Assembly: GCA_028718125.1 (NCBI GenBank)
Contig: JAQUMN010000004.1
Location: 62,001 to 126,000, forward strand
DNA from: Kiritimatiellia bacterium
Lineage (GTDB): Bacteria; Verrucomicrobiota; Kiritimatiellia; JAAZAB01
DNA length: 64,000 nucleotides
Direction: 5' to 3'
Part shown: positions 1 through 64,000 of the stretch, one piece after another
Layout: every line of letters begins with the position of its first letter
Position numbering within the stretch: the first letter of the stretch is position 1
Notes under the pieces: model-generated
Database searches by the model: none
What the model saw: the letters and a program-made list of their open reading frames with translations, nothing else
What the model was told of the DNA's origin: nothing
Position numbers and translations under genes: made by a program

Positions 1-105
1 AAAATTGGCATTCATGGAGGGGCAGCCTGCCCGCCATAGTCCGGCAGTTGCCGAACGAAGGAGGGAGCTCCTGCGAGACCGTTCTTGACACAGCCAGGGG
101 CAGCG
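1..105 (+). repeat. Dispersed repeat family A, copy 1
   Basis: The segment starts AAAATTGGCATTCATGGAGG and continues through CTGCCCGCCATAG to GCGAGACCGTTCTTGACACAG. The same ordered blocks recur near 27450-27560 and, reversed, at 20571-20640. It lies just past the 3' end of rlmN, and its left end may be cut by the window edge. No coding function is apparent. Confidence 0.75.
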
Positions 106-130
106 AGTGAAAAAAAGAGATTCCGCATGT

Positions 131-1171
131 TCATTCTGCCAGGCGGGATGCACGGAGCTGTCCGCAGGCGGCATCCACTCCGCCGCCCTTGGATATGCGC
201 AGGGTAACATTCAGCCGCTCGCGCTCAAGTATATTGAGAAACTCGCGGATAACCGGCGCCGTGGGCGCACGCCCTTCAAATTCCGCCACGGTGCTCAGCG
301 GAATCAGGTTCACCCGCGCATGGATCGGGCGCAGGATGCGTACCAGCTCACGAGCCTGTTCGGGCGAATCATTGACGCCCTGGATCAACGTATATTCGAA
401 GGTGATCAGCCGACCGGTCTGCTCGGCGTAGGCGCGGCAGGCTTCCAATAAGTCGCCCAACGGGTATTTGCGGTTGACCGGCAGGAGGCGCGAGCGCAGG
501 GCATCGTCCGGCGCGTGCAGGGAGATCGAGAGTTCCACCTGCAGGCCTTCCTGCGCCAGACGCTGAATGCCGGGAATAATCCCGCAGGTGCTGATGGTTA
601 TCCGGCGCGCGCCGAGGCTTAAGCCCTCGGGATCGTTAATGATCCGGACGGCCGCCAGGACGGCATCGTAATTATCCAGCGGCTCGCCCATGCCCATGAA
701 GACAAGATTCGAAGGTGTTGCCCCCAGGCTTCGGGCGGCGACGATCACCTGCCCTACGACCTCGCCCGCCTCCAGGTTGCGCCGGAACCCGGCTTTGCCG
801 CTGGCGCAGAAAGCGCAGTTGAATTTGCAGCCCACCTGGCTGGAAACGCACAGCGTCGTGCGGCCCCGTGCCGGGATCAGGACTTCCTCCACCCAGTCGC
901 CGTCCTGCAAGGCTATCAGGAACTTGGTGGTGGTTCCAACGCCCGCTTCGCTTTGGGTGCGGGCGATCGTGGCCGAAGCCAGGGCCAGGCGCCGGGCAAG
1001 CGCCTGCCGCAGGGAAAGGGGAATATTTTTCATTTCAGACCAATCGGCTGCGAACCGGTGATAGAGCCAATCCCTGATTTGCCGGGCACGGTAGGCGGGT
1101 TGGCCCAGTTCGCGGCAAATCTCCGCGACCTGTTCGCTGGTCAGGCCGTGAATAAGAGGCAACGCGTTCAT
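131..1171 (-). CDS. rlmN: 23S rRNA (adenine2503-C2)-methyltransferase RlmN
   Basis: RlmN is a cytosolic radical-SAM enzyme that methylates C2 of A2503 in 23S rRNA (and of A37 in some tRNAs), which tunes peptidyl-transferase fidelity. The 346-aa product has the usual family length. An N-terminal accessory domain is followed by the [4Fe-4S] motif CKFNCAFC at about residues 115-122. The SAM-binding stretch GMGEPLDNYDAV comes next. The C-terminal AACGQL carries the second catalytic cysteine (about Cys336), which forms the methyl-protein adduct. The gene stands alone on the minus strand. A second, more divergent member lies at 42.3-43.3 kb; this copy matches canonical RlmN better and is probably the housekeeping enzyme. 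Confidence 0.95.
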   Translation of the reverse strand: MNALPLIHGLTSEQVAEICRELGQPAYRARQIRDWLYHRFAADWSEMKNIPLSLRQALARRLALASATIARTQSEAGVGTTTKFLIALQDGDWVEEVLIPARGRTTLCVSSQVGCKFNCAFCASGKAGFRRNLEAGEVVGQVIVAARSLGATPSNLVFMGMGEPLDNYDAVLAAVRIINDPEGLSLGARRITISTCGIIPGIQRLAQEGLQVELSISLHAPDDALRSRLLPVNRKYPLGDLLEACRAYAEQTGRLITFEYTLIQGVNDSPEQARELVRILRPIHARVNLIPLSTVAEFEGRAPTAPVIREFLNILERERLNVTLRISKGGGVDAACGQLRASRLAE

Positions 1172-1435
1172 AAGCTGAATTTAAGATCCCATGGCGGCAA
1201 CGTGCAAAAAGTCGCCTTCAACGGCAATTAATGTCACGAGTTCGATATTGACTACGCATGACGAATGCCTACCATATTTCAACATCTGGATTCCGATATC
1301 GGCCAATTTGGCCGATCAAACATTCAATATCAAGTTATCAGATCAAAAGGACCTGTCAATTAGTGGTTCCCGCAATCAGGCCGCCACGGGAACATCGGGA
1401 TTCGAATGGGCCAAAATTATGGAGGTTATAAAAGC

Positions 1436-1639
1436 ATGAATTCCCAAATTTTAGGATTGCGAGTAGCAAGCGTCCTTTTCGGGTTGATGGCAATAGCGCA
1501 ATTATCGCGGGTTTTGATACGCCCCGCAATACGCGTGGCTGACCATCTAATGCCACTATGGCCAAGCGTGCTGGCTTTCGTTATCTTGCTTGGTTTGTGC
1601 CTATGGCTGTGGAAACTCTCTAGCACGCCGGCTAAATGA
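1436..1639 (+). CDS. Small two-helix membrane protein, unknown function
   Basis: The 67-residue product has two hydrophobic stretches, about residues 5-22 (VASVLFGLMAIAQL) and 43-60 (VLAFVILLGLCLWLW), joined by a short polar loop, with a basic C-terminal tail. I chose the ATG at 1436 because GGAGG at 1421-1425 sits 10 nt upstream. The ORF track extends it to 1406, but that part has no ribosome site. It precedes another small membrane protein and a pentapeptide-repeat gene, but more than 100 bp separates them. I do not recognise the family; topology is the only supported statement. Confidence 0.6.
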   Translation: MNSQILGLRVASVLFGLMAIAQLSRVLIRPAIRVADHLMPLWPSVLAFVILLGLCLWLWKLSSTPAK

Positions 1640-1772
1640 GCGAAGCCCGTCTTTGACCACCTAACCAGCGGGTGAATCGATTACCCCGGACATGTTGATT
1701 AATCATGAAACCGGAAAACCAATTGAATATTATCCTGCATTTTCCAACAGCCATGGCGATCATGTCGTGTAG

Positions 1773-1970
1773 GTGAGTCGCGGAAAACATGGTATGATTG
1801 TTGTTAAAGCTGCTGGTCAAGGTATGTGGTTTGATAATGGAACTCCACATGACACAGACTTAAACGATATTCGGCGGGTTGTATGGCGGGTTATGGGAGC
1901 AGGTTTTATTATGGCAATGCTTGCCTGCTTCTGGTGGATAGCGGCGCAGTTCGCTAACGAAAGGAAATAA
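1773..1970 (+). CDS. Small single-helix membrane protein, unknown function
   Basis: This 65-residue ORF uses a GTG start and has one strong hydrophobic segment near its C-terminus (about residues 42-59, GFIMAMLACFWWIAA) flanked by charged residues. Its stop codon lies one base before the ATG of the pentapeptide-repeat gene, whose AAAGGA ribosome site is inside this ORF's last codons, so translational coupling is likely. No recognised family. A shorter form from an internal ATG (about 1794) is possible. The coding call rests mainly on the tight junction with the next gene. Confidence 0.5.
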   Translation: MSRGKHGMIVVKAAGQGMWFDNGTPHDTDLNDIRRVVWRVMGAGFIMAMLACFWWIAAQFANERK

Positions 1971-1971
1971 A

Positions 1972-2364
1972 ATGGAAACGACACTCAAGTGTGGTAAGCA
2001 TCTGGCTGAGCACGCTGATCTTTCAGGCTCGCAATTCCACGATGTCAACCTGGGTGGGGCAAATTTCAACAATGTGAACCTGAGCAAAGCCAGATTCCAC
2101 AACATCAACCTGAGTGATGTTACCATCACGGCAGCACAAATCGGCGGCGCCAAGTTTAAACATATCGGGCCGCCTCCGGACAAAGATGGAAGACAGGAAC
2201 GGCAGAGGCCCGCCACATTCGAAGAGATGATGCTGTGCGACAGCACCTTCCGGAAGGTAGACATGTCAAACGTGCGCATCGTCGAGTGCAACATAGACGG
2301 CATGACAATCGACGGCATCCAGGTGGCCTACATGATGGCTGCTTACAGAGAACGGAGAAAATGA
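1972..2364 (+). CDS. Short pentapeptide-repeat protein
   Basis: The 130-residue protein has pentapeptide-like repeats (A[D/N]LXX or XNLXX) in its first half, for example ADLSGSQFHDVNLGGANF and VNLSKARFHNINLS, and a second short run near residues 92-110 (STFRKVDMSNVRI). Such repeats form a right-handed quadrilateral beta-helix used for protein or gyrase interaction in several families. A charged, non-repeat insert (KDGRQERQRPAT) splits the two runs. There is no signal peptide, so a cytosolic location is expected. The gene follows the single-helix protein with one base between them. The repeat class is clear, but no partner or target can be inferred. Confidence 0.75.
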   Translation: METTLKCGKHLAEHADLSGSQFHDVNLGGANFNNVNLSKARFHNINLSDVTITAAQIGGAKFKHIGPPPDKDGRQERQRPATFEEMMLCDSTFRKVDMSNVRIVECNIDGMTIDGIQVAYMMAAYRERRK

Positions 2365-2492
2365 CAGCGAATCAAGCCTTTCCGCGTACACCGCAACGCT
2401 GTATCGCTGCAGGCAGTCGCTGGAGCGCTACGCGAGTGCGCAGCAGCTGCTTGATTTGAATTCAAGAGGAATCACCGGGAAAGTCTTTTACC

Positions 2493-3374
2493 ATGTCGGA
2501 CAAAATGCTTCGGATTTACAATAGGGCAGTGGCCGTTGTCACCGGGGCGGCTTCCGGTATTGGCCGAGGCCTAGCTAAAGAATTAGCTAAGCGTGGCAGC
2601 GATGTTATCGTGGCGGATATCCAGATTGAGCTGGCCGAGGAAGTCGCTTCAGCCATTCGGACGGCCGGAGGCAAAGCCCAGGCCGTCAAACTGGATGTCA
2701 CCGATATTTCTGCCGTGGGCTCCCTGCTGCAGAACACGATGGAACGTACAGGACGTCTGGATTATCTATTCAACAATGCGGGAATCTGCATCGCCGGCCC
2801 CATTGGCATGCATACCCCCGAAGATTGGAATCGAATCATCGGGGTTAACTTGCGGGGAGTGATCAATGGCGTTCACTGTGCATACCCAATCATGCTGCAT
2901 CAAGGCTTTGGGCATATTGTCAATACCGCTTCGGTAGCCGGGCTAATGCCATCCCCGGGAATAGTCGCCTATTCCACCACCAAGCATGCGGTCGTTGGCC
3001 TCTCAATGTCTCTACGCGCCGAAATCGCCCAATCGGGTATACGGGTGAGCGTGTTATGTCCCGGCGTTGTTCGCACCCCTATCTTGACGGGCGGCAAGTA
3101 TGGCAAGTTACACATAAATTTATCCGATGAACAACTGCAGAAGGCGCTGGAGCAACTCAAGCCGATGTCCCCCGACCAATTTGCCCGCAAAGCACTCGAC
3201 GCCATAGCCAGAAACTGCGCCGTTATTATCATACCGTCATGGTTCAAGCTGTTTTGGTGGATAAACCGTTTAACGCCTGCCTTGCTAATGCTATTTATTC
3301 AAAAACAATTTGAAAAACTGCTCAAGAGATGGCCTTGGGGCAGCTCACAGCCGCCACAAGCAAGAAGTATATGA
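2493..3374 (+). CDS. Classical SDR family NAD(P)-dependent oxidoreductase
   Basis: This is a 293-residue Rossmann-fold dehydrogenase of the classical short-chain type. The cofactor motif TGAASGIG lies at about residues 17-24, NNAG at 94-97, and the catalytic triad is Ser147, Tyr160 and Lys164 (YSTTK). An acidic residue after the second strand (VADI, Asp42) suggests NAD(H) preference. The C-terminal 60 residues are hydrophobic and basic (FKLFWWINRLTPALLMLFIQK), resembling membrane-associated SDRs that act on lipids, steroids or retinoids, so membrane association is possible. No operon partner identifies the substrate. The ATG at 2493 has only a weak purine-rich ribosome site. Confidence 0.88.
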   Translation: MSDKMLRIYNRAVAVVTGAASGIGRGLAKELAKRGSDVIVADIQIELAEEVASAIRTAGGKAQAVKLDVTDISAVGSLLQNTMERTGRLDYLFNNAGICIAGPIGMHTPEDWNRIIGVNLRGVINGVHCAYPIMLHQGFGHIVNTASVAGLMPSPGIVAYSTTKHAVVGLSMSLRAEIAQSGIRVSVLCPGVVRTPILTGGKYGKLHINLSDEQLQKALEQLKPMSPDQFARKALDAIARNCAVIIIPSWFKLFWWINRLTPALLMLFIQKQFEKLLKRWPWGSSQPPQARSI

Positions 3375-3411
3375 AACCCGAATACTTTGAAAAAGCAATC
3401 AGGACCTTTGA

Positions 3412-3960
3412 AGAAATGGACAGGCGAAGTCCCCCGCCGCCCACCGGGCATGTGCGGGATACGAGCGAGCTCCGGAATGGTTGGAAACGGCGGAGTTGTG
3501 GCGCCGTGCACACGGGAAGGCGAAATATCGGGAACGAATAGAACACCGGTTGCGGTCGGGAGTTGCGGAAAACATATGGATGAAATTAAAATGGGGCACG
3601 GTGTTGGGGAGCGAAGCGTTTACGGAAGGACTACGGAAGAAGGTTTGCACAAATCGCGAGACAAGTGGTCGGCGCAAGTTGCGTCAGTACAGGACCCGGG
3701 AAGAGATCGTCAGGATTGTGGAGCAGTTAAAAGACGAGAAATGGGCGGCGTTTTGCAATCGTCATGGTGATAGAGGTCGTGACTTGGCTTTGTGGGCGGC
3801 GCGGCGGCGGGGAGGAATGACGTTGCGCGAAGCTGGTGTGCAAGTCAATGCCATGGATTACACTGCGGCGTGTATGGCCGTGCGTCAGTTGGAAAAACAG
3901 TCCGCGCAGGACGCAGAACTGCGATCGGCCATGTGCAGGGTTCAGGCCAAATGTGAATAG
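3412..3960 (+). pseudogene. Truncated REP-associated tyrosine transposase, C-terminal remnant
   Basis: The frame open from 3412 to 3960 encodes a region resembling the C-terminal DnaA-like helix-turn-helix part of REP-associated tyrosine transposases (TnpA_REP/RAYT). Recognisable stretches are RAPEWLETAELWRR, VLGSEAFTEGLRKKV, EKWAAFCNRHGDRGRDLALW and the HTH-like MTLREAGVQVNAMDYTAACM. The catalytic N-terminal HUH domain with its two histidines and tyrosine is missing, and there is no good start codon (the ORF track uses TTG at 3481). A palindromic element follows eight bases later, as is typical of REP/RAYT neighbourhoods. Inactive as a transposase; a DNA-binding relic is conceivable. Confidence 0.7.
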
Positions 3961-3967
3961 TGAAGAA

Positions 3968-4102
3968 GCTGTTGAAAAAGTCGTTGCCACCTGTAAATGT
4001 CATCCCGAGCGTAGTCGAGGGATCTAAAAAAACGGCCCAAATCTGCGATTTGGAGATTCTTCGCTCCGCTCTGAATGACAAGAAAAGCAGTTTTTCAACA
4101 GC
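3968..4102. repeat. Palindromic repeat element, 135 bp, ends GCTGTTGAAAAA
   Basis: The element is bounded by GCTGTTGAAAAA (3968-3979) and its reverse complement TTTTTCAACAGC (4091-4102). Inside is an imperfect inverted pair: CATCCCGAGCGTAGTCGAGGGATCT on one side and AGATTCTTCGCTCCGC...GAATGAC on the other. The internal arms resemble those of the element at 28068-28188. It lies directly after the transposase remnant and could be its REP/MITE substrate. Confidence 0.75.
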
Positions 4103-4159
4103 CCCTGATGACGTGACCCCCTGATTTTTACGTTCGGCAGGCTCGAAAAGGGAAAAAGT

Positions 4160-5209
4160 ATGACAAAGCGCGAGAACATTCTTAAAGCAATCCGATTTGA
4201 ATGCCCGGAATACATACCGATGACATTCCACATCAACGCAGCCTGTTGGCACCATTATGATCAGGACGCCCTGCAGGATCTAGCGGAAGCGCATCCCCTG
4301 CTCTTTCCGGGTTTCAGACGTCAGAGACAGGTGACGCCACAATACGGCCTGAATCAACGAAAGGATGCCCCTTACACGGACGCATGGGGCTGTGTATGGG
4401 AAACCAGCGACGACGGCATCACCGGCTCAGTGCATTACCATCCGCTGGCAAACTGGGCGCATTTCGAAGGATATATAGCGCCAGACCCGAACAAAACGGA
4501 TGGGACCTATCCCGTCGACTGGCAGGGCATTCATAATCGCGTGCACCAGCAAAAGCAGGGCGGCGATTTTGTATGTGGCGGACTGCCCCACGGACACACG
4601 TTCCTGCGACTGCTGGATATCCGGGGTTACGAGAATCTGACCTACGACATGCTGGACGCCGAACCCAACCTTCTCAAGCTCATGCGAATGATCGAGAATT
4701 TCAACTATCAATACATCATGAAATGGCTGGAACTTGAACCGGATCTGATGCGTTATCCCGAGGATTTAGGGATGCAGATTGGCCCGATGCTTTCACCCAG
4801 GCATTTCCAGGAATATATCAAGCCCATGTATCAGAAACTGATGAACCCTGCGCGTCAGCAGGGTTGCATTGTCCATATGCACTCCGATGGCGATATTCGC
4901 ATGCTGGTGGACGATCTGATCGACGGCGGTGTTGAAGTCATCAACCTTCAGGACCTGGTCAACGGCATAGACTGGATCGCGGGCAAATTCGCAGGACGAA
5001 CCTGTGTCGAGCTGGATATTGACCGACAGGCCATCACGGCGCGAGGCACGCCTGATCAGATCGATCGCCTGATCCGGGAGGAAGTCGGGAAGTTGGGAAG
5101 CAAAGAAGGCGGATTGATGATGGCCTACGGTCTTTATCCGGGTGTTCCCCTCAAAAACATTGAAGCCCTCATGGATGCAATGCAAAAGTATATGGGTTAT
5201 TATTCGTAA
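4160..5209 (+). CDS. Uroporphyrinogen decarboxylase-fold (URO-D/MtaA-like) protein
   Basis: The 349-residue protein has the URO-D superfamily TIM-barrel pattern: N-terminal TKRENILKAIRFECPEYIP, a central EDLGMQIGPMLSP and a C-terminal GLYPGVPLKNIEAL. In MtaA-type cobalamin:thiol methyltransferases a His-x-Cys...Cys set binds zinc. Here the equivalent strand reads VHMHSDGDI, so histidines and an aspartate are present but the cysteine is not. It lacks the arginine-rich N-terminus of haem-pathway HemE, so a HemE role is unlikely. No corrinoid protein is next to it. Substrate unknown; a methyltransferase-like or sugar-related role in this expanded PVC family is only a guess. Confidence 0.82.
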   Translation: MTKRENILKAIRFECPEYIPMTFHINAACWHHYDQDALQDLAEAHPLLFPGFRRQRQVTPQYGLNQRKDAPYTDAWGCVWETSDDGITGSVHYHPLANWAHFEGYIAPDPNKTDGTYPVDWQGIHNRVHQQKQGGDFVCGGLPHGHTFLRLLDIRGYENLTYDMLDAEPNLLKLMRMIENFNYQYIMKWLELEPDLMRYPEDLGMQIGPMLSPRHFQEYIKPMYQKLMNPARQQGCIVHMHSDGDIRMLVDDLIDGGVEVINLQDLVNGIDWIAGKFAGRTCVELDIDRQAITARGTPDQIDRLIREEVGKLGSKEGGLMMAYGLYPGVPLKNIEALMDAMQKYMGYYS

Positions 5210-5412
5210 TACATTAATGCGCCCGCACAGGATATTTCAGTTCTTGCCAAAGACATTCTTTGCAGGCTTAATCTGGGTGGGAACGGTTCTATTGTTGTCG
5301 CGCCGCCAACTTCAACAAATACAACAACATCATAAAAGGAGAATATTATTATCGTCCCGCAAGGCGGTGCTCAGCCTCAAAGCTAACGTTAGCCAAATAA
5401 AGGACCATGTTC

Positions 5413-6189
5413 ATGACAAAAATAAAACGGAAGATATATATTTCAACGGACCTCGAGGGCGCCAGTGGAGTGTGGCGGTTCGCCCAGACGAGAGATCGCA
5501 CATCGCCGTTGTTTATCCAGGCAGTGGAATACTTGATGGGTGACATTGCCGCACTGGTCCGCGGGCTCCGCGAGGCCGGGGTTTCCAAAATCACCGTCAT
5601 TGATGGCCATAGCGGAGGGAGCAATTTCATCCCCCATTTGATGGAGCCGGGCGCGAAGTACCTTACGGGGCAGCCGAGACGCACCATGGAGGGGCTGGAC
5701 AAGACTTACGACGGCATCATTTTGTTGGGCTATCATGCAATGAAGGGCACGCCTGACGGTGTATTAAACCACACCCAAAGCTCGATGGCCGAGTCGCGTT
5801 ACTGGTACAACAGGCGTGAGTCAGGAGAGATTGCGCAGACCGCGTTGATTGCCGGCAGCGTCGGCGTTCCTATAATCATGGTGATCGGGGATGTCGCGAC
5901 ATGCCGCGAGGCGAAGCGTTTTCTCGGCAGCAATGTCGTAACCATTGCAACCAAGCGAGGCATTAGCCGCGAGGCTGCGGAGCTTTACCCATTCCAAGAG
6001 ACTAGAACGGCCATTGCCAAGGGTGCGAAAAAGGCCCTGGATGCCATTGCCGGATGCAAACCGTTCAAGCTAAAAATGCCGATTCATTGCAAACGGGAGT
6101 GGATCGAACACACGGAGCGTCCACAGGAGACCCGGGTAGTCGTGCGTGAAGCATCCATACGAGACGTGACAAAGATCTGCGCTTTTTGA
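5413..6189 (+). CDS. M55 family metallopeptidase (DppA-like D-aminopeptidase)
   Basis: The 258-residue protein matches DppA-type M55 peptidases, cytosolic zinc aminopeptidases that release D-amino acids from short peptides, often cell-wall-derived. Zinc-ligand motifs are in order: STDLEG (Asp13, Glu15), DGHSGG (His66), GYHAM (His108) and RRESGEI (Glu139). GVLNHTQSS is also typical. I prefer the ATG at 5413 over 5407 because AGGA at 5401-5404 is only 2 nt from 5407 but 8 nt from 5413. A perfect 12-nt palindrome, GCTAACGTTAGC, lies just upstream. The gene follows the URO-D-like gene on the same strand, about 200 bp apart. Confidence 0.88.
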   Translation: MTKIKRKIYISTDLEGASGVWRFAQTRDRTSPLFIQAVEYLMGDIAALVRGLREAGVSKITVIDGHSGGSNFIPHLMEPGAKYLTGQPRRTMEGLDKTYDGIILLGYHAMKGTPDGVLNHTQSSMAESRYWYNRRESGEIAQTALIAGSVGVPIIMVIGDVATCREAKRFLGSNVVTIATKRGISREAAELYPFQETRTAIAKGAKKALDAIAGCKPFKLKMPIHCKREWIEHTERPQETRVVVREASIRDVTKICAF

Positions 6190-6285
6190 CCCTGTAACTG
6201 CTGCCGGCCGGCAACCGGGTCCGGGCAACACGGCGACCCGAGCGCCTGCCCCAGGGCGTTCGAACATCGGGAAGGAAAAATGGAA

Positions 6286-6636
6286 ATGAAGATCGCATCA
6301 TTCATTGTTGGTCTTGTGCCAGTCCTTTGCCTATCGCTGGCATCATGCAGCACCTTCAGCCAGTCGGATGCAACCATGGTCCCTTTCAGCTGCATCGTGC
6401 AGGCGGAAACAGAAATAATATACGAGATTCACCTTGACGGAAATTTCGTATCATGCGGAAAGACCCTGCCGCCGGGGAGAGGCATGCAAATATGCGAAAT
6501 GACGGCGCCTCCCGGCCAACATGTTTTAATGGTGACGGCGCCGGGACACGAAACATGGAACAGGACAGTGACCCTTATGAGCGGCACGAAACGCGGATCC
6601 CATTTCAGGATTGATCTGAAAAAATCGGCGAAATAG
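6286..6636 (+). CDS. Small lipoprotein with PEGA-like beta domain
   Basis: The product begins with a lipoprotein signal (KIASFIVGLVPVLCLSLASC) and lipobox LASC, predicting cleavage before Cys21 and lipid anchoring. The mature part is about 95 residues of alternating hydrophobic strands, with EIHLDGNFVSCGKTLPPGRG followed by PPGQHVLMVTAPGHETWNRTVTL. This resembles PEGA domains, which are surface-associated beta sandwiches. The ATG at 6286 is preferred over 6280 because GGAAGGA ends about 9 nt before it. Two further cysteines in the mature part could form a disulfide. Partner and role are unknown. Confidence 0.65.
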   Translation: MKIASFIVGLVPVLCLSLASCSTFSQSDATMVPFSCIVQAETEIIYEIHLDGNFVSCGKTLPPGRGMQICEMTAPPGQHVLMVTAPGHETWNRTVTLMSGTKRGSHFRIDLKKSAK

Positions 6637-6732
6637 ATTTCCGAACCTATGCCTTCGCTTGTTCGTTACAGCGCGCGCCGGAAAGCGAGGAATAACGTGC
6701 GGAAAATCAGATAAAGCAGTAAACCGAACAAC

Positions 6733-6829
6733 TTAATTCTCATGGAAGACACGAAGGCACGGAAAAAAACCGGGCTTGACGCTTTGTATCCATTATACCA
6801 CCTTTTCTTTGTGACTTTGCGTGATAAAG
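6733..6829. repeat. Inverted-repeat element with TTTGTG-type arms
   Basis: The left arm (ACACGAAGGCACGGAAAAAA, about 6748-6767) is an imperfect reverse complement of the right arm (TTTTCTTTGTGACTTTGCGTG, about 6802-6822). The same arrangement occurs at 19622-19735, and a lone right-type arm is near 12281-12316 (TTCGTAGCTTTGTGGCTTCG). A short palindromic repeat family is the simplest reading. Confidence 0.5.
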
Positions 6830-6871
6830 AATCCAAACCAGCGGCAGGACGGGGCAAATAGAAACCACAAC

Positions 6872-7206
6872 ATGAACAAAGCAAACCCGATCGATCTTCT
6901 CTTCGAAGGCATGGAGAAACTGGGGCCGGGAAGTAATGCCGATACACTCAAGGTGTTAAGCATGCTCCCTGAAGCTCCCCGCCGGGTCATTGCAGACGCG
7001 GGGTGCGGTGCCGGACGGCAGACGCTGGCGCTGGCAAACCAGCTTCAAACACTGATCCACGCAGTAGGTTCCCACAAGCCGTTCCTGACCAGCTTTGCAC
7101 AACGCGCAAAGGGGACTTCGCGGCTGAAACGATTGAAGAGATCCGAATCTTCGGTTGTTCCGAAGATACCTGCGGATACGTTTTCTATATAATGCGGAAG
7201 GCCTGA
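6872..7206 (+). pseudogene. Class I SAM-dependent methyltransferase remnant with internal deletion
   Basis: The first part (from ATG 6872) encodes a typical methyltransferase N-terminus: NPIDLLFEGMEKLGPGSNADT, then motif I as ADAGCGAGRQTLALA. About 75 residues in, the frame degenerates. The last 90 nt, in another frame (ORF 7003-7206), encode AETIEEIRIF and GYVFYIMRKA, which look like the C-terminal end of the same family (normally about 250 residues). Roughly the middle 400 bp is missing, with a frameshift at the junction near 7105. The product cannot be a working methyltransferase. The two-frame reconstruction is my inference. Confidence 0.7.
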
Positions 7207-7263
7207 CAATCGGCTTCGCGCCGGCGCCGGGCATAACACTGAAGGTGGAGCCGGAGCAACCTG

Positions 7264-8565
7264 ATGGCGAAAACTGATCAGAACACTAGGCAGACTGCGG
7301 CAAAGTCGGCTCCAGACGTGATAAATGAGAGCCCGCGCAACACTCCTGTCGTACAAACCTGCGATGTGTGCGTGCTGGGAGGCAGCTGTACAGGGGTCTT
7401 CGCCGCAGTCCGCGCGGCACAGATGGGGGCCACGGTGGCGCTGGTCGAAAAACAGAATGCCTTCGGCGGCATGGCTACCTCAGCGCTGGTGAATGTCTGG
7501 CACAAACTGGAAAGCAATAGGGGAAAGGCGCAGATCATCGGAGGGTTGACGCAACTGGTGATCGAGCGCCTCAAGAAAATAGATGCCGTTAGTATTTGCG
7601 GAGAGCACGGATTCATCCTAAACACCGATGAGCTCAAGATCGAATTGGACCGGCTTGTTGTCGAGAACAGGATAACGCCATATCTGCATACATTTTATGC
7701 CGCCGCACAGATGGAAGGCAGCTCGGTCAAGGCCGTATTCATCGAGAACAAGAACGGCCGGCAGGCGATACGCGCGAAGGTTATCGTGGATGCCACGGGC
7801 GATGGCGACCTGGCCAAGGACGCAGGTTTGCCCTTTCAGATCCGGAACGGACTCCAACCGCCCTCCACCTGTGCCGAGATATCCGGACTGCCACCGTCAA
7901 TCAACGGGCTGATCAGCAAGCACCGCGCGGAGTTCAGCCTGGCGCCTGATCAAGGCTGGGGCGCTCCGGTTCCAGGCGCGCCCGGCGTGACGATGTGCGC
8001 GTATACGCATGTTTTTGACACGGTTGCCTCGAATGCCACCCAATTGACTGCGGCTGAAATCGAGGGGCGGCGTCAGGTTCGCGCATACATGGATATCGCG
8101 CGGAAGTATGGCGGCAAAGACAACAAGCCCTGTCTTCGCGATGTAGCCTCATCAATCGGGATCCGCGAGACACGATCATTCCAGGCAAACTATACACTGA
8201 CCGGAAAGGACGTACTGAGTTGCAGGCGGTTCTCGAACGCCATTGCAAACGGCACGTATCACATCGACATACATGACCCCGATACCGGCAAGTTCAAGTT
8301 CAAGGAGCCCGAGGGCGACTTTTACCAGATTCCCCTTTCCACGATGGTCAGTGATCGGGCGCGTAACATTGTGCTGGCCGGCAGAATGATCTCAGCCGAT
8401 CGCAGCGCCTTCGGCGCAATCAGGGTGATGGTCAACCTCAATCAGGTAGGAGAGGCTGCAGGCACGGCGGCTGCCCTGGCAGCGGCGGATGACAAGCCTG
8501 TTTCAGAGGTCGATGCTGCATCCGTGCGGAATCACCTTGCGAAGCTTGGCGCAGTGATTATCTGA
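7264..8565 (+). CDS. FAD-dependent oxidoreductase (FAD_oxidored family)
   Basis: The 433-residue flavoprotein has an ADP-binding Rossmann motif near residues 35-66 (CVLGGSCTGVFAAVRAAQMG, ending in an acidic VEK), the usual glycine-rich FGGMAT, and the second FAD signature DATGDGDLAKDAG. The C-terminal part with IVLAGRMISADRSAFGAIR closes the FAD site. This family is abundant in PVC and related carbohydrate-degrading bacteria, and the substrates of most members are unknown. A roughly 30-residue polar N-terminus precedes the Rossmann fold, without a convincing signal peptide, so the true start may be later. It follows the decayed methyltransferase and has no evident operon partner. Confidence 0.88.
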   Translation: MAKTDQNTRQTAAKSAPDVINESPRNTPVVQTCDVCVLGGSCTGVFAAVRAAQMGATVALVEKQNAFGGMATSALVNVWHKLESNRGKAQIIGGLTQLVIERLKKIDAVSICGEHGFILNTDELKIELDRLVVENRITPYLHTFYAAAQMEGSSVKAVFIENKNGRQAIRAKVIVDATGDGDLAKDAGLPFQIRNGLQPPSTCAEISGLPPSINGLISKHRAEFSLAPDQGWGAPVPGAPGVTMCAYTHVFDTVASNATQLTAAEIEGRRQVRAYMDIARKYGGKDNKPCLRDVASSIGIRETRSFQANYTLTGKDVLSCRRFSNAIANGTYHIDIHDPDTGKFKFKEPEGDFYQIPLSTMVSDRARNIVLAGRMISADRSAFGAIRVMVNLNQVGEAAGTAAALAAADDKPVSEVDAASVRNHLAKLGAVII

Positions 8566-8627
8566 TTCCAAAAGACGGAATGCTCCAACAAGCCGTGTTC
8601 ACGCGATCATATAAAAGGAAAGCAGGT

Positions 8628-9074
8628 ATGGCATTCGCAGGAAATCTTCTCTGGTTCGTTTTCGGAGGCGGAATTATCGCGTGGCTGCTGTGGTTCCTGG
8701 CCGGGGTATTGTTTGCCATTACGATTGTTGGGATCCCGTTTGCAAAAGCCGCATTCCGAATATCGGTATTTGCGGCATTCCCCTTTGGCCGGGAGTTGAT
8801 TGACGGCCGGCTGATCGGGAACAAGCGAATCGCCGGAACGGGACTTATAAACTTTCTGTGGTGTATTCTGGCCGGGGTCTGGCTCGCTATCTTGCACGCT
8901 CTTGCCGGGCTCTTCTGCTGCATCACAATCATTGGCATTCCCTTTGGCCTCGCACATTTCAAACTGGCACAAGTCTCGTTCGCCCCGCTCGGCAAAACGA
9001 TTGTGTCGACGGACTTGGCAAAGGCCGCCAAAGCGCGCGATGCGAATGCGCAACTCGACAAATCTCTTTCGTAA
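8628..9074 (+). CDS. YccF-family inner-membrane protein
   Basis: The 148-residue protein contains two copies of the YccF (DUF307) unit, with repeated ITIVGIPFAKAAFRI and ITIIGIPFGLAHFKLA next to PFGRELI and APLGKTI. Hydrophobic segments (NLLWFVFGGGIIAWLLWFLAG, LINFLWCILAGVWLAILHALAG) indicate an integral membrane protein of about four helices. Family members are widespread; their physiological role is not settled. The start at 8628 is chosen because AAAGGAAAGCAGGT lies directly upstream and the family begins here. The longer ORF start (8580) is unsupported. Confidence 0.88.
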   Translation: MAFAGNLLWFVFGGGIIAWLLWFLAGVLFAITIVGIPFAKAAFRISVFAAFPFGRELIDGRLIGNKRIAGTGLINFLWCILAGVWLAILHALAGLFCCITIIGIPFGLAHFKLAQVSFAPLGKTIVSTDLAKAAKARDANAQLDKSLS

Positions 9075-9186
9075 AAGAAATAGCCCCCCGCCGGACGGTG
9101 GCGGACACGGCTCAGCACCGTCGCCGGGTGCAAACACAGATGAAGATAGCAAGGCAAACGATTGTCGAAGTACCGGTTGCGGTCAA

Positions 9187-9485
9187 TGGTCGATAAAGCT
9201 GACAGAAGGATCGTGCTGTATGTTTATTGCGCTAACCATGAATCCAGCCAGTTTAGAATTCAGTGGATGCGATATGGAGAAAAATATATACTACCCAACA
9301 TTATTCGAGAAGTTGCTCATGTCGCTTTCGAAGTAGAAGCCCTTAACAGGGCTCTGCAGGGAAAAGAAGTCATCATTAATCCAAATTCGCCCAGCGAAGG
9401 CGTTACTGTGGCATTTATTTTTAAAAATGGCGCTCCGGTGAAGCTACTGGAATTCACGGATATAAACGGAATGCATAATTTTTAG
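9187..9485 (+). CDS. VOC (glyoxalase-like) protein, probably N-terminally truncated
   Basis: The residues after about position 25 match the second half of small VOC-fold proteins: AHVAFEVEALNRALQGKEVI, NPNSPSEGVTVAFI and GAPVKLLEF. VOC domains are paired beta-alpha-beta units that bind a metal and act in lyase, dioxygenase or isomerase chemistry. The usual N-terminal strand, with the first metal-ligand histidine, is absent upstream in this frame, and no good ribosome site precedes ATG 9162 or 9187. The ORF is therefore either a short family variant or a truncated relic. The family call is reasonable; activity is doubtful. Confidence 0.55.
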
Positions 9486-9534
9486 TCCGCTGCTGGTTCG
9501 AAACGGTAATTTGCGACGTTAGGGGAGAAAGCGA

Positions 9535-10068
9535 ATGAAACTAGCGGTGTTTGCGACAGGAGGGACGTTTGACAAGGAATACAACGAACTGACCGGTAAA
9601 CTGTTCTTCAAACAGACGCATATCCCTGAGATGCTGACATTAGGCAGATCCCGCGTCCCGGTGAGGATTCAGGTCCTCATGATGAAGGACAGTCTGGACA
9701 TGACGACCGCCGATCGTCAAAAGATTGCATCGGCATGTCGACAGGCCAAGGAGCAGAGAATCGTCATTACGCACGGCACCGATACAATGGAACGGACGGC
9801 ATGTTTCCTGGCAGGGAAATTTTCTGATAAGATTGTGGTTTTGACCGGCGCCATGGTCCCTTACAAGTTTGGCAGTTCCGACGGACTCTTTAATCTTGGC
9901 AGCGCACTGGCCCTTGCCCAAGTGCTTCCACCCGGCATCTACGTCGCAATGAATGGCCGTTGCTTTGCATGGGACTCGGTCACCAAGAATAGAGATATAG
10001 GCGTTTTTGAGAGCAAACCGCCTCCGGCCAGGCCATCCATGCGACGGCGCGGCCCGCACCGCTCATGA
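9535..10068 (+). CDS. Single-domain asparaginase-like protein
   Basis: The 177-residue protein corresponds to the N-terminal catalytic domain of L-asparaginases. The nucleophile motif is VFATGGTFDKEY near residue 10, and the second threonine-lysine site is ITHGTDTMERTA near residue 80. The C-terminal asparaginase domain is absent, but a family of about 160-residue stand-alone asparaginase-domain proteins ends at the same point (NGRCF...KNRDIGVFE). It is therefore probably complete, apart from a basic, Pro/Arg-rich tail (KPPPARPSMRRRGPHRS) that may be out-of-family sequence. It may hydrolyse asparagine or a related amide in the cytosol; activity of such short forms is poorly known. GGGGAGAAAG precedes the ATG. 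Confidence 0.82.
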   Translation: MKLAVFATGGTFDKEYNELTGKLFFKQTHIPEMLTLGRSRVPVRIQVLMMKDSLDMTTADRQKIASACRQAKEQRIVITHGTDTMERTACFLAGKFSDKIVVLTGAMVPYKFGSSDGLFNLGSALALAQVLPPGIYVAMNGRCFAWDSVTKNRDIGVFESKPPPARPSMRRRGPHRS

Positions 10069-10097
10069 TGGCTGACGTTGCCTAGGAGACAGACGCG

Positions 10098-11168
10098 ATG
10101 ACAACGCATTTATCCCCTTCGGAAAACCACGGATATCTCATGTCGCAGATGGTATCGTCGCTGGGATTCGGCGGAGGCGACGTGCACAAGTGGCAGGGCC
10201 GGCTGAGCCGCAAATTGCGCCAACTGGTCGGCGATATGCCGAAGAAACGATGCAACCTCCGCCCGCAGCAGCTCTGGAAACACCCGCACCCGCTGGGAAC
10301 GATTGAGAAGATAGTATTTACCTCGGAGCCTTATGCCGACGTCACGGCGTATGTCTGTCTGCCTAAGAATGCCGTCCGCCCTTGCACATTTATGATCTGC
10401 CTGCAGGGCCATTCGACCGGGATGCATAATTCAATTGCTGCCCGGCGGGAGGACGAAACTAGGCCGCTCAAGATTGAGGGCGACAGGGATTTTGCGGCCG
10501 GCTGCATGCGACGCGGCATTGCCGCCTTGTGCATTGAGCAGCGCTCTTTCGGTGAACGCCGCGAACAGAAACAGAAACAAGTCTCCCCTCACGGATGCCA
10601 CGACGCCACGATGCATGCGCTCATGCTGGGCAGGACGCTGATCGGCGAACGCGTGTATGACGTTGATCGCGGGATTGACTACCTCGCTTCGCGCGGCGAT
10701 GCCGACATGAACCGCATCGGGGTCATGGGCAATTCGGGCGGCGGCACCATCAGCGTATTCTCGGCGGCCCTGCTGCCGCGCCTGGCCTTCGCCATGCCCT
10801 CTTGTTACTTCTGCACGTTCCGCGACTCGATCATGTCCATCTACCACTGCGCGGACAACTACATCCCGGGCCTGCTCAAATACGCGGAGATGGCCGACAT
10901 CATGGGCCTTTTTGCCCCCAGGCCCGTTGTGATCGTCGCGGGCAAGGAGGATCCCATTTTTCCAATCCGTGCAACCCGCCGGGCGTTCCGTGATTTGCGC
11001 CGGATATACAATGCATGCGGGGCTGAAAATCATTGTCATCTGGTGGTGGGGGACGGAGGCCATCGCTTCTACGCCGACGCCGCCTGGCCCGTGATGCTGA
11101 ATGAAATCAAAAAACTCGAGCAAACCGGCAAGTCCGCGGAGCCGAGAACCGTTTTTACCGAACCATGA
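10098..11168 (+). CDS. Alpha/beta hydrolase of the acetyl xylan esterase/dienelactone hydrolase type
   Basis: The 356-residue protein has an alpha/beta-hydrolase core with nucleophile elbow GNSGGG, acid motif AGKEDPIFP and histidine motif GDGGHRFYAD in the right order. The oxyanion-side strand FMICLQGHSTG and IEQRSFGERRE are typical of the large esterase families tied to polysaccharide deacetylation in PVC bacteria. There is no signal peptide, so it probably acts in the cytosol on imported acetylated sugars or oligosaccharides. It follows the asparaginase-like gene by 29 bp with GGAGACAGACG before the ATG, so the two may be cotranscribed. The substrate cannot be read from sequence. Confidence 0.85.
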   Translation: MTTHLSPSENHGYLMSQMVSSLGFGGGDVHKWQGRLSRKLRQLVGDMPKKRCNLRPQQLWKHPHPLGTIEKIVFTSEPYADVTAYVCLPKNAVRPCTFMICLQGHSTGMHNSIAARREDETRPLKIEGDRDFAAGCMRRGIAALCIEQRSFGERREQKQKQVSPHGCHDATMHALMLGRTLIGERVYDVDRGIDYLASRGDADMNRIGVMGNSGGGTISVFSAALLPRLAFAMPSCYFCTFRDSIMSIYHCADNYIPGLLKYAEMADIMGLFAPRPVVIVAGKEDPIFPIRATRRAFRDLRRIYNACGAENHCHLVVGDGGHRFYADAAWPVMLNEIKKLEQTGKSAEPRTVFTEP

Positions 11169-11368
11169 TCTTTGCGAGGTCCGGGAATGAAGAGCTTTAT
11201 TGAACTCCTTCAATATCAGCTTGATCAGAATGCCGGCCGGCAAAGGCGCTTCAGCGGACGCGGCCAGGCCCCGCCGCTGAGAAAACGGCGTGGAGGCGCG
11301 CCTACGCCTCCAAGGGCAACGAAGCGCCGGACCTTTGAACAAACAAATTCACCTTGCGTCTTGACCAG

Positions 11369-11821
11369 ATGAAAAAGAGAACGCTAGTCTCTTGCCTCTT
11401 CGCCTACGTCATACTGCTGCCGTACCTCTGCAGGCTATATAGGGGATTTGATTGGTCGCTGCAGTATTTGCCTTTCGGACTATTCAACAACGTCTTCACA
11501 GAGCTTCTCCTTGCCATTATCGGCATCCTGTTCTTTGGATTCTTTTCTGCCCTGTCAGCCATACCGACGCTGCTTTGTTTGCGCTATTGGAAGCATGTCC
11601 CTGTCACGTTCTTCATCTCCCTGGCTGCCACAACCGGACTCCTGGTCTATTTTCACCATGATTACGATATTGCCGCAGACGCTCAAGCGGCGATAGGATT
11701 GATCTTTATTCCCCTTTATACGGCTGTAATAACAACGGCGATTGCCGGAGTATCCGGACTGATAGAATTGCGCATACGCAGAAAACAGGAAAACAAAAAA
11801 GCGCCGGAAGATACGGCTTGA
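11369..11821 (+). CDS. Multi-pass membrane protein, unknown function
   Basis: The 150-residue product begins with a basic MKKR and has about four hydrophobic segments: TLVSCLFAYVILLPYLC, VFTELLLAIIGILFFGFFSAL, VTFFISLAATTGLLVYF and AAIGLIFIPLYTAVITTAIAG. It ends in a highly charged cytosolic tail (RIRRKQENKKAPED). The ATG at 11369 is chosen because it begins the first membrane segment; the ORF track adds five residues from 11354. I do not recognise a family. The neighbouring 11862 gene is also a membrane-anchored protein without known function. Confidence 0.6.
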   Translation: MKKRTLVSCLFAYVILLPYLCRLYRGFDWSLQYLPFGLFNNVFTELLLAIIGILFFGFFSALSAIPTLLCLRYWKHVPVTFFISLAATTGLLVYFHHDYDIAADAQAAIGLIFIPLYTAVITTAIAGVSGLIELRIRRKQENKKAPEDTA

Positions 11822-11861
11822 AAGCTCGCCGAGTCTCAGCGCTAACGGTGGAATAAATATA

Positions 11862-12242
11862 ATGAATAAAAAAACTCAATGGATTGTTTTGGCAATCATT
11901 CTTGCCGTGGCGGGAATGTGCGTTAAAACGTTATGGTTCACGGATGTCTTCACGACGCACGGGAAGAACGAGACAAGCCGCAAAGCCATCCGTTCCCTGC
12001 ATGAAGTTCTTACTCCCGGAAACGACCGGAAAGAAGTTCTTGCGAAATACTACTCGACCAGAAGCGAGCGGCTTAGCCTGAACTGCAATTCGCCCGATTA
12101 CTGGATTGTGACCATGCCCGCTGAATTCAGCGCAAAAGAATGCTGGATGCTGGCTATCGGATTCACAAATGGGATCGTATCCTATGTACGCATGCGATCG
12201 TTGGATGGGCCAAAACCAGCGGGGAGTCCGTCGGACAAATAA
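11862..12242 (+). CDS. Hypothetical protein with N-terminal membrane anchor
   Basis: The 126-residue protein has one N-terminal hydrophobic helix (WIVLAIILAVAGMCVKTLWF) that could be a membrane anchor or uncleaved signal, followed by a soluble domain of about 90 residues with two cysteines (LSLNCNSPDY, SAKECWMLAI). The domain pattern (a conserved-looking HEVLTPGNDRKEVLAKY, then strands around a tryptophan) suggests a small periplasmic or exported fold, but no family is recognised. The ATG follows an AT-rich leader with GGTGGAATAAATATA. Confidence 0.55.
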   Translation: MNKKTQWIVLAIILAVAGMCVKTLWFTDVFTTHGKNETSRKAIRSLHEVLTPGNDRKEVLAKYYSTRSERLSLNCNSPDYWIVTMPAEFSAKECWMLAIGFTNGIVSYVRMRSLDGPKPAGSPSDK

Positions 12243-12357
12243 GCAGCCTGCCGGGCATCGGAGGCTGTTATCATGCCGCCTTTTCTTCGTAGCTTTGTGG
12301 CTTCGTGTGAGAAAGATTCCGAACCAAATCCCCGGGAGTTATTCCTCGGGCTGACCG

Positions 12358-13521
12358 TCAGATCATAAAGCCCAGGTTGCGGATTTTAGATTCCAGCCGG
12401 GGATGCCCAGGCGGAAGCACCACGCGCGTAAACCGGAACTCCCGGCGGATGGGGTAATTCCTGCGGAGTTGCTCAAAATGCTCGCTGCGCTCAGGCGCGT
12501 CCGCTGCGGCACCCTCGCGCAGGCGCCGGTCATCGGCCTCGATATCATAGACCGGTTGCACGATCCGCCACAGGGCCGCTTCCTCGCTTAAGCCTGCGGG
12601 GTCCAGGCGGATCTCCGGAACCAGCGGCGGCGGTAACTGGCTTTCCGGCGGCAATCGGCCTTCAGATGTCCAGGTCGGTTTAATCCCCAAAAAGCGGCAT
12701 AGGGCGTGATAGATCATCACCGTGCCCATGACTTTACCCTCAAAGGAATGTCCGGCAATATGCGGCGTGGCGATATCCGCCTTTGCCAGCACGTCGGTCC
12801 GGAAGGCGGGCTCTCCTTCCCAGGTGTCCAGCACGGCGCAGACCACCTTGCCGGCTGCGCGCGCTTCCAGGAACGCGTCCGAATCCATTGCGGCGCCACG
12901 CGCCGCATTAAGCCATACAATGCCCGGTTTAAGCCATTCGAAGAAATGCTGATCGGCCAGATGCCAGGTGGGATATGGCCCGGTCCTGGTCAGGGGCACA
13001 TGCAGGGTCAGGATATCGGCTTCCGCCAGCACCTGCGCCAGCGGCAGGAAGACCGGGTTATTTTCGTCCGCGCGCCGGGGCGGATCGTTTTGCAGAACGC
13101 GCAGCCCCAGGGCCAGCGCCTTTTGCACCACAAGCCGGCCAACATTGCCGACGCCCACCACGCCGATCGTTTTACCCGAGAGCGTAAAGCCGTGACGCTG
13201 ACTCATGCACAGCAGGGCGGTGGTTATGTATTCCGAGACGCTGTTGGCGTTACAGCCGGGCGCCGCGCACCAGGTGATGCCGGCCTGATCGAGGTAAGCC
13301 AGGTCCATGTGGTCGGTCCCGATCGTCGCCGTGCCGACAAACCGCACGCGGCTGCCTTCCAGCAGGGCGCGGTTCACGCGCAGGGTGGAGCGAACCATAA
13401 GCACATCCGCGTCCCGGACGCAGTCGGCGGTGATTGCTTTCGGTGCCATGATCGAGAGGTCGCCCAGCGGCCGAAACGCTTCTTCGGCATAGGGAATATT
13501 GGTGGAGCAAACGATTTTCAT
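12358..13521 (-). CDS. pdxB: 4-phosphoerythronate dehydrogenase PdxB
   Basis: PdxB oxidises 4-phospho-D-erythronate to 2-oxo-3-hydroxy-4-phosphobutanoate in the DXP-dependent pyridoxal phosphate pathway. The 387-residue protein shows its hallmarks: STNIPYAEEAFRPLG at the N-terminus, GTATIGTDHMDLAYL, APGCNANSVSEY, the NAD-binding GVVGVGNVGRLV, and IATPHIAGHSFEGK with the catalytic histidine. The C-terminal domain after residue 290 is the PdxB dimerisation region. It is the last gene of a minus-strand run: kdsD ends 12 bp upstream, with cstA before that. No other pdx gene is in the window. Confidence 0.93.
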   Translation of the reverse strand: MKIVCSTNIPYAEEAFRPLGDLSIMAPKAITADCVRDADVLMVRSTLRVNRALLEGSRVRFVGTATIGTDHMDLAYLDQAGITWCAAPGCNANSVSEYITTALLCMSQRHGFTLSGKTIGVVGVGNVGRLVVQKALALGLRVLQNDPPRRADENNPVFLPLAQVLAEADILTLHVPLTRTGPYPTWHLADQHFFEWLKPGIVWLNAARGAAMDSDAFLEARAAGKVVCAVLDTWEGEPAFRTDVLAKADIATPHIAGHSFEGKVMGTVMIYHALCRFLGIKPTWTSEGRLPPESQLPPPLVPEIRLDPAGLSEEAALWRIVQPVYDIEADDRRLREGAAADAPERSEHFEQLRRNYPIRREFRFTRVVLPPGHPRLESKIRNLGFMI

Positions 13522-13533
13522 CTGGTGGTCAAC

Positions 13534-14508
13534 CTACATGATCTTGAACTTCGGCAGATCCTGAATATCCACCATGCCAACGAGGCGGCCTTTGCCGTCC
13601 ACTACAAGCAGGTCGTCAATGGTGTGTTCCTCATACATCTTCAGCACTTCGACGGCCAGGTCCGCCGCTCGGATGGTAATGGGCGAACGGGTCATCACGT
13701 CACAAATGGGCAGGTTGGCAATTACGCCGCTCCGCAGGGTAATGAGCCGGCGCAGGTCGCCATCCGTGAAAATACCGGCCGGCTTGCCGGCTCGACCCAC
13801 GATGCCGACCGCGCCCGCACGGGCGCTGGTCATGGCGAGAATCGCATCCTTGACTTTGGCGTGCGTGCCGATACGCGCAAGGCGCTTATCCTTGCGCATG
13901 ATGTCGGCCACACGCAGGAGCAGGGTACGCCCGATGGCGCCGCCGGGATGGAGCTTGGCAAAATCCTCCTTGCGGAACCCGCGCGCCTCAAGGAGCACGA
14001 TGGCCAGCGCATCGCCCACGGCCAGCATGGCGGTCGTGCTGGCGGTCGGCGCCATGTTGAAGGGGCAGGCTTCGCGGCGGACGGGAATCAGGATGACTTC
14101 GTCACTGGCCCGCGCCAGCGCGCTTCCAGCCACGCCGGTCATAGCCACGATGGTTGCGCCCAAACGCTTGACGACCGGCAGAATTTCCAGAATTTCGGCG
14201 GACTCCCCGCTCTGGCTTAAGGCCAGCAGGACATCGCGACTCCCGAGGATGCCGATATCCCCGTGCATGGCCTGCGAGGGATGCAGGGTCACGCTGGGCG
14301 AGCCGGTGCTGGCCAGTGTAGCGGCAATCTTCTGGCCGATGTGAAAGCTCTTGCCCACGCCGGCGACCACGATCTTGCCATCGCGGTTCAGACCAGCCAG
14401 GATGACCTGCACGGCGCGCGAGAAGTCCTTGTTCAGCTGGGTGCGGACACGCTGCAACTCCTTGATTTCGATGTCCAGAATTTCACGGGCGCGTTTAACC
14501 ATTTTCAT
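13534..14508 (-). CDS. kdsD: Arabinose-5-phosphate isomerase (KdsD/KpsF)
   Basis: The enzyme converts ribulose 5-phosphate to arabinose 5-phosphate, the first step of KDO synthesis for lipopolysaccharide, which points to a Gram-negative envelope. The 324-residue protein has an N-terminal SIS sugar-isomerase domain (GVGKSFHIGQKIAATLASTG; SQSGESAEILEILP) and two C-terminal CBS domains from about residue 205 (IMRKDKRLARIG; VMTRSPITIRAADLAVEVLKMYEEH). Its ATG lies two bases after the cstA stop, and the GGAG ribosome site overlaps the cstA end, so the genes are likely coupled. Adjacency to a carbon-starvation transporter is unusual; kdsD more often sits with LPS genes. Confidence 0.94.
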   Translation of the reverse strand: MKMVKRAREILDIEIKELQRVRTQLNKDFSRAVQVILAGLNRDGKIVVAGVGKSFHIGQKIAATLASTGSPSVTLHPSQAMHGDIGILGSRDVLLALSQSGESAEILEILPVVKRLGATIVAMTGVAGSALARASDEVILIPVRREACPFNMAPTASTTAMLAVGDALAIVLLEARGFRKEDFAKLHPGGAIGRTLLLRVADIMRKDKRLARIGTHAKVKDAILAMTSARAGAVGIVGRAGKPAGIFTDGDLRRLITLRSGVIANLPICDVMTRSPITIRAADLAVEVLKMYEEHTIDDLLVVDGKGRLVGMVDIQDLPKFKIM

Positions 14509-14510
14509 GA

Positions 14511-16157
14511 TCAGCTCCTATCCGATTCCACCACCGGTCTGGTCATCAGCGTTCGCACGGCTTCCGTAATCAACAGCAGGGCCAACAAGAACAACAGCAT
14601 GGCAATAATTCCGATGAGTGACAAGCGGTATTGTCTGATCAGTATGACCAGCGCCCAGACGGTCATGCCGAGCATGAAGATCATGGGCCAGAGAATGAAA
14701 CTGATCGGTTTGCCGATCTTTTTCAGCCAGACCAGGACTACCAGCAGGGCCAATCCGGCCAGCATCTGGTTCGTGGCGCCGAAGACCGGCCAGATCGCTT
14801 TCCAGGCGGGGATTGGGTTGCCGCCGGCATCCTTGAACGGAATCAGCACAAACAGCGTCGGCAGAACCAGTGTCAGGAGTGTGGAAAAATACCGCGTATA
14901 GGGACCTTTGAGGTTCAAAAATTCCTCGAAGATATATCGGCCCAGGCGGGTGGCAGTGTCGAGGGTCGTGAGGATGAACGCGGAAAGCGCCAGGAGCCCG
15001 AATGAAAAACCGATCTTGGAAGGCACACCGAACACGCCGAAGAAACTGGCCATGCCGTTGCCGTAGATGGTCAAGGGCGCCTGGCTCGTAAGTGGGCTCG
15101 CCAGCGGCAGCATGGCCACCACGATGAGCCCTATGACCGCAACCAGGCCCTCTACCAGCATGGCGCCATAGCCGATTTTACGCGCATCAGTTTCCTTGTT
15201 CAACTGCTTGGCCGTGGTGCCGGATGACACCAGCGAGTGAAATCCTGAACAGGCCCCGCAGGCAATGGTAATGAAAAGGATCGGGAACAGCATCCCCAAC
15301 TGCGGGTCGTTCCAGGCCTTAAACGCCGGATACTGGATGGCGAACCCGCCGAAGAGAATGCCCAGAAACGCGCCCAGAACCGAAGAATACAACAGGTAGG
15401 AGGAGAGATAATCGCGGGGCTGCAACAGAATCCAGACTGGCACCGTAGAGGCCACAAAGCAATAGACGATGAGTAACAGGCACCACGCCTTTTTGGGATC
15501 AATTCCAAGCGTGGCGTTGATCCACGCTGCCGGGACCGGAAACATTTGGCCGATCCAGACACCTAATAAAACCAGCGGCACGAAAATGAGCGAAGCCCGC
15601 CCGACACGCATTTTCAAGCGGTAGACAAACAGGCCAAAACCGATTGCCAGCGCTATGAACAACAGTGACGAGGTAGCCACCCCGCCGTCCTCGACAAAGG
15701 TAACCGCGGTCAGGTCCGTGAAAACCGTCAACACATAGACCAGCGTCAGCCAGATAAACAATAGCATCAGGCGGAAAGCCAGCGGCGACATGGTTTCGCG
15801 CGTGATCTGCGCGATGGAGCGTCCCCCGCGGCGGATGGAGGCGATCAGGGCGGAAAAGTCCTGTACGCCGCCGACGAAAATAGCCCCGATTATGATCCAT
15901 ATAAGCGTGGGACCCCAACCAAAGGCCAGCGAGGCAATGATCGGACCGATGATTGGCCCGGCCCCGGCGATGGACGAAAAATGATGGCCGAACAGGACGA
16001 TGGAATGCGTCGGCACCCAGTCAATACCGTCATAATCCGTGTGGCTGGGCGTAGGCCGCTTGTCGTCCACGTCAAAGCGGCGATCCAGAAACCGGCCGTA
16101 AAAAAAATAGGCGGCCGCAAAAATGAGCAATGTGCCGATAAAAACAAATGTCAGCAT
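14511..16157 (-). CDS. cstA: Carbon starvation protein A (CstA family transporter)
   Basis: CstA family members are inner-membrane importers linked to peptide or pyruvate uptake during carbon limitation. The 548-residue protein carries family motifs: VPTHSIVLFGHHFSSIAGAG, PIIGPIIASLAFGWGP, GGVQDFSALIASIRRGGRSI and GACSGFHSLVSSGTT, with about 15 hydrophobic helices ending in a leucine-rich hairpin. It starts the minus-strand run cstA-kdsD-pdxB. The 130-bp upstream gap to the convergent fusion gene contains a T-rich stretch but no clear promoter. The canonical motifs make the family call secure; the substrate is not determined by sequence. Confidence 0.93.
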   Translation of the reverse strand: MLTFVFIGTLLIFAAAYFFYGRFLDRRFDVDDKRPTPSHTDYDGIDWVPTHSIVLFGHHFSSIAGAGPIIGPIIASLAFGWGPTLIWIIIGAIFVGGVQDFSALIASIRRGGRSIAQITRETMSPLAFRLMLLFIWLTLVYVLTVFTDLTAVTFVEDGGVATSSLLFIALAIGFGLFVYRLKMRVGRASLIFVPLVLLGVWIGQMFPVPAAWINATLGIDPKKAWCLLLIVYCFVASTVPVWILLQPRDYLSSYLLYSSVLGAFLGILFGGFAIQYPAFKAWNDPQLGMLFPILFITIACGACSGFHSLVSSGTTAKQLNKETDARKIGYGAMLVEGLVAVIGLIVVAMLPLASPLTSQAPLTIYGNGMASFFGVFGVPSKIGFSFGLLALSAFILTTLDTATRLGRYIFEEFLNLKGPYTRYFSTLLTLVLPTLFVLIPFKDAGGNPIPAWKAIWPVFGATNQMLAGLALLVVLVWLKKIGKPISFILWPMIFMLGMTVWALVILIRQYRLSLIGIIAMLLFLLALLLITEAVRTLMTRPVVESDRS

Positions 16158-16288
16158 ATGGAATCCGGATTATGAAGGAATGGGCCTGCTTGTTGCGCCT
16201 TTTTTATCGTAAAACAGATGGAAACGCAAGCGTAACCGCGAGGCCGGAATAATGGTGGAATCAGTTAAGGGAACGGAAAATCGTGCCA

Positions 16289-18073
16289 TTATGAACGCCG
16301 TTTCAGCCATCCTTGATCGCAATACCAGCGGGCAGTCTGTATCAATCCTTCCTCGTTGGAATAGCGCGCCTGGTATCCCAGCTTTTCCCGCAATTTACGC
16401 GTATTGAACGACCGGTCTTTGGTAAAGAACGCCAGCCGCCGCCGGTGAATGGGCGGCTCGACGCCCAGCGCTCGGCATACCCATTCGCACACGTCGGCGG
16501 CCAGAAAGAACGGTAACGCCGGCAGGCGCACGAGGCGGAACCGGTTGCCCAGCTCGCCGGCCACGATCCGCGCCATCTGGTCGAGGGTCACACACTCCGC
16601 GTTGCCGCAAATGAAGATCTCGTCCTGGGCGGCGGCATGCGTCGCCGCCAGGATTATAATATTGGTAAGATCGTCCACGTGGATCAGGTGATACAGGCAC
16701 TGACCGTGTCCAAGCAGGAACAAAGTGCGGCGCGAGGCCATCCGGAAAAATTTCAGCAGGCGCGTGTCGCCCGGCCCGTAAATGGCCGTCGGCCGGATCA
16801 CGGTGTAGGGCAATGACTTCTTCTGGGCAAAATCCCTAAGCCACATTTCGGCCTCAGCCTTGGTCTGCTGGTAGATGTCACCCGGGTGCATGGAATAAAG
16901 CTCGTCGGCCGGCGGGTTGGCGATATGGCCGTGGACCCCCACCGTGGAAACGTGCACGAATCGCTTGAATTCAGGATTCCTCGAGGCGGCCCGGGCCAGC
17001 AGTTGAGTGCTGAGCACGTGTACCTTGTGATACATGGCGTCGGCATGCTTGGCCTCCCGGTAGGCCGCCGCCACGTGGAAAATATATTCCACTCCCTGTG
17101 CGGCTTCGGCCACCACGGCCTCGTCAAACACGTTGCCCCTGTGCCAGCGGATGGGCAGATCGAGCAGCGCTTCCAGGCTTGATGAGGCCCGGGCAATGGC
17201 ATGCACTTCCAAGCCGGCGCGCGCCAGCTTGCGGGTCAGGAGGGCGCCGGTAAAACCGGTCGCACCGGTAACCAACACGCGGGTACCGGCGGGAATTGCG
17301 CAGACCGGCTGGTTGAGCTCGAACGCGGCGGGCTCCCGACGCCGTAATTCCAGGATGACCGGCGAACCCCAGCGCCGAACCAGGCCGACCCAGCGCAATA
17401 ATCCTTCCCCTGCGGCGGAAAGCGGCCGGCATCTCAGGCGGCGATGCATTACCATGGGCAGGACGAACTGGCCTCTCCGCCGGCCGGGAACAAAGCTATG
17501 GCGGGCGAAAGCCCCGATGATTTCATCGTGACGAAACAGGCGGAACGCGCGCGTATTGCCTTCCAGCTTTTTCTTGGCGCCGAACAAGCGCGGGGCCGCA
17601 CAGTTCAGGCTCTGGCTGGTGGGATAATCTACAATCACGGCGCGCGCGGCCACCCGGCAGAGTTCGCCGATGAGTTCCTCCCAGCGCGCACAATGGGTCA
17701 CCAGCCGGAAACACAGAACGGTGTCGAAAGACCGGTCGGCAAAGGGGAGCTTTAATACGTTGGCCACCTGGAACCGACATTTCCCCGTGTCAACGAGCGC
17801 GGCAATGCGCCGGCGACATGCCTCCGCGCTGCCAACGACGGTTACCGGATATTTTTCCCGGCAGAGCGGTACGGCCAGCTGGCCGTGGCCGCCGCCGACA
17901 TCAAGAATGGTAACGCCGGGATGATCCCGGAGCAGATCGAGGACGGCGGCTTCCTGGATTTTCAGCATCCAGGCGCCGACCGCGCCGGCAAATCGTCCCG
18001 CATAATCATCGGACGCGGTTTCGATGTCCGCAGTTTCGGGAAACTTATTCAAAATGTCGTGCGGCGGAACCAT
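16289..18073 (-). CDS. Methyltransferase-NAD-dependent epimerase fusion protein
   Basis: The 594-residue protein joins two enzymes. Residues 1-250 form a class I SAM methyltransferase (motif I ILDVGGGHGQLAVPL; LPFADRSFDTVLCF). From about residue 265 an extended SDR follows, with the NAD-binding VLVTGATGFTGALLTRKL, HVAAAYRE, catalytic YQQTKAE and IRPTAIYGPGD. The C-terminal GNAECVTLDQMARIVAGELG fits sugar-nucleotide or 3-beta-HSD-like epimerase/dehydratases. I chose the ATG at 18073 because the methyltransferase fold begins there; the ORF extension to 18169 looks non-coding. It may tailor a surface sugar or lipid, but no glycosyltransferase is adjacent. It is transcribed divergently from the pyrimidine phosphorylase. 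Confidence 0.85.
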   Translation of the reverse strand: MVPPHDILNKFPETADIETASDDYAGRFAGAVGAWMLKIQEAAVLDLLRDHPGVTILDVGGGHGQLAVPLCREKYPVTVVGSAEACRRRIAALVDTGKCRFQVANVLKLPFADRSFDTVLCFRLVTHCARWEELIGELCRVAARAVIVDYPTSQSLNCAAPRLFGAKKKLEGNTRAFRLFRHDEIIGAFARHSFVPGRRRGQFVLPMVMHRRLRCRPLSAAGEGLLRWVGLVRRWGSPVILELRRREPAAFELNQPVCAIPAGTRVLVTGATGFTGALLTRKLARAGLEVHAIARASSSLEALLDLPIRWHRGNVFDEAVVAEAAQGVEYIFHVAAAYREAKHADAMYHKVHVLSTQLLARAASRNPEFKRFVHVSTVGVHGHIANPPADELYSMHPGDIYQQTKAEAEMWLRDFAQKKSLPYTVIRPTAIYGPGDTRLLKFFRMASRRTLFLLGHGQCLYHLIHVDDLTNIIILAATHAAAQDEIFICGNAECVTLDQMARIVAGELGNRFRLVRLPALPFFLAADVCEWVCRALGVEPPIHRRRLAFFTKDRSFNTRKLREKLGYQARYSNEEGLIQTARWYCDQGWLKRRS

Positions 18074-18254
18074 AGTCAACGGCGGCCACCCAGATATACA
18101 CTGCCTTCGCACCCCGCCAGGACCGGGACAACGCAAACCAGGCTGCCAAAAATTAACCGCTCGATACATGAAAAGTGCTTCATATCATCACGTTTTTTAA
18201 TTCAATCAATCAAGACTTCGGCAATTATTTCATCCACATCAGGCCTCACGGTCA

Positions 18255-18286
18255 TTGACATGACATACTTATATTGGATATATACT
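18255..18286 (+). promoter_or_regulatory. Candidate promoter for the pyrimidine phosphorylase gene
   Basis: A consensus -35 TTGACA (18255-18260) is followed by TATATA (18279-18284, 18-bp spacer) or TATACT (18281-18286, 20-bp spacer). The ATG of the next gene starts only nine bases after TATACT, and no ribosome site is visible, so the transcript could be leaderless or nearly so. Confidence 0.45.
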
Positions 18287-18295
18287 GCATTAGCC

Positions 18296-19597
18296 ATGGT
18301 ACCGCAATGGATTATTGAAAAAAAACGCAATGGTCGCGCCCTGACGGACGAGGAAATCGGTTTCTTTATCCAAGGTTATACAAATGGCGCCATCCCCGAC
18401 TACCAGATGGCCGCCTTGGCCATGGCCATCACGCTCCAGGGCATGACCCCCGACGAAATTGCCTCCCTGACCCGAAGCATGTTGCATTCCGGTATCATCC
18501 TGGACACCTCATCGCTGCGCAAACCAAAGATTGACAAGCATTCTACCGGAGGCATCGGCGACAAGATTTCGCTGGCCCTGGCGCCGCTGGTTGCCTGTTG
18601 CGGCATCGCCGTGCCCATGATCGCCGGACGCAGCCTGGGCCTTACCGGCGGAACCATTGACAAGTTGGAATCCATCTCCGGTTACCGCACCCAGCTCGAT
18701 GAGGCCGCTTTTCTCCACGTGCTGAATACCTGCGGTTGTTCAATCATCCGCGCCATGGATAACATCGTCCCCGCCGATAAAAAACTATACGCGCTCCGCG
18801 ATGTCACCGGGACCGTATCCTCGATCCCCTTGATTGTATCCAGCATTTTAAGCAAAAAACTGGCGGCCCGACTGGATGGCCTGGTGCTGGATGTGAAATG
18901 GGGACGCGGCGCTTTTATGACGACGCGCACGGATGCCAAAGCGCTGGCGCAAGCGCTGGTCAAAACCGGGCAACACCTTAATCTGCGCATTGAGCCGCTC
19001 GTCACGGATATGAATCAGCCCCTGGGCCGCGCGGTAGGCAACGCCCTGGAAGTGGCGGAAAGCGTGGATGTCCTGCAGGGAAACGGCCCGGCGGACGTAG
19101 TGGCGCTCACCCTCGAACTCGGCGCGCGCATGCTCATGATGGGCGGCGTGGCCGCAGATCGCAAACAGGCCCTGGAACGGCTCCGTGCCAAACTTCAGGC
19201 CGGGGAGGCGTTTGAGCGCCTGAAGACCATGGTGCAACTGCACGGCGGCGATCCGCATACGCTGGATGATCCGTCGCAGTTGCCCGCTGCCGCCATCCGT
19301 GAACCCTTGCCGGCCCGCCACGCCGGCTTTGTTCAAACCGTGGATGCCGGGGCCATCGGCCGGGCTGCCCTGCTCCTGGGCGCCGGCCGCACACGCGTGA
19401 CGGATGCGATTGATCCCGCTGCCGGGATCACCGCGCTGAAAAAAATCGGCGAGGCGGTGTCCATCGGCGAGCCGCTGGTAATCCTGCACACGAACCGCCG
19501 GGATTGCCTGAAGGAAGCGCGCGCTCTTACTGCGGACGCCTTCCGGATAACCGCGGAGAGCGTTTCGCCGCCCCCGCTCATGACGCTCGAAATTTAG
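18296..19597 (+). CDS. pdp: Pyrimidine-nucleoside (thymidine) phosphorylase
   Basis: This cytosolic enzyme splits thymidine, deoxyuridine and perhaps uridine with phosphate to give the base and (deoxy)ribose 1-phosphate. The 433-residue length is exactly that of Pdp/DeoA enzymes. Hallmarks are KHSTGGIGDKISLALAPLVA, AGRSLGLTGGTIDKLES (phosphate and sugar site) and LDVKWGRGAFM. The C-terminal domain (ADAFRITAESVSPPPL) is also typical. The ATG at 18296 aligns with family starts (MVPQWIIEKKRNG); the ORF track extends it into the divergent promoter. With the purine phosphorylase and cytidine deaminase it forms a nucleoside salvage cluster. Confidence 0.93.
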   Translation: MVPQWIIEKKRNGRALTDEEIGFFIQGYTNGAIPDYQMAALAMAITLQGMTPDEIASLTRSMLHSGIILDTSSLRKPKIDKHSTGGIGDKISLALAPLVACCGIAVPMIAGRSLGLTGGTIDKLESISGYRTQLDEAAFLHVLNTCGCSIIRAMDNIVPADKKLYALRDVTGTVSSIPLIVSSILSKKLAARLDGLVLDVKWGRGAFMTTRTDAKALAQALVKTGQHLNLRIEPLVTDMNQPLGRAVGNALEVAESVDVLQGNGPADVVALTLELGARMLMMGGVAADRKQALERLRAKLQAGEAFERLKTMVQLHGGDPHTLDDPSQLPAAAIREPLPARHAGFVQTVDAGAIGRAALLLGAGRTRVTDAIDPAAGITALKKIGEAVSIGEPLVILHTNRRDCLKEARALTADAFRITAESVSPPPLMTLEI

Positions 19598-19621
19598 GAG
19601 CCACTAGAGTCAATTGCATAA

Positions 19622-19735
19622 GTTGCCGCAAAGAGGCGCAAATAAGAAATCTGAAGAATTATGATTTATAGTGTATTCTGTTTAATATCACGCTGCTTTA
19701 TTGTTTTGTGTCCTTTGTGCATTTTTGCGGCTAAC
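19622..19735. repeat. Inverted-repeat element with GCCGCAAA arms
   Basis: The left arm GCCGCAAAGAGGCGCAAA (about 19625-19642) is an imperfect reverse complement of the right arm TTTGTGCATTTTTGCGGC (about 19715-19732). The region between is AT-rich and non-coding. It is similar in plan to 6733-6829 and occupies most of the gap between the pyrimidine and purine phosphorylase genes. Confidence 0.5.
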
Positions 19736-19760
19736 CATAGTTTTGAAATTGGTTAATCAT

Positions 19761-20609
19761 ATGAATCTGGCAATGCTGGCACAAGGCGCGCAAGCCGTTC
19801 GCGCCGCATTCCCAAAGGCGAAACCTGTGGGCGGGCTCATCCTGGGCTCCGGCTGGCGCGCAGCCGCTGCGGCCTTTAAAACACAAGGCCGCCTGAACTA
19901 TAGCGCCATTCCCGGAATGGGAAGCACGACCGTGGCCGGCCACGACGGAACCCTGCTTTGGGGAACATATGCCGGCTTGGAAACGTTTGTTTTTCTGGGC
20001 CGGCGGCACTGGTACGAAGGCGCCGGCTGGGAGCCGGTTGCGCTCCCCGTCTACCTGCTCAAGGCATTCGGCGCTGCGTTTGTGGTGTTGACCAACGCCG
20101 CCGGCGGCATTCGGGCCGACCTGGTCCCGGGCGCGCTGATGGTCATTGATGACCACATCAATGCCATGGGCGTCAACCCGCTGACAGGACCGCACGATGA
20201 TTTCTGGGGCACGCGGTTTCCGGACCAGACGCGGGTATACGATAAAGATCTCCGCCGGATAATGGAGCGCGCGGCGGAACGCCTGGGACAGCCCCTGGCG
20301 CACGGAGTGTATCTAGCGACCTCGGGCCCGACTTACGAAACGCCGGCGGAAATCCGCGCGTTCCGCTCCTGGGGTGCGGATGCCGTCGGCATGTCCACCG
20401 TGCCGGAAGCCCTGCTCGCCAACGCCGCCGGGCTTCGGGTGGGCGCGCTTTCTTTCATCGCCAACCGCGCAGCCGGCCTCGGCGACCGGCCGCCGGCACA
20501 CGCCGAAATCACCGCCGCCGCGGATGCCGCCGCCCCGGTCATGAGCCGGCTCCTGCAGGAACTTTGGAAAGAGTCAAGAATGGTCTCGCGGGAGCTCGAC
20601 CCTCCATGA
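19761..20609 (+). CDS. punA: Purine nucleoside phosphorylase (trimeric PNP-I type)
   Basis: The enzyme phosphorolyses inosine/guanosine and deoxy forms to free base and (deoxy)ribose 1-phosphate. The 282-residue protein shows the trimeric-PNP signatures: ILGSGW (29-32 core), GRRHWYEG (80-87), VVLTNAAGGI (about 109-117), YLATSGPTYETPAEIRAF and GADAVGMSTVPE. The ATG at 19761 fits the family start; the upstream ORF extension is non-coding. The last dozen codons (KESRMVSRELDPP and stop) lie inside a reversed copy of dispersed repeat family A, so the natural C-terminus has been replaced or extended by repeat sequence. It is the middle gene of the nucleoside salvage cluster. Confidence 0.93.
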   Translation: MNLAMLAQGAQAVRAAFPKAKPVGGLILGSGWRAAAAAFKTQGRLNYSAIPGMGSTTVAGHDGTLLWGTYAGLETFVFLGRRHWYEGAGWEPVALPVYLLKAFGAAFVVLTNAAGGIRADLVPGALMVIDDHINAMGVNPLTGPHDDFWGTRFPDQTRVYDKDLRRIMERAAERLGQPLAHGVYLATSGPTYETPAEIRAFRSWGADAVGMSTVPEALLANAAGLRVGALSFIANRAAGLGDRPPAHAEITAAADAAAPVMSRLLQELWKESRMVSRELDPP

Positions 20610-20640
20610 ATGCCAATTTTGCCGTGATATTGGAGGGCGG
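20571..20640 (-). repeat. Dispersed repeat family A, copy 2, overlapping the punA stop
   Basis: Read on the minus strand this is CCGCCCTCCAATATCACGGC, AAAATTGGCATTCATGGAGG, GAGCTCCCGCGAGACC and ATTCTTGACTC, matching the blocks of copies 1 and 3 in order. It covers the last 13 codons of the purine phosphorylase gene and provides its TGA. Confidence 0.75.
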
Positions 20641-20714
20641 AACGCCTGCGATGCCGCCGTATTCAAATGGTCCACAGCGAGGAAAAAATATATATGATTT
20701 ATTGAAGTAGAATT

Positions 20715-20720
20715 TATAAT
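20715..20720 (+). promoter_or_regulatory. Perfect -10 hexamer before cdd
   Basis: TATAAT ends nine bases before the cdd ATG at 20730, with no ribosome site between. No good -35 lies 16-18 bp upstream (the region is AT-rich). The nine-base spacing equals that at the pyrimidine phosphorylase gene, suggesting leaderless transcription. Confidence 0.4.
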
Positions 20721-20729
20721 ATAGCCGTC

Positions 20730-21227
20730 ATGACAAATATCCAAAAACAACAATTGATTAAAAAAGCGGTCGCGGCGATGCGGCGGGCCTACGCGCCCTA
20801 CTCCCGGTTCTGCGTCGGTGCCGCTTTGCTGACCCAGGAGGGACGCGTCTTCCAGGGCTGTAACGTGGAGAACGCCTCTTATGGCCTGACGCTCTGTGCG
20901 GAACGCACGGCACTGGGCGGGGCCATTACAGCGGGACATCGCCATTTCACGGCGCTGGCTGTCGTCTCCAGTGAAGCATTCTGCGGCAAGCCGCGGGGCA
21001 TCTTTGCGGAACCCTGCGAAGCCGAGCCATGTGGCAAGCCACGGGGCTTCTTGGCGAAGAAGGGCGGCCAAACCGCGCCGATGCCCTGCGGGGCCTGCCT
21101 GCAGGCGCTGGCCGAGTTCTGCCGGCCGGATTTTGTCATTATCACGGCCGCCGCGCGTAATCCGGCGGCAATGGATGTTTATCAATTAACGGATCTGTTG
21201 CCGCGGGCATTCCGACTGGGAGAATGA
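20730..21227 (+). CDS. cdd: Cytidine deaminase with a repeat-derived in-frame insert
   Basis: Cdd converts cytidine and deoxycytidine to uridine and deoxyuridine. The active-site signatures are intact: NVENASYGLTLCAERTA (zinc ligand Cys56, catalytic Glu58) and PCGAC (Cys120, Cys123). A typical enzyme has a short loop between VVSSE and the PCGAC motif. Here about 30 extra residues occur (82-113), containing two copies of CGKPRG and encoded by a repeated DNA unit (20982-21062). The loop is at the surface in known structures, so the protein may still fold. At 165 aa it is longer than the usual 130. It completes the salvage cluster and overlaps nothing; the MBL gene starts four bases after its stop. 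Confidence 0.92.
   Translation: MTNIQKQQLIKKAVAAMRRAYAPYSRFCVGAALLTQEGRVFQGCNVENASYGLTLCAERTALGGAITAGHRHFTALAVVSSEAFCGKPRGIFAEPCEAEPCGKPRGFLAKKGGQTAPMPCGACLQALAEFCRPDFVIITAAARNPAAMDVYQLTDLLPRAFRLGE
20982..21062. repeat. Two-unit repeat inserted within cdd
   Basis: TGCGGCAAGCCGCGGGGCAT at 20982 and TGTGGCAAGCCACGGGGCTT at 21030 are two copies of a GGCAAGCCRCGGGGC unit about 48 bp apart. Each contains a self-complementary GTGGCAAGCCAC-like core. The segment is in frame with cytidine deaminase and translates to the extra loop. Confidence 0.7.
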
Positions 21228-21230
21228 AAA

Positions 21231-22064
21231 ATGATAGTGAAAATATTGGGCAGCGCCGCCGCGGAAGCGGTCCCGGCGCTGTGGTGTGAATGCGCAACAT
21301 GCCGCGTTGCGCGGAAAAACGGCGGAAAAGATATCAGGCGGCGGACATCTTACCTGATCGACGATGACTCCATGGTCGATTTCGGGCCGGATGCTTTTTG
21401 CCAGATGATTGATTTCCGCATCGACCTGTCGCGGATAAAACGGATATTGTTTACGCATTCCCACTCAGACCATCTTAACCCAGTTGACATGCAATGGCGG
21501 CAACAAGGGTTTTCGGTTGTCTCCTCCAACATCAAGATATTCGGCAATAACCTGGTAATGGAAAAAATCGAAACGCTGACGAAAGAGTCATTCGCGACGA
21601 TGATGATCGAGCCCCGCAGGATTCGCGCAGGCAGTAAGATCGTTGATGATGACATTGAAATTTATCCGCTCGAAGCAGCGCATTGTTTGAAGACAAAGGA
21701 CGAGCAGGCGCTTAATTATGTAATCGGAAGGAATTCCAGATACATCCTGATCGCCAATGATACCGGCTGGTGGCCGGAGAAATCGTGGAGGCGGATACGG
21801 AATTTCAAACTCAACGCGGCGGTTATTGAATGTACTTCGGGAATAAATCCCCTGTATATCAACGGCCGCAAAGGGCATCTTGGCGCCAATGCCTCCGTGG
21901 AGTTCCGCTCCAAGCTCCGGGAGCTTGGAGCGCTTACTGCTGAGACGCCGGTTTATGTCAACCACTTTTCCCATAACGGGAAAGTGCTGCACAAGGATTT
22001 ATGTAAATTCTTCAAACCTCACGGCATCCATGTGGCCTATGATGGATTAACAATTACCGTATAA
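21231..22064 (+). CDS. MBL-fold metallohydrolase (PhnP/PqqB-like)
   Basis: The 277-residue protein has the metallo-beta-lactamase motif THSHSDHLNP near residue 79, a later EAAHCLKTK histidine and IANDTGWW, supporting a two-metal hydrolase. The N-terminal LGSAAAEAVPALWCECATCR, with its cysteine pair, resembles PhnP-type phosphodiesterases and PqqB, where cysteines bind a structural zinc. PhnP acts on cyclic ribose phosphates; proximity to nucleoside phosphorylases, which make ribose 1-phosphate, makes a phosphosugar role attractive but unproved. It starts four bases after cdd, so cotranscription is likely. A perfect palindrome TTACCGTATAATACGGTAA overlaps its stop. Confidence 0.83.
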   Translation: MIVKILGSAAAEAVPALWCECATCRVARKNGGKDIRRRTSYLIDDDSMVDFGPDAFCQMIDFRIDLSRIKRILFTHSHSDHLNPVDMQWRQQGFSVVSSNIKIFGNNLVMEKIETLTKESFATMMIEPRRIRAGSKIVDDDIEIYPLEAAHCLKTKDEQALNYVIGRNSRYILIANDTGWWPEKSWRRIRNFKLNAAVIECTSGINPLYINGRKGHLGANASVEFRSKLRELGALTAETPVYVNHFSHNGKVLHKDLCKFFKPHGIHVAYDGLTITV

Positions 22065-22280
22065 TACGGTAAACTTGGGAAAACGATCGGGATTACAGCA
22101 TCGGTTACAACCGCTAATGACCCTCCTGCGCAAAGCTGCTGCGGAGGAGCCTCCGTGAATGGCTCGAATATTCATGGCTTTCCTCGTTTCTGACTCCTGA
22201 TTTCCGGCTTCTCCCGGGCTGTTTGTTCATGTTTGTTCATTTTCCTTTGTTGCCGCACCGGAAATAGGTATGATGTCGGC

Positions 22281-23618
22281 ATGGTTAACATTATTCCAAC
22301 GCCATTGAGCGAAGGCGCCCGGCAGGCCGTCAAGCGGCTCCAGGCCGCCGGATTTAACGCCCTTTGGGCGGGCGGATGCGTGCGCGATCTTCTCATGAAC
22401 CGCGTGCCCAAGGACTTTGATATTGCCACCTCGGCCGTGCCCGACCAGGTGGAACGTCTCTTCCCCGGCGCGGTGATGGTGGGCAAATCGTTCGGCGTGG
22501 TGCGGGTAAAAATCCAGCACCATGAATACGAAGTGGCCACCTTCCGCAAAGACCAGACTTACCGCGACGGCCGCCATCCCGAGGGCGTGGTGTTCACCGA
22601 TGAGCAGACGGACGCCCAACGCCGCGACTTTACGGTGAACGCGCTGTTCCTCGATCCACTGGCCGGCACGGTGCGCGACTATGTCGGCGGCCAAGCGGAC
22701 TTGGCTGCGCGCCTTATCCGGGCCGTGGGCCGGGCGGATGACCGGTTTGCGGAAGATCACTTGCGCATGCTGCGCGCCGTGCGGTTTGCCGCCACGCTGG
22801 ATTTCAAACTGGACCCGGCCACTACCGATGCCATCCGCCGCCACGCCCCGCAAATCGGGAAAGTCAGCGCCGAGCGCATTCAGCAGGAATTGACGCGCAT
22901 CCTGCTGGAGGCGCCGCAGCCCGGCGCGGCGATTGAACTCCTCCAGGCGGTCGGCCTGCTCCCGGTCATCATGCCGGAGATCTCAGCGCTCCGGGGCCAG
23001 GAACAGCCTCCGCAGTTTCACCCCGAGGGGGATGTCTGGACGCACACGATCATGATGCTTAACGCCATGCGCCAGCCGGATTTGCGGCTGGCCTACGCCG
23101 TCCTGCTTCACGATGTGGGCAAGCCCGGCACGGCCAAGTTCGTGGAGAACCGCATCCGGTTCGACTGTCATGCCGGCGTGGGTGCAGCCATGGCGGAGGA
23201 AATCCTGAAGCGGCTGCGCCTGCCCAATGACGACATCAAGGCCATCGTGTTTTGCATCGGCAACCACATGCGGTTCATGGATGTCCGACGCATGCGCAAG
23301 GCGACGCTCTGCCGGATGGTGGGGGCGCCGACATTCGCCACAGAGCTGGAACTGCATCGCCTGGATTGCGCGGCCAGCCACGGCGACATAACCAACCATG
23401 CTTTCCTTGTCGAGTTCCAGGCAGCGCGCCGCGCCGAGCCGGTCCTGCCCAGGCCATGGATCTCAGGCCATGACATCATGTCGCTGGATATTCCCTCCGG
23501 CCCCGAAATTGGCCGCTGGAAACAACGGGTTTACGACGCGCAATTGGAAGGCCTGGTGGAAAACCGGGAGGCGGCGCTGGCATGGCTGCGGCGCGAAATT
23601 GCCGCGGCAAGGCGGTAA
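22281..23618 (+). CDS. cca: CCA tRNA nucleotidyltransferase/poly(A) polymerase family protein
   Basis: This enzyme belongs to the class II nucleotidyltransferases that add or repair the CCA end of tRNA. The 445-residue protein has the head motif LWAGGCVRDLLMNR, the catalytic carboxylates PKDFDIATSA, the RRDFTVNALF stretch and RVGRADDRFAEDHLRMLRAVRFAA. A C-terminal HD phosphohydrolase domain follows (LLHDVGKPGTAKF; GNHMRFMD). Such HD-bearing forms are usual in many bacteria. The ATG at 22281 aligns with the family; the ORF extension upstream is non-coding. TATGAT ends six bases before the ATG. A hairpin followed by eight T overlaps the stop. Confidence 0.93.
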   Translation: MVNIIPTPLSEGARQAVKRLQAAGFNALWAGGCVRDLLMNRVPKDFDIATSAVPDQVERLFPGAVMVGKSFGVVRVKIQHHEYEVATFRKDQTYRDGRHPEGVVFTDEQTDAQRRDFTVNALFLDPLAGTVRDYVGGQADLAARLIRAVGRADDRFAEDHLRMLRAVRFAATLDFKLDPATTDAIRRHAPQIGKVSAERIQQELTRILLEAPQPGAAIELLQAVGLLPVIMPEISALRGQEQPPQFHPEGDVWTHTIMMLNAMRQPDLRLAYAVLLHDVGKPGTAKFVENRIRFDCHAGVGAAMAEEILKRLRLPNDDIKAIVFCIGNHMRFMDVRRMRKATLCRMVGAPTFATELELHRLDCAASHGDITNHAFLVEFQAARRAEPVLPRPWISGHDIMSLDIPSGPEIGRWKQRVYDAQLEGLVENREAALAWLRREIAAARR

Positions 23619-23642
23619 CACTTCTGTGCCGCCGTTTTTTTT
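23611..23642 (+). terminator. Rho-independent terminator after cca
   Basis: GGCGG-TAA-CAC and GTG-CCGCC form a stem with a small bulge and a TTCT loop, followed by a run of eight T (23635-23642). The stem includes the cca stop codon. Confidence 0.8.
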
Positions 23643-23772
23643 ACTTGAACCGGATGCGGGAATGATCTTTAATCGGCTAATTTAAGGGGTAAGCACAGGG
23701 TGCCCATAAATCAACACCGCGTCACGATCCGGGGAATTGGTCGGCGCTATCAAAATAACGGGGAATACTCTC

Positions 23773-24408
23773 ATGAATACCGGTAAAAAGAGAAATACAT
23801 TGGTCATGTCCATCTATCGTGAACTGGCTGAGGAATTTCTGGGCACCTTTGCCGCTGAGCCGAAGACCGAGGTGGCCATCGGTGATTTACTGATAAATTT
23901 TGATATCGTCGCGGGGGATCCGAGTCAGGATCCGACGTTCTCCGAGCACCTGGCCAAGGCCGATGCCATCGCCATAGTTGTCCGTTTCCTCGACGTGCTG
24001 TCCCTGGAAAAGATCAAGAACATATACCGCCACCTGCCGGACCAGATATCCATCCCCGTGGCCATTTTCATGTTGCGCGACAAGGGCGAAGCGGATTTCA
24101 AGATCAGTTGCCCGTCGTGTGGCCAGAAACTCTGGCTGAGGGATACGGATGTCGCCAAGCGCGGACGCTGTCCGAACTGCACCAAGCCGTTTATCATTCT
24201 CTCGCAGGGCGATCACCTGAAATCACAGCTGATGCTGCCGGACAAGGTTGCGGTGTTCAAGGGCATACGCAACAATCCTGAATCGTTCAAAACCGTCCTG
24301 TTAAAGCTGCTTGACAGCACGCCGGCGGGCATCAAGCCGGCCGACCTGAACATCAGCGACGAAGCTTCGAAGAACGCAACGGTCCGCATTCAGATTCAGA
24401 ATACCTGA
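23773..24408 (+). CDS. Hypothetical protein with central MJ0042-type zinc ribbon
   Basis: The 211-residue product has a central Cys4 zinc ribbon, SCPSCGQKLWLRDTDVAKRG followed by RCPNC, about residues 114-138, flanked by two alpha/beta-looking regions. The N-terminal region (LAEEFLGTFAAEPKTEVAIG; ADAIAIVVRFLDVLSLEKIK) is not a recognised enzyme motif. The ATG at 23773 is chosen over 23737 because GGGGAA lies 9 nt upstream. It is a single plus-strand gene after the cca terminator, facing the TPR gene tail to tail with a 29-bp gap. Zinc binding is well supported; function unknown. Confidence 0.65.
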   Translation: MNTGKKRNTLVMSIYRELAEEFLGTFAAEPKTEVAIGDLLINFDIVAGDPSQDPTFSEHLAKADAIAIVVRFLDVLSLEKIKNIYRHLPDQISIPVAIFMLRDKGEADFKISCPSCGQKLWLRDTDVAKRGRCPNCTKPFIILSQGDHLKSQLMLPDKVAVFKGIRNNPESFKTVLLKLLDSTPAGIKPADLNISDEASKNATVRIQIQNT

Positions 24409-24437
24409 CGGCGCGAATGCCCGGGGGACCGCGATTG

Positions 24438-24821
24438 TCACGGCCCAAGGCGCTGCAGCAGGGAGATGAACCGCTGGTCTTTCTTGAGCAAGTCCAGGTC
24501 CCGGTCCTCGCGAATCCAGCGCGCATCCCGATAACCCAGGACGATTGCCCGCTCCAAGGACGCCAACGCCTCTTCCGCGCGGTTAAGCAGGGCGTAACTG
24601 CAGGCCAGGTTATACCAGATCAGCGACTCGCGGGGACACAGCCGGACCAGTTCCAAATCCGTCTTCAGCCCATCCTCATAGCGGCCGGCCCGCGTATACA
24701 GGTCGCCCACCGCCTTGAGCACGTCCACATCCTGCGGACAGCGCCGCGCGAGCGCTTCAAGGAAGGCCATTTCCTTGCGAAGTTCGGCATTGACTTTATG
24801 TTTCGTTTGCATGGAAGCCAC
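24438..24821 (-). CDS. Small TPR-repeat protein
   Basis: The 127-residue protein consists mainly of tetratricopeptide repeats: VLKAVGDLYTRAGRYEDGLK, SLIWYNLACSYALLNRAEEA and a degenerate third unit ending ...DLDLLKKDQRFISLLQRL. Together they form a short helical solenoid used for protein-protein contact. There is no signal peptide or membrane segment. The last unit resembles the TPR_11-like ends of Planctomycete and Verrucomicrobial proteins. The start may be Met1 or Met4. It has no neighbour indicating a partner. Confidence 0.8.
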   Translation of the reverse strand: MASMQTKHKVNAELRKEMAFLEALARRCPQDVDVLKAVGDLYTRAGRYEDGLKTDLELVRLCPRESLIWYNLACSYALLNRAEEALASLERAIVLGYRDARWIREDRDLDLLKKDQRFISLLQRLGP

Positions 24822-24853
24822 GAATCAGACGGTTAACGCCGCCATTGTTTCAT

Positions 24854-24915
24854 GTAGAGCCGACTTTACGTCGGCTTTCTTCGATACGGAATAGCCGGTA
24901 TAAAACCGGCTCTAC
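24854..24915. repeat. 62-bp cruciform-like palindrome
   Basis: GTAGAGCCG at the left end pairs with CGGCTCTAC at the right, and inside each arm lies its own hairpin: GCCGACTTTACGTCGGC and AGCCGGTATAAAACCGGCT. The fold is a three-way, cloverleaf-like structure. It lies in the gap between the TPR and amidohydrolase genes with no T-run, so it is a REP-type repeat rather than a simple terminator. Confidence 0.65.
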
Positions 24916-24963
24916 CCAAATTGTCCGCCTCTGGCGGAAAATTCATGCATTCCATCAGGCCGC

Positions 24964-25911
24964 TCAACCCGCCAGCGGCACCAGTTTGAGCGCGTTGCCT
25001 GAATAAATCTTGGCCACCACATCCGCCGGCAGACCCAGGCTATTCAAAAATTCCTGGTGTTGGTTGTCAAAATAATCGCGGGCATACAGGAGGCGGTCCT
25101 GAAACTCCAGGATAAAATCCCTGGCAAAATCAGAATCGCGCATCAGGGCGTTGGCCCCTGAACCGGCCGACCAGTCGCAATACAGATTTTCGTATTGTCT
25201 GAGCATGGTAATCAGCTTGCCGCCCGGCATGACTTTGCCCTTCGGATAGGACTCCTTGTCGTGTTTGCCATCGCCGGAAATGTGCGCCCAGAATCCCGGG
25301 GCGTGCCCCAGAAAAATCGTCCCCGGACAGGCGCGCACCGCCCGCTCGAAAGGCTCGATCCCGCCGCCGTACCAGTAAGTCGACCGCGGGTACTTAACAC
25401 CCTTGTCAAACTCGTAGTCAATATGCACGGTAACCGGCAGATGCTTCTCCCCGCAGAAGCGGAACAGCCTCAGGGCGTCGGGGTTGTCATACATCATGCG
25501 CAGCTTAAGCTCGCCGCATACGCGCACGCCGTAGATGGACACCATGGCCTGCAGATGGTCAATGGCTTCCGGCCGGCGCGGATCGGGCGCGTAGCCGAGC
25601 ACGAATTTGCCCGGCGCACGCTCGGCATAGGAAATACACCGGGCAAACGGAATGGGACCGTTCAGGTCGACTTCCGGAATGACCGCCTTGGTGGCGGGCG
25701 AATACTCGTCAGCCGGGCACTCCCAGCTCAGGAGCCAGGTAACGTCGATATGGTGCTTGGCCATATTGGCCAGGTATTTTTCCAGATTGTGCCCGTGCCA
25801 GTCGGGATGGTTATGCGCATCGATAATTTTCGGCCCGCTCGGCTGCATTTGCGGCGCCCCGGCCTTCGTTTGAATTCCATCCGGTTTTTGTTTGGCGGCT
25901 TTTTTTGTCAT
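24964..25911 (-). CDS. Amidohydrolase-2 family TIM-barrel hydrolase
   Basis: The 315-residue protein fits the amidohydrolase-related (PF04909-type) family. The metal-binding strand IIDAHNHPDWHG follows a Lys/Pro-rich N-terminal tail; VTVHIDYEFD holds the mid-barrel histidine, IFLGHAPGFWAH the next, and LLYARDYFDN is a variant of the terminal GSDxP metal site. The C-terminal LGLPADVVAKIYSGNALKLV (NALKL) closes the fold typically. Members decarboxylate or hydrolyse diverse small molecules; the substrate here is unknown. It is likely cytosolic: the first 28 residues are polar, not a signal. Minus strand, with DegT aminotransferase upstream after 118 bp. Confidence 0.85.
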   Translation of the reverse strand: MTKKAAKQKPDGIQTKAGAPQMQPSGPKIIDAHNHPDWHGHNLEKYLANMAKHHIDVTWLLSWECPADEYSPATKAVIPEVDLNGPIPFARCISYAERAPGKFVLGYAPDPRRPEAIDHLQAMVSIYGVRVCGELKLRMMYDNPDALRLFRFCGEKHLPVTVHIDYEFDKGVKYPRSTYWYGGGIEPFERAVRACPGTIFLGHAPGFWAHISGDGKHDKESYPKGKVMPGGKLITMLRQYENLYCDWSAGSGANALMRDSDFARDFILEFQDRLLYARDYFDNQHQEFLNSLGLPADVVAKIYSGNALKLVPLAG

Positions 25912-26029
25912 TTCTTTGTCATCTCCATTAACGTTCGGGCTTTACTTTACACATGCTTCATTCGCCGGTCGCGCAATGCCTGGCAACGAAGAACCGGGTA
26001 TGCGGAACAAAGAACCCTTTTGCGTGACG

Positions 26030-27304
26030 TCATTTTGCGTATGCCCGCGCCACTTTCTGGAAAATGGCGACGATATCGGCAACTTCCCGGTTGCCCCAGC
26101 TTTCACGCACGACCAGGTCAAAGTGCGTATCCAGGGCCGCCAGCGCGTTGGGACAGGGGAAAGCCCGGTCAGGATTGCCCCGGTATTGCGGCGCGGTCCA
26201 CGGCAGGGTGCTCGTGCCGAACACGCGTCGCCGGCGATACCAGTCCTGCATGTGGCAGGGATTGACATAGCGGGCACGTACCAGCAGGCCTTCGGCGGCC
26301 AATGCCTTACAGAAGGTCGCCTTATCGCAAGTTGCGGCCTCGGGATTAAACCGCAGGCGGAAATACCAGTAGCTTGGCTTGGCCCCGGCCACCGCAGGCG
26401 GGAGTGACACGGACTTCAACCCGCGCAGGCCCTTGGCAATCCGGCTGGCCAGGTCACGGCGCCGCGAGACGATCATCGGCAGTTTGCGCAACTGAACGCG
26501 CCCTATTACGGCCGACAGGTCGTTGAGATTGAAATTGAGCGATGCCACTGCATTGGTTGCGCCCGCGGGCAATCCAAACGGCTTGCCGCGATCGGAGGCC
26601 CGGCGGGCTTCCCAATAGAGTTTTTCACGGCGCGTAAACACCACGCCGCCCTGGCCGCCCGTGCAGTGATGCTTGCCAAACATCGTGGAAAAAGCGGCGA
26701 TATCACCGAACGTGCCCACCAGACGCCCATTAAGCCGCGCGCCATGCGCTTGGGCGCAATCTTCCACCACGGGCAGTTTGCGCCGGCGGGCGACTTTGAG
26801 AATACCCGGCATGTCGGCCGGTTCGCCGTAAATATGCGCCACGACAATTGCGCTCGTCCGCGGGGTGATAACGGCCGCGATTTCTTTCGGCCCGGGCGAG
26901 AACTGGCCCGGCGCGGCATCGGCAATAACCGGAATGCAGTTCATGAGCGGGATCGGCATAACGCCGCCCGGATCGGTGATCGGGCCGACAATGATTTCTG
27001 AAAAAGGTTTCAGGTTAAGGGCACGTAGGGCCACATAAACGGCCGTCGTGCCGGAATTGACGGCATCCGCATAACCGCCGCCCATGGCGTCGGCGAATTC
27101 ACGGCAATAGGCTTCTTCTTCCGGCCCGTTGTAGCCAAAGGCATTGCCGGAGGCAATGGCACGGTCAAACAAGGCATCTACGGCTGATTTCTCCTCCCGG
27201 CCAATCAGGTGGCGGTTCGGCCAGGGGGTGGTCCGTACTTTGGGGCCTCCCTGCAGGGCGAGACGAACGGCGGGCTTGACGGCGCGGCGCGAATTCTTTT
27301 TCAT
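26030..27304 (-). CDS. DegT/DnrJ/EryC1/StrS family PLP aminotransferase
   Basis: The 424-residue protein belongs to the sugar aminotransferase/dehydratase-like DegT family. Recognisable parts are EEEAYCREFADAMGGGYADA, VNSGTTAVYVALRAL, VVEDCAQAHGA, and AFSTMFGKHHCTGGQGG with the PLP-binding lysine in FGK. Such enzymes transaminate keto-sugar nucleotides or, in some clades, inositol-like substrates. AAAGGGA lies 9 nt before the ATG. No nucleotide-sugar partner is adjacent, although the amidohydrolase downstream on the same strand may be in its transcription unit. Family certain; substrate unknown. Confidence 0.92.
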   Translation of the reverse strand: MKKNSRRAVKPAVRLALQGGPKVRTTPWPNRHLIGREEKSAVDALFDRAIASGNAFGYNGPEEEAYCREFADAMGGGYADAVNSGTTAVYVALRALNLKPFSEIIVGPITDPGGVMPIPLMNCIPVIADAAPGQFSPGPKEIAAVITPRTSAIVVAHIYGEPADMPGILKVARRRKLPVVEDCAQAHGARLNGRLVGTFGDIAAFSTMFGKHHCTGGQGGVVFTRREKLYWEARRASDRGKPFGLPAGATNAVASLNFNLNDLSAVIGRVQLRKLPMIVSRRRDLASRIAKGLRGLKSVSLPPAVAGAKPSYWYFRLRFNPEAATCDKATFCKALAAEGLLVRARYVNPCHMQDWYRRRRVFGTSTLPWTAPQYRGNPDRAFPCPNALAALDTHFDLVVRESWGNREVADIVAIFQKVARAYAK

Positions 27305-27449
27305 GTCCGGGATTCCCTTTAGGTGTTAACAAACGCCCTGCAATTCAAGCATATCTTCCCGCGATGTCAATGTAAAAGAGGCATGGAAACGCGGGCAGGA
27401 AACCAGCGGCGTCGCAGTCCCTATACCCGCCCACGGCGAGGTGACCGGG

Positions 27450-27560
27450 ACACCCTCCAATATCGCGAAAAATTGGCATTCGTGCCAGGAGCAGCTTGCC
27501 CGCCATAGCCCCCTGGCGACGGCGGGAATTCCCGCGAGACCGTTTTTGACACAGCCGCAG
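27450..27560 (+). repeat. Dispersed repeat family A, copy 3
   Basis: CACCCTCCAATATCGCGAAA leads into AAAATTGGCATTCGTGCCAG, TTGCCCGCCATAG, CCCGCGAGACCGTTTTTGAC and ACAGCC, in the same order as copies at 1-105 and 20571-20640. It occupies the middle of the 430-bp gap between the divergent DegT gene and the CBM48 gene. Outside it I see only AT-rich sequence and AAAAGGAGA before the CBM48 ATG. Confidence 0.75.
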
Positions 27561-27735
27561 GAAAACTGGGGCGAAGGCGAAACGAAAATTCCGCTTGCCA
27601 ACAGAATAGCATTGACTATAATAACCGGTATCGATGCAAGAATAATTGACCTTGCGTCTTGCTTGCGGTCAAGCAGTACCGGTAAGCAAACCCTGTTGGA
27701 AACACTGACTTTGTCAGTAAAAAAGGAGAACTGCC

Positions 27736-28026
27736 ATGAGAAAAGCAATGAAAACCGCGCTTACCGCCAAACGCGTGACGTTCCGAGTCACGGCTAATCC
27801 GAAGAGCTCTGTGTCGCTTGCGGGCACGTTCAACCAGTGGGATGTTAAGCGGCATCCGATGAAAGACACCGGCGGCACCGGCACCTACACGATCACCCTG
27901 ATGCTCCCCAAGGGGGAACATGAGTACAAGTTTGTGATCAACGGGAACTGGGTCGTGGACCCCGAATGCCGCAATTGGGTCCGCAACACCTGCGGGACAC
28001 TCAATAGCGTCATCAAGGTGGAATAG
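27736..28026 (+). CDS. Stand-alone CBM48/isoamylase-N glycogen-binding protein
   Basis: The 96-residue protein is a single CBM48-type beta sandwich. The core is KRVTFRVTANPKSSVSLAGT then FNQWDVKRHPMKDTG, with KGEHEYKFVINGNWVVDPEC carrying the carbohydrate-contacting tryptophan and lysine pattern of AMPK-beta/isoamylase early-set domains. It lacks any catalytic domain. AAAAAGGAGAACTGCC precedes the ATG. Placed directly upstream of glgP, glgA and glgB, it most likely binds glycogen and may target or regulate those enzymes. About 210 bp, filled by a palindromic element, separates it from glgP. Confidence 0.88.
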   Translation: MRKAMKTALTAKRVTFRVTANPKSSVSLAGTFNQWDVKRHPMKDTGGTGTYTITLMLPKGEHEYKFVINGNWVVDPECRNWVRNTCGTLNSVIKVE

Positions 28027-28067
28027 CCGGTACTTCACCTGCGTTTTCCCAAATGGTTCAAAAGGGG

Positions 28068-28188
28068 GTAACACTCTATACCGTGTCATCTCTGAAAGCG
28101 CGAAGTAGCTCCGAGGAATCTCAAATGTGTCAACGATTTGTGGCTTAAGATTCCTCTCTTCGTTCGGAATGAATAGTAAAACTGTTAC
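28068..28188. repeat. Palindromic repeat element, 121 bp
   Basis: Outer ends GTAAC/GTTAC enclose nested arms. GAGGAATCT (28113-28121) pairs with AGATTCCTC (28148-28156), and CATCTCTGAAAGCGCGAAGT corresponds loosely to the reverse of TCTTCGTTCGGAATGAAT. The arms resemble those of the 3968-4102 element. It fills the gap between the CBM48 gene and glgP. Confidence 0.6.
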
Positions 28189-28293
28189 ACAATAGTTGCG
28201 TCTTTCGAACCATGCCCGTTTTTAAATTTGCTTTCCCGGGCCTTCCCGTGTTTTCTTCTTGAACCTCGGGCCAGAAGAGTGTTTTATCGCGGT

Positions 28294-30891
28294 ATGCAAA
28301 CACTGCAACTGTTCACAATTGCCCCCGCAATTCCCGAAAAACTCCTTTTTCTGGAAGCCCTCGCCCGCAATCTGTGGTGGTCCTGGAATCCCGATGCCAA
28401 CGAACTGTTCCGCCGGATCAACCGCGAACTCTGGAAGGAGACCAAGTTCAATCCGGTTCTGTTCCTGAGCCGCGTACCTCAGGAGCGGCTGACGGCGCTG
28501 GCCGCCGACGAAAGCTTCATGGCCCACCTGGTGCGTGTGCGCCAGGCCTTCGAGAAGGAAACCCTTCAACCGGCCGAAACGCGCAGTCCCGTGTATGCGC
28601 CAGGCGACTGCATCGCCTATTTCTGCGCCGAGTTTGGCGTCCACGAAAGCCTGCCGCTCTTTGCCGGCGGCCTGGGCGCGTTAGCCGGCGACCACCTGAA
28701 GTCCGCCTCCAACATGGGTTTGCCGCTTGTCGCTGTAGGCCTCCTGTATCGGCAGGGCTATTTCCGCCAGTACCTGAACAACGACGGCTGGCAACAGGAA
28801 GTTTATCCTGAAAACGAAATTCATAACCTGCCCCTGGAACGGGTGTTTAAGCCCGACGGCAAGCCGCTGACCGTTCACATTCCCGCACCGGGCCACGCTC
28901 TGCACGCAGCCGTTTGGAAAGTACAGGTGGGCCGTATTCCGATCATCCTGCTTGATTCCAATATCCCGGAAAATCCGCCCGATTGGCACGATGTTACCCG
29001 CCAACTATACGGCGGCGACCATCGCACGCGCCTCCTGCAGGAGATTCTGCTCGGCATCGGCGGCCTGCACGCCCTGTACGAGATGGGGCTCGAACCGCAG
29101 GTTTGCCACATGAACGAGGGCCACTCCGCATTCATAAGCCTGGAACGGCTGGCGCACCTCATGGGCAAATATGGTCTTGATAAAAAAACGGCGCTGGAAA
29201 TCATCGTGCGCACCAATGTGTTCACAACGCACACTCCCGTGGCCGCCGGCCATGACGAATTTCCCCTGGATATGCTCCGCCCGTTTTTTGAGGCTCTGCA
29301 TACGAGCATGGATGACCTGCTGAGCCTGGGCCGCGCCGCGCGCGCCGGCGACGGCGTCCCCGTCTCGATGACGGTGCTGGCTTTGCGCCTCTCGCAATAC
29401 TGCAACGGCGTCAGCCGCCTGCACGGCGCTGTGGCGCGCCGCATGTGGGCGCACCTGTGGCCCGGACGGCCGGAAGATGAAGTTCCCATCACCTCCATCA
29501 CCAATGGCGTGCACTCGCCTTCATGGTTATCGCCGGAAAATATCCTGTTATTCGACCGTTACCTTGGTCCTAAGTGGCACACCAAGCCCGGGGATGCATC
29601 CATGCTTGAGCGGATCGACCAGATTCCCGACGAGGAACTCTGGCGTGCCCACGAACTCAGCCGCGCCAGCCTGATCCGCGAATGCCGCGAATGGATGGCG
29701 CGCCAATTACATCGCCGCAACGCCGGCAAGGCCGAACTGGAAAAGGCCAATGCAATGCTCGATCCCGATATCCTGACCATCGGGTTTGCCCGGCGGTTTG
29801 CCACTTACAAGCGCGCCGGATTGTTCCTGCACGATGCGGCGCGGTTCGAGGCGTTGTTGACCGGCAAAACGCCGATTCAGGTAATCTTCGCCGGCAAGGC
29901 TCATCCGCGCGACAACGAGGGCAAGGAAATCATCCGCCAGATTGTACACTTCTCGCGGCGCGCCAAGGTCTGCCACCGGATTGTTTTTATCGAGGATTAC
30001 GATATCGACGTGGCGCGTTTCCTGGTCCAGGGCGTGGACGTGTGGCTCAATACGCCGCGCCGCCCGCTGGAAGCCAGCGGCACCTCCGGCATGAAGGCGG
30101 CCGTCAACGGCGCGCTGAACGTCAGTATCCTGGACGGCTGGTGGGACGAGGCCTACTCGCCCGAGCGCGGATGGAGTATCGGGCACGGCGAGGAATATCA
30201 AGATGCCGGTTACCAGGATGCCGTGGAAAGCCAGGCGCTCTACAATTTGATCGAGAGCGAGGTAATTCCATGCTTTTACACGCGGGTTAACGACCACTTG
30301 CCGGCGCCGTGGGTCAAGATGATGAAGGCCGCTATCAAGATGGCGTTTGTCAATTTCAGCTCTCATCGCATGGTGCGGGAATACGAGGAGCGGTTTTACA
30401 TTCCGGCCCTCCAACGGGGCCGAACGCTCCTGGCCGACAACGCGGCCGAGGCCCACGCCCTGGTCAAGCAGCACGCGCGTTTGGTCCGGCTCTGGCCGCA
30501 AATTCGCGTTGGCCATCCACGTCCGTCCCGACCTCCCGAAGAGTCGGGACTAAGCTCCATCGTCGCGGGCGGGCCGGCGACGCAGACCGAGTTGGGATGC
30601 CTGCGCGTGGGCGACGCATTTACCGTGACCGTTCCGGTGCACCTGGGCGAACTGCGCCCCGAGGAAGCGGAGGTTGAGCTCTTCTACGGCCAGGTGAATA
30701 TGAATGGCGCCATCACGGCCAGTCACCGGCAGCCGATGACCACCAACCGGAAAACGGACGATGGACAGCATATCTTCGAGTGCCGACTGGAATGCGGAAC
30801 GACCGGCCGTTACGGCTTTACCGTGCGCATCATTCCCCACGGCGACGCTTGGACGCAAAACCTGCCGGGCCTTATGACTTGGGCAGAGTAG
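28294..30891 (+). CDS. glgP: Alpha-glucan (glycogen) phosphorylase GlgP
   Basis: GlgP cleaves terminal alpha-1,4 glucose from glycogen with phosphate, giving glucose 1-phosphate. The 865-residue protein is of the bacterial type with an N-terminal DUF3417-like region (QLFTIAPAIPEKLLFLEALA, NLWWSWNPDA). It contains FGVHESLPLFAGGLGALAGD, VCHMNEGHSAF, TTHTPVAAGHDEFP and RFATYKRAGLF. EASGTSGMKAAVNGALN holds the PLP-binding lysine. The ATG at 28294 matches family starts; the ORF extension (28228) is non-coding. Residues about 742-757 (HPRPSRPPEESGLSSIV) come from a small palindromic repeat inserted in frame near the C-terminal beta domain. First enzyme of a glgP-glgA-glgB cluster. Confidence 0.94.
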   Translation: MQTLQLFTIAPAIPEKLLFLEALARNLWWSWNPDANELFRRINRELWKETKFNPVLFLSRVPQERLTALAADESFMAHLVRVRQAFEKETLQPAETRSPVYAPGDCIAYFCAEFGVHESLPLFAGGLGALAGDHLKSASNMGLPLVAVGLLYRQGYFRQYLNNDGWQQEVYPENEIHNLPLERVFKPDGKPLTVHIPAPGHALHAAVWKVQVGRIPIILLDSNIPENPPDWHDVTRQLYGGDHRTRLLQEILLGIGGLHALYEMGLEPQVCHMNEGHSAFISLERLAHLMGKYGLDKKTALEIIVRTNVFTTHTPVAAGHDEFPLDMLRPFFEALHTSMDDLLSLGRAARAGDGVPVSMTVLALRLSQYCNGVSRLHGAVARRMWAHLWPGRPEDEVPITSITNGVHSPSWLSPENILLFDRYLGPKWHTKPGDASMLERIDQIPDEELWRAHELSRASLIRECREWMARQLHRRNAGKAELEKANAMLDPDILTIGFARRFATYKRAGLFLHDAARFEALLTGKTPIQVIFAGKAHPRDNEGKEIIRQIVHFSRRAKVCHRIVFIEDYDIDVARFLVQGVDVWLNTPRRPLEASGTSGMKAAVNGALNVSILDGWWDEAYSPERGWSIGHGEEYQDAGYQDAVESQALYNLIESEVIPCFYTRVNDHLPAPWVKMMKAAIKMAFVNFSSHRMVREYEERFYIPALQRGRTLLADNAAEAHALVKQHARLVRLWPQIRVGHPRPSRPPEESGLSSIVAGGPATQTELGCLRVGDAFTVTVPVHLGELRPEEAEVELFYGQVNMNGAITASHRQPMTTNRKTDDGQHIFECRLECGTTGRYGFTVRIIPHGDAWTQNLPGLMTWAE
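30525..30550. repeat. Small GTCCCGAC palindrome inside glgP
   Basis: GTCCCGAC (30525-30532) and GTCGGGAC (30543-30550) form a hairpin that is in frame in glgP. A close relative lies at 31002-31027 (ATCCCGAC...GTCGGGAT) in the following intergenic region, and a decayed one at 41243-41269. Confidence 0.55.
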
Positions 30892-31001
30892 AAACCAGAC
30901 GACAGATGACTCGCCTGGGCGAAGCGCTCCGGCGGAACCTGGCGGACGACAGAAAACGAAGCGAACGCCCAACGTTGAATAAAACAAGGATTGGGGTTTT
31001 T

Positions 31002-31027
31002 ATCCCGACTCTCCGAGAGGTCGGGAT
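31002..31027. repeat. Small ATCCCGAC hairpin between glgP and glgA
   Basis: ATCCCGACTCT, then CCG, then AGAGGTCGGGAT gives a stem of about 11 pairs with one bulge. It has no trailing T-run. It lies in the 430-bp non-coding gap between glgP and glgA, most of whose remainder is the family B element. Confidence 0.55.
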
Positions 31028-31039
31028 GTGACCGCGTTG

Positions 31040-31272
31040 CGATATATCGGGCGTAGCCCCGATCACGCCGCTTCGACGGGTATCGGGACGAAGCTCGATG
31101 CAACCGTGTGTCGAATTCGGTTTCCGCCGGAGGCGGATTCGGAAAAGCAAGGCAAGCTTGGGCCGAATGCGGGTGCGCCGCGCGAAGCATTGGACTCGTG
31201 TCCCTGCGAGGGCGGGAAACCCGCAGGCGGACCAAGATCGCCATTGCCTTTTCCGAACCGAATTCGACACAC
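31040..31272 (+). repeat. Dispersed repeat family B (MITE-like), copy 1
   Basis: The core, 31106-31272 (167 bp), is bounded by perfect 17-bp terminal inverted repeats GTGTGTCGAATTCGGTT and AACCGAATTCGACACAC. Conserved interior blocks include TTTCCGCCGGAGGCGGATTC, GGGTGCGCCGCGCGAAGC and AAACCCGCAGGCGGACCAAG. A shared 5' flank beginning CGATATATCGGGCGTAG extends homology with copy 2. It lies between glgP and glgA and has no coding potential. Confidence 0.88.
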
Positions 31273-31322
31273 TGCCGACGGAAGGCAAGGGCCGGGCGGA
31301 ATGACAGAGGAGGAATATACCC

Positions 31323-32834
31323 GTGGCAAGCACGCACAACCCGCGCATCCTGATCGTCACGCCGGAGATCACTTATCTCCCGCACGGCATGGGCAATATG
31401 GCCAACTACCTCGTGGCCAAGGCGGGCGGACTGGCCGACGTCTCCGCGGCGCTGGTCAGCGCCCTGTTCGAGGCCGGCGCCGACGTCCACGTGGCCCTGC
31501 CGCATTATCGCCAGATGTTCAATTTCAACATCGGAAACCTGATCAGCGACGAACTGCGCGCCTACAAGACCAAGCTGCCGGACGAGCGCATCCACCTAGC
31601 CGAAGACCGCATTTTCTATTACCGCTCCAACGTCTACAACGCGCACGAGGAGGAAAACCCCAACCTGGCCCTGGCCTTCCAGCGGGAGGTGATCAACAAC
31701 ATCATCCCGCGTGTCCAGCCGAACCTGATCCATTGCAACGACTGGATGACGGGGCTCATCCCGGCCCTGGCCCGGCGCCTGAAGATTCCCTGCCTCTTCA
31801 CCGTGCACAACATCCACTCCCTGAAAACCACCCTGGCCCGCATCGAGGAAAGCGGCATAGACGCCGCCGAGTTCTGGCGCTTCCTGTATTACCAGTGGAT
31901 GCCGCACGCCTACGAGGAAAGCCGCGACCGTAATCCGGTGGATTTCCTGGTCAGCGGCATTTTTGCCGCGCACTTCATCAACACCGTCAGCCCTACGTTT
32001 CTTAATGAACTGACCGAGAGCCGGTTCGATTTCGTGGATGGCGCCCTGCGCTACGAGCTGGCCAACAAACTCGCCGCCGGCTGCGCCACGGGCATCCTGA
32101 ACGCGCCTAATCCATCCTATGACCCCGCGACCGATCCCGCCCTGCCCTGCCGCTACGGCGCAGAAGACTGTTTGCGCGGCAAGCTCAAAGCTAAGCACGC
32201 GCTCCAGAAACAGGTGGAACTGGCGCGCGCCGACACCTCGCCGCTTTTCTTCTGGCCGTCGCGCTTGGACCCGGTCCAGAAAGGCTGCCAACTGTTGGCC
32301 GACATCCTTTTTGCGGTGGTGGATAAGTACCGGCGCGAGGGCTTGCAGATTGTCTTTGTGGCCAACGGCTCGTTCCAGACCAATTTCCACGACATCGTCC
32401 GCCGGCACAGCCTGCAATCTCGCGTGGCAGTCTGTAATTTCAGCGAAAGCCTGTCGCGCCTGGCCTATGCGGCCTCCGATTTCGTGCTCATGCCGTCCCG
32501 GTTCGAGCCCTGCGGCCTGCCGCAGATGATCAGTTGCAAGTACGGGAGTCTGCCGTTGGCGCACGACACGGGCGGCATTCACGACACGATTACGCCGCTG
32601 GATATCGGAAAAAACACCGGGAACGGATTTCTGTTCCGCGATTACGACCGCCAGGCCCTGAGCTGGGGCTTTGACCAAGCTATGGCGTTTTTCCGCCAGC
32701 CTGAGGACGTGCGCACGCAGCAGATCGCCCGGATTATGCGCGACAGCGCCGAACGCTTCACGCACCCCGTCACGGCCAGGAAATATCTCCAACTTTACGA
32801 AACTATGCTGGACCGGCCGTTGATCCGGGGATAG
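31323..32834 (+). CDS. glgA: Glycogen synthase GlgA (GT5)
   Basis: GlgA transfers glucose from ADP- or UDP-glucose to the growing alpha-1,4 glucan. The 503-residue GT-B protein has the GT5 KxGGLAD signature as AKAGGLADVSAAL near residue 37, IHCNDWMTGLIPAL, FWPSRLDPVQKGCQLL, and the C-terminal acceptor-site PSRFEPCGLPQMISCKYGSL plus HDTGGIHDT. It uses a GTG start at 31323 with AGAGGAGGAA about 10 nt upstream. glgB follows after 150 bp. The sequence is closer to the eukaryote-like or PVC GT5 forms than to E. coli GlgA, consistent with the branching enzyme beside it. Confidence 0.93.
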   Translation: MASTHNPRILIVTPEITYLPHGMGNMANYLVAKAGGLADVSAALVSALFEAGADVHVALPHYRQMFNFNIGNLISDELRAYKTKLPDERIHLAEDRIFYYRSNVYNAHEEENPNLALAFQREVINNIIPRVQPNLIHCNDWMTGLIPALARRLKIPCLFTVHNIHSLKTTLARIEESGIDAAEFWRFLYYQWMPHAYEESRDRNPVDFLVSGIFAAHFINTVSPTFLNELTESRFDFVDGALRYELANKLAAGCATGILNAPNPSYDPATDPALPCRYGAEDCLRGKLKAKHALQKQVELARADTSPLFFWPSRLDPVQKGCQLLADILFAVVDKYRREGLQIVFVANGSFQTNFHDIVRRHSLQSRVAVCNFSESLSRLAYAASDFVLMPSRFEPCGLPQMISCKYGSLPLAHDTGGIHDTITPLDIGKNTGNGFLFRDYDRQALSWGFDQAMAFFRQPEDVRTQQIARIMRDSAERFTHPVTARKYLQLYETMLDRPLIRG

Positions 32835-32837
32835 CGA

Positions 32838-32866
32838 CCAGACGACAGACGACGGACGACAGACAC
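32838..32866 (+). repeat. Heptamer tandem repeat (GACGACA)n after glgA
   Basis: CCAGACGACAGACGACGGACGACAGAC is about four copies of GACGACR. It is the opposite strand sense of the longer array at 33051-33113, so the two arms could pair around the glgB start. A related heptamer (CGCCAGA) array occurs in mfd. Confidence 0.65.
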
Positions 32867-32988
32867 CAGCCATGAGAAGAAAGAAAGCGCACGGAAAACC
32901 AGATGTGATCAACACGTGATTCGTAGCCACGCCGGCTTGTCCCGCCGAAGCGGATTCGCGCTAGCGGATGAGGACGTGGAGTAATTTC

Positions 32989-35136
32989 ATGGTTACAACA
33001 CCTAAACGTCGAAAGTCCGCTTGCCCCCAGCGTCCCGCCTCCGCTGTCCATCGTCCGTCGTCTGTCATCCGTCATCTGTCATCCGTCGTCTGTCCTCCGC
33101 CTTCCGTCCCCCGCCTGGTCCGTGACGATCCCTACCTGGCGCCCTATGCCGATTGGATCGCGCGGCGGGTTCAATTGGCCAAGGAAACCGAGACGCGCCT
33201 GACAGGCGGGACGATGGCACCCGCCTGCAACGCTGTGCGTAGCACGGCGGGCAGGTTAGCCGATTTCGCCGCCGGGCATGAATATTTCGGGTTGCACCGG
33301 CAGGGAGACGCATGGGTCCTGCGCGAGTGGGCGCCCAACGCCACGGCCATCACGCTGATCGGCACCTTCTCGCAGTGGCGCGAGGATCCTGCCCTGGCCC
33401 TGCGCCGCTTGAACCTCGATGGCGTGTGGGAGCTGCATCTGCCCGCTGCAACCCTTAAGCACGGCGACCTCTATCGCCTGCGGATGCACTGGCGCGGCGG
33501 GAGCGGCGACCGCCTGAGCGCCTATGCCCGGCGCGTGGTCCAGGACGAACACACCAAGATTTTCAACGCCCAGGTCTGGGCACCGGCCGATCCTTATCTC
33601 TGGCGGCACACATTCCAACGGTCCGGCGGCTGCAGGACGCCGCTGATCTACGAAGCGCACGTCGGCATGGCCCAGGAAGAGGGCAAAGTCGGGACATACC
33701 GGGAATTCAAGGAAAAAATTTTGCCGCGCATCGTGGCGGCGGGTTACAACACGATCCAGCTCATGGCCATCCAGGAGCATCCCTATTACGGCTCGTTCGG
33801 CTACCACGTGACCAATTATTTCGCCGCCTCGTCCCGCTTCGGCACGCCGGAGGAACTGAAGGACCTTGTGGATACAGCCCACGCGGCGGGACTCGCGGTC
33901 ATCATGGATTTGATTCATTCCCACGCGGCGCGCAATGAGGTGGAAGGCTTGAGCCGGTTCGACGGCACGCTCTTCCAATATTTCCACGAAGGCCCGCGCG
34001 GATTGCACGAGCTTTGGGATTCACGTTGTTTCGACTACGGCAAACCCCAGGTACTGCATTTCCTGCTCTCCAACTGTCGGTTCTGGCTGGATGAGTACCG
34101 GTTTGACGGCTTCCGGTTCGACGGCATCACCAGCATGCTCTACCGGCATCATGGACTCGGCAAGGCGTTCACTTCTTATGCCGATTATTTTAATGAAAGC
34201 GTGGACGAACAGGCCCTCGCCTATCTGACCCTGGCCAATAAGGTCATTCACGCCGTGCGCCCCGACGCCCTGACCGTGGCGGAGGATATGAGCGGCATGC
34301 CGGGCCTGGCCGCGCCCGTTGAGCGCGGCGGCGTGGGCTTCGACTTCCGGCTGGCCATGGGCATTCCGGATTACTGGATCAAGCTCACCAAGGATACCCG
34401 CGACGAGGACTGGTCCATGAGCACCCTGTGGCACGAACTCACCAATCGCCGCCGCGACGAGCGCACCATCAGTTACGCCGAATCGCACGACCAGGCCCTG
34501 GTGGGCGACCAAACGCTGATCTTCCGCCTGATCGAGCGGGACATGTATAATCACATGGCTCTCGACTCGCGCACCCTGCAGGTGGATCGCGGGCTGGCCC
34601 TGCACAAGATGATCCGGTTGGCCACGCTGGCCACGGCGGGCAATGGGTATCTCACCTTCATGGGCAACGAGTTCGGCCACCCGGAATGGATTGATTTTCC
34701 GCGCGAAGGCAACAACTGGTCCTACCATTACGCCCGGCGCCAGTGGCGCCTGCGGGATGATCATTCCCTTGTTTATCATTTCCTGGCCGATTTCGACAAG
34801 GCAATGATTGAGATGGCGCGGCTCGCCAATCTGCTGGATGATCCCGACCTGCGCCTGCGCGTGGAGCACGGCGACGACAAAGTGCTGGGCTTTGAGCGCG
34901 CGGGTCTGTTGTTCCTGTTCAACTTCCACCCGGAGAAATCTTATCCCGACTATCCCGTGGAGGCCACGCCGGGCGAATACCGGCTGATCTTGGACAGCGA
35001 CGCGCCTTTTTTCGGCGGCCACAGCCGGCTTGCGCCCAACCAGACCTATGTTGCGGCGCCCGACGCCAAGGGGCGCACGCTGCTCACCGCCTATCTTCCC
35101 TCCCGCACTGCACTGGTTCTGCAAAAGCTGGCATGA
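32989..35136 (+). CDS. glgB: 1,4-alpha-glucan branching enzyme (GH13, eukaryote-like type)
   Basis: The enzyme creates alpha-1,6 branches in glycogen. After an N-terminal CBM48 (LREWAPNATAITLIGTFSQW), the GH13 barrel shows VIMDLIHSHA, FDGFRFDGITSML (nucleophile Asp), VAEDMSGMPG (acid Glu) and YAESHDQALVGD. A C-terminal beta domain follows. The pattern, including HELWDSRCFDYGKP, is that of subfamily GH13_8, found in eukaryotes and some bacteria. I chose ATG 32989 because GGAG lies 7 nt upstream. Residues about 18-41 (AVHRPSSVIRHLSSVVCPPP) are encoded by a heptamer array and are not family sequence; homology begins at VPRLVRDDPYLAPY. Last gene of the glycogen cluster. Confidence 0.93.
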   Translation: MVTTPKRRKSACPQRPASAVHRPSSVIRHLSSVVCPPPSVPRLVRDDPYLAPYADWIARRVQLAKETETRLTGGTMAPACNAVRSTAGRLADFAAGHEYFGLHRQGDAWVLREWAPNATAITLIGTFSQWREDPALALRRLNLDGVWELHLPAATLKHGDLYRLRMHWRGGSGDRLSAYARRVVQDEHTKIFNAQVWAPADPYLWRHTFQRSGGCRTPLIYEAHVGMAQEEGKVGTYREFKEKILPRIVAAGYNTIQLMAIQEHPYYGSFGYHVTNYFAASSRFGTPEELKDLVDTAHAAGLAVIMDLIHSHAARNEVEGLSRFDGTLFQYFHEGPRGLHELWDSRCFDYGKPQVLHFLLSNCRFWLDEYRFDGFRFDGITSMLYRHHGLGKAFTSYADYFNESVDEQALAYLTLANKVIHAVRPDALTVAEDMSGMPGLAAPVERGGVGFDFRLAMGIPDYWIKLTKDTRDEDWSMSTLWHELTNRRRDERTISYAESHDQALVGDQTLIFRLIERDMYNHMALDSRTLQVDRGLALHKMIRLATLATAGNGYLTFMGNEFGHPEWIDFPREGNNWSYHYARRQWRLRDDHSLVYHFLADFDKAMIEMARLANLLDDPDLRLRVEHGDDKVLGFERAGLLFLFNFHPEKSYPDYPVEATPGEYRLILDSDAPFFGGHSRLAPNQTYVAAPDAKGRTLLTAYLPSRTALVLQKLA
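33051..33113 (+). repeat. Heptamer tandem array within the glgB N-terminus
   Basis: Seven consecutive units of TCRTCYG (TCGTCCG TCGTCTG TCATCCG and so on) run from 33051 to 33099, followed by two degenerate units. Because 7 is not a multiple of 3, the translated peptide cycles through frames with a 21-nt period, and any change of one unit would shift the reading frame of glgB. Confidence 0.8.
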
Positions 35137-35186
35137 TGACTTGACCGGCGACATGTGCTATATTTGCGCGTGTATTTTCTGTAAGG

Positions 35187-35320
35187 CCTCAGTTATGTGG
35201 GTAAGAGTGTGAACTTCAATGCTGTCATTCCCGCGAAAGCGGGAATCCAGCATTGATTTTTCTGGATTCCCGATCAGGTCGGGAATGACAGAATCGATCA
35301 GCGCCACCCAGTAACTGAGG
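35187..35320. repeat. Palindromic repeat element, 134 bp, with FPRKRES-type core
   Basis: Outer arms CCTCAGTTATGTGGGT (35187-35202) and CCACCCAGTAACTGAGG (ending 35320) are imperfect inverted repeats. The core contains TCATTCCCGCGAAAGCGGGA and, opposite, GGATTCCCGATCAGGTCGGG. The same two blocks, in reverse order, are inserted in mfd at 60036-60107. It lies between glgB and the ferredoxin-nitroreductase gene. Confidence 0.78.
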
Positions 35321-35353
35321 GATCGCTATTTTAATTCATGAAAGGGCTTCATC

Positions 35354-36187
35354 ATGCTTCAATTTACCGTAAACGAAAAACTTTGCACCCGTTGCGGACT
35401 TTGCGCCGCCGACTGCCCCGCGCGCATCATCACGCAGGAAGGAAAGGCGCTGCCGTCCATTCGCCCGGACCAGGAAGCCGAATGCCTGCAGTGCCAGCAT
35501 TGCCTGGCCATCTGCCCCACGGCGGCCATCTCCATCCTGGGAAGAAATCCCGACAACAGCCTGCCGCTTTCCGCCGACAGCTTTCCCCGGTTAGACTCCA
35601 TGAGCCGGTTCATCCGCGGACGGCGCAGCATCCGGAAATATAAGGATGAAAACGTGGACCCGGCCTTGATCCGTCAACTGCTGGCCACGCTGGCCAATGT
35701 CCCCACCGGCGTCAACCGCCGCGCGCTGACCTTTACCGTGATTGACGATAAGGCCGTCATGCACCGATTGAGGGAGAACGTCCTCGCCGCGCTCGCCACC
35801 GCGATCAAGGCCGGGCGGATTCCCGAGCGATTAAAGTACCTGCAGAATGCCCCGCCGGCCTATTATGAACGCAAGGAGGACATCCTCTTCCGCGGTGCGC
35901 CGCATGCCCTGGTAGTCTCGGCGCCGCCCGATGCCCCTTGTCCTGCCGAGGACGTCGTCCTGGCACTGGCCTATTTCGATCTCCTGGCACAGAGTGCCCG
36001 GCTCGGTACAGTCTGGTGGGGTATGCTCAAGATGGTCCTCGAGACCCTGCCCGACCTCAAAGCGCTGATCGGCCTGCCGCCCCGCCAGCGCTATTATTAT
36101 GGCATGCTTTTCGGCATTCCCGCCATTCACTATCCCCGCACTGTCCAGCGCGATGATGCCGCGGTCGTCAAGCGGGTATCGTTATAA
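35354..36187 (+). CDS. Ferredoxin-nitroreductase fusion protein
   Basis: The 277-residue protein combines an N-terminal 2[4Fe-4S] ferredoxin (LCTRCGLCAADCP and CLQCQHCLAICP, residues about 10-55) with a C-terminal FMN-dependent nitroreductase domain (FIRGRRSIRKYKDENV; NVPTGVNRRALTFTVI; LGTVWWGML). Such fusions are redox enzymes in anaerobes; natural substrates are mostly unknown. It has no signal peptide and is presumably cytosolic. AAGGG precedes the ATG at 35354. The MttB-like methyltransferase starts 25 bp downstream, so the two are probably cotranscribed and may share a pathway, for example supplying low-potential electrons to keep a corrinoid reduced. That link is inference. Confidence 0.88.
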   Translation: MLQFTVNEKLCTRCGLCAADCPARIITQEGKALPSIRPDQEAECLQCQHCLAICPTAAISILGRNPDNSLPLSADSFPRLDSMSRFIRGRRSIRKYKDENVDPALIRQLLATLANVPTGVNRRALTFTVIDDKAVMHRLRENVLAALATAIKAGRIPERLKYLQNAPPAYYERKEDILFRGAPHALVVSAPPDAPCPAEDVVLALAYFDLLAQSARLGTVWWGMLKMVLETLPDLKALIGLPPRQRYYYGMLFGIPAIHYPRTVQRDDAAVVKRVSL

Positions 36188-36212
36188 GAAAACCTGATAG
36201 GAGCATTTACCC

Positions 36213-37646
36213 ATGCGCTTGACATGCACATTCCTTTCCGAACAGGAAAAGCAACGGATTCACGAGGACAGCCTGGCCATTCTTGCCGACGTCGGCGTCA
36301 AATTCTTGAGCGCCAAGGCCCGCAAGATCCTCGCCGACCATGGCGCGCGCGTGGACAAGGCCGACATGATCGCCCATATCCCGCGGACGATGGTTGACCA
36401 GGCCCTCAAGACCGCGCCCAAATCATTTGTGCTCGGCGCCCGCAATCCGGCCTTCGATTTTGCCATGCCGTCCGCGTTCACGGGGTACACGCTGGATGGC
36501 GCCGCCACCTTCGCCGTTGATTTCGAATCGGGCGAACGGCGGCCGGCCGTCACCCGCGACCTGGTCTCCAGCCTGAGGATTTTCGAAGAATTGCCGCTCG
36601 GCGCCGTCGTCTGGCCAAACGTTGTACTGGACGATATTCCGCTGCCGGGCGCCGATATCCGGACCGCGTTCCTCTCGTTGATGCACTCGTCCAAGCACAT
36701 TCAGCATGAAGTCCATAGCCGGGAGGAAATTCCGTACCTGATCGAAGGGCTGGCCGCCATCCTGGGGGGCGAGGATGAGATCCGGAAGCGCAAGATATTT
36801 TCGGTGTGCTATTGCACCATCCCGCCGCTCACCCACGATGCGGAGATGTGCGACGCCGCGCTCGACCTGGTGCGTTACCATGTGCCCATCCTGCCCTACC
36901 CGATGCCCGCCTGCGGCTCAACGGGTCCGGCCAGCCTTTACTCGGACGTAGCCCTTGCCAACGCGGAAAGCCTCTCTGCTCTCGTCCTGTTCCAGATGGC
37001 CGAACCCGGCACACCGATCATCTGCGGCCACGCCGCCGGTATTATGAATTTCCGTTCGGGCGGTTTCCTCGAGGGTGCGCCGGAATCCACGTTGATCAAC
37101 GGCGCCCTGGGCGAAATGGCCCGTTTCTACCGCCTGCCCAATACGCAGGCCGGGTGCCTGACCGATGCCAAGTCGCCCGGCCCCCAGGCCATCATCGAAA
37201 AAATGACCAGCGCCCTCCCCCTGGTGCTCTCCGGGGTGGACGCGATCAACGGCATCGGCGAAATCGAAACCAGCCAGCTTCTCGTCCTGGAACAAATCGT
37301 GGTGGACCATGAGATCGCGCGCCTCTGCAAGCGCATGAAGGATGGCGTGGACGTGTCCGACGCCAGGAATTACATGGCCGATGTCGCCAACGTCAAACCC
37401 GGCGGCCATTTCCTGATGGAACCCAGCACGCTGGAGGCCTGCCGCAGCGGCGAGTTTTTAATGCCGGACCTGCTGGACCGCAACACCCGCGACCAGTGGC
37501 TGGAACTTGGCCGGCCGGATGTCTATCCCGAAGCCCGCAAGAAGGCGCAGGCCATCCTGGCCGCCCCGCAGAAAAATTCCCTGCCGGACGCCGTCATCGG
37601 CAAACTGGAGGATATCCTGCGCCGCGCCGACCGGGATCTGGAATGA
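36213..37646 (+). CDS. MttB-superfamily (trimethylamine methyltransferase family) protein, non-pyrrolysine
   Basis: The 477-residue protein belongs to the MttB superfamily of TIM-barrel methyltransferases that move a methyl group from a quaternary or tertiary amine to a corrinoid protein. Typical parts are EDSLAILADVGVKFLSAKAR, MPACGSTGPASLYSDVALAN, GALGEMARFYRLPNTQAGC and DAKSPGPQAIIEK. The ORF is all sense codons with no internal TAG, so it is the pyrrolysine-free type known to use glycine betaine, proline betaine or carnitine. No cognate corrinoid protein or reductive activator is in the window. GGAG lies before the ATG. Substrate cannot be assigned from sequence. Confidence 0.88.
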   Translation: MRLTCTFLSEQEKQRIHEDSLAILADVGVKFLSAKARKILADHGARVDKADMIAHIPRTMVDQALKTAPKSFVLGARNPAFDFAMPSAFTGYTLDGAATFAVDFESGERRPAVTRDLVSSLRIFEELPLGAVVWPNVVLDDIPLPGADIRTAFLSLMHSSKHIQHEVHSREEIPYLIEGLAAILGGEDEIRKRKIFSVCYCTIPPLTHDAEMCDAALDLVRYHVPILPYPMPACGSTGPASLYSDVALANAESLSALVLFQMAEPGTPIICGHAAGIMNFRSGGFLEGAPESTLINGALGEMARFYRLPNTQAGCLTDAKSPGPQAIIEKMTSALPLVLSGVDAINGIGEIETSQLLVLEQIVVDHEIARLCKRMKDGVDVSDARNYMADVANVKPGGHFLMEPSTLEACRSGEFLMPDLLDRNTRDQWLELGRPDVYPEARKKAQAILAAPQKNSLPDAVIGKLEDILRRADRDLE

Positions 37647-37693
37647 TGGGCGCCTTCATTGCCCACCGGATGTGTGTTTCAATATAGCTTGCG

Positions 37694-37735
37694 TTTTATG
37701 GAGGACGGCGGGCCTCCGCCGCCGTTTGTGGCATG
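37694..37735 (+). repeat. Flanking inverted repeat, left copy
   Basis: TTTTATGGAGGACGGCGGGC continuing to CGCCGTTTGTGGCATG matches, in reverse complement, 38424-38465. The two copies bracket the 37764-38402 gene. Confidence 0.75.
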
Positions 37736-37763
37736 CAAATGGCTGATATTTGATTTCACGAAC

Positions 37764-38402
37764 ATGATGCCAGAGACAAAGCGCAGCGTATTCGTCGATC
37801 TCTTCGTGCCGCGCTACGATGAGCTGTCGCTGTTCCTGATGAGCGCCTCGTTTTTCCTGGTCGTTTTTCTGGACCCCGAACTGAAGGCCCTTGTATACAA
37901 GGCTCTGGTCGCTGAATTCGACCCGAGGCTTTTCCCCTTCTACGCCGTGTTCCTGCTGTTCATTTCCGGCGCCGCGCTCTCTATTTACCACGTGTTCACG
38001 AAAGCCCGGAAAAAGAACTTCGAGAAGTTCGCCATGCTTTACTTCGCCGTTATGGTCAACGGGCTCATCGGATTCCTGGCTGGCGCACAAATGCTTCAAA
38101 CCTCTCACGGATATCTTCTGGTGTTTCCGGTCTGGAACATCCTTAACAGTCTGCTGCTCCTGCTCATGTACCGGTTCAGCCTGATAGACGAGACGGCCAT
38201 TACCGACGACAACGCCGCGCCATATCAGGTCGCCCTTGGGGGCGCCGTCGTCCTCGCCGTCTTCCTCGTTTGCCAGTATGTCTTCCGGCTCCATTGGACG
38301 ATCACTTTCTCCGTGTGCGTGTGCTACGCCACGAATGCGAATAGCCTTCTTCAGCGGCTCTTGTCCACGCGTCGCGAGAATCCGATAGATCAAAACAGGT
38401 AA
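37764..38402 (+). CDS. Multi-pass membrane protein, unknown function
   Basis: From the ATG at 37764 the product is 212 residues with six predicted membrane helices: LSLFLMSASFFLVVFL, LFPFYAVFLLFISGAALSIY, FAMLYFAVMVNGLIGFLAGA, LLVFPVWNILNSLLLLLMY, VALGGAVVLAVFLVCQYVF and a weaker last one. The N-terminal MMPETKRSVFVDLFVPRYDE is soluble. I do not recognise the family. The track's upstream extension to 37659 runs through a repeat and is unlikely to be translated. The gene lies between two inverted copies of a 42-bp repeat and upstream of the c-di-AMP riboswitch, with no evident link to the potassium transporter. Confidence 0.65.
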   Translation: MMPETKRSVFVDLFVPRYDELSLFLMSASFFLVVFLDPELKALVYKALVAEFDPRLFPFYAVFLLFISGAALSIYHVFTKARKKNFEKFAMLYFAVMVNGLIGFLAGAQMLQTSHGYLLVFPVWNILNSLLLLLMYRFSLIDETAITDDNAAPYQVALGGAVVLAVFLVCQYVFRLHWTITFSVCVCYATNANSLLQRLLSTRRENPIDQNR

Positions 38403-38423
38403 GCCATCTTACCCGAAACCCCA

Positions 38424-38465
38424 CACGCCACAAACGGCGATGGAGGCCCGTCACCCTCCATAAAA
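38424..38465 (-). repeat. Flanking inverted repeat, right copy
   Basis: Reverse complement reads TTTTATGGAGGGTGACGGGC continuing to CGCCGTTTGTGGCGTG, differing from the left copy (37694-37735) at few positions. Its position 20 bp after the membrane-protein stop makes the gene look like the cargo of a small element, though a chance pair of REP repeats is also possible. Confidence 0.75.
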
Positions 38466-38585
38466 CACGGGCGTTTCCAACTTGGAAGGCGGCGGCCCCG
38501 ACCGCCGCGAGGGCGTAAGGCGAAAAGCGCCTTCGCAACACAGCCCGTCAGTCTAAGCCGCACATTTGGGGCGTCTTGCCCCTCC

Positions 38586-38615
38586 TTGACAAGCGCCTGC
38601 CATTATGTTCATATT
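38586..38615 (+). promoter_or_regulatory. Candidate promoter for the riboswitch-kimA transcript
   Basis: Consensus -35 TTGACA (38586-38591), 18-bp spacer, and CATATT (38610-38615) as -10. The predicted start, near 38622, is about 30 nt before the riboswitch aptamer, a suitable arrangement. Confidence 0.55.
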
Positions 38616-38649
38616 CCGCTTTTTGCAGCCTAAATCCGGCCCTCTTTCC

Positions 38650-38810
38650 GGGGGCGGATGCGGGGGACCCACCTTCCTCGGGACATCCTGGGGATGGGGC
38701 GAAAGGCGCCGGGTATTCTAACCGGCGCCAAGGCTACTTCTAAAGCCGAGCCCATCAGCTAACCTCGTCGGCCATTGGAAGGGCAATCCTCTAGATCCGC
38801 ATGGGCGGCG
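38650..38810 (+). promoter_or_regulatory. c-di-AMP riboswitch (ydaO/yuaA class)
   Basis: Conserved blocks of the ydaO/yuaA motif appear in order: GCGGGGGACCCA (38660-38671), CTGGGGATGGGGCGAA (38688-38703), a GC stem GGCGCC...GGCGCC, AGCCGAGCCCATCAGCTAAC (38744-38763), CTCGTCGGC and GGAAGGG. P1 can form between ATGCGG (38658-38663) and CCGCAT (38797-38802). This RNA binds cyclic di-AMP and in known cases turns off potassium importers and wall hydrolases when c-di-AMP is high. Downstream is a KimA-type transporter, a well-known target. After the aptamer, CGATAG...CTATCG and CATGAAAAAA...TTTTTTGTCATG could serve as expression-platform hairpins. Confidence 0.92.
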
Positions 38811-38943
38811 CCCACGAATACCCGCAGCGATAGTGTCTTATCTATCGGGAATCGTCATGAAAAAATAGTTTTTTGTCATGCCTGTTACCCGTTGGTTACA
38901 TAAATGATATAGCCTAAAATAAAACCGTTGATTTCCACGTCAA

Positions 38944-39151
38944 CGATATATCGGGCGTAGCGCGGCGCGAAGCCCGATGCTACCGTGTGGCGAATTTGGT
39001 TTCCGCCGGAGGCGGATTCGCAAAAGCAAGGCAGGCTTGGGCTGAATGTGGGTGCGCCGCGCGCAGCGCTATACTCGTGTATGCGCAAGCGCGGCAAACC
39101 CGCAGGCGGCCCAAGATCGCCGCCGCCTTTTGCGAACCTAATTCGCCACAC
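38944..39151 (+). repeat. Dispersed repeat family B (MITE-like), copy 2, in the kimA leader
   Basis: The core, 38985-39151, is again 167 bp, with near-perfect ends GTGTGGCGAATTTGGTT and GAACCTAATTCGCCACAC. Interior blocks match copy 1, including TTTCCGCCGGAGGCGGATTC and AAACCCGCAGGCGGCCCAAG. A central near-palindrome, GCGCTATACTCGTGTATGCGC, forms a hairpin. It lies between the riboswitch and the kimA start, so it is transcribed as part of the leader. Confidence 0.9.
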
Positions 39152-39233
39152 TGCCGCGAGAGAAAATGAATGATTCCGTAATCCTTCAGGAATGATCCGT
39201 CTGCCGCAAGCGGACATGCAAAGGTCGTGTGCC

Positions 39234-41201
39234 ATGCAATGGCTTAAAAATCTCGTCATCGGGAAAGCTCGCAATATTTCGGATCGAAAGCTTTTCCAAC
39301 ATATTTCGCTCATCGCCCTGCTGGCGTGGGTCGGACTCGGGGCCGACGGCTTGTCTTCGTCATGCTACGGGCCGGAAGAGGCTTTCAAGGCGCTTGGCGC
39401 CCATTCGGTGCTGGCACTGTTCGTCGGTCTGGCCACGGTGGTGACGATTACGATCATTTGCGCAAGCTACGCGCATATCATCGAACTGTTCCCCGGCGGC
39501 GGCGGCGGTTACCTTGTCGCCAGCAAGCTGCTTTCGCCCTCCCTGGGCGTCGTGTCCGGCTGCGCCTTGCTGGTGGATTATGTGCTGACCATCGCGCTTT
39601 CCATTGCCAGCGGCACGGACGCCTTATTCTCCGTCCTGCCGGTTGCCTGGCAACCGTGGAAACTGTCGAGCGCACTGGCGGTGACTTCCCTGCTGGCATT
39701 AATCAATCTCCGCGGCGTGAAAGAATCGGTGCTGCTCTTTGCGCCGGTGTTTTTCATATTCCTGGCGACGCATGCCTATGCCATCATTTTCGGCGTGGCG
39801 ACCCATCTCAGGGATTTGCCGGCCGTCGCGGCCAGCACCGCCAACGACCTGCATGCGGCGCATGCCCAGCTGGGCTGGTTCGGCCTGTTCCTGCTGCTGG
39901 TACGCTCTTACAGCGTGGGCGCGGGCACCTATACAGGCATCGAAGCCGTCAGCAACGGGTTGCCCGTTCTGCGCGAGCCGCGGGTCGCCACCGGCAAGCG
40001 AACCATGCTCTACATGGGCGTATCGCTCGCCCTGACTGTCGGCGGATTAATGCTGGCCTACGTGCTCTTTCATGTCCAGCCCCAGGCCGGGCAAACGCTA
40101 AATGCCACCTTGCTCCAGAACATCACGGCGGACTGGCCGTCCGGCCTCGGCGGAACCTTCGTGACCGTGGCCATGCTTGCGGCCATGACCCTGCTGTTCA
40201 TCGCCTCGCAGGCGGGTTTTATTGACGGGCCGCGCGTATTGGCCAATATGGCGCTCGACCGCTGGTTTCCCTCGCGCTTTGCCAATTTAAGCGATCGCTT
40301 TGTCGCCCAGAACGGCGTCCTGCTGATGGCCGGCGCCGCGCTGGTCGTTCTCGTGGTGTCACACGGCTCAGTGGCGCTCATGGTGGTGCTTTACAGTATC
40401 AACGTGTTTATCACCTTTTCTCTTTCCCAGCTGGGGATGGTCCGGCACTGGTGGACAAACCGCGCCGCAACGCCGGGTTGGAAGCGCAAAATAACCATCA
40501 ATAGCGTCGGCTTCTGCCTGACGAGCTTTATTCTCGTTACGTTAAGCGCGACAAAGTTCCTGGAAGGCGGCTGGGTAACACTGGCGGTTACCGGCTTGTT
40601 CGTCGGCGCCGCGTTCTTCATTCATCGGCACTACCGCTATACCGTGCGCAAGCTCGCGCGATTGGACGATCTGGCCCGCGAATTCGCCAGCGAGACCGCG
40701 CGGCTGCCTTATTCCCCGGGCGCGGCCCTGCCGGCCCATGATCCTGCTTTTAAAACCGCCGTCGTGCTCGTGAACGGGTTCAATGGCCTGGGGGTGCACA
40801 CGCTGCTGCATATCACGCGCATGTTCCCGAATGTTTTCCGGAACTTCGTTTTCATGCAAGTCGGCGTCGTGGATGCCGGCAACTTCAAGGGCGCCGGGGA
40901 AATCGAGAACTTGCGCCAGCATATCATGCGCGACACCGACCAATACGCCGAGCACATGCGCCGGCGGGGGTTCCATGCCGAGGTCGTCACCGACATTGGG
41001 ACGGATATCATCGAGAAGGCGGGCGAAATGGCGGCCCACATTTCACAGCGTTTTCCGCAAGCCGTGTTCTTTGGCGGGCAGCTGGTGTTCCCGAAGGAAT
41101 CCTGGCTGACCCGCCTCCTGCATAACTTCATGGTCTTCGCTTTGCAGCGCCAGATATTCCGGCAGGGAATCCCCTTCCTGATCGTACCCATCCGCGTATA
41201 A
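39234..41201 (+). CDS. kimA: KimA-type potassium importer (APC superfamily)
   Basis: KimA (formerly YdaO) is a proton-coupled, high-affinity potassium importer of the APC superfamily. The 655-residue product has twelve hydrophobic helices and family motifs: IALLAWVGLGADGLSSSCYG then PEEAF, IELFPGGGGGYLVASKLL, CALLVDYVLTIALSIASG and GTYTGIEAVSNGLP. After about residue 465 a cytosolic alpha/beta domain follows (FKTAVVLVNGFNGLGVHTLL). I chose ATG 39234 (MQWLKNLVIGK) from alignment with the family; AAAGG lies about 12 nt upstream. The c-di-AMP riboswitch upstream strongly supports the assignment and implies repression at high c-di-AMP. Confidence 0.9.
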   Translation: MQWLKNLVIGKARNISDRKLFQHISLIALLAWVGLGADGLSSSCYGPEEAFKALGAHSVLALFVGLATVVTITIICASYAHIIELFPGGGGGYLVASKLLSPSLGVVSGCALLVDYVLTIALSIASGTDALFSVLPVAWQPWKLSSALAVTSLLALINLRGVKESVLLFAPVFFIFLATHAYAIIFGVATHLRDLPAVAASTANDLHAAHAQLGWFGLFLLLVRSYSVGAGTYTGIEAVSNGLPVLREPRVATGKRTMLYMGVSLALTVGGLMLAYVLFHVQPQAGQTLNATLLQNITADWPSGLGGTFVTVAMLAAMTLLFIASQAGFIDGPRVLANMALDRWFPSRFANLSDRFVAQNGVLLMAGAALVVLVVSHGSVALMVVLYSINVFITFSLSQLGMVRHWWTNRAATPGWKRKITINSVGFCLTSFILVTLSATKFLEGGWVTLAVTGLFVGAAFFIHRHYRYTVRKLARLDDLAREFASETARLPYSPGAALPAHDPAFKTAVVLVNGFNGLGVHTLLHITRMFPNVFRNFVFMQVGVVDAGNFKGAGEIENLRQHIMRDTDQYAEHMRRRGFHAEVVTDIGTDIIEKAGEMAAHISQRFPQAVFFGGQLVFPKESWLTRLLHNFMVFALQRQIFRQGIPFLIVPIRV

Positions 41202-41527
41202 CCTGACCGTAAAGCCTGAGACGCTGAACATAATCGCCCGTTGATCCCGACCTCTCAGAGAGTTGGAATGAGCCTACAACGACCCTCAAAAATAAGGAAG
41301 AAATAGGGGTCAGGGCTGAATGGGGATAAGCAACGCTGTCGCGCAGCGACTGCGGGCCGGCAAATGTGTCCCCTCACCTCGGTCCTCTCCCGAGGGAGAG
41401 GATGAGGTCTCGTCAATTGACAACTTTCCGCTAGAGACAGATCCTCCTTTGGCGGAAAAAATTATGCTGTGTTATCAACGCTTTTATGCATTCTGAAATT
41501 ATTGTGTTGGACTAGTATGACTTAGGA
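41202..41527. other. Intergenic region with REP-like debris, no gene
   Basis: A decayed CCCGAC hairpin lies at 41243-41269. The text ATAGGGGTCAGGGCTGAATG...TGTCCCCTC (about 41307-41375) resembles REP sequences found near RAYT transposases. A clear hairpin with stem CCTCTCC/GGGAGAGG lies at 41384-41401, flanked by CCTCACC and GATGAGG. No coding sequence is supported. Confidence 0.55.
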
Positions 41528-42031
41528 TCAAAGCCCCGCGAAGCGTTCACCAATCTTGGCGCACACCAGCCACCGACTATACTCCGCAACCCGCGGATCG
41601 CCCTCGGGCGGCGACCAAGGGGCAAAAACATTGGTTTTTTCGGGATGGTACGGTCCGCGTTTGCACTCGAAAAACACGGCGTCTTCATCCAATGCCAGCC
41701 AGGTATGCCAGGCCTCGGACGGAATTTCCAGGCCGATCGTCCTGCCGCCGGGCGCCAGGTCAATTCGTTCCCGCAGGGAACCATCGTCATTCAGCAGCAT
41801 GATCTGCATGCGGCCCTGGATGGCAACGGCAAACTCCCACTTGTTTTCCGTCGCGTGCCGATGTGGACGGATATAGGTCCCCTTTTTCATGGCCACGACC
41901 AACCGTTGGACGGGGTCATCCAGGCTCTCGTGAAAATTATGATTTGTGCGCTTGCGCGGGGCCGCCGCCGCTTTTTGCCCCAATTCCCGGATCAGCTGTG
42001 AGGTCAATAGCTTTTTGGTTGTTGTGCTCAT
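41528..42031 (-). CDS. WbuC-family cupin-fold protein
   Basis: The 167-residue protein fits the WbuC family, small cupin proteins often encoded with O-antigen or surface-polysaccharide genes. Key stretches are TNHNFHESLDDPVQRLVVAM, the metal-site-like YIRPHRHATENKWEFAVAIQ and GLEIPSEAWHTWLALDEDAV with FFECKRGPYHPEKTNVFAPW. The His-x-His and later His fit a cupin metal centre. AGGGAGTC directly precedes the ATG. It stands alone on the minus strand, so its usual polysaccharide context is missing. Confidence 0.85.
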   Translation of the reverse strand: MSTTTKKLLTSQLIRELGQKAAAAPRKRTNHNFHESLDDPVQRLVVAMKKGTYIRPHRHATENKWEFAVAIQGRMQIMLLNDDGSLRERIDLAPGGRTIGLEIPSEAWHTWLALDEDAVFFECKRGPYHPEKTNVFAPWSPPEGDPRVAEYSRWLVCAKIGERFAGL

Positions 42032-42252
42032 GACTCCCTAAATATGCACGTAATGACGTGCGGATAATGGTTGATGGTTCATGGAATCCACAACGAGCGT
42101 TACAGCCGAACCATGAATCCTTGGCCAGCAACGCACGCTACCGGTCTTTCGGCCCAAGGTCAATGTTGCTTCGTCCGGCTGTCGTGTTCGTCCGGTCTGT
42201 ATCGACCATCTACCATTTCCGCTCGGGTCTGGTTCGCTTATAACGGAAACCG

Positions 42253-43299
42253 TTAACCATTCCCATCATTAATTCCGACCAGCATGCCGCAAGCAGCGGA
42301 AATATCCTGGCCACCGCTGTAGCGGCGCGCCACGGGCGCCTTCAGCGTGAAGCGCAGAACGTCGCGGAACGCAGCCAGTTCCTCCGGCAATGGCGCTCGG
42401 AACCGGCCGGTGGGATCGTTCACGTCAATCAGGTCGAGCTTGATCGGCAGGCCGCGGGTCAGTTCGGCCAGCATGTGGGCATCCTGCTCACACGTGTTGA
42501 CGCCGGCCATCATGGTCCAGGCCAGCGTGACGCGGCGGCCCGTGGCCGCATGATATTCGCGAAGCGCCTGGATGACGTCCGCCGTGCGGTGCGCCTGTTC
42601 GACGGGCATTAGAGCCCGGCGCAGGTCCGGGTCCGCGCTGGTCAGCGAGACAACCAGCCGGTAGGAATGGCCTTCCGCCGTAAACCGACGGATGCCGGGC
42701 ACAATGCCGACGGTGGAAATCGTAATAGCTTTGCCGGCTATGGCCAGGCCGCAGGGTTCCGACATGATGCGCGCCGCCTGGATCACCGCGTCATAATTGA
42801 GCATCGGCTCACCCATGCCCATGAACACCACGCCGCGAACCGGGTGCGGGGAATCGGCCCGGATACTGGCCACCTGATCAACGATTTCCCACGCAGCCAG
42901 GTCGCGGCGGAACCCCATCCGGCCGGTGGCGCAGAACGCGCAGCCCAGCGCACAACCAACCTGGCAACTGACACAGACTACGCATTTTTTATCTTCCGGC
43001 CGGTGCAGGAGCGGAATGCAAACCGCCTCAAACGGGTCCGGCCCGGCGCCGCGAAACAGGTACTTGGCAAATCCGTCCCGCGGCGAGACGACTTTGCCGA
43101 GCAATGTCAGCTGCGGGATTACCGTCGCCTGGCGAACATTTTCCAGCACCCGGGCAGACAGCCCCGGCTGCGGTTCCAGCCATGTGCCGCGCTGCAGGAC
43201 CGCCGCCTGGATCTGCCGCGCCATGCGCGGGGTTACGCCCAGGTGCGCCAGCCTGGCCTGCATCTGGTCGGCTGTAATGTTTTTCAGGATAATCGGCAT
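42253..43299 (-). CDS. RlmN-like radical SAM RNA methyltransferase, divergent paralogue
   Basis: This second RlmN/Cfr-superfamily member (348 aa from ATG 43299) keeps the radical-SAM cluster motif CALGCAFC (about 116-123), GMGEPMLNYDAVIQA, TISTVGIVPGIRRF and the C-terminal cysteine in DISAACGML (about Cys337). Its C-terminal region (KLDLIDVNDPTGRFRAPLPE; PVARRYSGGQD) differs from canonical RlmN (NLIP...). It may modify another RNA site, or A2503-like positions under other conditions. A GTG start at 43347 is possible, but its ribosome site abuts the codon. A Cfr-type resistance role cannot be claimed from sequence. Confidence 0.88.
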   Translation of the reverse strand: MPIILKNITADQMQARLAHLGVTPRMARQIQAAVLQRGTWLEPQPGLSARVLENVRQATVIPQLTLLGKVVSPRDGFAKYLFRGAGPDPFEAVCIPLLHRPEDKKCVVCVSCQVGCALGCAFCATGRMGFRRDLAAWEIVDQVASIRADSPHPVRGVVFMGMGEPMLNYDAVIQAARIMSEPCGLAIAGKAITISTVGIVPGIRRFTAEGHSYRLVVSLTSADPDLRRALMPVEQAHRTADVIQALREYHAATGRRVTLAWTMMAGVNTCEQDAHMLAELTRGLPIKLDLIDVNDPTGRFRAPLPEELAAFRDVLRFTLKAPVARRYSGGQDISAACGMLVGINDGNG

Positions 43300-43489
43300 C
43301 CGGTTATTCCCGTTCTTAAGCCAACTCGGCTCGTTCACCACTTTCACCTTCCGAATGCAAACATTATGGCGTGACCGTCATTAAAGGAAGCCAATATTTT
43401 TTTCGTTGCCATTGCGCGCCTGTCATACCGGCCTTGACATTCCGGACCTTCTGTTGCATCAATACCGGCTGGTAAAGAAAGGCAGGCTT

Positions 43490-44128
43490 ATGCCCGGCGC
43501 CATTCTGCTCATCCGCCACGGCGAAACGGCTTGGAACCGTGAAAAGATATTCCGAGGCGCTCACGATGTGCCGTTGAATGAAAACGGCCGCGCCCAGGCG
43601 GCGCTGGCCGCCCGCGCGCGCAGCGCGCAAAATAGATGCGGCCTATACAAGCCCGCTCAGCCGTGCCCGGGAAACGGCCGAAATTATGCTTGCGCCGCAT
43701 TATGTGCAGATCGCCGTCCACGAAGGCTGAAGGATTTCCACTTCGGCGAATGGACGGGGCAAAAGGACGAGGCGGTTGCCGAGCAATGGCCGGGAGCCTA
43801 CGCGCTCTGGAGCGCGACGCCGCACCTGGCCCAGCCGCCTGGCGGCGATACGCTCGCCTCCGCCTCAGCCCGTGTGCGCGCCGCCCTGGATGAAATCGCC
43901 CGGCGACATAGCGAGACAACCGTCGCGTTGTTCACCCATCGCATTGTCAACAAACTGCTTGTCCTCGCCATGCTTGGCCTGCCATTGGACCGGTTCAAGT
44001 TCATCCGCCAGGACAACTCCTGCATCAACGAGTTCGAGGTTACGCCGGAAGGTTACGTTGCCGTCAGCCTCAATGATGTCAGTCACCTCAGCATGTCCGG
44101 GACCAGCCTGGTAAAGGCGGATTTCTGA
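43490..44128 (+). CDS. Histidine phosphatase (phosphoglycerate mutase-like) with paired frameshifts
   Basis: The protein starts like a CobC/GpmB-type histidine phosphatase (ILLIRHGETAWNREKIFRGA) and ends with the second catalytic histidine (ALFTHRIVNKLLVLAMLGLP). Residues about 46-80 in the open frame (SAQNRCGLYKPAQPCPGNGR and onward) are unlike the family. The neighbouring frame over 43630-43725 encodes the expected KIDAAYTSPLSRARETAEIM. Two compensating indels, one in the GCGCGC tract near 43620 and one near GAAGGCTGAAG at about 43725, would restore it. Either the assembly has two errors, or the gene has a tolerated internal frameshift. Substrate unknown. Confidence 0.8.
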   Translation: MPGAILLIRHGETAWNREKIFRGAHDVPLNENGRAQAALAARARSAQNRCGLYKPAQPCPGNGRNYACAALCADRRPRRLKDFHFGEWTGQKDEAVAEQWPGAYALWSATPHLAQPPGGDTLASASARVRAALDEIARRHSETTVALFTHRIVNKLLVLAMLGLPLDRFKFIRQDNSCINEFEVTPEGYVAVSLNDVSHLSMSGTSLVKADF

Positions 44129-44184
44129 TCCGCGAGGGACCGTAAAATTCTGCCGATTCTGCTGATAAACTTATTCTTTTCAAG

Positions 44185-44212
44185 TGGACAACCCGCTTAT
44201 ATCGTCTATGCT
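44185..44212 (+). promoter_or_regulatory. Candidate promoter for the SPFH gene
   Basis: TGGACA (44185-44190), a 16-bp spacer and TATGCT (44207-44212) are followed about 45 bp later by GGAGG and the SPFH ATG. Confidence 0.45.
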
Positions 44213-44258
44213 TAATTCTAAGTGGTTGAGAGATTATAACAATGAATGGAGGTAGCAA

Positions 44259-45164
44259 ATGCTGATCGGATTCTTGGTAACCGTGGCGATTGTCCTGTTC
44301 CTGATGGGAATCCGGATTGTGCGGCCGACGCATCGCGGGCTCATTGAGCGGCTGGGGCGCTACCAGCGCTTTGCAAGCCCCGGGTTCCACTGGATCATTC
44401 CGATCATTGACCGCATGTTCCAGGTGGACATCACCGAGCAGATGATCAATGCCGAACCACAGGAAATCATCACCAACGACAACCTGAACGCCAAGGTGGA
44501 TGCGCAGGTCTATTTCAAAGTCAACGAGGATGAGGAAAGCGTCAAGGCTTCCCAGTATAAGGTCTTTAATTATTCCTACCAGATCGTCAACCTGGCGCGC
44601 ACCACGCTCCGCAACATCATCGGCACGCTGACCCTGCGCTCGGCCAACAGCGAGCGCGGTAAAATTAATGACGCCCTGCATGCCACGCTGAAGACCGAAA
44701 CTGTCCACTGGGGCATCGAAATCGTGCGTACGGAACTGAAGGAGATTGATCCCCCGCGCGACGTGCAGGAAACTATGAACAAGGTGGTCAAGGCGGAAAA
44801 CGAGAAAATCGCCGCGATTGACTTCGCCACCGCCACCGAGACGGTTGCCGACGGCGACCGGCGCGCCCAGATCAAGAAGGCCGAAGGACAGCGGCAGTCC
44901 AAGATCCTGTCCGCGGAAGGCGACGCCGAGGCTATCCGGCTGGTGAACGAGGCCGCCGAGAAATACTTTATCGGCAACGCCCAACTGCTCCGCAAACTGC
45001 AGGCCATGGAAACCGCCTTGGAACATAACGCCAAGATCGTGGTGCCCGTCGGCGCCGACCTCGTCAACGTGATCGGCGAAATGGCCGGCATTGTGCCGCT
45101 TGTAAAGGACAAAGCCAAGCTGGCCATGCCGTCTTCCCGCGGGGTTGCGGGAACCGAGCGATGA
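44259..45164 (+). CDS. SPFH/stomatin-like membrane protein (QmcA type)
   Basis: The 301-residue protein has one N-terminal membrane helix (LIGFLVTVAIVLFLMGI), then an SPFH/Band 7 domain (PTHRGLIERLGRYQRFASPG; DITEQMINAEPQEIITNDN). A long coiled-coil stretch follows (KVVKAENEKIAAIDFATATE; KKAEGQRQSKILSAEGDAEA). Such proteins form large membrane-bound cages linked to proteases and lipid microdomains. AATGGAGGTAGCAA precedes the ATG. The usual NfeD-like partner is not adjacent; the next gene is an EamA transporter. Confidence 0.9.
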   Translation: MLIGFLVTVAIVLFLMGIRIVRPTHRGLIERLGRYQRFASPGFHWIIPIIDRMFQVDITEQMINAEPQEIITNDNLNAKVDAQVYFKVNEDEESVKASQYKVFNYSYQIVNLARTTLRNIIGTLTLRSANSERGKINDALHATLKTETVHWGIEIVRTELKEIDPPRDVQETMNKVVKAENEKIAAIDFATATETVADGDRRAQIKKAEGQRQSKILSAEGDAEAIRLVNEAAEKYFIGNAQLLRKLQAMETALEHNAKIVVPVGADLVNVIGEMAGIVPLVKDKAKLAMPSSRGVAGTER

Positions 45165-45293
45165 GACACCGCTGCGCGTATCCGGCAGCGGTTTGCCGGC
45201 GATGATTTCCTTTATTTTTCGCGGATTCCTGAAATCCAAAAACGTTTTTTCCCCTGGGGCGAAGGACCAGCGCAAGCCGGCCGTATTCCCTGC

Positions 45294-46193
45294 ATGAGTG
45301 TTGCCATGAAACTTAACCACATGACCAGGGGCGTGGTGCTGATGATTCTTTCGAGCATCGTCTTTTGCGTTATGTCGGTGCTCATCAAATGTGTTCCGGG
45401 AATCGATTCCTTCAAGACCTCGCTGTTCCGGTTTTTCATAGGGATGGCTGTTTTGGGCACAGCCGCATTGTTCGGGTTCATTCACCTGCGGTTTTTTAAT
45501 AGCCGCCTCCTGTTTCTGCGCGGCTTGTTCGGCGGCATATCGGTATTCCTGTTCTTCCTTTCCATTGCCAAGCTCGGTATTGCCAAAGGAACTGTAATTT
45601 CATACTCGTACCCTATTTTCGCGTCGGTGTTAGGCATCGTTTTTCTCCGTGAAAAACCCGGTTGGCAACAATGGCTGGCGCTGGCCGCCGCCCTGTTCGG
45701 AATTATTCTCCTGTCGGGAAGCGGGGCGGGCATCTCCGGCCTAATGACCGTGGGGATTTATGAAGTGCTGGCGCTGGCGGGGGCCGTGTGCTCAGCGATT
45801 GCCGTTGTGGTTATCAAGCGGCTGCATGATACTGATTCCACCTACGCCATTTTTTACTCGCAATGCGTTATCGGGCTATGGCTGATCGTAGTCCCGGCCA
45901 ACCTGGTGCCCTGCTCCATAGGATACCTTGGCGGGGCCATTCTGCTGGGCATCGGGCTGGCCGCGACCATTGCCCAGCTCCTGATGACCGAAGGCTATCG
46001 CTACACGTCGGTTTCGGTCGGTTCGCTGCTGTGCATGACGCTGCCTGTCTTCAATTTTCTTGTCGGGTTCCTCGTGTTCCATGAGCCCATGCCTCTGCGG
46101 GCGGTTGTGGGCTCGATTATTGTCATCGCCGCATGTATGCTGGTCATCATGATGGAAAATCATTCCGAACCGGTCGTTGCCAAGGCTGACTGA
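45294..46193 (+). CDS. EamA/DMT-superfamily transporter
   Basis: The 299-residue protein has ten hydrophobic helices in two EamA halves, typical of drug/metabolite exporters: GVVLMILSSIVFCVMSVLIK, LFGGISVFLFFLSIAKLGIA, VISYSYPIFASVLGIVFLRE in the first half, and VLALAGAVCSAIAVVVIKRL and SLLCMTLPVFNFLVGFLVFH in the second. Substrate specificity cannot be read from the sequence; family members export amino acids, nucleotide sugars or metabolites. No clear ribosome site precedes ATG 45294. The HisF-like gene follows after 75 bp. Confidence 0.88.
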   Translation: MSVAMKLNHMTRGVVLMILSSIVFCVMSVLIKCVPGIDSFKTSLFRFFIGMAVLGTAALFGFIHLRFFNSRLLFLRGLFGGISVFLFFLSIAKLGIAKGTVISYSYPIFASVLGIVFLREKPGWQQWLALAAALFGIILLSGSGAGISGLMTVGIYEVLALAGAVCSAIAVVVIKRLHDTDSTYAIFYSQCVIGLWLIVVPANLVPCSIGYLGGAILLGIGLAATIAQLLMTEGYRYTSVSVGSLLCMTLPVFNFLVGFLVFHEPMPLRAVVGSIIVIAACMLVIMMENHSEPVVAKAD

Positions 46194-46268
46194 CCGGCTC
46201 CAGGCGCAATCTTATGACGGGGATCAGGATCAAATCGAAGTTAAAAACATATTCAAGGAAAAAAGCTC

Positions 46269-47039
46269 ATGAAAAAACTCAGTGCGTGCATCATGCCCTG
46301 CCTGGACATGCGCAACGGGCGGGTGGTTAAAGGCGTTCGGTTTGTCGATATCCGGGATGCCGGCGACCCGGTAGCGTGCGCCCACGCGTATTGCGCGGCG
46401 GGGGCCGATGAACTCGCCATGCTCGACATCACGGCGACGGTCGAAGGCCGGGCAACCATGCTCGATGTTGTCCGCAAAGTGGCCGCTGCGGCGACGGGGC
46501 CATTTACCGTGGGCGGCGGGATAACGGACGTTGCTGCAGCCGCGGCCGTCCTGGAAGCCGGCGCCACCAAAGTATCCGTGAGCAGCGCCGCTTTCCGCAA
46601 GCCGGAAGTCATCAGCGCCATGGTCAAAGCCTTCGGCTCCGCTAAAATAACCGTGGCCATCGACGCCGCCGTAAATCCGGGCATGCCTTCCGGATATGAA
46701 GTCTTCATTGACGGCGGCCGCACGGCGACCGGCGCGGACGCCATTGAATGGGCACGTCGGCTGGATGGCTTCGGGGTCGGCACGATCCTGCCGACCAGCA
46801 AAACGACCGATGGCGTGCGGACCGGCTATGACCTGCCCCTGATTTGCAAGATCAAGGCCGTAACAGTCGCGCCCGTCGTGGCCTCCGGCGGCGCCGGCAA
46901 ACTGGAGCATTTTTACGAGGCCGCGGCGGCGGGCGCCACAATCCTGCTGGCGGCTTCGGTCTTCCATTTCGGGATTATCACGATCCCGGAATTAAAGGCT
47001 CACTTGCGCGGCCGCGGCGTGGAAGTGCCCGGAGCGTGA
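46269..47039 (+). CDS. HisF-like cyclase, divergent and unlinked to his genes
   Basis: The 256-residue TIM-barrel protein resembles HisF, the cyclase subunit of imidazole glycerol phosphate synthase. Retained are CLDMRNGRVVKGVRF (first catalytic Asp), TVGGGITD, and ILPTSKTTDG with the second catalytic Asp in the last position. Changes stand out by eyeball alignment with Thermotoga HisF: the gate arginine (R5) is a cysteine, the gate glutamate before ILLTS (E167) is a threonine, and the TSxDxDG aspartate two residues before the catalytic one is a threonine. No hisH or other his gene is in the window. It may be the only HisF, or a paralogue in another pathway. AAGGA precedes the ATG. Confidence 0.8.
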   Translation: MKKLSACIMPCLDMRNGRVVKGVRFVDIRDAGDPVACAHAYCAAGADELAMLDITATVEGRATMLDVVRKVAAAATGPFTVGGGITDVAAAAAVLEAGATKVSVSSAAFRKPEVISAMVKAFGSAKITVAIDAAVNPGMPSGYEVFIDGGRTATGADAIEWARRLDGFGVGTILPTSKTTDGVRTGYDLPLICKIKAVTVAPVVASGGAGKLEHFYEAAAAGATILLAASVFHFGIITIPELKAHLRGRGVEVPGA

Positions 47040-47203
47040 GGCTGATGCGGGTTAACACCCGCCACGTCACTTCTTAAGCTGTGCGGCAACCTAAAGAATG
47101 TGCCTGCTAAACACGAAAGGAACGCTAAAAAGGAACTCCGTAGCCAGGCAAGAAGACAGAAGAATTTTGAATTCCGACTCCTGAATTCTGGCTCCTGAAC
47201 AAA

Positions 47204-49069
47204 TCAGGCCAGCACGGACAGGGCGGCGTCAACCCGGCCCATGGGGGCGGAGATCTGAAAGCCGGCCACCGCGTCCGCGATGCGTTCCCGGATTTCGCGG
47301 GCAATCTCGACGCCCATCTTGAGACCGTCTTCCTTGGTGCCGCACTTGCCCATGCGCTGGAGGATGCTTTCCGGCACCACGACCCCGGGCACATGGCGGC
47401 TCATGAATTCCGCGTTCTTGAACGAGAGCAGCGGATAAATCCCGGCCAGGATCGGAATGGTCTTGGGGTGCTTGCGGACCCGGTCCACAAACCGGAGCAG
47501 CGCCTCAACCTCGAACACGGGTTGCGTGAAGGCAAACTCCGCGCCGGCTTCGATCTTCTGAAAGAAGCGGGAAATCTCCCGCTCCATCTCCACGGCCACC
47601 GGGTTGGCGCCAACCCCGATGGCCAGGGCCGTCGGTTGCACGATTGACTGGCCGGCCGCGTCGAACCCGTGATTGAGGTTGTTGACCAGCCGGGCAAGGC
47701 CGATGGAATCCAGATCAAAGACCCCGGTCGCGTCGGGATAGTTGCCCAGCTTGGGCGGGTCGCCGGTAATGAACATCCACGTCTTCAGGCCCAGCGCGTA
47801 AGCGCCCAGGAGATCCGACTGCATGCCGATCAGGTTGCGGTCGCGGCAGCAGTAATGCGGGATGGGCTCGATCTTCAATTCCTTCAACATGGAAAACGCC
47901 GTAGCCACGACGGACATGCGGGCGCTGGCGCGCGGGCCATCGGGGAGGTTGATTGCATCCACGCCGACGGCCTGGCACGCTCGGCACTTGTCAAGAAAAG
48001 CCCGCAGCCCGCCGCCGCTCGAAGGCGGCAGCATCTCGATGGACGTTGCCCGCTGGCCGGACGCCAACTTGGCGGCAAACGCCGACTTTTCCGGGAATGG
48101 GATCGCCGCCGGCATTGGACCAGCGCTTTTACCGGATGCCGGCCCGGACACCGGTTTGGAGGCAATTGCGATGTATTGCTTCACGCCGCTCATGGATTTA
48201 ACGGCCCGCGCGGCCATGCGGATATGGGAGGGGGTCGTGCCGCAACAGCCGCCAACGCCGCGCGCGCCCAATTCAACATAACGCCGGCAGAACTCCGTGA
48301 AGTATTCCGGGCTGTTAAGATAGAGCATCCGGCCGCCGACTTCGCGGGGACCGCCCGCGTTGGGCATGATGACGACAGGCTTGGTGGTGCAGGCAATGAC
48401 GTTTTTCACGGCATAGAAGAGATCCGCTGGTCCGCGTCCGCAATTCAGGCCGATGATATCCACATTCGGATCCGCTTCCAGGCGCCGCGCAAACATCTCT
48501 TCCGGTTTCACTCCGACCGGTTCCAGGGGTTTCGGGATGATGGTAAAAGAGCTCATCACCGGCAGGTTGTGGCGTTTGGCAATTCGAGCAGCCTGCTGGA
48601 GCTGGTCGATGTCAAGAAAGGTCTCGAGGAGCAGCAGGTCGATATCTTCGCCCGCAAGGACGGAAATCTGTTCGTTGAGGACATTGTCAACCTGCGCGAG
48701 GAGTTTGCTCGTTGGCTGCTGATCGGGCGCGAAACAGGGGCCCACGGAGGCCGCCACAAAAACTTTATCTTCGGCCGCCTCCCGGGCCAGGCGCACTGCG
48801 GCGCGGTTGATATCGGCCACGCGGTCGGCTAGTCCATAGGGGGCCAATTTCAGCCGGTTGGCGCCGAAGCTGTTGGTTTCGATGACGTCGGCGCCGGCCT
48901 CGACATATTCCCGGTGAATGCCCAGGATGAGCGGTCCTTGAGTCAGGCACAGTTCGTCGTAGCAGGCATTGAGGAAGATGCCGCGCTGGTAGATCATCGT
49001 CCCCATGGCACCGTCGAACACGAGCGCCCGTTCCCGGATTTGCCGGAGCAGGTTCCGCGACTTTTTCAT
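47204..49069 (-). CDS. Bifunctional homocysteine S-methyltransferase/5,10-methylene-THF reductase
   Basis: The 621-residue protein fuses two one-carbon enzymes. Residues 1-290 form a homocysteine S-methyltransferase (MmuM/MetH-N type: VFDGAMGTMIYQRG; GLNCGRGPADLFY; GARGVGGCCGTTPSHIR, zinc cysteines). Residues about 335-621 form a methylenetetrahydrofolate reductase (TSIEMLPPSSGG with the catalytic Glu; FITGDPPKLGNYPDATGVFD; AEFAFTQPVFEVEALLRFVD). The same architecture is known from YitJ of Bacillus and in PVC genomes. It makes methyl-THF and methionine in one polypeptide. It is single on the minus strand. The 160-bp region downstream carries repeated CTCCTGAATTCTGG-like text, no gene. Confidence 0.93.
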   Translation of the reverse strand: MKKSRNLLRQIRERALVFDGAMGTMIYQRGIFLNACYDELCLTQGPLILGIHREYVEAGADVIETNSFGANRLKLAPYGLADRVADINRAAVRLAREAAEDKVFVAASVGPCFAPDQQPTSKLLAQVDNVLNEQISVLAGEDIDLLLLETFLDIDQLQQAARIAKRHNLPVMSSFTIIPKPLEPVGVKPEEMFARRLEADPNVDIIGLNCGRGPADLFYAVKNVIACTTKPVVIMPNAGGPREVGGRMLYLNSPEYFTEFCRRYVELGARGVGGCCGTTPSHIRMAARAVKSMSGVKQYIAIASKPVSGPASGKSAGPMPAAIPFPEKSAFAAKLASGQRATSIEMLPPSSGGGLRAFLDKCRACQAVGVDAINLPDGPRASARMSVVATAFSMLKELKIEPIPHYCCRDRNLIGMQSDLLGAYALGLKTWMFITGDPPKLGNYPDATGVFDLDSIGLARLVNNLNHGFDAAGQSIVQPTALAIGVGANPVAVEMEREISRFFQKIEAGAEFAFTQPVFEVEALLRFVDRVRKHPKTIPILAGIYPLLSFKNAEFMSRHVPGVVVPESILQRMGKCGTKEDGLKMGVEIAREIRERIADAVAGFQISAPMGRVDAALSVLA

Positions 49070-49186
49070 GGGAACTGATTTTACAAGCCGCTCCCCTCCT
49101 CGTCCAGCATAGAAAAAAGGCGGCTAAGACGCAGCGTCTGATTCCGAAAACATATTATAAATGAAACGCGTCCCCGGTCCTTGAAA

Positions 49187-50095
49187 TCATTTGCGTTTGA
49201 TGAAAGTCCCCTGTTTATATTCCTCAAAAGCAATTTGCAATTCCTCCCGGGTATTCATTACGATGGGGCCATACCAAGCAACGGGTTCGCCAATGGGTTT
49301 GCCGGAAATCAGCAGGAATCGCACGGTATGCGCCTCGGTAAAAACCCTTATCTCGTCGCCGTCATCAAACATGACAATCGTCCCGTTGCCGACAAATGGA
49401 TCGTGTTGTATATCGAAGTAATTGGCTCCTTCCGCTTCGTAAGTGAATGGATTTTTGTCCCTGCAGAAATAGCCTTGGCCATTGATGATGTAAGCGAAGA
49501 CCGTGTGGCCCCGCATCGTGGGGTGTCTGAATTCCGAATGTGCAGGAACCGTAACGTCGATATACTCAGGGTTGATTACAATTCCCCTGACCGGACCCTT
49601 AACGCCGGCCACTTCGCCGGCAATGATCCTGATGGTCGTGCCATTGGGCAGCTTGATTTCGGGTATTTGGCTACTGGCCACGTCTCGATACCGCGGGTCC
49701 ATCATCTTGTCCCGGGCCGGCAAATTGGCCCAGAGCTGAAATCCATACATTTTTTCGTTTGCATCGCCTTTAGGCATTTCCTGGTGGATGATCCCGCTTC
49801 CGGCGGTCATCCACTGTATATCCCCCGAGCGAATAACACCTTTGTTTCCAAGACTATCGCCATGTTCTACGTCTCCAGCCAGGACATAGGTGATTGTTTC
49901 AATCCCGCGATGAGGATGCCAGGGGAACCCTTTTAGATAATGGGCTGGATTATCGGAGCGAAAGTCGTTAAGCAGCAGGAAAGGATCGAACATGGGCACT
50001 TCACTGAATCCAAAAGCCCTTTTCAAGTGAACGCCCGCCCCCTCGATCGTCGGTTTGCTCTTTAGAACTTTCCGGATTTTCCGAATGGCAGGCAT
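49187..50095 (-). CDS. Pirin family bicupin protein
   Basis: Pirins are cupin-fold, iron-binding proteins; some have quercetinase activity and others act as redox-linked cofactors. The 302-residue product has the N-terminal cupin metal set in FPWHPHRGIETITYVLAGDV (His-x-His, Glu) and GSGIIHQEMP (His, Glu), then a conserved second domain. The ATG at 50095 (MPAIRKIRK) is chosen over 50128 because AAGGGGA lies about 8 nt upstream and the family begins there. It is next to a Mrr-like nuclease gene on the same strand, 30 bp away, which may be cotranscribed. Confidence 0.9.
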   Translation of the reverse strand: MPAIRKIRKVLKSKPTIEGAGVHLKRAFGFSEVPMFDPFLLLNDFRSDNPAHYLKGFPWHPHRGIETITYVLAGDVEHGDSLGNKGVIRSGDIQWMTAGSGIIHQEMPKGDANEKMYGFQLWANLPARDKMMDPRYRDVASSQIPEIKLPNGTTIRIIAGEVAGVKGPVRGIVINPEYIDVTVPAHSEFRHPTMRGHTVFAYIINGQGYFCRDKNPFTYEAEGANYFDIQHDPFVGNGTIVMFDDGDEIRVFTEAHTVRFLLISGKPIGEPVAWYGPIVMNTREELQIAFEEYKQGTFIKRK

Positions 50096-50124
50096 AAAAA
50101 CATCCCCTTTTAACTCGGGATTTT

Positions 50125-50529
50125 TCACGGCGCGCCAAGGGCTGTTCTTGTGCCCCCCGGTTGCGATCCCGATTCCACTTTGAATGAGTCAAGCCATTGT
50201 TGGAGAATGGTCCGGTCAATGAGAATGCATTCTGTGCCGCGCGCAAATTCACGGGCATCTTCCGTGAAACTACTATTAGTAACGACCATCGCCTTGGTGC
50301 AGTTGTAGTATTTCATCCCAGCCACAGCGTCATTGACGGCCTTCCTTACGATCTTGTTCTTGGAGCGTTTGACCTGGCCTGCAATCCGTTCCTTGTCCTT
50401 ATGGATGATCATGTCAACGCCATAGTCGCCAGCGTCCCGCAGGTTTCCAACTTCATAGCCCCGTTGCACCAAAAGACTGGCTACAAGTTTTTCAAAAGTC
50501 GATCCGTACATAACGTTCACGGCTGACAT
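50125..50529 (-). CDS. Mrr-like restriction endonuclease domain protein
   Basis: The 134-residue protein is a single PD-(D/E)XK nuclease domain of the Mrr_cat type: TFEKLVASLLVQRGYEVGNL (helix and Glu), DYGVDMIIHKDKERIAGQVK (Asp...Gln-x-Lys catalytic motif), AVAGMKYYNCTKAMVVTNSS and the C-terminal CILIDRTILQQWL. Mrr-type enzymes cut methylated DNA; stand-alone domains also occur as DNA-repair or unidentified nucleases. It lacks the N-terminal winged-helix specificity domain of E. coli Mrr. It lies between pirin and the ArsR-like regulator. No methyltransferase is nearby, so a modification-dependent or housekeeping role is more likely than a classical restriction pair. Confidence 0.85.
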   Translation of the reverse strand: MSAVNVMYGSTFEKLVASLLVQRGYEVGNLRDAGDYGVDMIIHKDKERIAGQVKRSKNKIVRKAVNDAVAGMKYYNCTKAMVVTNSSFTEDAREFARGTECILIDRTILQQWLDSFKVESGSQPGGTRTALGAP

Positions 50530-50797
50530 GTCCGGCGCCGCATTGGAAGCGGCGGCATTCGGGTTGTCTCTGCCAGGGCGCAGGTTGCAATTTCAAGTGC
50601 AAAAGAATGGCCGCTGCAAACTTTCTGCACATGTCTCTTCGCTTGAATAAAACCCGATCATTTCGGTGATATCAATGAAATGATTCATCATTCATTAAAG
50701 CTTATATACTGGTAGTTCTTGATTGCTTTCAATGTATCGCGCGCTCATTTTCTGCCCCCTCTGACCGCTTACGATCTTTCCTTCTCATTTTCCAAAC
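50530..50797. other. AT-rich intergenic region, no gene
   Basis: About 270 bp between the Mrr-like gene and the first 34-bp palindrome contain no supported ORF. The text ATGAAATGATTCATCATTCAT (about 50675-50695) is AT-rich with partial dyad symmetry and could hold the promoter of the Mrr-pirin pair, but I cannot define it. Confidence 0.4.
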
Positions 50798-50831
50798 AAC
50801 ATTCTAACATTCTGCAGAATGTTAGAATGTT
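50798..50831. promoter_or_regulatory. 34-bp palindrome, distal copy, at the regulator gene 3' end
   Basis: The half-site AACATTCTAACATTCT (a direct doubling of AACATTCT) is followed by GC and its exact complement AGAATGTTAGAATGTT. It overlaps the last codons of the ArsR-like gene, so the final Thr-Phe-stop lies in the palindrome. It is nearly identical to the copy at 51110-51143 and is a likely second operator. Confidence 0.75.
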
Positions 50832-51088
50832 CTCATGAACCTCAGGAAGGATCTGCCGTAAGGCGAAAGGGAATGGGCGACCTGGCGGCCGCGGTATTGC
50901 TTGTTCAAAAGGCCGGCCTGAACCAGCGAGCGCGTGTGTTGCGAAATGGTTTTCATGTTGGCGCCAAGCACGCCGGCGAGCTTTTCAACCGTAATGCCGT
51001 CGTTTTGCTCAACGACGCGCAAAATGGCAATGCGCCGATAATTGGCCGCTCCCTTAAAATGCCGCTCCAGTTGTTTTGGTGTTTTCAT
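50822..51088 (-). CDS. ArsR-like winged-helix transcriptional regulator
   Basis: The 88-residue protein is one winged-helix domain: YRRIAILRVVEQNDGITVEK, LAGVLGANMKTISQHTRSLV as the recognition helix, and the wing GLLNKQYRGRQVAHSLSPYG. This is the ArsR/HTH_20 layout. No cysteine or acidic metal-binding box is visible (only one Met-rich segment), so metal sensing is not indicated. Near-identical 34-bp palindromes lie just upstream (51110-51143, between a TTGACA -35 and the gene) and across the stop codon. Autoregulation is therefore very likely. The MATE pump gene is upstream on the same strand and could be its target. Confidence 0.85.
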   Translation of the reverse strand: MKTPKQLERHFKGAANYRRIAILRVVEQNDGITVEKLAGVLGANMKTISQHTRSLVQAGLLNKQYRGRQVAHSLSPYGRSFLRFMRTF

Positions 51089-51109
51089 ATGTGATGCCCA
51101 AGCAAATAT

Positions 51110-51148
51110 AACATTCCAATATTCTGCAGAATGTTAGAATGTTGTCAA
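51110..51148 (-). promoter_or_regulatory. Promoter and 34-bp palindromic operator of the ArsR-like gene
   Basis: On the minus strand a consensus TTGACA (51148-51143) runs directly into AACATTCTAACATTCTGCAG (palindrome 51110-51143, with two mismatches to the distal copy), occupying the -35/-10 spacer. Binding here would block RNA polymerase, the usual ArsR mechanism. The ATG is about 22 bp further. Confidence 0.75.
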
Positions 51149-51303
51149 GAAAGGAAAACGATCGTGTTCGTTACATTCCACGCCGGGGCGGCAATTATTC
51201 GTGTGTAATATCCCCTTCGCCAAGGGGCACCGGTGGGGTCAGGTGCGCGGGCCATAAAAGGCAAATCTGCAAACAACGCGCAACTTTGAGATACGTGCTT
51301 CTC

Positions 51304-52680
51304 TCAGACCGGTAAACGTAAGACGCCGATCGGGTGGGTTTTCCAGCGACCGGTCAGGAACCATCCGGTCACCAGCAGCGCGTGGACCATGATCGCGATC
51401 CCGATGGCCCACCAGATCCCCTGGGTCGCGGGGTGAATAATGCGGGACAAGAAAAAGGCCAGAGGGACCTGCAGGCCCCACAGGCTGATTACCGTGAAGA
51501 TCATCGTGGCCATCGTCTGCCCGGCGCCATCCAGCGCCCGGCCCAGCACAATGGCCAGGGCCACGAAAATGTAGAACGGCGATACGGTGCGCAGATAATT
51601 GGCGCCGACGCTGACGACCTCCGGGTTGTCATCAAACAGGCGCACAAACGGCGGGGCGAATACGATGATCACGGCCGCCGATATCGCCATGATTGCCACG
51701 TCCATGCCCGTCGCCAGCCACGCCGCGGACCGGGATCGGTCCGGCCTCCCGGCTCCAAGGTTCTGGCCGACCATCGTGGCGGCGGCATTTCCAAGCACAA
51801 AAGCCGGCATCAGGATAATCATGTGAAACCGCAGCCCGATGCCATATCCGGCGATCGCGGCGGTCCCACACAGCGCGACGATCCGCATCAGGATCAGCGC
51901 CATCAGGCCGCGGGAGAGCATCTGGCCGGAGCTTGGAATACCGATGCGCATGAGCGTCCAGACCAGGGTCGGCTGGAGCCGCCACTGGCTCGCACGGACA
52001 TGCAGCCCGGAGACGCCGCGTAATAGATAGCCAACAACGAGGCTGGCAGCGATCGCTTGCGAAATCACCGTTGCCCAGGCGGCGCCACGCACTTCCAGGC
52101 GGGGAAATCCCAGGAGGCCGTAGATCAACACCGGGTCGAGCACGATGTTAATAACATTGGCCAACAGCATCGCGAACATCGGCAGCATGGTGTTGCCGAC
52201 CCCCTGCAAGGCGCTGTTACCGATGAACAACACAAAGACCGTGAAACATCCTATGAATGAAATATCAAGATAATCCCGCGCGAGCCGGGTCACGGTTTCA
52301 TCGGCGCCGAGAAGCCGGCAGAGATCGCCGGCAAAAAACCATCCGATAACCCCGGTCGCCACGCCGATCAGGAGCGCAACCAGGAGCGACTGGCCGGCAG
52401 TGTCGGATGCCTCATCCAGCTGCCCGGCGCCGGCGAATCGCGAAACCATGGCAACCGTGCCGGTCGCCGCTCCCATGACGATGGGGAACAGCAACATGAG
52501 AATCGTTCCGCTCATCGCCAGGGCGGCTACCGCATCCGACCCCAGCTTGCCTACCCAGAAGAGATTAATGAGGCTTTGAAAGTTCTGGAGCATGGCGCCG
52601 GCAAACATCGGCCCGGCCAGCTTCATCAGACTTTTTAGAATGGGCCCGGTGGTCAAATCGTTGATATTTCGCTGTTGCAA
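51304..52680 (-). CDS. MATE family efflux transporter
   Basis: The 458-residue protein has twelve helices in two homologous halves of the MATE family (MOP superfamily): GPILKSLMKLAGPMFAGAML, NLFWVGKLGSDAVAALAMSG, ALQGVGNTMLPMFAMLLANV, and second-half GYGIGLRFHMIILMPAFVLG and GRALDGAGQTMATMIFTVIS. MATE pumps export cationic drugs or metabolites using Na+ or H+. The start is TTG at 52680 with AAGGTAGG about 9 nt upstream. It is followed downstream by the ArsR-like regulator gene after about 215 bp, suggesting a regulated efflux unit. The ligand is unknown. Confidence 0.92.
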   Translation of the reverse strand: MQQRNINDLTTGPILKSLMKLAGPMFAGAMLQNFQSLINLFWVGKLGSDAVAALAMSGTILMLLFPIVMGAATGTVAMVSRFAGAGQLDEASDTAGQSLLVALLIGVATGVIGWFFAGDLCRLLGADETVTRLARDYLDISFIGCFTVFVLFIGNSALQGVGNTMLPMFAMLLANVINIVLDPVLIYGLLGFPRLEVRGAAWATVISQAIAASLVVGYLLRGVSGLHVRASQWRLQPTLVWTLMRIGIPSSGQMLSRGLMALILMRIVALCGTAAIAGYGIGLRFHMIILMPAFVLGNAAATMVGQNLGAGRPDRSRSAAWLATGMDVAIMAISAAVIIVFAPPFVRLFDDNPEVVSVGANYLRTVSPFYIFVALAIVLGRALDGAGQTMATMIFTVISLWGLQVPLAFFLSRIIHPATQGIWWAIGIAIMVHALLVTGWFLTGRWKTHPIGVLRLPV

Positions 52681-52740
52681 GACGTACCTACCTTAATTGC
52701 GCGATGCAAAATCAAGACGACAGCTTAAAGTTCCCGGCCA

Positions 52741-53916
52741 TTACAACGCCGGCCATCCAGCAACATGCCGGCGCAGGTCGGCCAGGCGCCGCGTGGCCTC
52801 GCGCAATGTGGCTTCGCGCTTAGCAAAGTGGAAACGGATAAATTGCTGAATCGGCTCGTGGAAGAAACTCGACCCCGGCACCGCCGCCACGCCCACGGTG
52901 CGGGCCAGCCATTCGCAGAAAGCTGTGTCGTCCCGCACCCCGAATTCGGATACGTCCACCATGACATAATAGGCGCCGGCCGGACGGGTATAGCGCAGGC
53001 CGGCCGCATCCAAGCCGGCCAGGAACAGGTCCCGCTTGGCCGTGTAGTCCGCGCGCAACTGCTCATAGTAGGCATCGGGAAAATTCAGCGCGGTCACCGC
53101 CGCCTCCTGGAGCGGGGCCGCGGCCCCAACGGTAAGGAAATCATGCACCTTGCGGACGCCATCAATGATGGCGGCCGGAGCAATCACATAGCCCAACCGC
53201 CAGCCAGTAATGGAATAGGTTTTCGAAAGCGAACTGCAGGAAAGCGTACGCGCAGCCATGCCCGGCAGGGAAGCAAAATAGACGTGCGCGTGGGGCGCAT
53301 AGACGATGTGCTCGTACACTTCGTCGGTGATGACGAACACATCGAACTCCTCCGCCAGGTGTGCGATGGCTTCCAGTTCCAGGCGCGTAAAAACCTTGCC
53401 GGTCGGGTTGGAAGGATTGCATAAAATCAGCGCCTTGGGCCGCTGTTCGAAAGCGCGCCGGAGTTCATCCGGATCGAACCTGAAATCCGGCGGACGCAGC
53501 GGCACATAAATCGGCTCCGCGCCCGCCAGGATCGCATCGGCCCCGTAATTCTCGTAAAACGGCGAAAAGACGATGACCTTATCGCCGGGATTACAGGCCG
53601 TCATCATCGCGGCCATCATCGCTTCCGTGCTGCCGCAGGTTACTACGAGATGCTCATCGGCATCCACGGGGATGCCCATCCACCGGCTCTGCTTGCGGGC
53701 CAGGGCCTGGCGGAAATTGGGCGCGCCCCAAGTGACCGCATACTGGTGCGGCCCGGTGCGGCTGACCTTCTCAAGCGCTGACTGCAATTCGGCGGGCGGA
53801 TCGAAATCCGGAAAACCCTGCGACAGGTTGATGGCCCCGCAGGCATTGGCCACGCGGGTCATCCGGCGGATGACGGATTCGGTAAAATGACTGGTTCGTT
53901 GACTGGTTGACGGCAT
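52741..53916 (-). CDS. Class I/II PLP aminotransferase
   Basis: The 391-residue fold-type I aminotransferase has INLSQGFPDFDPP, TCGSTEAMMAAMMTACNPGD, NPSNPTGKVF, ITDEVYEHIVY and SSLSKTYSITGWRLGY with the PLP lysine. The pattern resembles methionine/kynurenine-type aminotransferases (YbdL, KAT) that use glutamine- or methionine-related keto acids, but specificity is not certain. It lies upstream of the MATE gene on the minus strand, with 60 bp between, and downstream of ettA (24 bp); they may form one transcription unit. Confidence 0.92.
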   Translation of the reverse strand: MPSTSQRTSHFTESVIRRMTRVANACGAINLSQGFPDFDPPAELQSALEKVSRTGPHQYAVTWGAPNFRQALARKQSRWMGIPVDADEHLVVTCGSTEAMMAAMMTACNPGDKVIVFSPFYENYGADAILAGAEPIYVPLRPPDFRFDPDELRRAFEQRPKALILCNPSNPTGKVFTRLELEAIAHLAEEFDVFVITDEVYEHIVYAPHAHVYFASLPGMAARTLSCSSLSKTYSITGWRLGYVIAPAAIIDGVRKVHDFLTVGAAAPLQEAAVTALNFPDAYYEQLRADYTAKRDLFLAGLDAAGLRYTRPAGAYYVMVDVSEFGVRDDTAFCEWLARTVGVAAVPGSSFFHEPIQQFIRFHFAKREATLREATRRLADLRRHVAGWPAL

Positions 53917-53940
53917 AAGCGGACGCCTTAAAGAATTCTG

Positions 53941-55617
53941 TCATTTGTGCGACACGGGACGGAACTGGACCCGATGGGGGCGGTCGGCGGCATCGCCCAG
54001 CAGGCTTCGGCGGTGCTCATGATAGGCATCGTAGTTGCCCTCGAACCACGTTACCCGGCTGTCGCCTTCAAACGCCAGGATGTGGGTCGCCACGCGGTCC
54101 AGGAACCAGCGGTCGTGGCTGACCACCACCGCGCAGCCGCCAAAATTGGTTATGGCTTCCTCGAGCGCGCGCAGGGTGTTGACATCGAGGTCGTTGGTCG
54201 GCTCATCCAAAAGCAAAAGATTGCCGCCGCCCCGCAGGAGCTTGGCCAGATGCACCCGGTTACGCTCGCCGCCCGAGAGCTGGCCGACGCGCTTCTGCTG
54301 GTCACTACCCTTGAAATTGAATCTCCCGCAGTAGGCGCGCCCGTTCATCTGCCGCCCGCCCAAGTCCAGGAATTCCAATCCGCCGGTAATTTCCTCGTAA
54401 ATCGTGTGGTTGGGATCGAGGGTTTCGCGGCTCTGATCCACGTGCGCGGGCACCACCGTCGCGCCCACGGACAGGCGCCCGGAAGTCACCGGCTCCTGGC
54501 CGAGGATCATGCGAAACAACGTGGTCTTGCCGGCGCCGTTGCCGCCGATCACACCCACGATGCCGCCGCGGGGCAGGTCAAAATTGACGTCCTCCATGAG
54601 CAAGCGCTCGCCGAAGGACTTGCTGACGGCTTCGGCGCGCACAACCAGATCGCCGAGCCGGGGCCCCGGCGGGATCTGGATCTCCAGGGAATCCTCGCGC
54701 GTATCCACCTGCTGGCCGGCCAACTCTTCGTAGCGTTTCAGGCGGGCTTTGCCCTTGGCTCGCCGTCCCGACGGGTTCATCCGCACCCAACTCAATTCCT
54801 GCTCCAGCAATTTGCGCCGGGAGCTGGCCTGTTTGCTCTCGCGTTCCATCTGGGCCTGTTTCTGCTCCAGCCAGCTCTCGTAATTGCCCTTATAAGGATA
54901 CGCATGGCCGCCATCAAGCTCCAGGATCCAGCCGGTCACGTTGTTAAGGAAGTACCGGTCGTGCGTCACCACCACCACCGTGCCCTTGAACTTCTGCAGA
55001 TAGGCCTCGAGCCAGGCAACCGATTCCGCGTCCAGATGATTGGTGGGTTCATCGAGCAACAGCGCGTCCGGGTTGGAAATCAGCAGGCGGCAAAGCGCCA
55101 CCCGGCGCTTTTCGCCGCCGGAGAGCTTGGCCACCGCGGCCTCGCCCGGCGGCAGGCGCAGGGCATCCATGGCCAGTTCCACGTTGTGGTCGAGTTCCCA
55201 GAGATCATGCCGGTCAATCAGGTCCTGGAGCCGGCCCAGTTCGTTGTTGAGTTTTTCCGATTCCGCCGCCGTCGGCTTGGCGCCGAGCCGGTCGCAGACT
55301 TCATCATACTGCTTGGTAATGGCGCGCTCACCGACGATGCCCTCCTCGACGATCTCGGCCACGGTCTTGGCGGGGTCCAGCTGTGGCTCCTGGGGCAGGT
55401 GCCCCATTTTGATGCCTTTGGCTACGTAGACATCGCCCATCACCTCCGTATCCAGGCCGCCGATGATTTTGAGCAGGGATGATTTGCCCGAGCCGTTGGC
55501 GCCGATGACGCCGATCTTGGCGCCGAAGTAGAACGCCAGGGTGATATCGTCCAGGACGTTCACGCGGTTGTACTGCTTGGTGACCCGCTGTAATGTGAAT
55601 ATGTATTCGCCGGCCAT
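53941..55617 (-). CDS. ettA: Energy-dependent translational throttle protein EttA (ABC-F)
   Basis: EttA is a soluble ABC-F ATPase that binds the ribosomal E site and gates entry to elongation by ATP/ADP ratio. The 558-residue protein has two nucleotide-binding domains: [44 protein letters not shown] in the first and [45 protein letters not shown] in the second. An arm insertion in the first domain and a linker rich in charged residues ([20 protein letters not shown]) lie between. Length and the start [14 protein letters not shown] fit EttA closely. The aminotransferase gene follows. Confidence 0.95.
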
Positions 55618-55663
55618 GGTGATTTCGTAATATGGTTATGCTATGTTTTTTGCGTATTCCACC

Positions 55664-55892
55664 AGCAACGTAGCGCATTTCGTTCGCAACGGGCGCGTCA
55701 TTTTGCCTCGTCTGCGGACTTCCCGATCTCGCGCATACACATGTATAGCGCATCGCTCGGCGCGCCCTCATCCGAAGCAAACTGGCGTGTCCGTTGCGAA
55801 CCACGGCCAGAGCCGTGGACGCGAAATGCGTTCCGTGGTCACATCCGCCTTCGTCCCGATACCCGCCTAAACGGCGTGACCGGGACTACGGC
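55664..55892 (-). repeat. Dispersed repeat family B, copy 3, diverged, reverse orientation
   Basis: The minus strand aligns block by block with copies 1 and 2: CGGTCACGCCGTTT, GGGTATCGGGACGAAG, CGCCAGTTTGCTTCGGATG, GGGCGCGCCGAGCGATGC and the central hairpin GCGCTATACATGTGTATGCG. Ends are TGCGAACGAAATGCGCTA-like and its opposite. It fills the 350-bp gap between ettA and typA, which has no gene. Confidence 0.78.
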
Positions 55893-55965
55893 GGACAAGT
55901 CGTGTTGTGCCCAACGCGAGGAAAAAAATCCGTGTTCATCCGTTGTTAAAAATGATTTTGTCTCG

Positions 55966-57747
55966 TCACGGCTTGAAATCGCGCTTGCGCAGGCGAACGC
56001 TTTTCGGCGTGACCTCCACCAGCTCGTCGTCATTTATATAGGCGATGCAGGCATCCAAACTCATCTGGGTGGGCGGCGTGAGAATGATGTTCTCGTCGGA
56101 ACCGGCGGCGCGCATATTGGTGAGTTTCTTGCCTTTGGCCGGATTGACCACCAGGTCGTTGTCGCGGCAATGTTCGCCGATAATCTGGCCGCGGTAAATG
56201 CGCTCGCCGGGGCCCATGAAGAGCCGGCCGCGATCCTGCAGGTTAAACAGCGCAAATGCCACCGTGGTGCAGTCCTGCATGCTGATCAGCACGCCATTGC
56301 GCCGGTTGCGCATTTCGCCGACATGCGGCCCGTAGCCGGAGAAAATATAATTCAGCACGCCCATGCCCTTGGTGTCGGACATGAATTCGCCCTTGAAACC
56401 GAACAGGCCGCGGGTGGGGATCTTGTAAGTCAGGCGCACCATGTCCGCGTTCCGATCCATGGTCAGCATCTGGCCCTTACGGCCGCCGAGTTTCTCGATA
56501 ACGGTGCCCATATAGGCTTCGGGCACGTCAATCGTCACCTCTTCGTAAGGCTCCAGCAGTTCGCCGTTTTCTTCCTTCGTGATCACATGTGGACTGGAAA
56601 CCTGGAATTCAAATCCCTCGCGCCGCATGGTTTCCACCTTGATGGAGATATGCAGTTCGCCGCGGCCGGAAACCTTGAAGCCATTGCCCTCCGGCAGTTC
56701 CTCCACGTGCAGGGCGACATCGCAGAGCGCTTCGCGTTGCAGGCGCTCCGCAAGGTGGATGCTGGTCGAAAACGTGCCTTCCTGGCCGGCAAACGGGGAA
56801 TTATTGGGCAGGAAATTCATGCTCACCGTGGGCGGATCCACCGGCAACGGCGGCAGGGGGCAGGGATTCTCCGGGTCGGTATAGGTGTCGCCGACCATCA
56901 CGCTCTCGAGCCCCGCGACGGCCACGACATCCCCCGCCTCGGCGGCGTCGGTTTCAACCTTGCGGTCGCGTTCGTAGCGATAAATCTTGGTAATCCGGGC
57001 GGCTTCATGCTTGCCCCCGGTCGTGGCCAGCAGCACGGGCATGTTCGGGACCAGGCGCCCCGCCGTGATCTTGCCGATCCCCAAGCGGCCGAGGAACGAG
57101 GAGTGATCGATGCTGGCCACCTGCAACTGGAGGGGAGCCTCAGGCGAGCCCTTGGGCGGCGGAATATATTTCAGGATGGCATCGAACAGCGGCCGCATGT
57201 CCGTGCCGAAATGGTCCGGATCCAGGCTTGCATGGCCATCGCGGGCCGAGGCATAGACAATGTGGAAATCGAGGATGCGGTTGGATGCGCCCAGCGTGAC
57301 AAAGAGATCGAAAACCTGGTCCACGACCCAATGGGCGCGCGCCGCCGGCTTATCGATCTTATTAATGACCAGAACAACCGGCAAATGGAGCGCCAGGGCT
57401 TTTTTGAGCACGAAATAAGTCTGCGGCATGGGCCCTTCCTGGGCATCCACCAGCAGGAGCGCGCCATCGGCCATTTGCAGGACCCGCTCGACTTCGCCGC
57501 CAAAATCGGCGTGGCCGGGCGTATCGATGATATTGATGGTATGGTCCTGGTAGCGGAACGAGCCGTTTTTCGATTTGATCGTAATGCCCCGCTCGCGCTC
57601 AAGATCGTTGCTGTCCATCAGCCGTTCGGTAAGCGCCTCGTTGTCGCGGAACGAGCCGCTCTGGCGCAGGAGCTTATCCACCAGCGTCGTTTTGCCGTGG
57701 TCGACGTGCGCGATGATCGCGATATTCCTGATTGTGTCTGTGTGCAT
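55966..57747 (-). CDS. typA: Ribosome-associated GTPase TypA/BipA
   Basis: TypA is a translational GTPase of the EF-G type involved in ribosome assembly and stress or cold growth. The 593-residue product has [50 protein letters not shown], the EF-G-like domains III and V, and the TypA C-terminal domain ([40 protein letters not shown]). The ATG at 57747 ([16 protein letters not shown]) is chosen; the ORF track extends 49 residues into non-family sequence. It is a single gene on the minus strand between repeat-rich gaps. Confidence 0.95.
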
Positions 57748-58395
57748 ATGTTCTTTAAGGTGCTCTGTTATCTGCAACCCAACAAGCTCTGCGGAATGGG
57801 CCAAACAGATCTCGCGTGATCCTGACCCGTCGGCTATGTTCTCGCGACTGGCGCATACACGGGTATTGCGCCAGCCGCGACGCCTTGCCGCCAAGTCAGT
57901 CTAACGCGTTCCCGTTTGGGTCCCGATCGGGAAACGCATCGGGACGACCCAATCCGCATCGCGGTTCATCCGCCAGGCCGCTGTGCGGCCTGGCGGAAAA
58001 GAGCTTGTCTACGGGCCAAGCCAGATATACACGTGCAAATGTATGCCCTGCTCGAGAGGATTCTATAAAAGAGTTCCAAACAGCGCAAAGGTATTAGCAG
58101 AAAACCGGGAAGATGCAAGCAACAGTTACCCGAAAGCTCATACGGCTCGGGGCCGCCCGCCCTCCAGAAGAATCCTCTCGTGAGGCTCAATGACGTTCCA
58201 TGGAAAGCGACGGGGCTCCGTCGCCGCGTAGGCGAGGATTCTTGGCGCCGGATTGCGCTTGTCTACCCAGTGCCGCATGGTATAGATTTTATGCTCATGA
58301 GAGGAGTTACCCAAGTCGATTTTGAGGCATAATTTCCTGCTCAACATAAGAAAGACACGATGCGCTGATTTGTCAGGACCAAGATCTCTCGACAT
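57748..58395. other. 650-bp repeat-rich intergenic region
   Basis: No gene is supported between typA and the small hypothetical at 58396. The stretch includes GGCGCATACACGGGTATTGC-type hairpin text (57855-57877) resembling the centre of family B. A very strong hairpin, CCGCCAGGCCGC/GCGGCCTGGCGG, lies at 57970-57996 without a T-run. Further scattered GC-rich palindromic fragments follow. ORFs here are short and unlike proteins. Confidence 0.6.
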
Positions 58396-58656
58396 ATGGA
58401 AACACAGCCGAATCCGTTTGTTGTTCTCATCGACCGCCTGGCACAAGACGGCCTTGCTGACGAAGCGGTCAGACTCAATGAGCTTCTTCGCCAGACCGCC
58501 TGGACAACCGGAACGGAATTCCTGGGCGAATTCGGACTTGCGATGAAGCGCATGCGCAAATCCGTTCGGAGCCGTGCGAGCGCCGAGACAAAAGCCGCAT
58601 TCCGATCCGCGGCCAAAGCCGTTAGAAAAGCCTGGCCGCTCATGTTTTGGTTCTAG
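58396..58656 (+). CDS. Small hypothetical protein
   Basis: The 86-residue product is helical-looking and basic at its C-terminus: METQPNPFVVLIDRLAQDGL, ADEAVRLNELLRQTAWTTGT, FLGEFGLAMKRMRKS and a tail AFRSAAKAVRKAWPLMFWF. No family is recognised. It is included because the first 60 residues have a protein-like, codon-regular pattern and an ATG start. No ribosome site is obvious, and it could be spurious. It precedes mfd by about 160 bp. Confidence 0.4.
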   Translation: METQPNPFVVLIDRLAQDGLADEAVRLNELLRQTAWTTGTEFLGEFGLAMKRMRKSVRSRASAETKAAFRSAAKAVRKAWPLMFWF

Positions 58657-58814
58657 CAGCGGCAAAGGATCGAACGACCATGTGGTCCATACGAGCAACA
58701 TTAGCGCAGGACATACTAAACGGTCCCCGACGCGAAGTCTAAACGAGGTCCTGCCGTTCGGATCGCGTAAAGCATTACGATAAAGTCTGTCGAATCCGGA
58801 CATCTGGTTTCGCC

Positions 58815-61800
58815 ATGTTCACCCTTCACATCACGCCCGACATGCGCCGGAAATTGGAAGCCGCGCTGGTTGAAAAGGGCCGGTGCAGGCTCGCCGCCAT
58901 GTCCTATTCCGCCACGGCCTTCCTGGCGCTGGATATGCTCGCCGAGTTCCGGCGTACGGTGGTGGTAGTCACCGACAGCATGCACTCGCTGGACGAAATG
59001 CGCCGGAACCTGCTGGCCCTGGCCGGCGCGCACCCGGAGCGCATTTTATATTATCCCGCCTGGGAAACGCTGCCCGGGAGAGCAAACGGACGCCAGACGC
59101 CAGACGCCAGACGCCAGACAGGAGAAGAAGGATACCAGAAGCGAGAAGACGGAAAACTGAAAACGGGAAACGGACGCCAGAAGCACGAGGGCGTTCAAAC
59201 GGAGGTGGTCGGCGAACGCCTGCAGACCCTGGAACGGCTAAGCGCACTCCAGGCGCCGGTGGTCATCGCCACCTGCGTGCAGGCCCTGATGCAGATGGCG
59301 CTCTCTCCCGCCGCGCTCAAGGCTCACACCTTCCGGGTCGCACTCGGTGAGGAGCATGACCCGGAAACGCTGGCCAAGCAACTTGAGCAAACCGGCTATG
59401 CTTTCGAGCCGGAAGTCCAGGCCAAGGGTCAGGCCGCCTGGCGCGGCGGACTCCTCGATGTCTGGCCGCTTAACGAGGCGGCCCCGTTCCGAATCGAATT
59501 TGTCGGCTCCACGGTGGAAACGATCCGCTCGTTCGATTCCGCCAGCCAGCGTTCGTTCAAACGCGAGAAGGAAGCGATACTTCCGCCAGTCGACGAATGG
59601 AGTTTGATGAGGGCAACGCCGCGTGAGGCTTGCCCGCCTCTGGAGGGGCACGCCTATAAAATCCCGCCGGGTCAGGGGACCCGGCCTACAGAAAATTATA
59701 GGCCCGGTGCCCACACCGGGCGCACCGAGGCCGAAGCACATTGCCTTTTCATGAATTACCTGCCGCCGGAACTGATTTATTTCTGGTCGGAACCCGTGAC
59801 CGGCGATTTTTCATCCGCCGCCCGCCATCCTACTAGTATCCGCCATCACGCGGCCATCTACCAGGAAGCTTTGGACGAAGCCAAGGTCCATGACCTGACC
59901 ATTCCCTTCACCCGGATTCACCAAGTTATCATGGAAAATCCGCGCGCATGGCAATGCCTGCCGGATCCGGTGTTCGATATCGCGGATGAAGTCGAAGAGC
60001 AAGTTGGGCCGCCACTGATAGAGACGAAAAACACTGGATTCCCGATCAAGTCGGGAATGACAAACCATGCCACGTCTGTTCTGTCATTCCCGCGAAAGCG
60101 GGAATCCATTCCATGTTCTGAATCTCCCGCACATCAAGCTTCGACCGCCGACTGGCCCCCGCCCGCACCGAATGTGGATCTAGGCTTCCGATCCGTAACC
60201 GACCTGGCCGCCCCGCGCCGCGACCTGCTGACGCCGGACATCTTTGCCGAGCATCGCCGCCAGTGGCTGGCGAGTCTGGCCGAACGCGCTCAGCACGGCT
60301 TGCGCGTGCATATCTTTTTTTATACCCAGGGGGCATTGGACCGGTTCCGCGAGATGAACCCGGAGCCCGCTTTCCATTTGCATGTGGGGATGCTTTCGGA
60401 TGGCTTCATGCAAGCGGATCTTCAACTGGCCGTGCTCTCCGAATCCAACCTGCTGGGCCGGCCAAAATTGCTTCCTGACCGCGCCGCGCGGACACGTCCA
60501 ACCTCGCGGAGAGCCGGGGCTGGGACGTCGGCGGGGGAAACCATTACCGACTGGACCAACCTGGAGCCGGGCAATCTCGTGGTACACGTGGATCACGGCA
60601 TTGGCCGGTACCTAGGGCTTTATGAGATCATGTTCAACGGTAAGCGCCAGGAGGCGCTGGCCATTGAATATGCCGACAAGGCCAAGCTCTACGTCCCCGT
60701 GTCGCAGGCCCACCTGCTGAGCCGTTATGTCGGCGTGGGCAAGCACGCGCCCCCGCTGCACCGGCTGGGCAGCGCGCGCTGGTCGCGCGAAAAGGACGCC
60801 GCCGAGCGCGCCGTGCGCGATTTAGCCGCCGGCCTTCTGGAAATCCAGGCCGCGCGCGAATCAATGGCCGGGTTCGCTTTCCAGAGCGATACTCCCTGGC
60901 AGAACGAATTTGAGGCATCGTTCCCTTACCAGGAAACCGATGACCAGGAACGCGCCATCCACGACGTCAAGCGCGACATGGAAGCCAGCCGGCCCATGGA
61001 CCGGCTGATCTGCGGAGATGTCGGCTACGGCAAGACCGAGGTGGCCATGCGCGCCGCCTTCAAGTGCGTCATGAGCGGCAAGCAGGTGGCCGTGCTCGTG
61101 CCGACCACTGTCCTGGCCCAACAGCATTACAACGTGTTCGCCGAACGCATGGCGGCCTACCCGGTGCGTGTGGAGCTGCTCTGCCGATTCCGCACGCTCC
61201 AGGAACAGGGAACCGTCGTGCGCGCGCTTTTCACGGGCGCCGTGGATATCGTCATCGGCACGCACCGGCTGATCCAGCCGGACGTGCGTTTCAAGGACCT
61301 CGGGCTGGTGATTATCGACGAAGAACAGCGGTTCGGCGTCGGCCACAAGGAGCGCTTCAAGCATCTCCAGCAGCTCGTGGACGTGCTGACGCTTACAGCC
61401 ACGCCCATCCCGCGCACGCTTTACATGAGCCTGACGGGCGCCAAGGAAATCAGCGTGATCCAGACCTCGCCCAAGGCCCGCCAGCCCATTGAAACCATCG
61501 TGGCGAAAGCCGAAGACCCCGTCATCCGCGACGCCATTTTGCGCGAGCTGAACCGGGGCGGTCAAATTTATTACCTGCACAACCGCGTTCATTCCATTGA
61601 GCATGTTCGCGCGCGTCTGGAAAAACTTGTGCCTGAGGCTCGCATGGTCGTCGCCCACGGCCAGATGCCGACCTCGGTGCTGGCGCACATCATGCAGGAT
61701 TTTGCGCGCGGCGATTATGACCTTATCCTGTGCACGACGATCATTGAAAGCGGGCTGGACATTCCAAACGTCAACACGATCCTCATCGACCGGGCCGACC

Positions 61801-62579
61801 GGTTCGGGATGGCGGATCTCTACCAGCTTCGCGGGCGGGTGGGTCGCTCCAGCCGCAAGGCCTACGCTTACATGCTTCTGCCGGTGCACGGGCATCTCAT
61901 GGACGGCGCGGGCCAGCGTATCCAGGCGATCCTGGAACACACGGAACTGGGGGCCGGGTTCCGGCTGGCCATACGCGACTTGGAAATCCGCGGGGCGGGC
62001 AACCTGCTGGGGCCTGAGCAGAGCGGGCACATTGCCGCCATCGGGTTCGATTTATACTGCCAGCTCTTGCGCCACACGATTGCCCAGATGGCAAAGGTCC
62101 CGGCCTCCCGGAAAGCCGGGGCGTCAAGCCCCACGCGGATTGTCAACGTGGAAGTTATCCTGGACTTTATCGATCTTTCGGCCCAGGCGGCGGAAGAGGC
62201 GCACTCGGCGTTTCTGCCCGTGGCCTACGTAGAGGATGAGCGCCTGCGGATCAGCGTATATCGCCAGATTGCTTCCGCCATAACCCTTGAAGAAATAGCC
62301 GGCCTGCGCGAGGAATTCAAGGACCGGTTCGGCCCCCTACCCCCGCCGTTGGACCGCCTGCTCAAGATCGCCGCCCTGCGGATCCTGGCAACGGAAAAAA
62401 AGATTACGGCGATCGAAGTGCAGAAAGGCAAAGTCATCTTTCACCGGCACGAGGAACTTCTGCAGATCAAGAACCGTTTCCCGCGCCTGCACGCCAAGGG
62501 CGTGGATGCGCAGCTGGACGAAATCCAGCAGTGGCTTAAGCGCGTGGAGGACCAGGGGTTTTCACCGGACCACGCGTAA
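58815..62579 (+). CDS. mfd: Transcription-repair coupling factor Mfd with three in-frame repeat inserts
   Basis: Mfd displaces stalled RNA polymerase and recruits UvrA. The 1254-residue product contains UvrB-like N-terminal domains, the RNA polymerase-interacting domain ([33 protein letters not shown]-like) and an SF2 translocase module: [20 protein letters not shown] (Walker A), [30 protein letters not shown] and [20 protein letters not shown]-terminal TRCF domain follows. Typical Mfd is about 1150 residues. The excess is explained by three inserts: a heptamer array (about residues 93-130), a double hairpin (about 275-305) and an FPRKRES-type palindrome (about 404-436), all in frame. The catalytic module is intact. 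Confidence 0.95.
59091..59118. repeat. CGCCAGA heptamer array within mfd
   Basis: Four tandem CGCCAGA heptamers (59091-59118), followed by related purine-rich text (ACGCCAGAAG at 59174), encode [10 protein letters not shown] in Mfd, which is not family sequence. The unit is the reverse-strand relative of the TCGTCTG-type heptamers at 32838 and 33051. Confidence 0.75.
59660..59722. repeat. Double-hairpin repeat within mfd
   Basis: CCGGGT/ACCCGG (59667-59684) and GCCCGGTG/CACCGGGC (59702-59721) are two hairpins joined by CCTACAGAAAATTATAG. The segment, in frame, encodes Pro/Gly-rich sequence ([20 protein letters not shown]) that interrupts the UvrB-like region of Mfd. Confidence 0.75.
60036..60107. 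repeat. FPRKRES-type palindromic repeat within mfd
   Basis: GGATTCCCGATCAAGTCGGG and, 40 bp later, TCATTCCCGCGAAAGCGGGA are the same two blocks as in the element at 35187-35320 but in reverse order. Translated in frame they give GFPIKSGMT and SFPRKRES, an artefactual peptide known from many genomes, inside Mfd. Confidence 0.85.
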
Positions 62580-62596
62580 GCGCGCCCGCCTTATCG

Positions 62597-63607
62597 CTAC
62601 GCATCGCCGATATTGACTTGGAGGCCGGCAAGGATTTTTCGGCAATACGTGCATGCCCCGCATTGTTTATGGCAATGCATCGTCCGGTCAAACCAATCCT
62701 CAGGAAAGCGGTCGTTAATCATTACCTGCGGATAAAACGCCGGCCCAAACCCCGGTTCCATCAGATCCGGCAAGTTGCCATGAAATTTTCCACGGGCATA
62801 TGCGTCGATCACCAGCCGGGGATTATCGTGCATGCGGGTGGCCAGCTTATACCCGCCGCGAAAAAAACGGCCGTGCTGTTCGATATCCTCCGGCCGGATC
62901 CAGGAACCTTGCAGGAAACCGGGCCAATGTTCCTTGCGCGCATACCAGGCCCGGCAGAGGGTGGCGATTCCCGGGACATTGTCATGACTGTTGACGGCCG
63001 TTTCATGGGCCACGACGTTGTCATGGAATGTCTGGAACGCGCAGAAGTTGAGACACCCGCTGTTGGCCAGCACATGCAACTGCTTGCCGCTGGCTTCCGC
63101 CCAGGCTTGAAGTTCCGCCAGGCGCTCCGGATCGCGGTTATATTCCCGCTGCAAGGTATAACTTTGGTAAATGTCCTTGACGTAGCTCATGCCGGCAACC
63201 GTGCCAAGGCGCATGTTGACCGAGGCGCGGATATCGATTGCAGGGAAATGCTTCTTAACGGCGCCGGCAATCAGCGGCGACATCGTGGTGATCGCGTCCA
63301 GGCCGGTCGTATCCATCAACTGCTTGACAATGGCCACGGCATGGTCCGCCAGTTCCCGGGAAAGGGCCTGCCCGCCATAGCATGAAGCATTGAACAGTAG
63401 CTGAAGTTTGATGCCCCACGACTTGATCCGCTGCAGCTCGGTTTGCAGCCGGGTTATCCCCTCCGGTTCCACCGGCGCCCGGCCGGACGGCTCTCCCGGC
63501 CAGGCGAAGTATACTTCCCGGATCTGATCCTGATAATCCCGGACAATATCCGCAAAGCATTCCGACGCTTCGGGCAATAGCTTATAGCCGACCGAGAACC
63601 TGCGCAT
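62597..63607 (-). CDS. TIM-barrel protein with C-terminal Cys cluster (U32-peptidase-like)
   Basis: The 336-residue protein resembles U32-peptidase/UbiU-like TIM-barrel proteins: VGYKLLPEASECFADIVRDY, LLFNASCYGGQALSRELADH, TTMSPLIAGAVKKHFPAIDI, VLANSGCLNFCAFQTFHDNV. The C-terminus carries CHKQCGACTYCRKIL, a Cys-x3-Cys-x2-Cys-x2-Cys cluster able to hold a [4Fe-4S] centre, as in U32 proteins. It starts one base after the stop of the Fe-S protein upstream (TGACATG) with GGAGG close by, so the two are translationally coupled. Members act in hydroxylation of quinones or tRNA, or in peptide processing; which applies here is unknown. Confidence 0.7.
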   Translation of the reverse strand: MRRFSVGYKLLPEASECFADIVRDYQDQIREVYFAWPGEPSGRAPVEPEGITRLQTELQRIKSWGIKLQLLFNASCYGGQALSRELADHAVAIVKQLMDTTGLDAITTMSPLIAGAVKKHFPAIDIRASVNMRLGTVAGMSYVKDIYQSYTLQREYNRDPERLAELQAWAEASGKQLHVLANSGCLNFCAFQTFHDNVVAHETAVNSHDNVPGIATLCRAWYARKEHWPGFLQGSWIRPEDIEQHGRFFRGGYKLATRMHDNPRLVIDAYARGKFHGNLPDLMEPGFGPAFYPQVMINDRFPEDWFDRTMHCHKQCGACTYCRKILAGLQVNIGDA

Positions 63608-63608
63608 G

Positions 63609-64000
63609 TCAGCCTCCGTTGGATGAATCCAGGCGCGTGGCCGTGGGTTTCACATCCTTTTTCCAGTCGGCCGGCAGAGACCAGGGTTTGCGTTTCCGGA
63701 ATGGCTCCTTGAACTTGTTCTTCAGCACGCCTTTTTGTTCCAGATGCACCATGCAGGCCCGCATGCATCCACGGGCGCCTTCCAGCGCCTCGCCGTGCCA
63801 GAAAATACGTTCCGGCTGGTCCGCATAAAAGGGGTTGGCCTCCGGCGCGCCGCCGTGGAACGCGGCCCGGCAACGGACCTCATCCAGTTTACCCCATTCC
63901 ACATCCCGCCCGGCAATCCTGATCTTAACGGTTTCCTTCGTGCTGATGGCTTGGCCTGCGCAGGCCTTGGCGCACTGCATGCACCGGTCACAGATTTTTC
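63609..64000 (-). CDS. 4Fe-4S protein, 5' end outside window
   Basis: Reading in from the window edge, the frame gives KICDRCMQCAKACAGQAIS, a ferredoxin-type CxxCxxCxxxC cluster, then RCRAAFHGGAPEANPFYADQ and a further Cys-rich stretch, ARGCMRACMVHLEQKGVLKN. The C-terminal FKEPFRKRKPWSLP is basic. The gene continues beyond 64000, so domain architecture is not known; the visible part is compatible with QueG-like or reductive-dehalogenase-like Fe-S proteins, without being diagnostic. It is cotranscribed with the U32-like gene after it. Confidence 0.7.
   Translation of the reverse strand, partial: KICDRCMQCAKACAGQAISTKETVKIRIAGRDVEWGKLDEVRCRAAFHGGAPEANPFYADQPERIFWHGEALEGARGCMRACMVHLEQKGVLKNKFKEPFRKRKPWSLPADWKKDVKPTATRLDSSNGG

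Follow-up and report, generated by a model that had tools for sequence, protein, structure and literature searches.

Two almost identical palindromes that enclose the gene for a small DNA-binding protein raise the question of whether they are ordinary operators or parts of something that moves between genomes. The pair lies in the window analysed here, a 64,000-nt stretch of contig JAQUMN010000004.1 from a Kiritimatiellia bacterium (assembly GCA_028718125.1). The enclosed gene (50822-51088, minus strand) encodes an 88-aa winged-helix protein of ArsR/MarR-like type with the recognition helix ANMKTISQHTR. One palindrome (50798-50831; full sequence AACATTCTAACATTCTGCAGAATGTTAGAATGTT) fits the pattern (AACATTCT)2GC(AGAATGTT)2 at 34/34 positions and lies across the stop codon, so that it provides the last codons and the stop of the gene (TF*). 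The other (51110-51143) differs from this perfect copy by 2 mismatches, and 278 bp separate the two. Since the gene is on the minus strand, the latter is the promoter copy and the former the stop-codon copy. Shuffled windows contained on average 0.13 matches and never reached two. The first-pass annotation had described such a pair at the promoter and stop codon of one gene, and the positions are confirmed.

The promoter palindrome is overlapped by a sigma70-like promoter (TTGACA-16-CAGAAT, 51121-51148, minus strand; a pattern match only, 10/12 to consensus). Its -35 element overlaps the edge of the palindrome and its -10 element lies inside, with a spacer of 16 bp, and we presume this copy to be an autorepression operator. 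The palindrome forms a strong hairpin (z -5.0); it is followed by no T-run, and a reading as intrinsic terminator was therefore rejected, as was a known RNA family, since Rfam gave no match in window positions 49000-53000. Upstream of the regulator and transcribed towards it is a MATE gene (51304-52680, minus strand), whose own start carries no palindrome.

The regulator gives weak Pfam and NCBIfam matches of ArsR/MarR type. The window protein scores 44.9 bits against the curated cut-off of 55 bits for NCBIfam HTH_metalloreg and 21.9 bits against 22 bits for Pfam HTH_5; HTH_5 is matched at E<=0.001 in 17 of 19 orthologues. An AlphaFold2 model built from the 19 orthologues displays a single winged helix (pLDDT 94.9), and its best PDB matches in Foldseek are ArsR (E 2e-4) and SmtB and MarR (3e-4). 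The ArsR-like nature proposed in the first-pass annotation is thus supported at the level of fold. The protein resembles ArsR/SmtB and MarR repressors both in this fold and in the palindromic operator lying over the promoter, the layout of autorepression. It differs from the ArsR/SmtB metalloregulators in its score below the curated cut-off and in the absence of any cysteine from its 88 residues; the winged-helix fold agrees with an ArsR metalloregulator, but membership in that class is not shown. It also departs from ArsR/SmtB and MarR repressors in having a second palindrome at the stop codon and copies of its binding site dispersed in coding genes. Neither the profile search nor the model revealed a catalytic domain; only the winged helix was found.

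The present genome (4.1 Mb, 92 contigs) contains five copies of the palindrome at up to 3 mismatches and none of a reversed control pattern. Besides the two at the regulator, these are intergenic copies at C3, between an FMN reductase gene and a putative restriction-modification gene (both named from their translations), and at C18, and a copy inside prmC (C55). In the first-pass annotation, many copies unrelated to the regulator were to count against its reading and mark the palindrome as a REP. This condition is largely borne out, as three of the five copies here are unlinked to the regulator, and most copies in other genomes are unlinked as well and avoid promoter regions; how far the name REP fits is discussed below.

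Within the family of this bacterium, seven of ten genomes have 1-10 copies whose 16-bp core is identical, while no exact copy was found in genomes of the class outside the family. In a scan of species genomes, the near-exact palindrome was present in at least 114 DNA stretches; among the matches listed, most are from Patescibacteria (Parcubacteria groups), accompanied by Kiritimatiellota relatives and two Phycisphaerae/Phycisphaeraceae records. In Patescibacteria, whose genomes here measure 0.4-1.2 Mb, the count is 1-16 copies per genome. Nearly all of these genomes are drafts assembled from metagenomes; one complete genome, AP024681, has seven sites, and its first 6 kb contain no recognisable dnaA. 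Viral carriage was rejected, as IMG/VR viral contigs gave no match. In the collected sites, whose sequence variation is underestimated because they were gathered by pattern, changes at the variable positions 8, 9 and 17 are mirrored between the arms (z 7 to 11), and the flanks tend to extend the palindrome as inverted repeats. A literature search covering little of the subscription journals returned no paper containing the palindrome sequence and, for Patescibacteria, Parcubacteria or the candidate phyla radiation, nothing relevant about palindromic elements. The repeat has the appearance of a mobile palindrome family not described before, and not that of a switch for a drug pump.

Some further repeats were noticed in these genomes. 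Palindromes of a second class, ATTCnnATGTTCTnnAGAACATnnGAAT, are scattered too, at 0-5 copies per patescibacterial genome searched; they occur in G060, G066, G070, G072, G079, G080, G084 and others, and none was found in G003 or in the present genome (G000). Four solo copies of the first palindrome (L048, L052, L054, L055) have a common extra flank of about 40 bp (GAAYTTTAAGAGA...), perhaps a longer version of the element. In a Nomurabacteria genome (L117), tandem TAACATTC octamers, corresponding to the palindrome half-site, lie downstream of the regulator (1367-1468 of the locus) and lead into a palindrome copy.

Comparison with orthologues indicates how the copies came to lie where they are. 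The prmC copy is in frame and common to the present genome and G002, G003 and G004; G001, G008 and all further relatives in the alignment lack it. Compared with G001 and G008 it is an insert of 51-63 nt. In a uronate-isomerase-like gene of G004, the palindrome adds 39 nt in frame that six relatives do not have, and in MurD it accounts for 13 extra residues compared with a PDB homologue. The insert lengths (39-63 nt) come from indels against relatives, which do not fix the ends to the base. As these copies are extra to the orthologues, they are inserted elements and not promoter operators that grew by point mutation. Solo copies turn over quickly, and the same genes are not reused between genomes except in close relatives. 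No direct target-site repeats of at least 6 bp surround the copies and there is no excess at 3 bp; small excesses exist at 2 bp (25 vs 11) and 4 bp (5 vs 1.2). A target-site duplication of the kind left by a transposase was therefore rejected, the flanks tending to inverted repeats instead. With no catalytic domain in the regulator and no longer target-site duplication, the copies point to no known transposition route.

The aldolase gene of L147 was rejected as a clean empty site, since the loop concerned contains different short repeats in relatives, and the ends of an insertion are unreadable there. Class II fructose-bisphosphate aldolase genes of other Patescibacteria (L311, L312, L313, L314, L317, L321, L326) contain in-frame arrays of 7-bp tandem repeats. 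The repeat units differ (CTACAAC, CATTCAG, TTTTCAA, AATCAAG, ATGTCAA), and the arrays lie in the same loop as the palindrome in G084.

Of 206 distinct palindrome sites, 63 bracket regulators, 31 are too near an end to judge and 112 are classifiable solo copies. The latter comprise 26 inside ORFs (of at least 90 codons, all genes being mechanical ORF calls), 27 in convergent, 50 in tandem and 9 in divergent gaps. For equal lengths of gap sequence, solo copies are about four times more frequent in convergent than in divergent gaps (P=5e-5). Copies in tandem gaps lie a median of 32 bp past the stop of the upstream gene, and 31 are nearer to its 3' end, compared with 19 that are not. A regulon of promoter operators would have its sites concentrated in promoter regions; we found 9 divergent against 27 convergent copies. 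A common regulon was also rejected because the genes beside the copies share almost no family except at orthologous loci.

About 20 of the intragenic copies are read through with the frame staying open. The palindrome then encodes xHSNILxNVGMx or, in Kiritimatiellota, TFQHSAECWNV, and one patescibacterial gene has TFQHSQECWNV. The genes concerned, named by reading their translations, encode PrmC, PGK, PurL, MurC, MurD, PyrC, TsaD, GltX and Gnd, as well as aldolase, a NUDIX protein, HsdS, TspO and glycosyltransferases; PGK, aldolase, PrmC, MurD and TsaD were additionally matched to solved structures.

The regulator accompanies the palindrome in many of these genomes. Homologues were identified in 26 of 29 palindrome-bearing patescibacterial genomes, with up to seven per genome. 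G001, G002, G004 and G008 carry palindromes and gave no match in the regulator search; these genomes are incomplete. In G004 the locus is reduced to a remnant, one palindrome with only the 3' tail of the regulator, and its aminotransferase and methyltransferase neighbours are the same. Most homologues analysed have a palindrome pair, one copy usually 45-150 bp before the coding start and the other at the 3' end, and about eight are without a clear pair. Read by eye, the regulators of a deeper subfamily take their C-terminal peptide, ILKFLRTLE, and their stop codon from the palindrome. The two palindromes of a pair have a mean identity of 0.92, as opposed to 0.75 across regulators, and in 24 of 40 cases no other palindrome matches better than the own partner. 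The homologue L082/L236 of genome G060 stands between copies of another palindrome, even though AACATTC-type copies are present in that genome as well.

Five classes of recognition helix pair with five palindrome cores: NxKT[IV]S[QE]HTR with ACATTCTnnAGAATGT, N[EA]KTIGEHTRR with ACAAACTnnAGTTTGT, N[FIY]KT[AI]SxH[IVL] with ATGTTCTnnAGAACAT or close variants, SxxKNISxHIN with ATTCGTTAGAAT and GY[QE]NA with GTTTTGCAAAAC. Within these classes, a Q before the helix histidine goes with a GC centre of the palindrome in 13 of 14 cases, and other residues at this place do so in 2 of 25 (P=1.7e-7, kinship ignored); Q pairs with CTGCAG, and E mostly with CTTGAG, CTCAAG or CTTAAG. The distant homologue L300 repeats the Q-GC pairing. 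Judged from sequence, this covariation is the best evidence for binding of the protein to its own palindrome. As the palindrome follows the recognition helix, it is very probable that every regulator recognises the pair that encloses it. Autoregulation through the promoter palindrome, which the first-pass annotation had also suggested, gains support from the promoter overlap and from the covariation over about 40 homologues, and we infer both direct binding and autorepression from these patterns.

The regulator gene has been exchanged between Patescibacteria and Kiritimatiellota. The three Kiritimatiellota regulators fall within a clade of 12 proteins (support 99/92); the rest of this clade is patescibacterial and goes with palindromes centred on GC. 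Their identity to patescibacterial orthologues reaches 80-82%.

It is mainly in Rickettsia that palindromic repeats inserted in frame into essential genes are known. The RPEs of these bacteria are about 150 bp long, belong to several families and lie in frame in unrelated housekeeping genes, where they are read as a conserved peptide; the enzyme that mobilises them is unknown, and what moves them is an open question (PMC10969869). Going by the description in that review, the present palindrome resembles an RPE in being dispersed and in lying in frame inside intact conserved genes whose orthologues lack it. It differs in its length of 34-38 bp, in its occurrence in Patescibacteria and Kiritimatiellota and in bracketing the gene of a cognate DNA-binding protein. 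With helix and palindrome changing together in many genomes of two phyla, this much smaller element connects a dispersed palindrome to a protein in a way that can be tested, and it offers a natural set of specificity variants (helix Q or E with different palindrome centres). It also cautions that a palindrome pair around a regulator gene need not be a pair of ordinary operators.

We consider it probable, though by no means certain, that the locus is a winged-helix autorepressor gene set between two copies of its own binding palindrome, and that these belong to a dispersed family of palindromic elements like the RPEs. On this reading, the family works like an RPE- or REP-type repeat equipped with its own autorepressor. 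The regulator would bind the promoter palindrome as a dimer, or as two dimers given the doubled half-sites, and shut off its own promoter, while the second copy makes up the end of its gene and may act by looping, as a roadblock or as the end of an element. Solo palindromes, some at the 3' ends of genes, some in convergent gaps and others in frame within housekeeping genes, would be inserted elements comparable to RPEs or REP sequences, and the unit of palindrome, gene and palindrome would have passed between Patescibacteria and Kiritimatiellota. Weighing against this reading are the lack of a known transposition route, insertion ends not fixed to the base, covariation statistics that ignore kinship, the palindrome-bearing genomes with no regulator match and the differing bracket of L082/L236. 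A bolder version strikes us as possible but tentative: a self-contained mobile unit that has no catalytic enzyme, spreads both whole and as solo palindromes through Patescibacteria and other phyla, and might induce host replication or repair to copy the palindrome, protein and palindrome co-evolving.

The scattered palindromes could instead be working binding sites of an autoregulated DNA-binding protein that has many sites away from promoters. The parS, Noc and SlmA sites are short palindromes conserved across phyla, with several copies per genome including some inside genes, and the palindrome resembles them in all these respects. A chromosome-organising or roadblock role of this kind would agree with the very strict conservation of 34 bp across phyla, the covariation of protein and site, the avoidance of divergent promoter gaps and the copy numbers in the small patescibacterial genomes. 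However, parS, Noc and SlmA sites are not inserted repeats, whereas the present ones are inserted relative to orthologues, turn over quickly, do not recur at the same genes outside close relatives and occur in several genomes that gave no regulator match. We regard this explanation as rather unlikely, albeit the strongest competitor.

A more doubtful alternative is that an unrelated enzyme spreads an ordinary REP-like hairpin repeat, of which the regulator merely adopted two copies as operators. In REP/RAYT systems, the gene for the tyrosine transposase RAYT (TnpA-REP) is flanked by two palindrome copies, and single copies often lie near gene 3' ends and between convergent genes. Our family is alike in its palindrome-flanked gene and its dispersed single copies at such positions, and the strong hairpin and the symmetric covariation of variable positions and flanks would also suit a REP. 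But a fixed foot sequence of the GTAG kind is missing from the palindrome, and the bracketed gene encodes an 88-aa winged helix with no catalytic domain and thus no Y1 tyrosine transposase. Lacking both a catalytic transposase domain and a direct target-site duplication, the element is neither an insertion sequence nor a RAYT. In addition, most homologues analysed retain the bracket, and its palindromes vary together with the recognition helix; a bystander repeat would not behave in this way.

The compact autoregulated efflux switch controlling the MATE pump, as read in the first-pass annotation, is very improbable: the two genes adjoin in this one genome, but the pump lies upstream with no palindrome at its promoter, the orthologues in G003 (beside an FMN reductase gene) and G007 have other neighbours, and the regulator has neither a cysteine nor a known metal-site motif.

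Two minor observations concern the surroundings of the locus. The regulator, a pirin gene and a small Mrr-like nuclease gene (window 50125-50529) adjoin in both G003 and the present genome, in different order, and the G003 homologue of the nuclease gene ends directly on a further palindrome copy (L017:2563-2596). The window also contains three copies (1-102, 20588-20635 and 27455-27556) of a dispersed repeat of about 50-100 bp (CGCCCGGAGGCTATGGCGGGCAAGCTGCC...) that is unrelated to the palindrome and occurs at more than 20 places in this genome.
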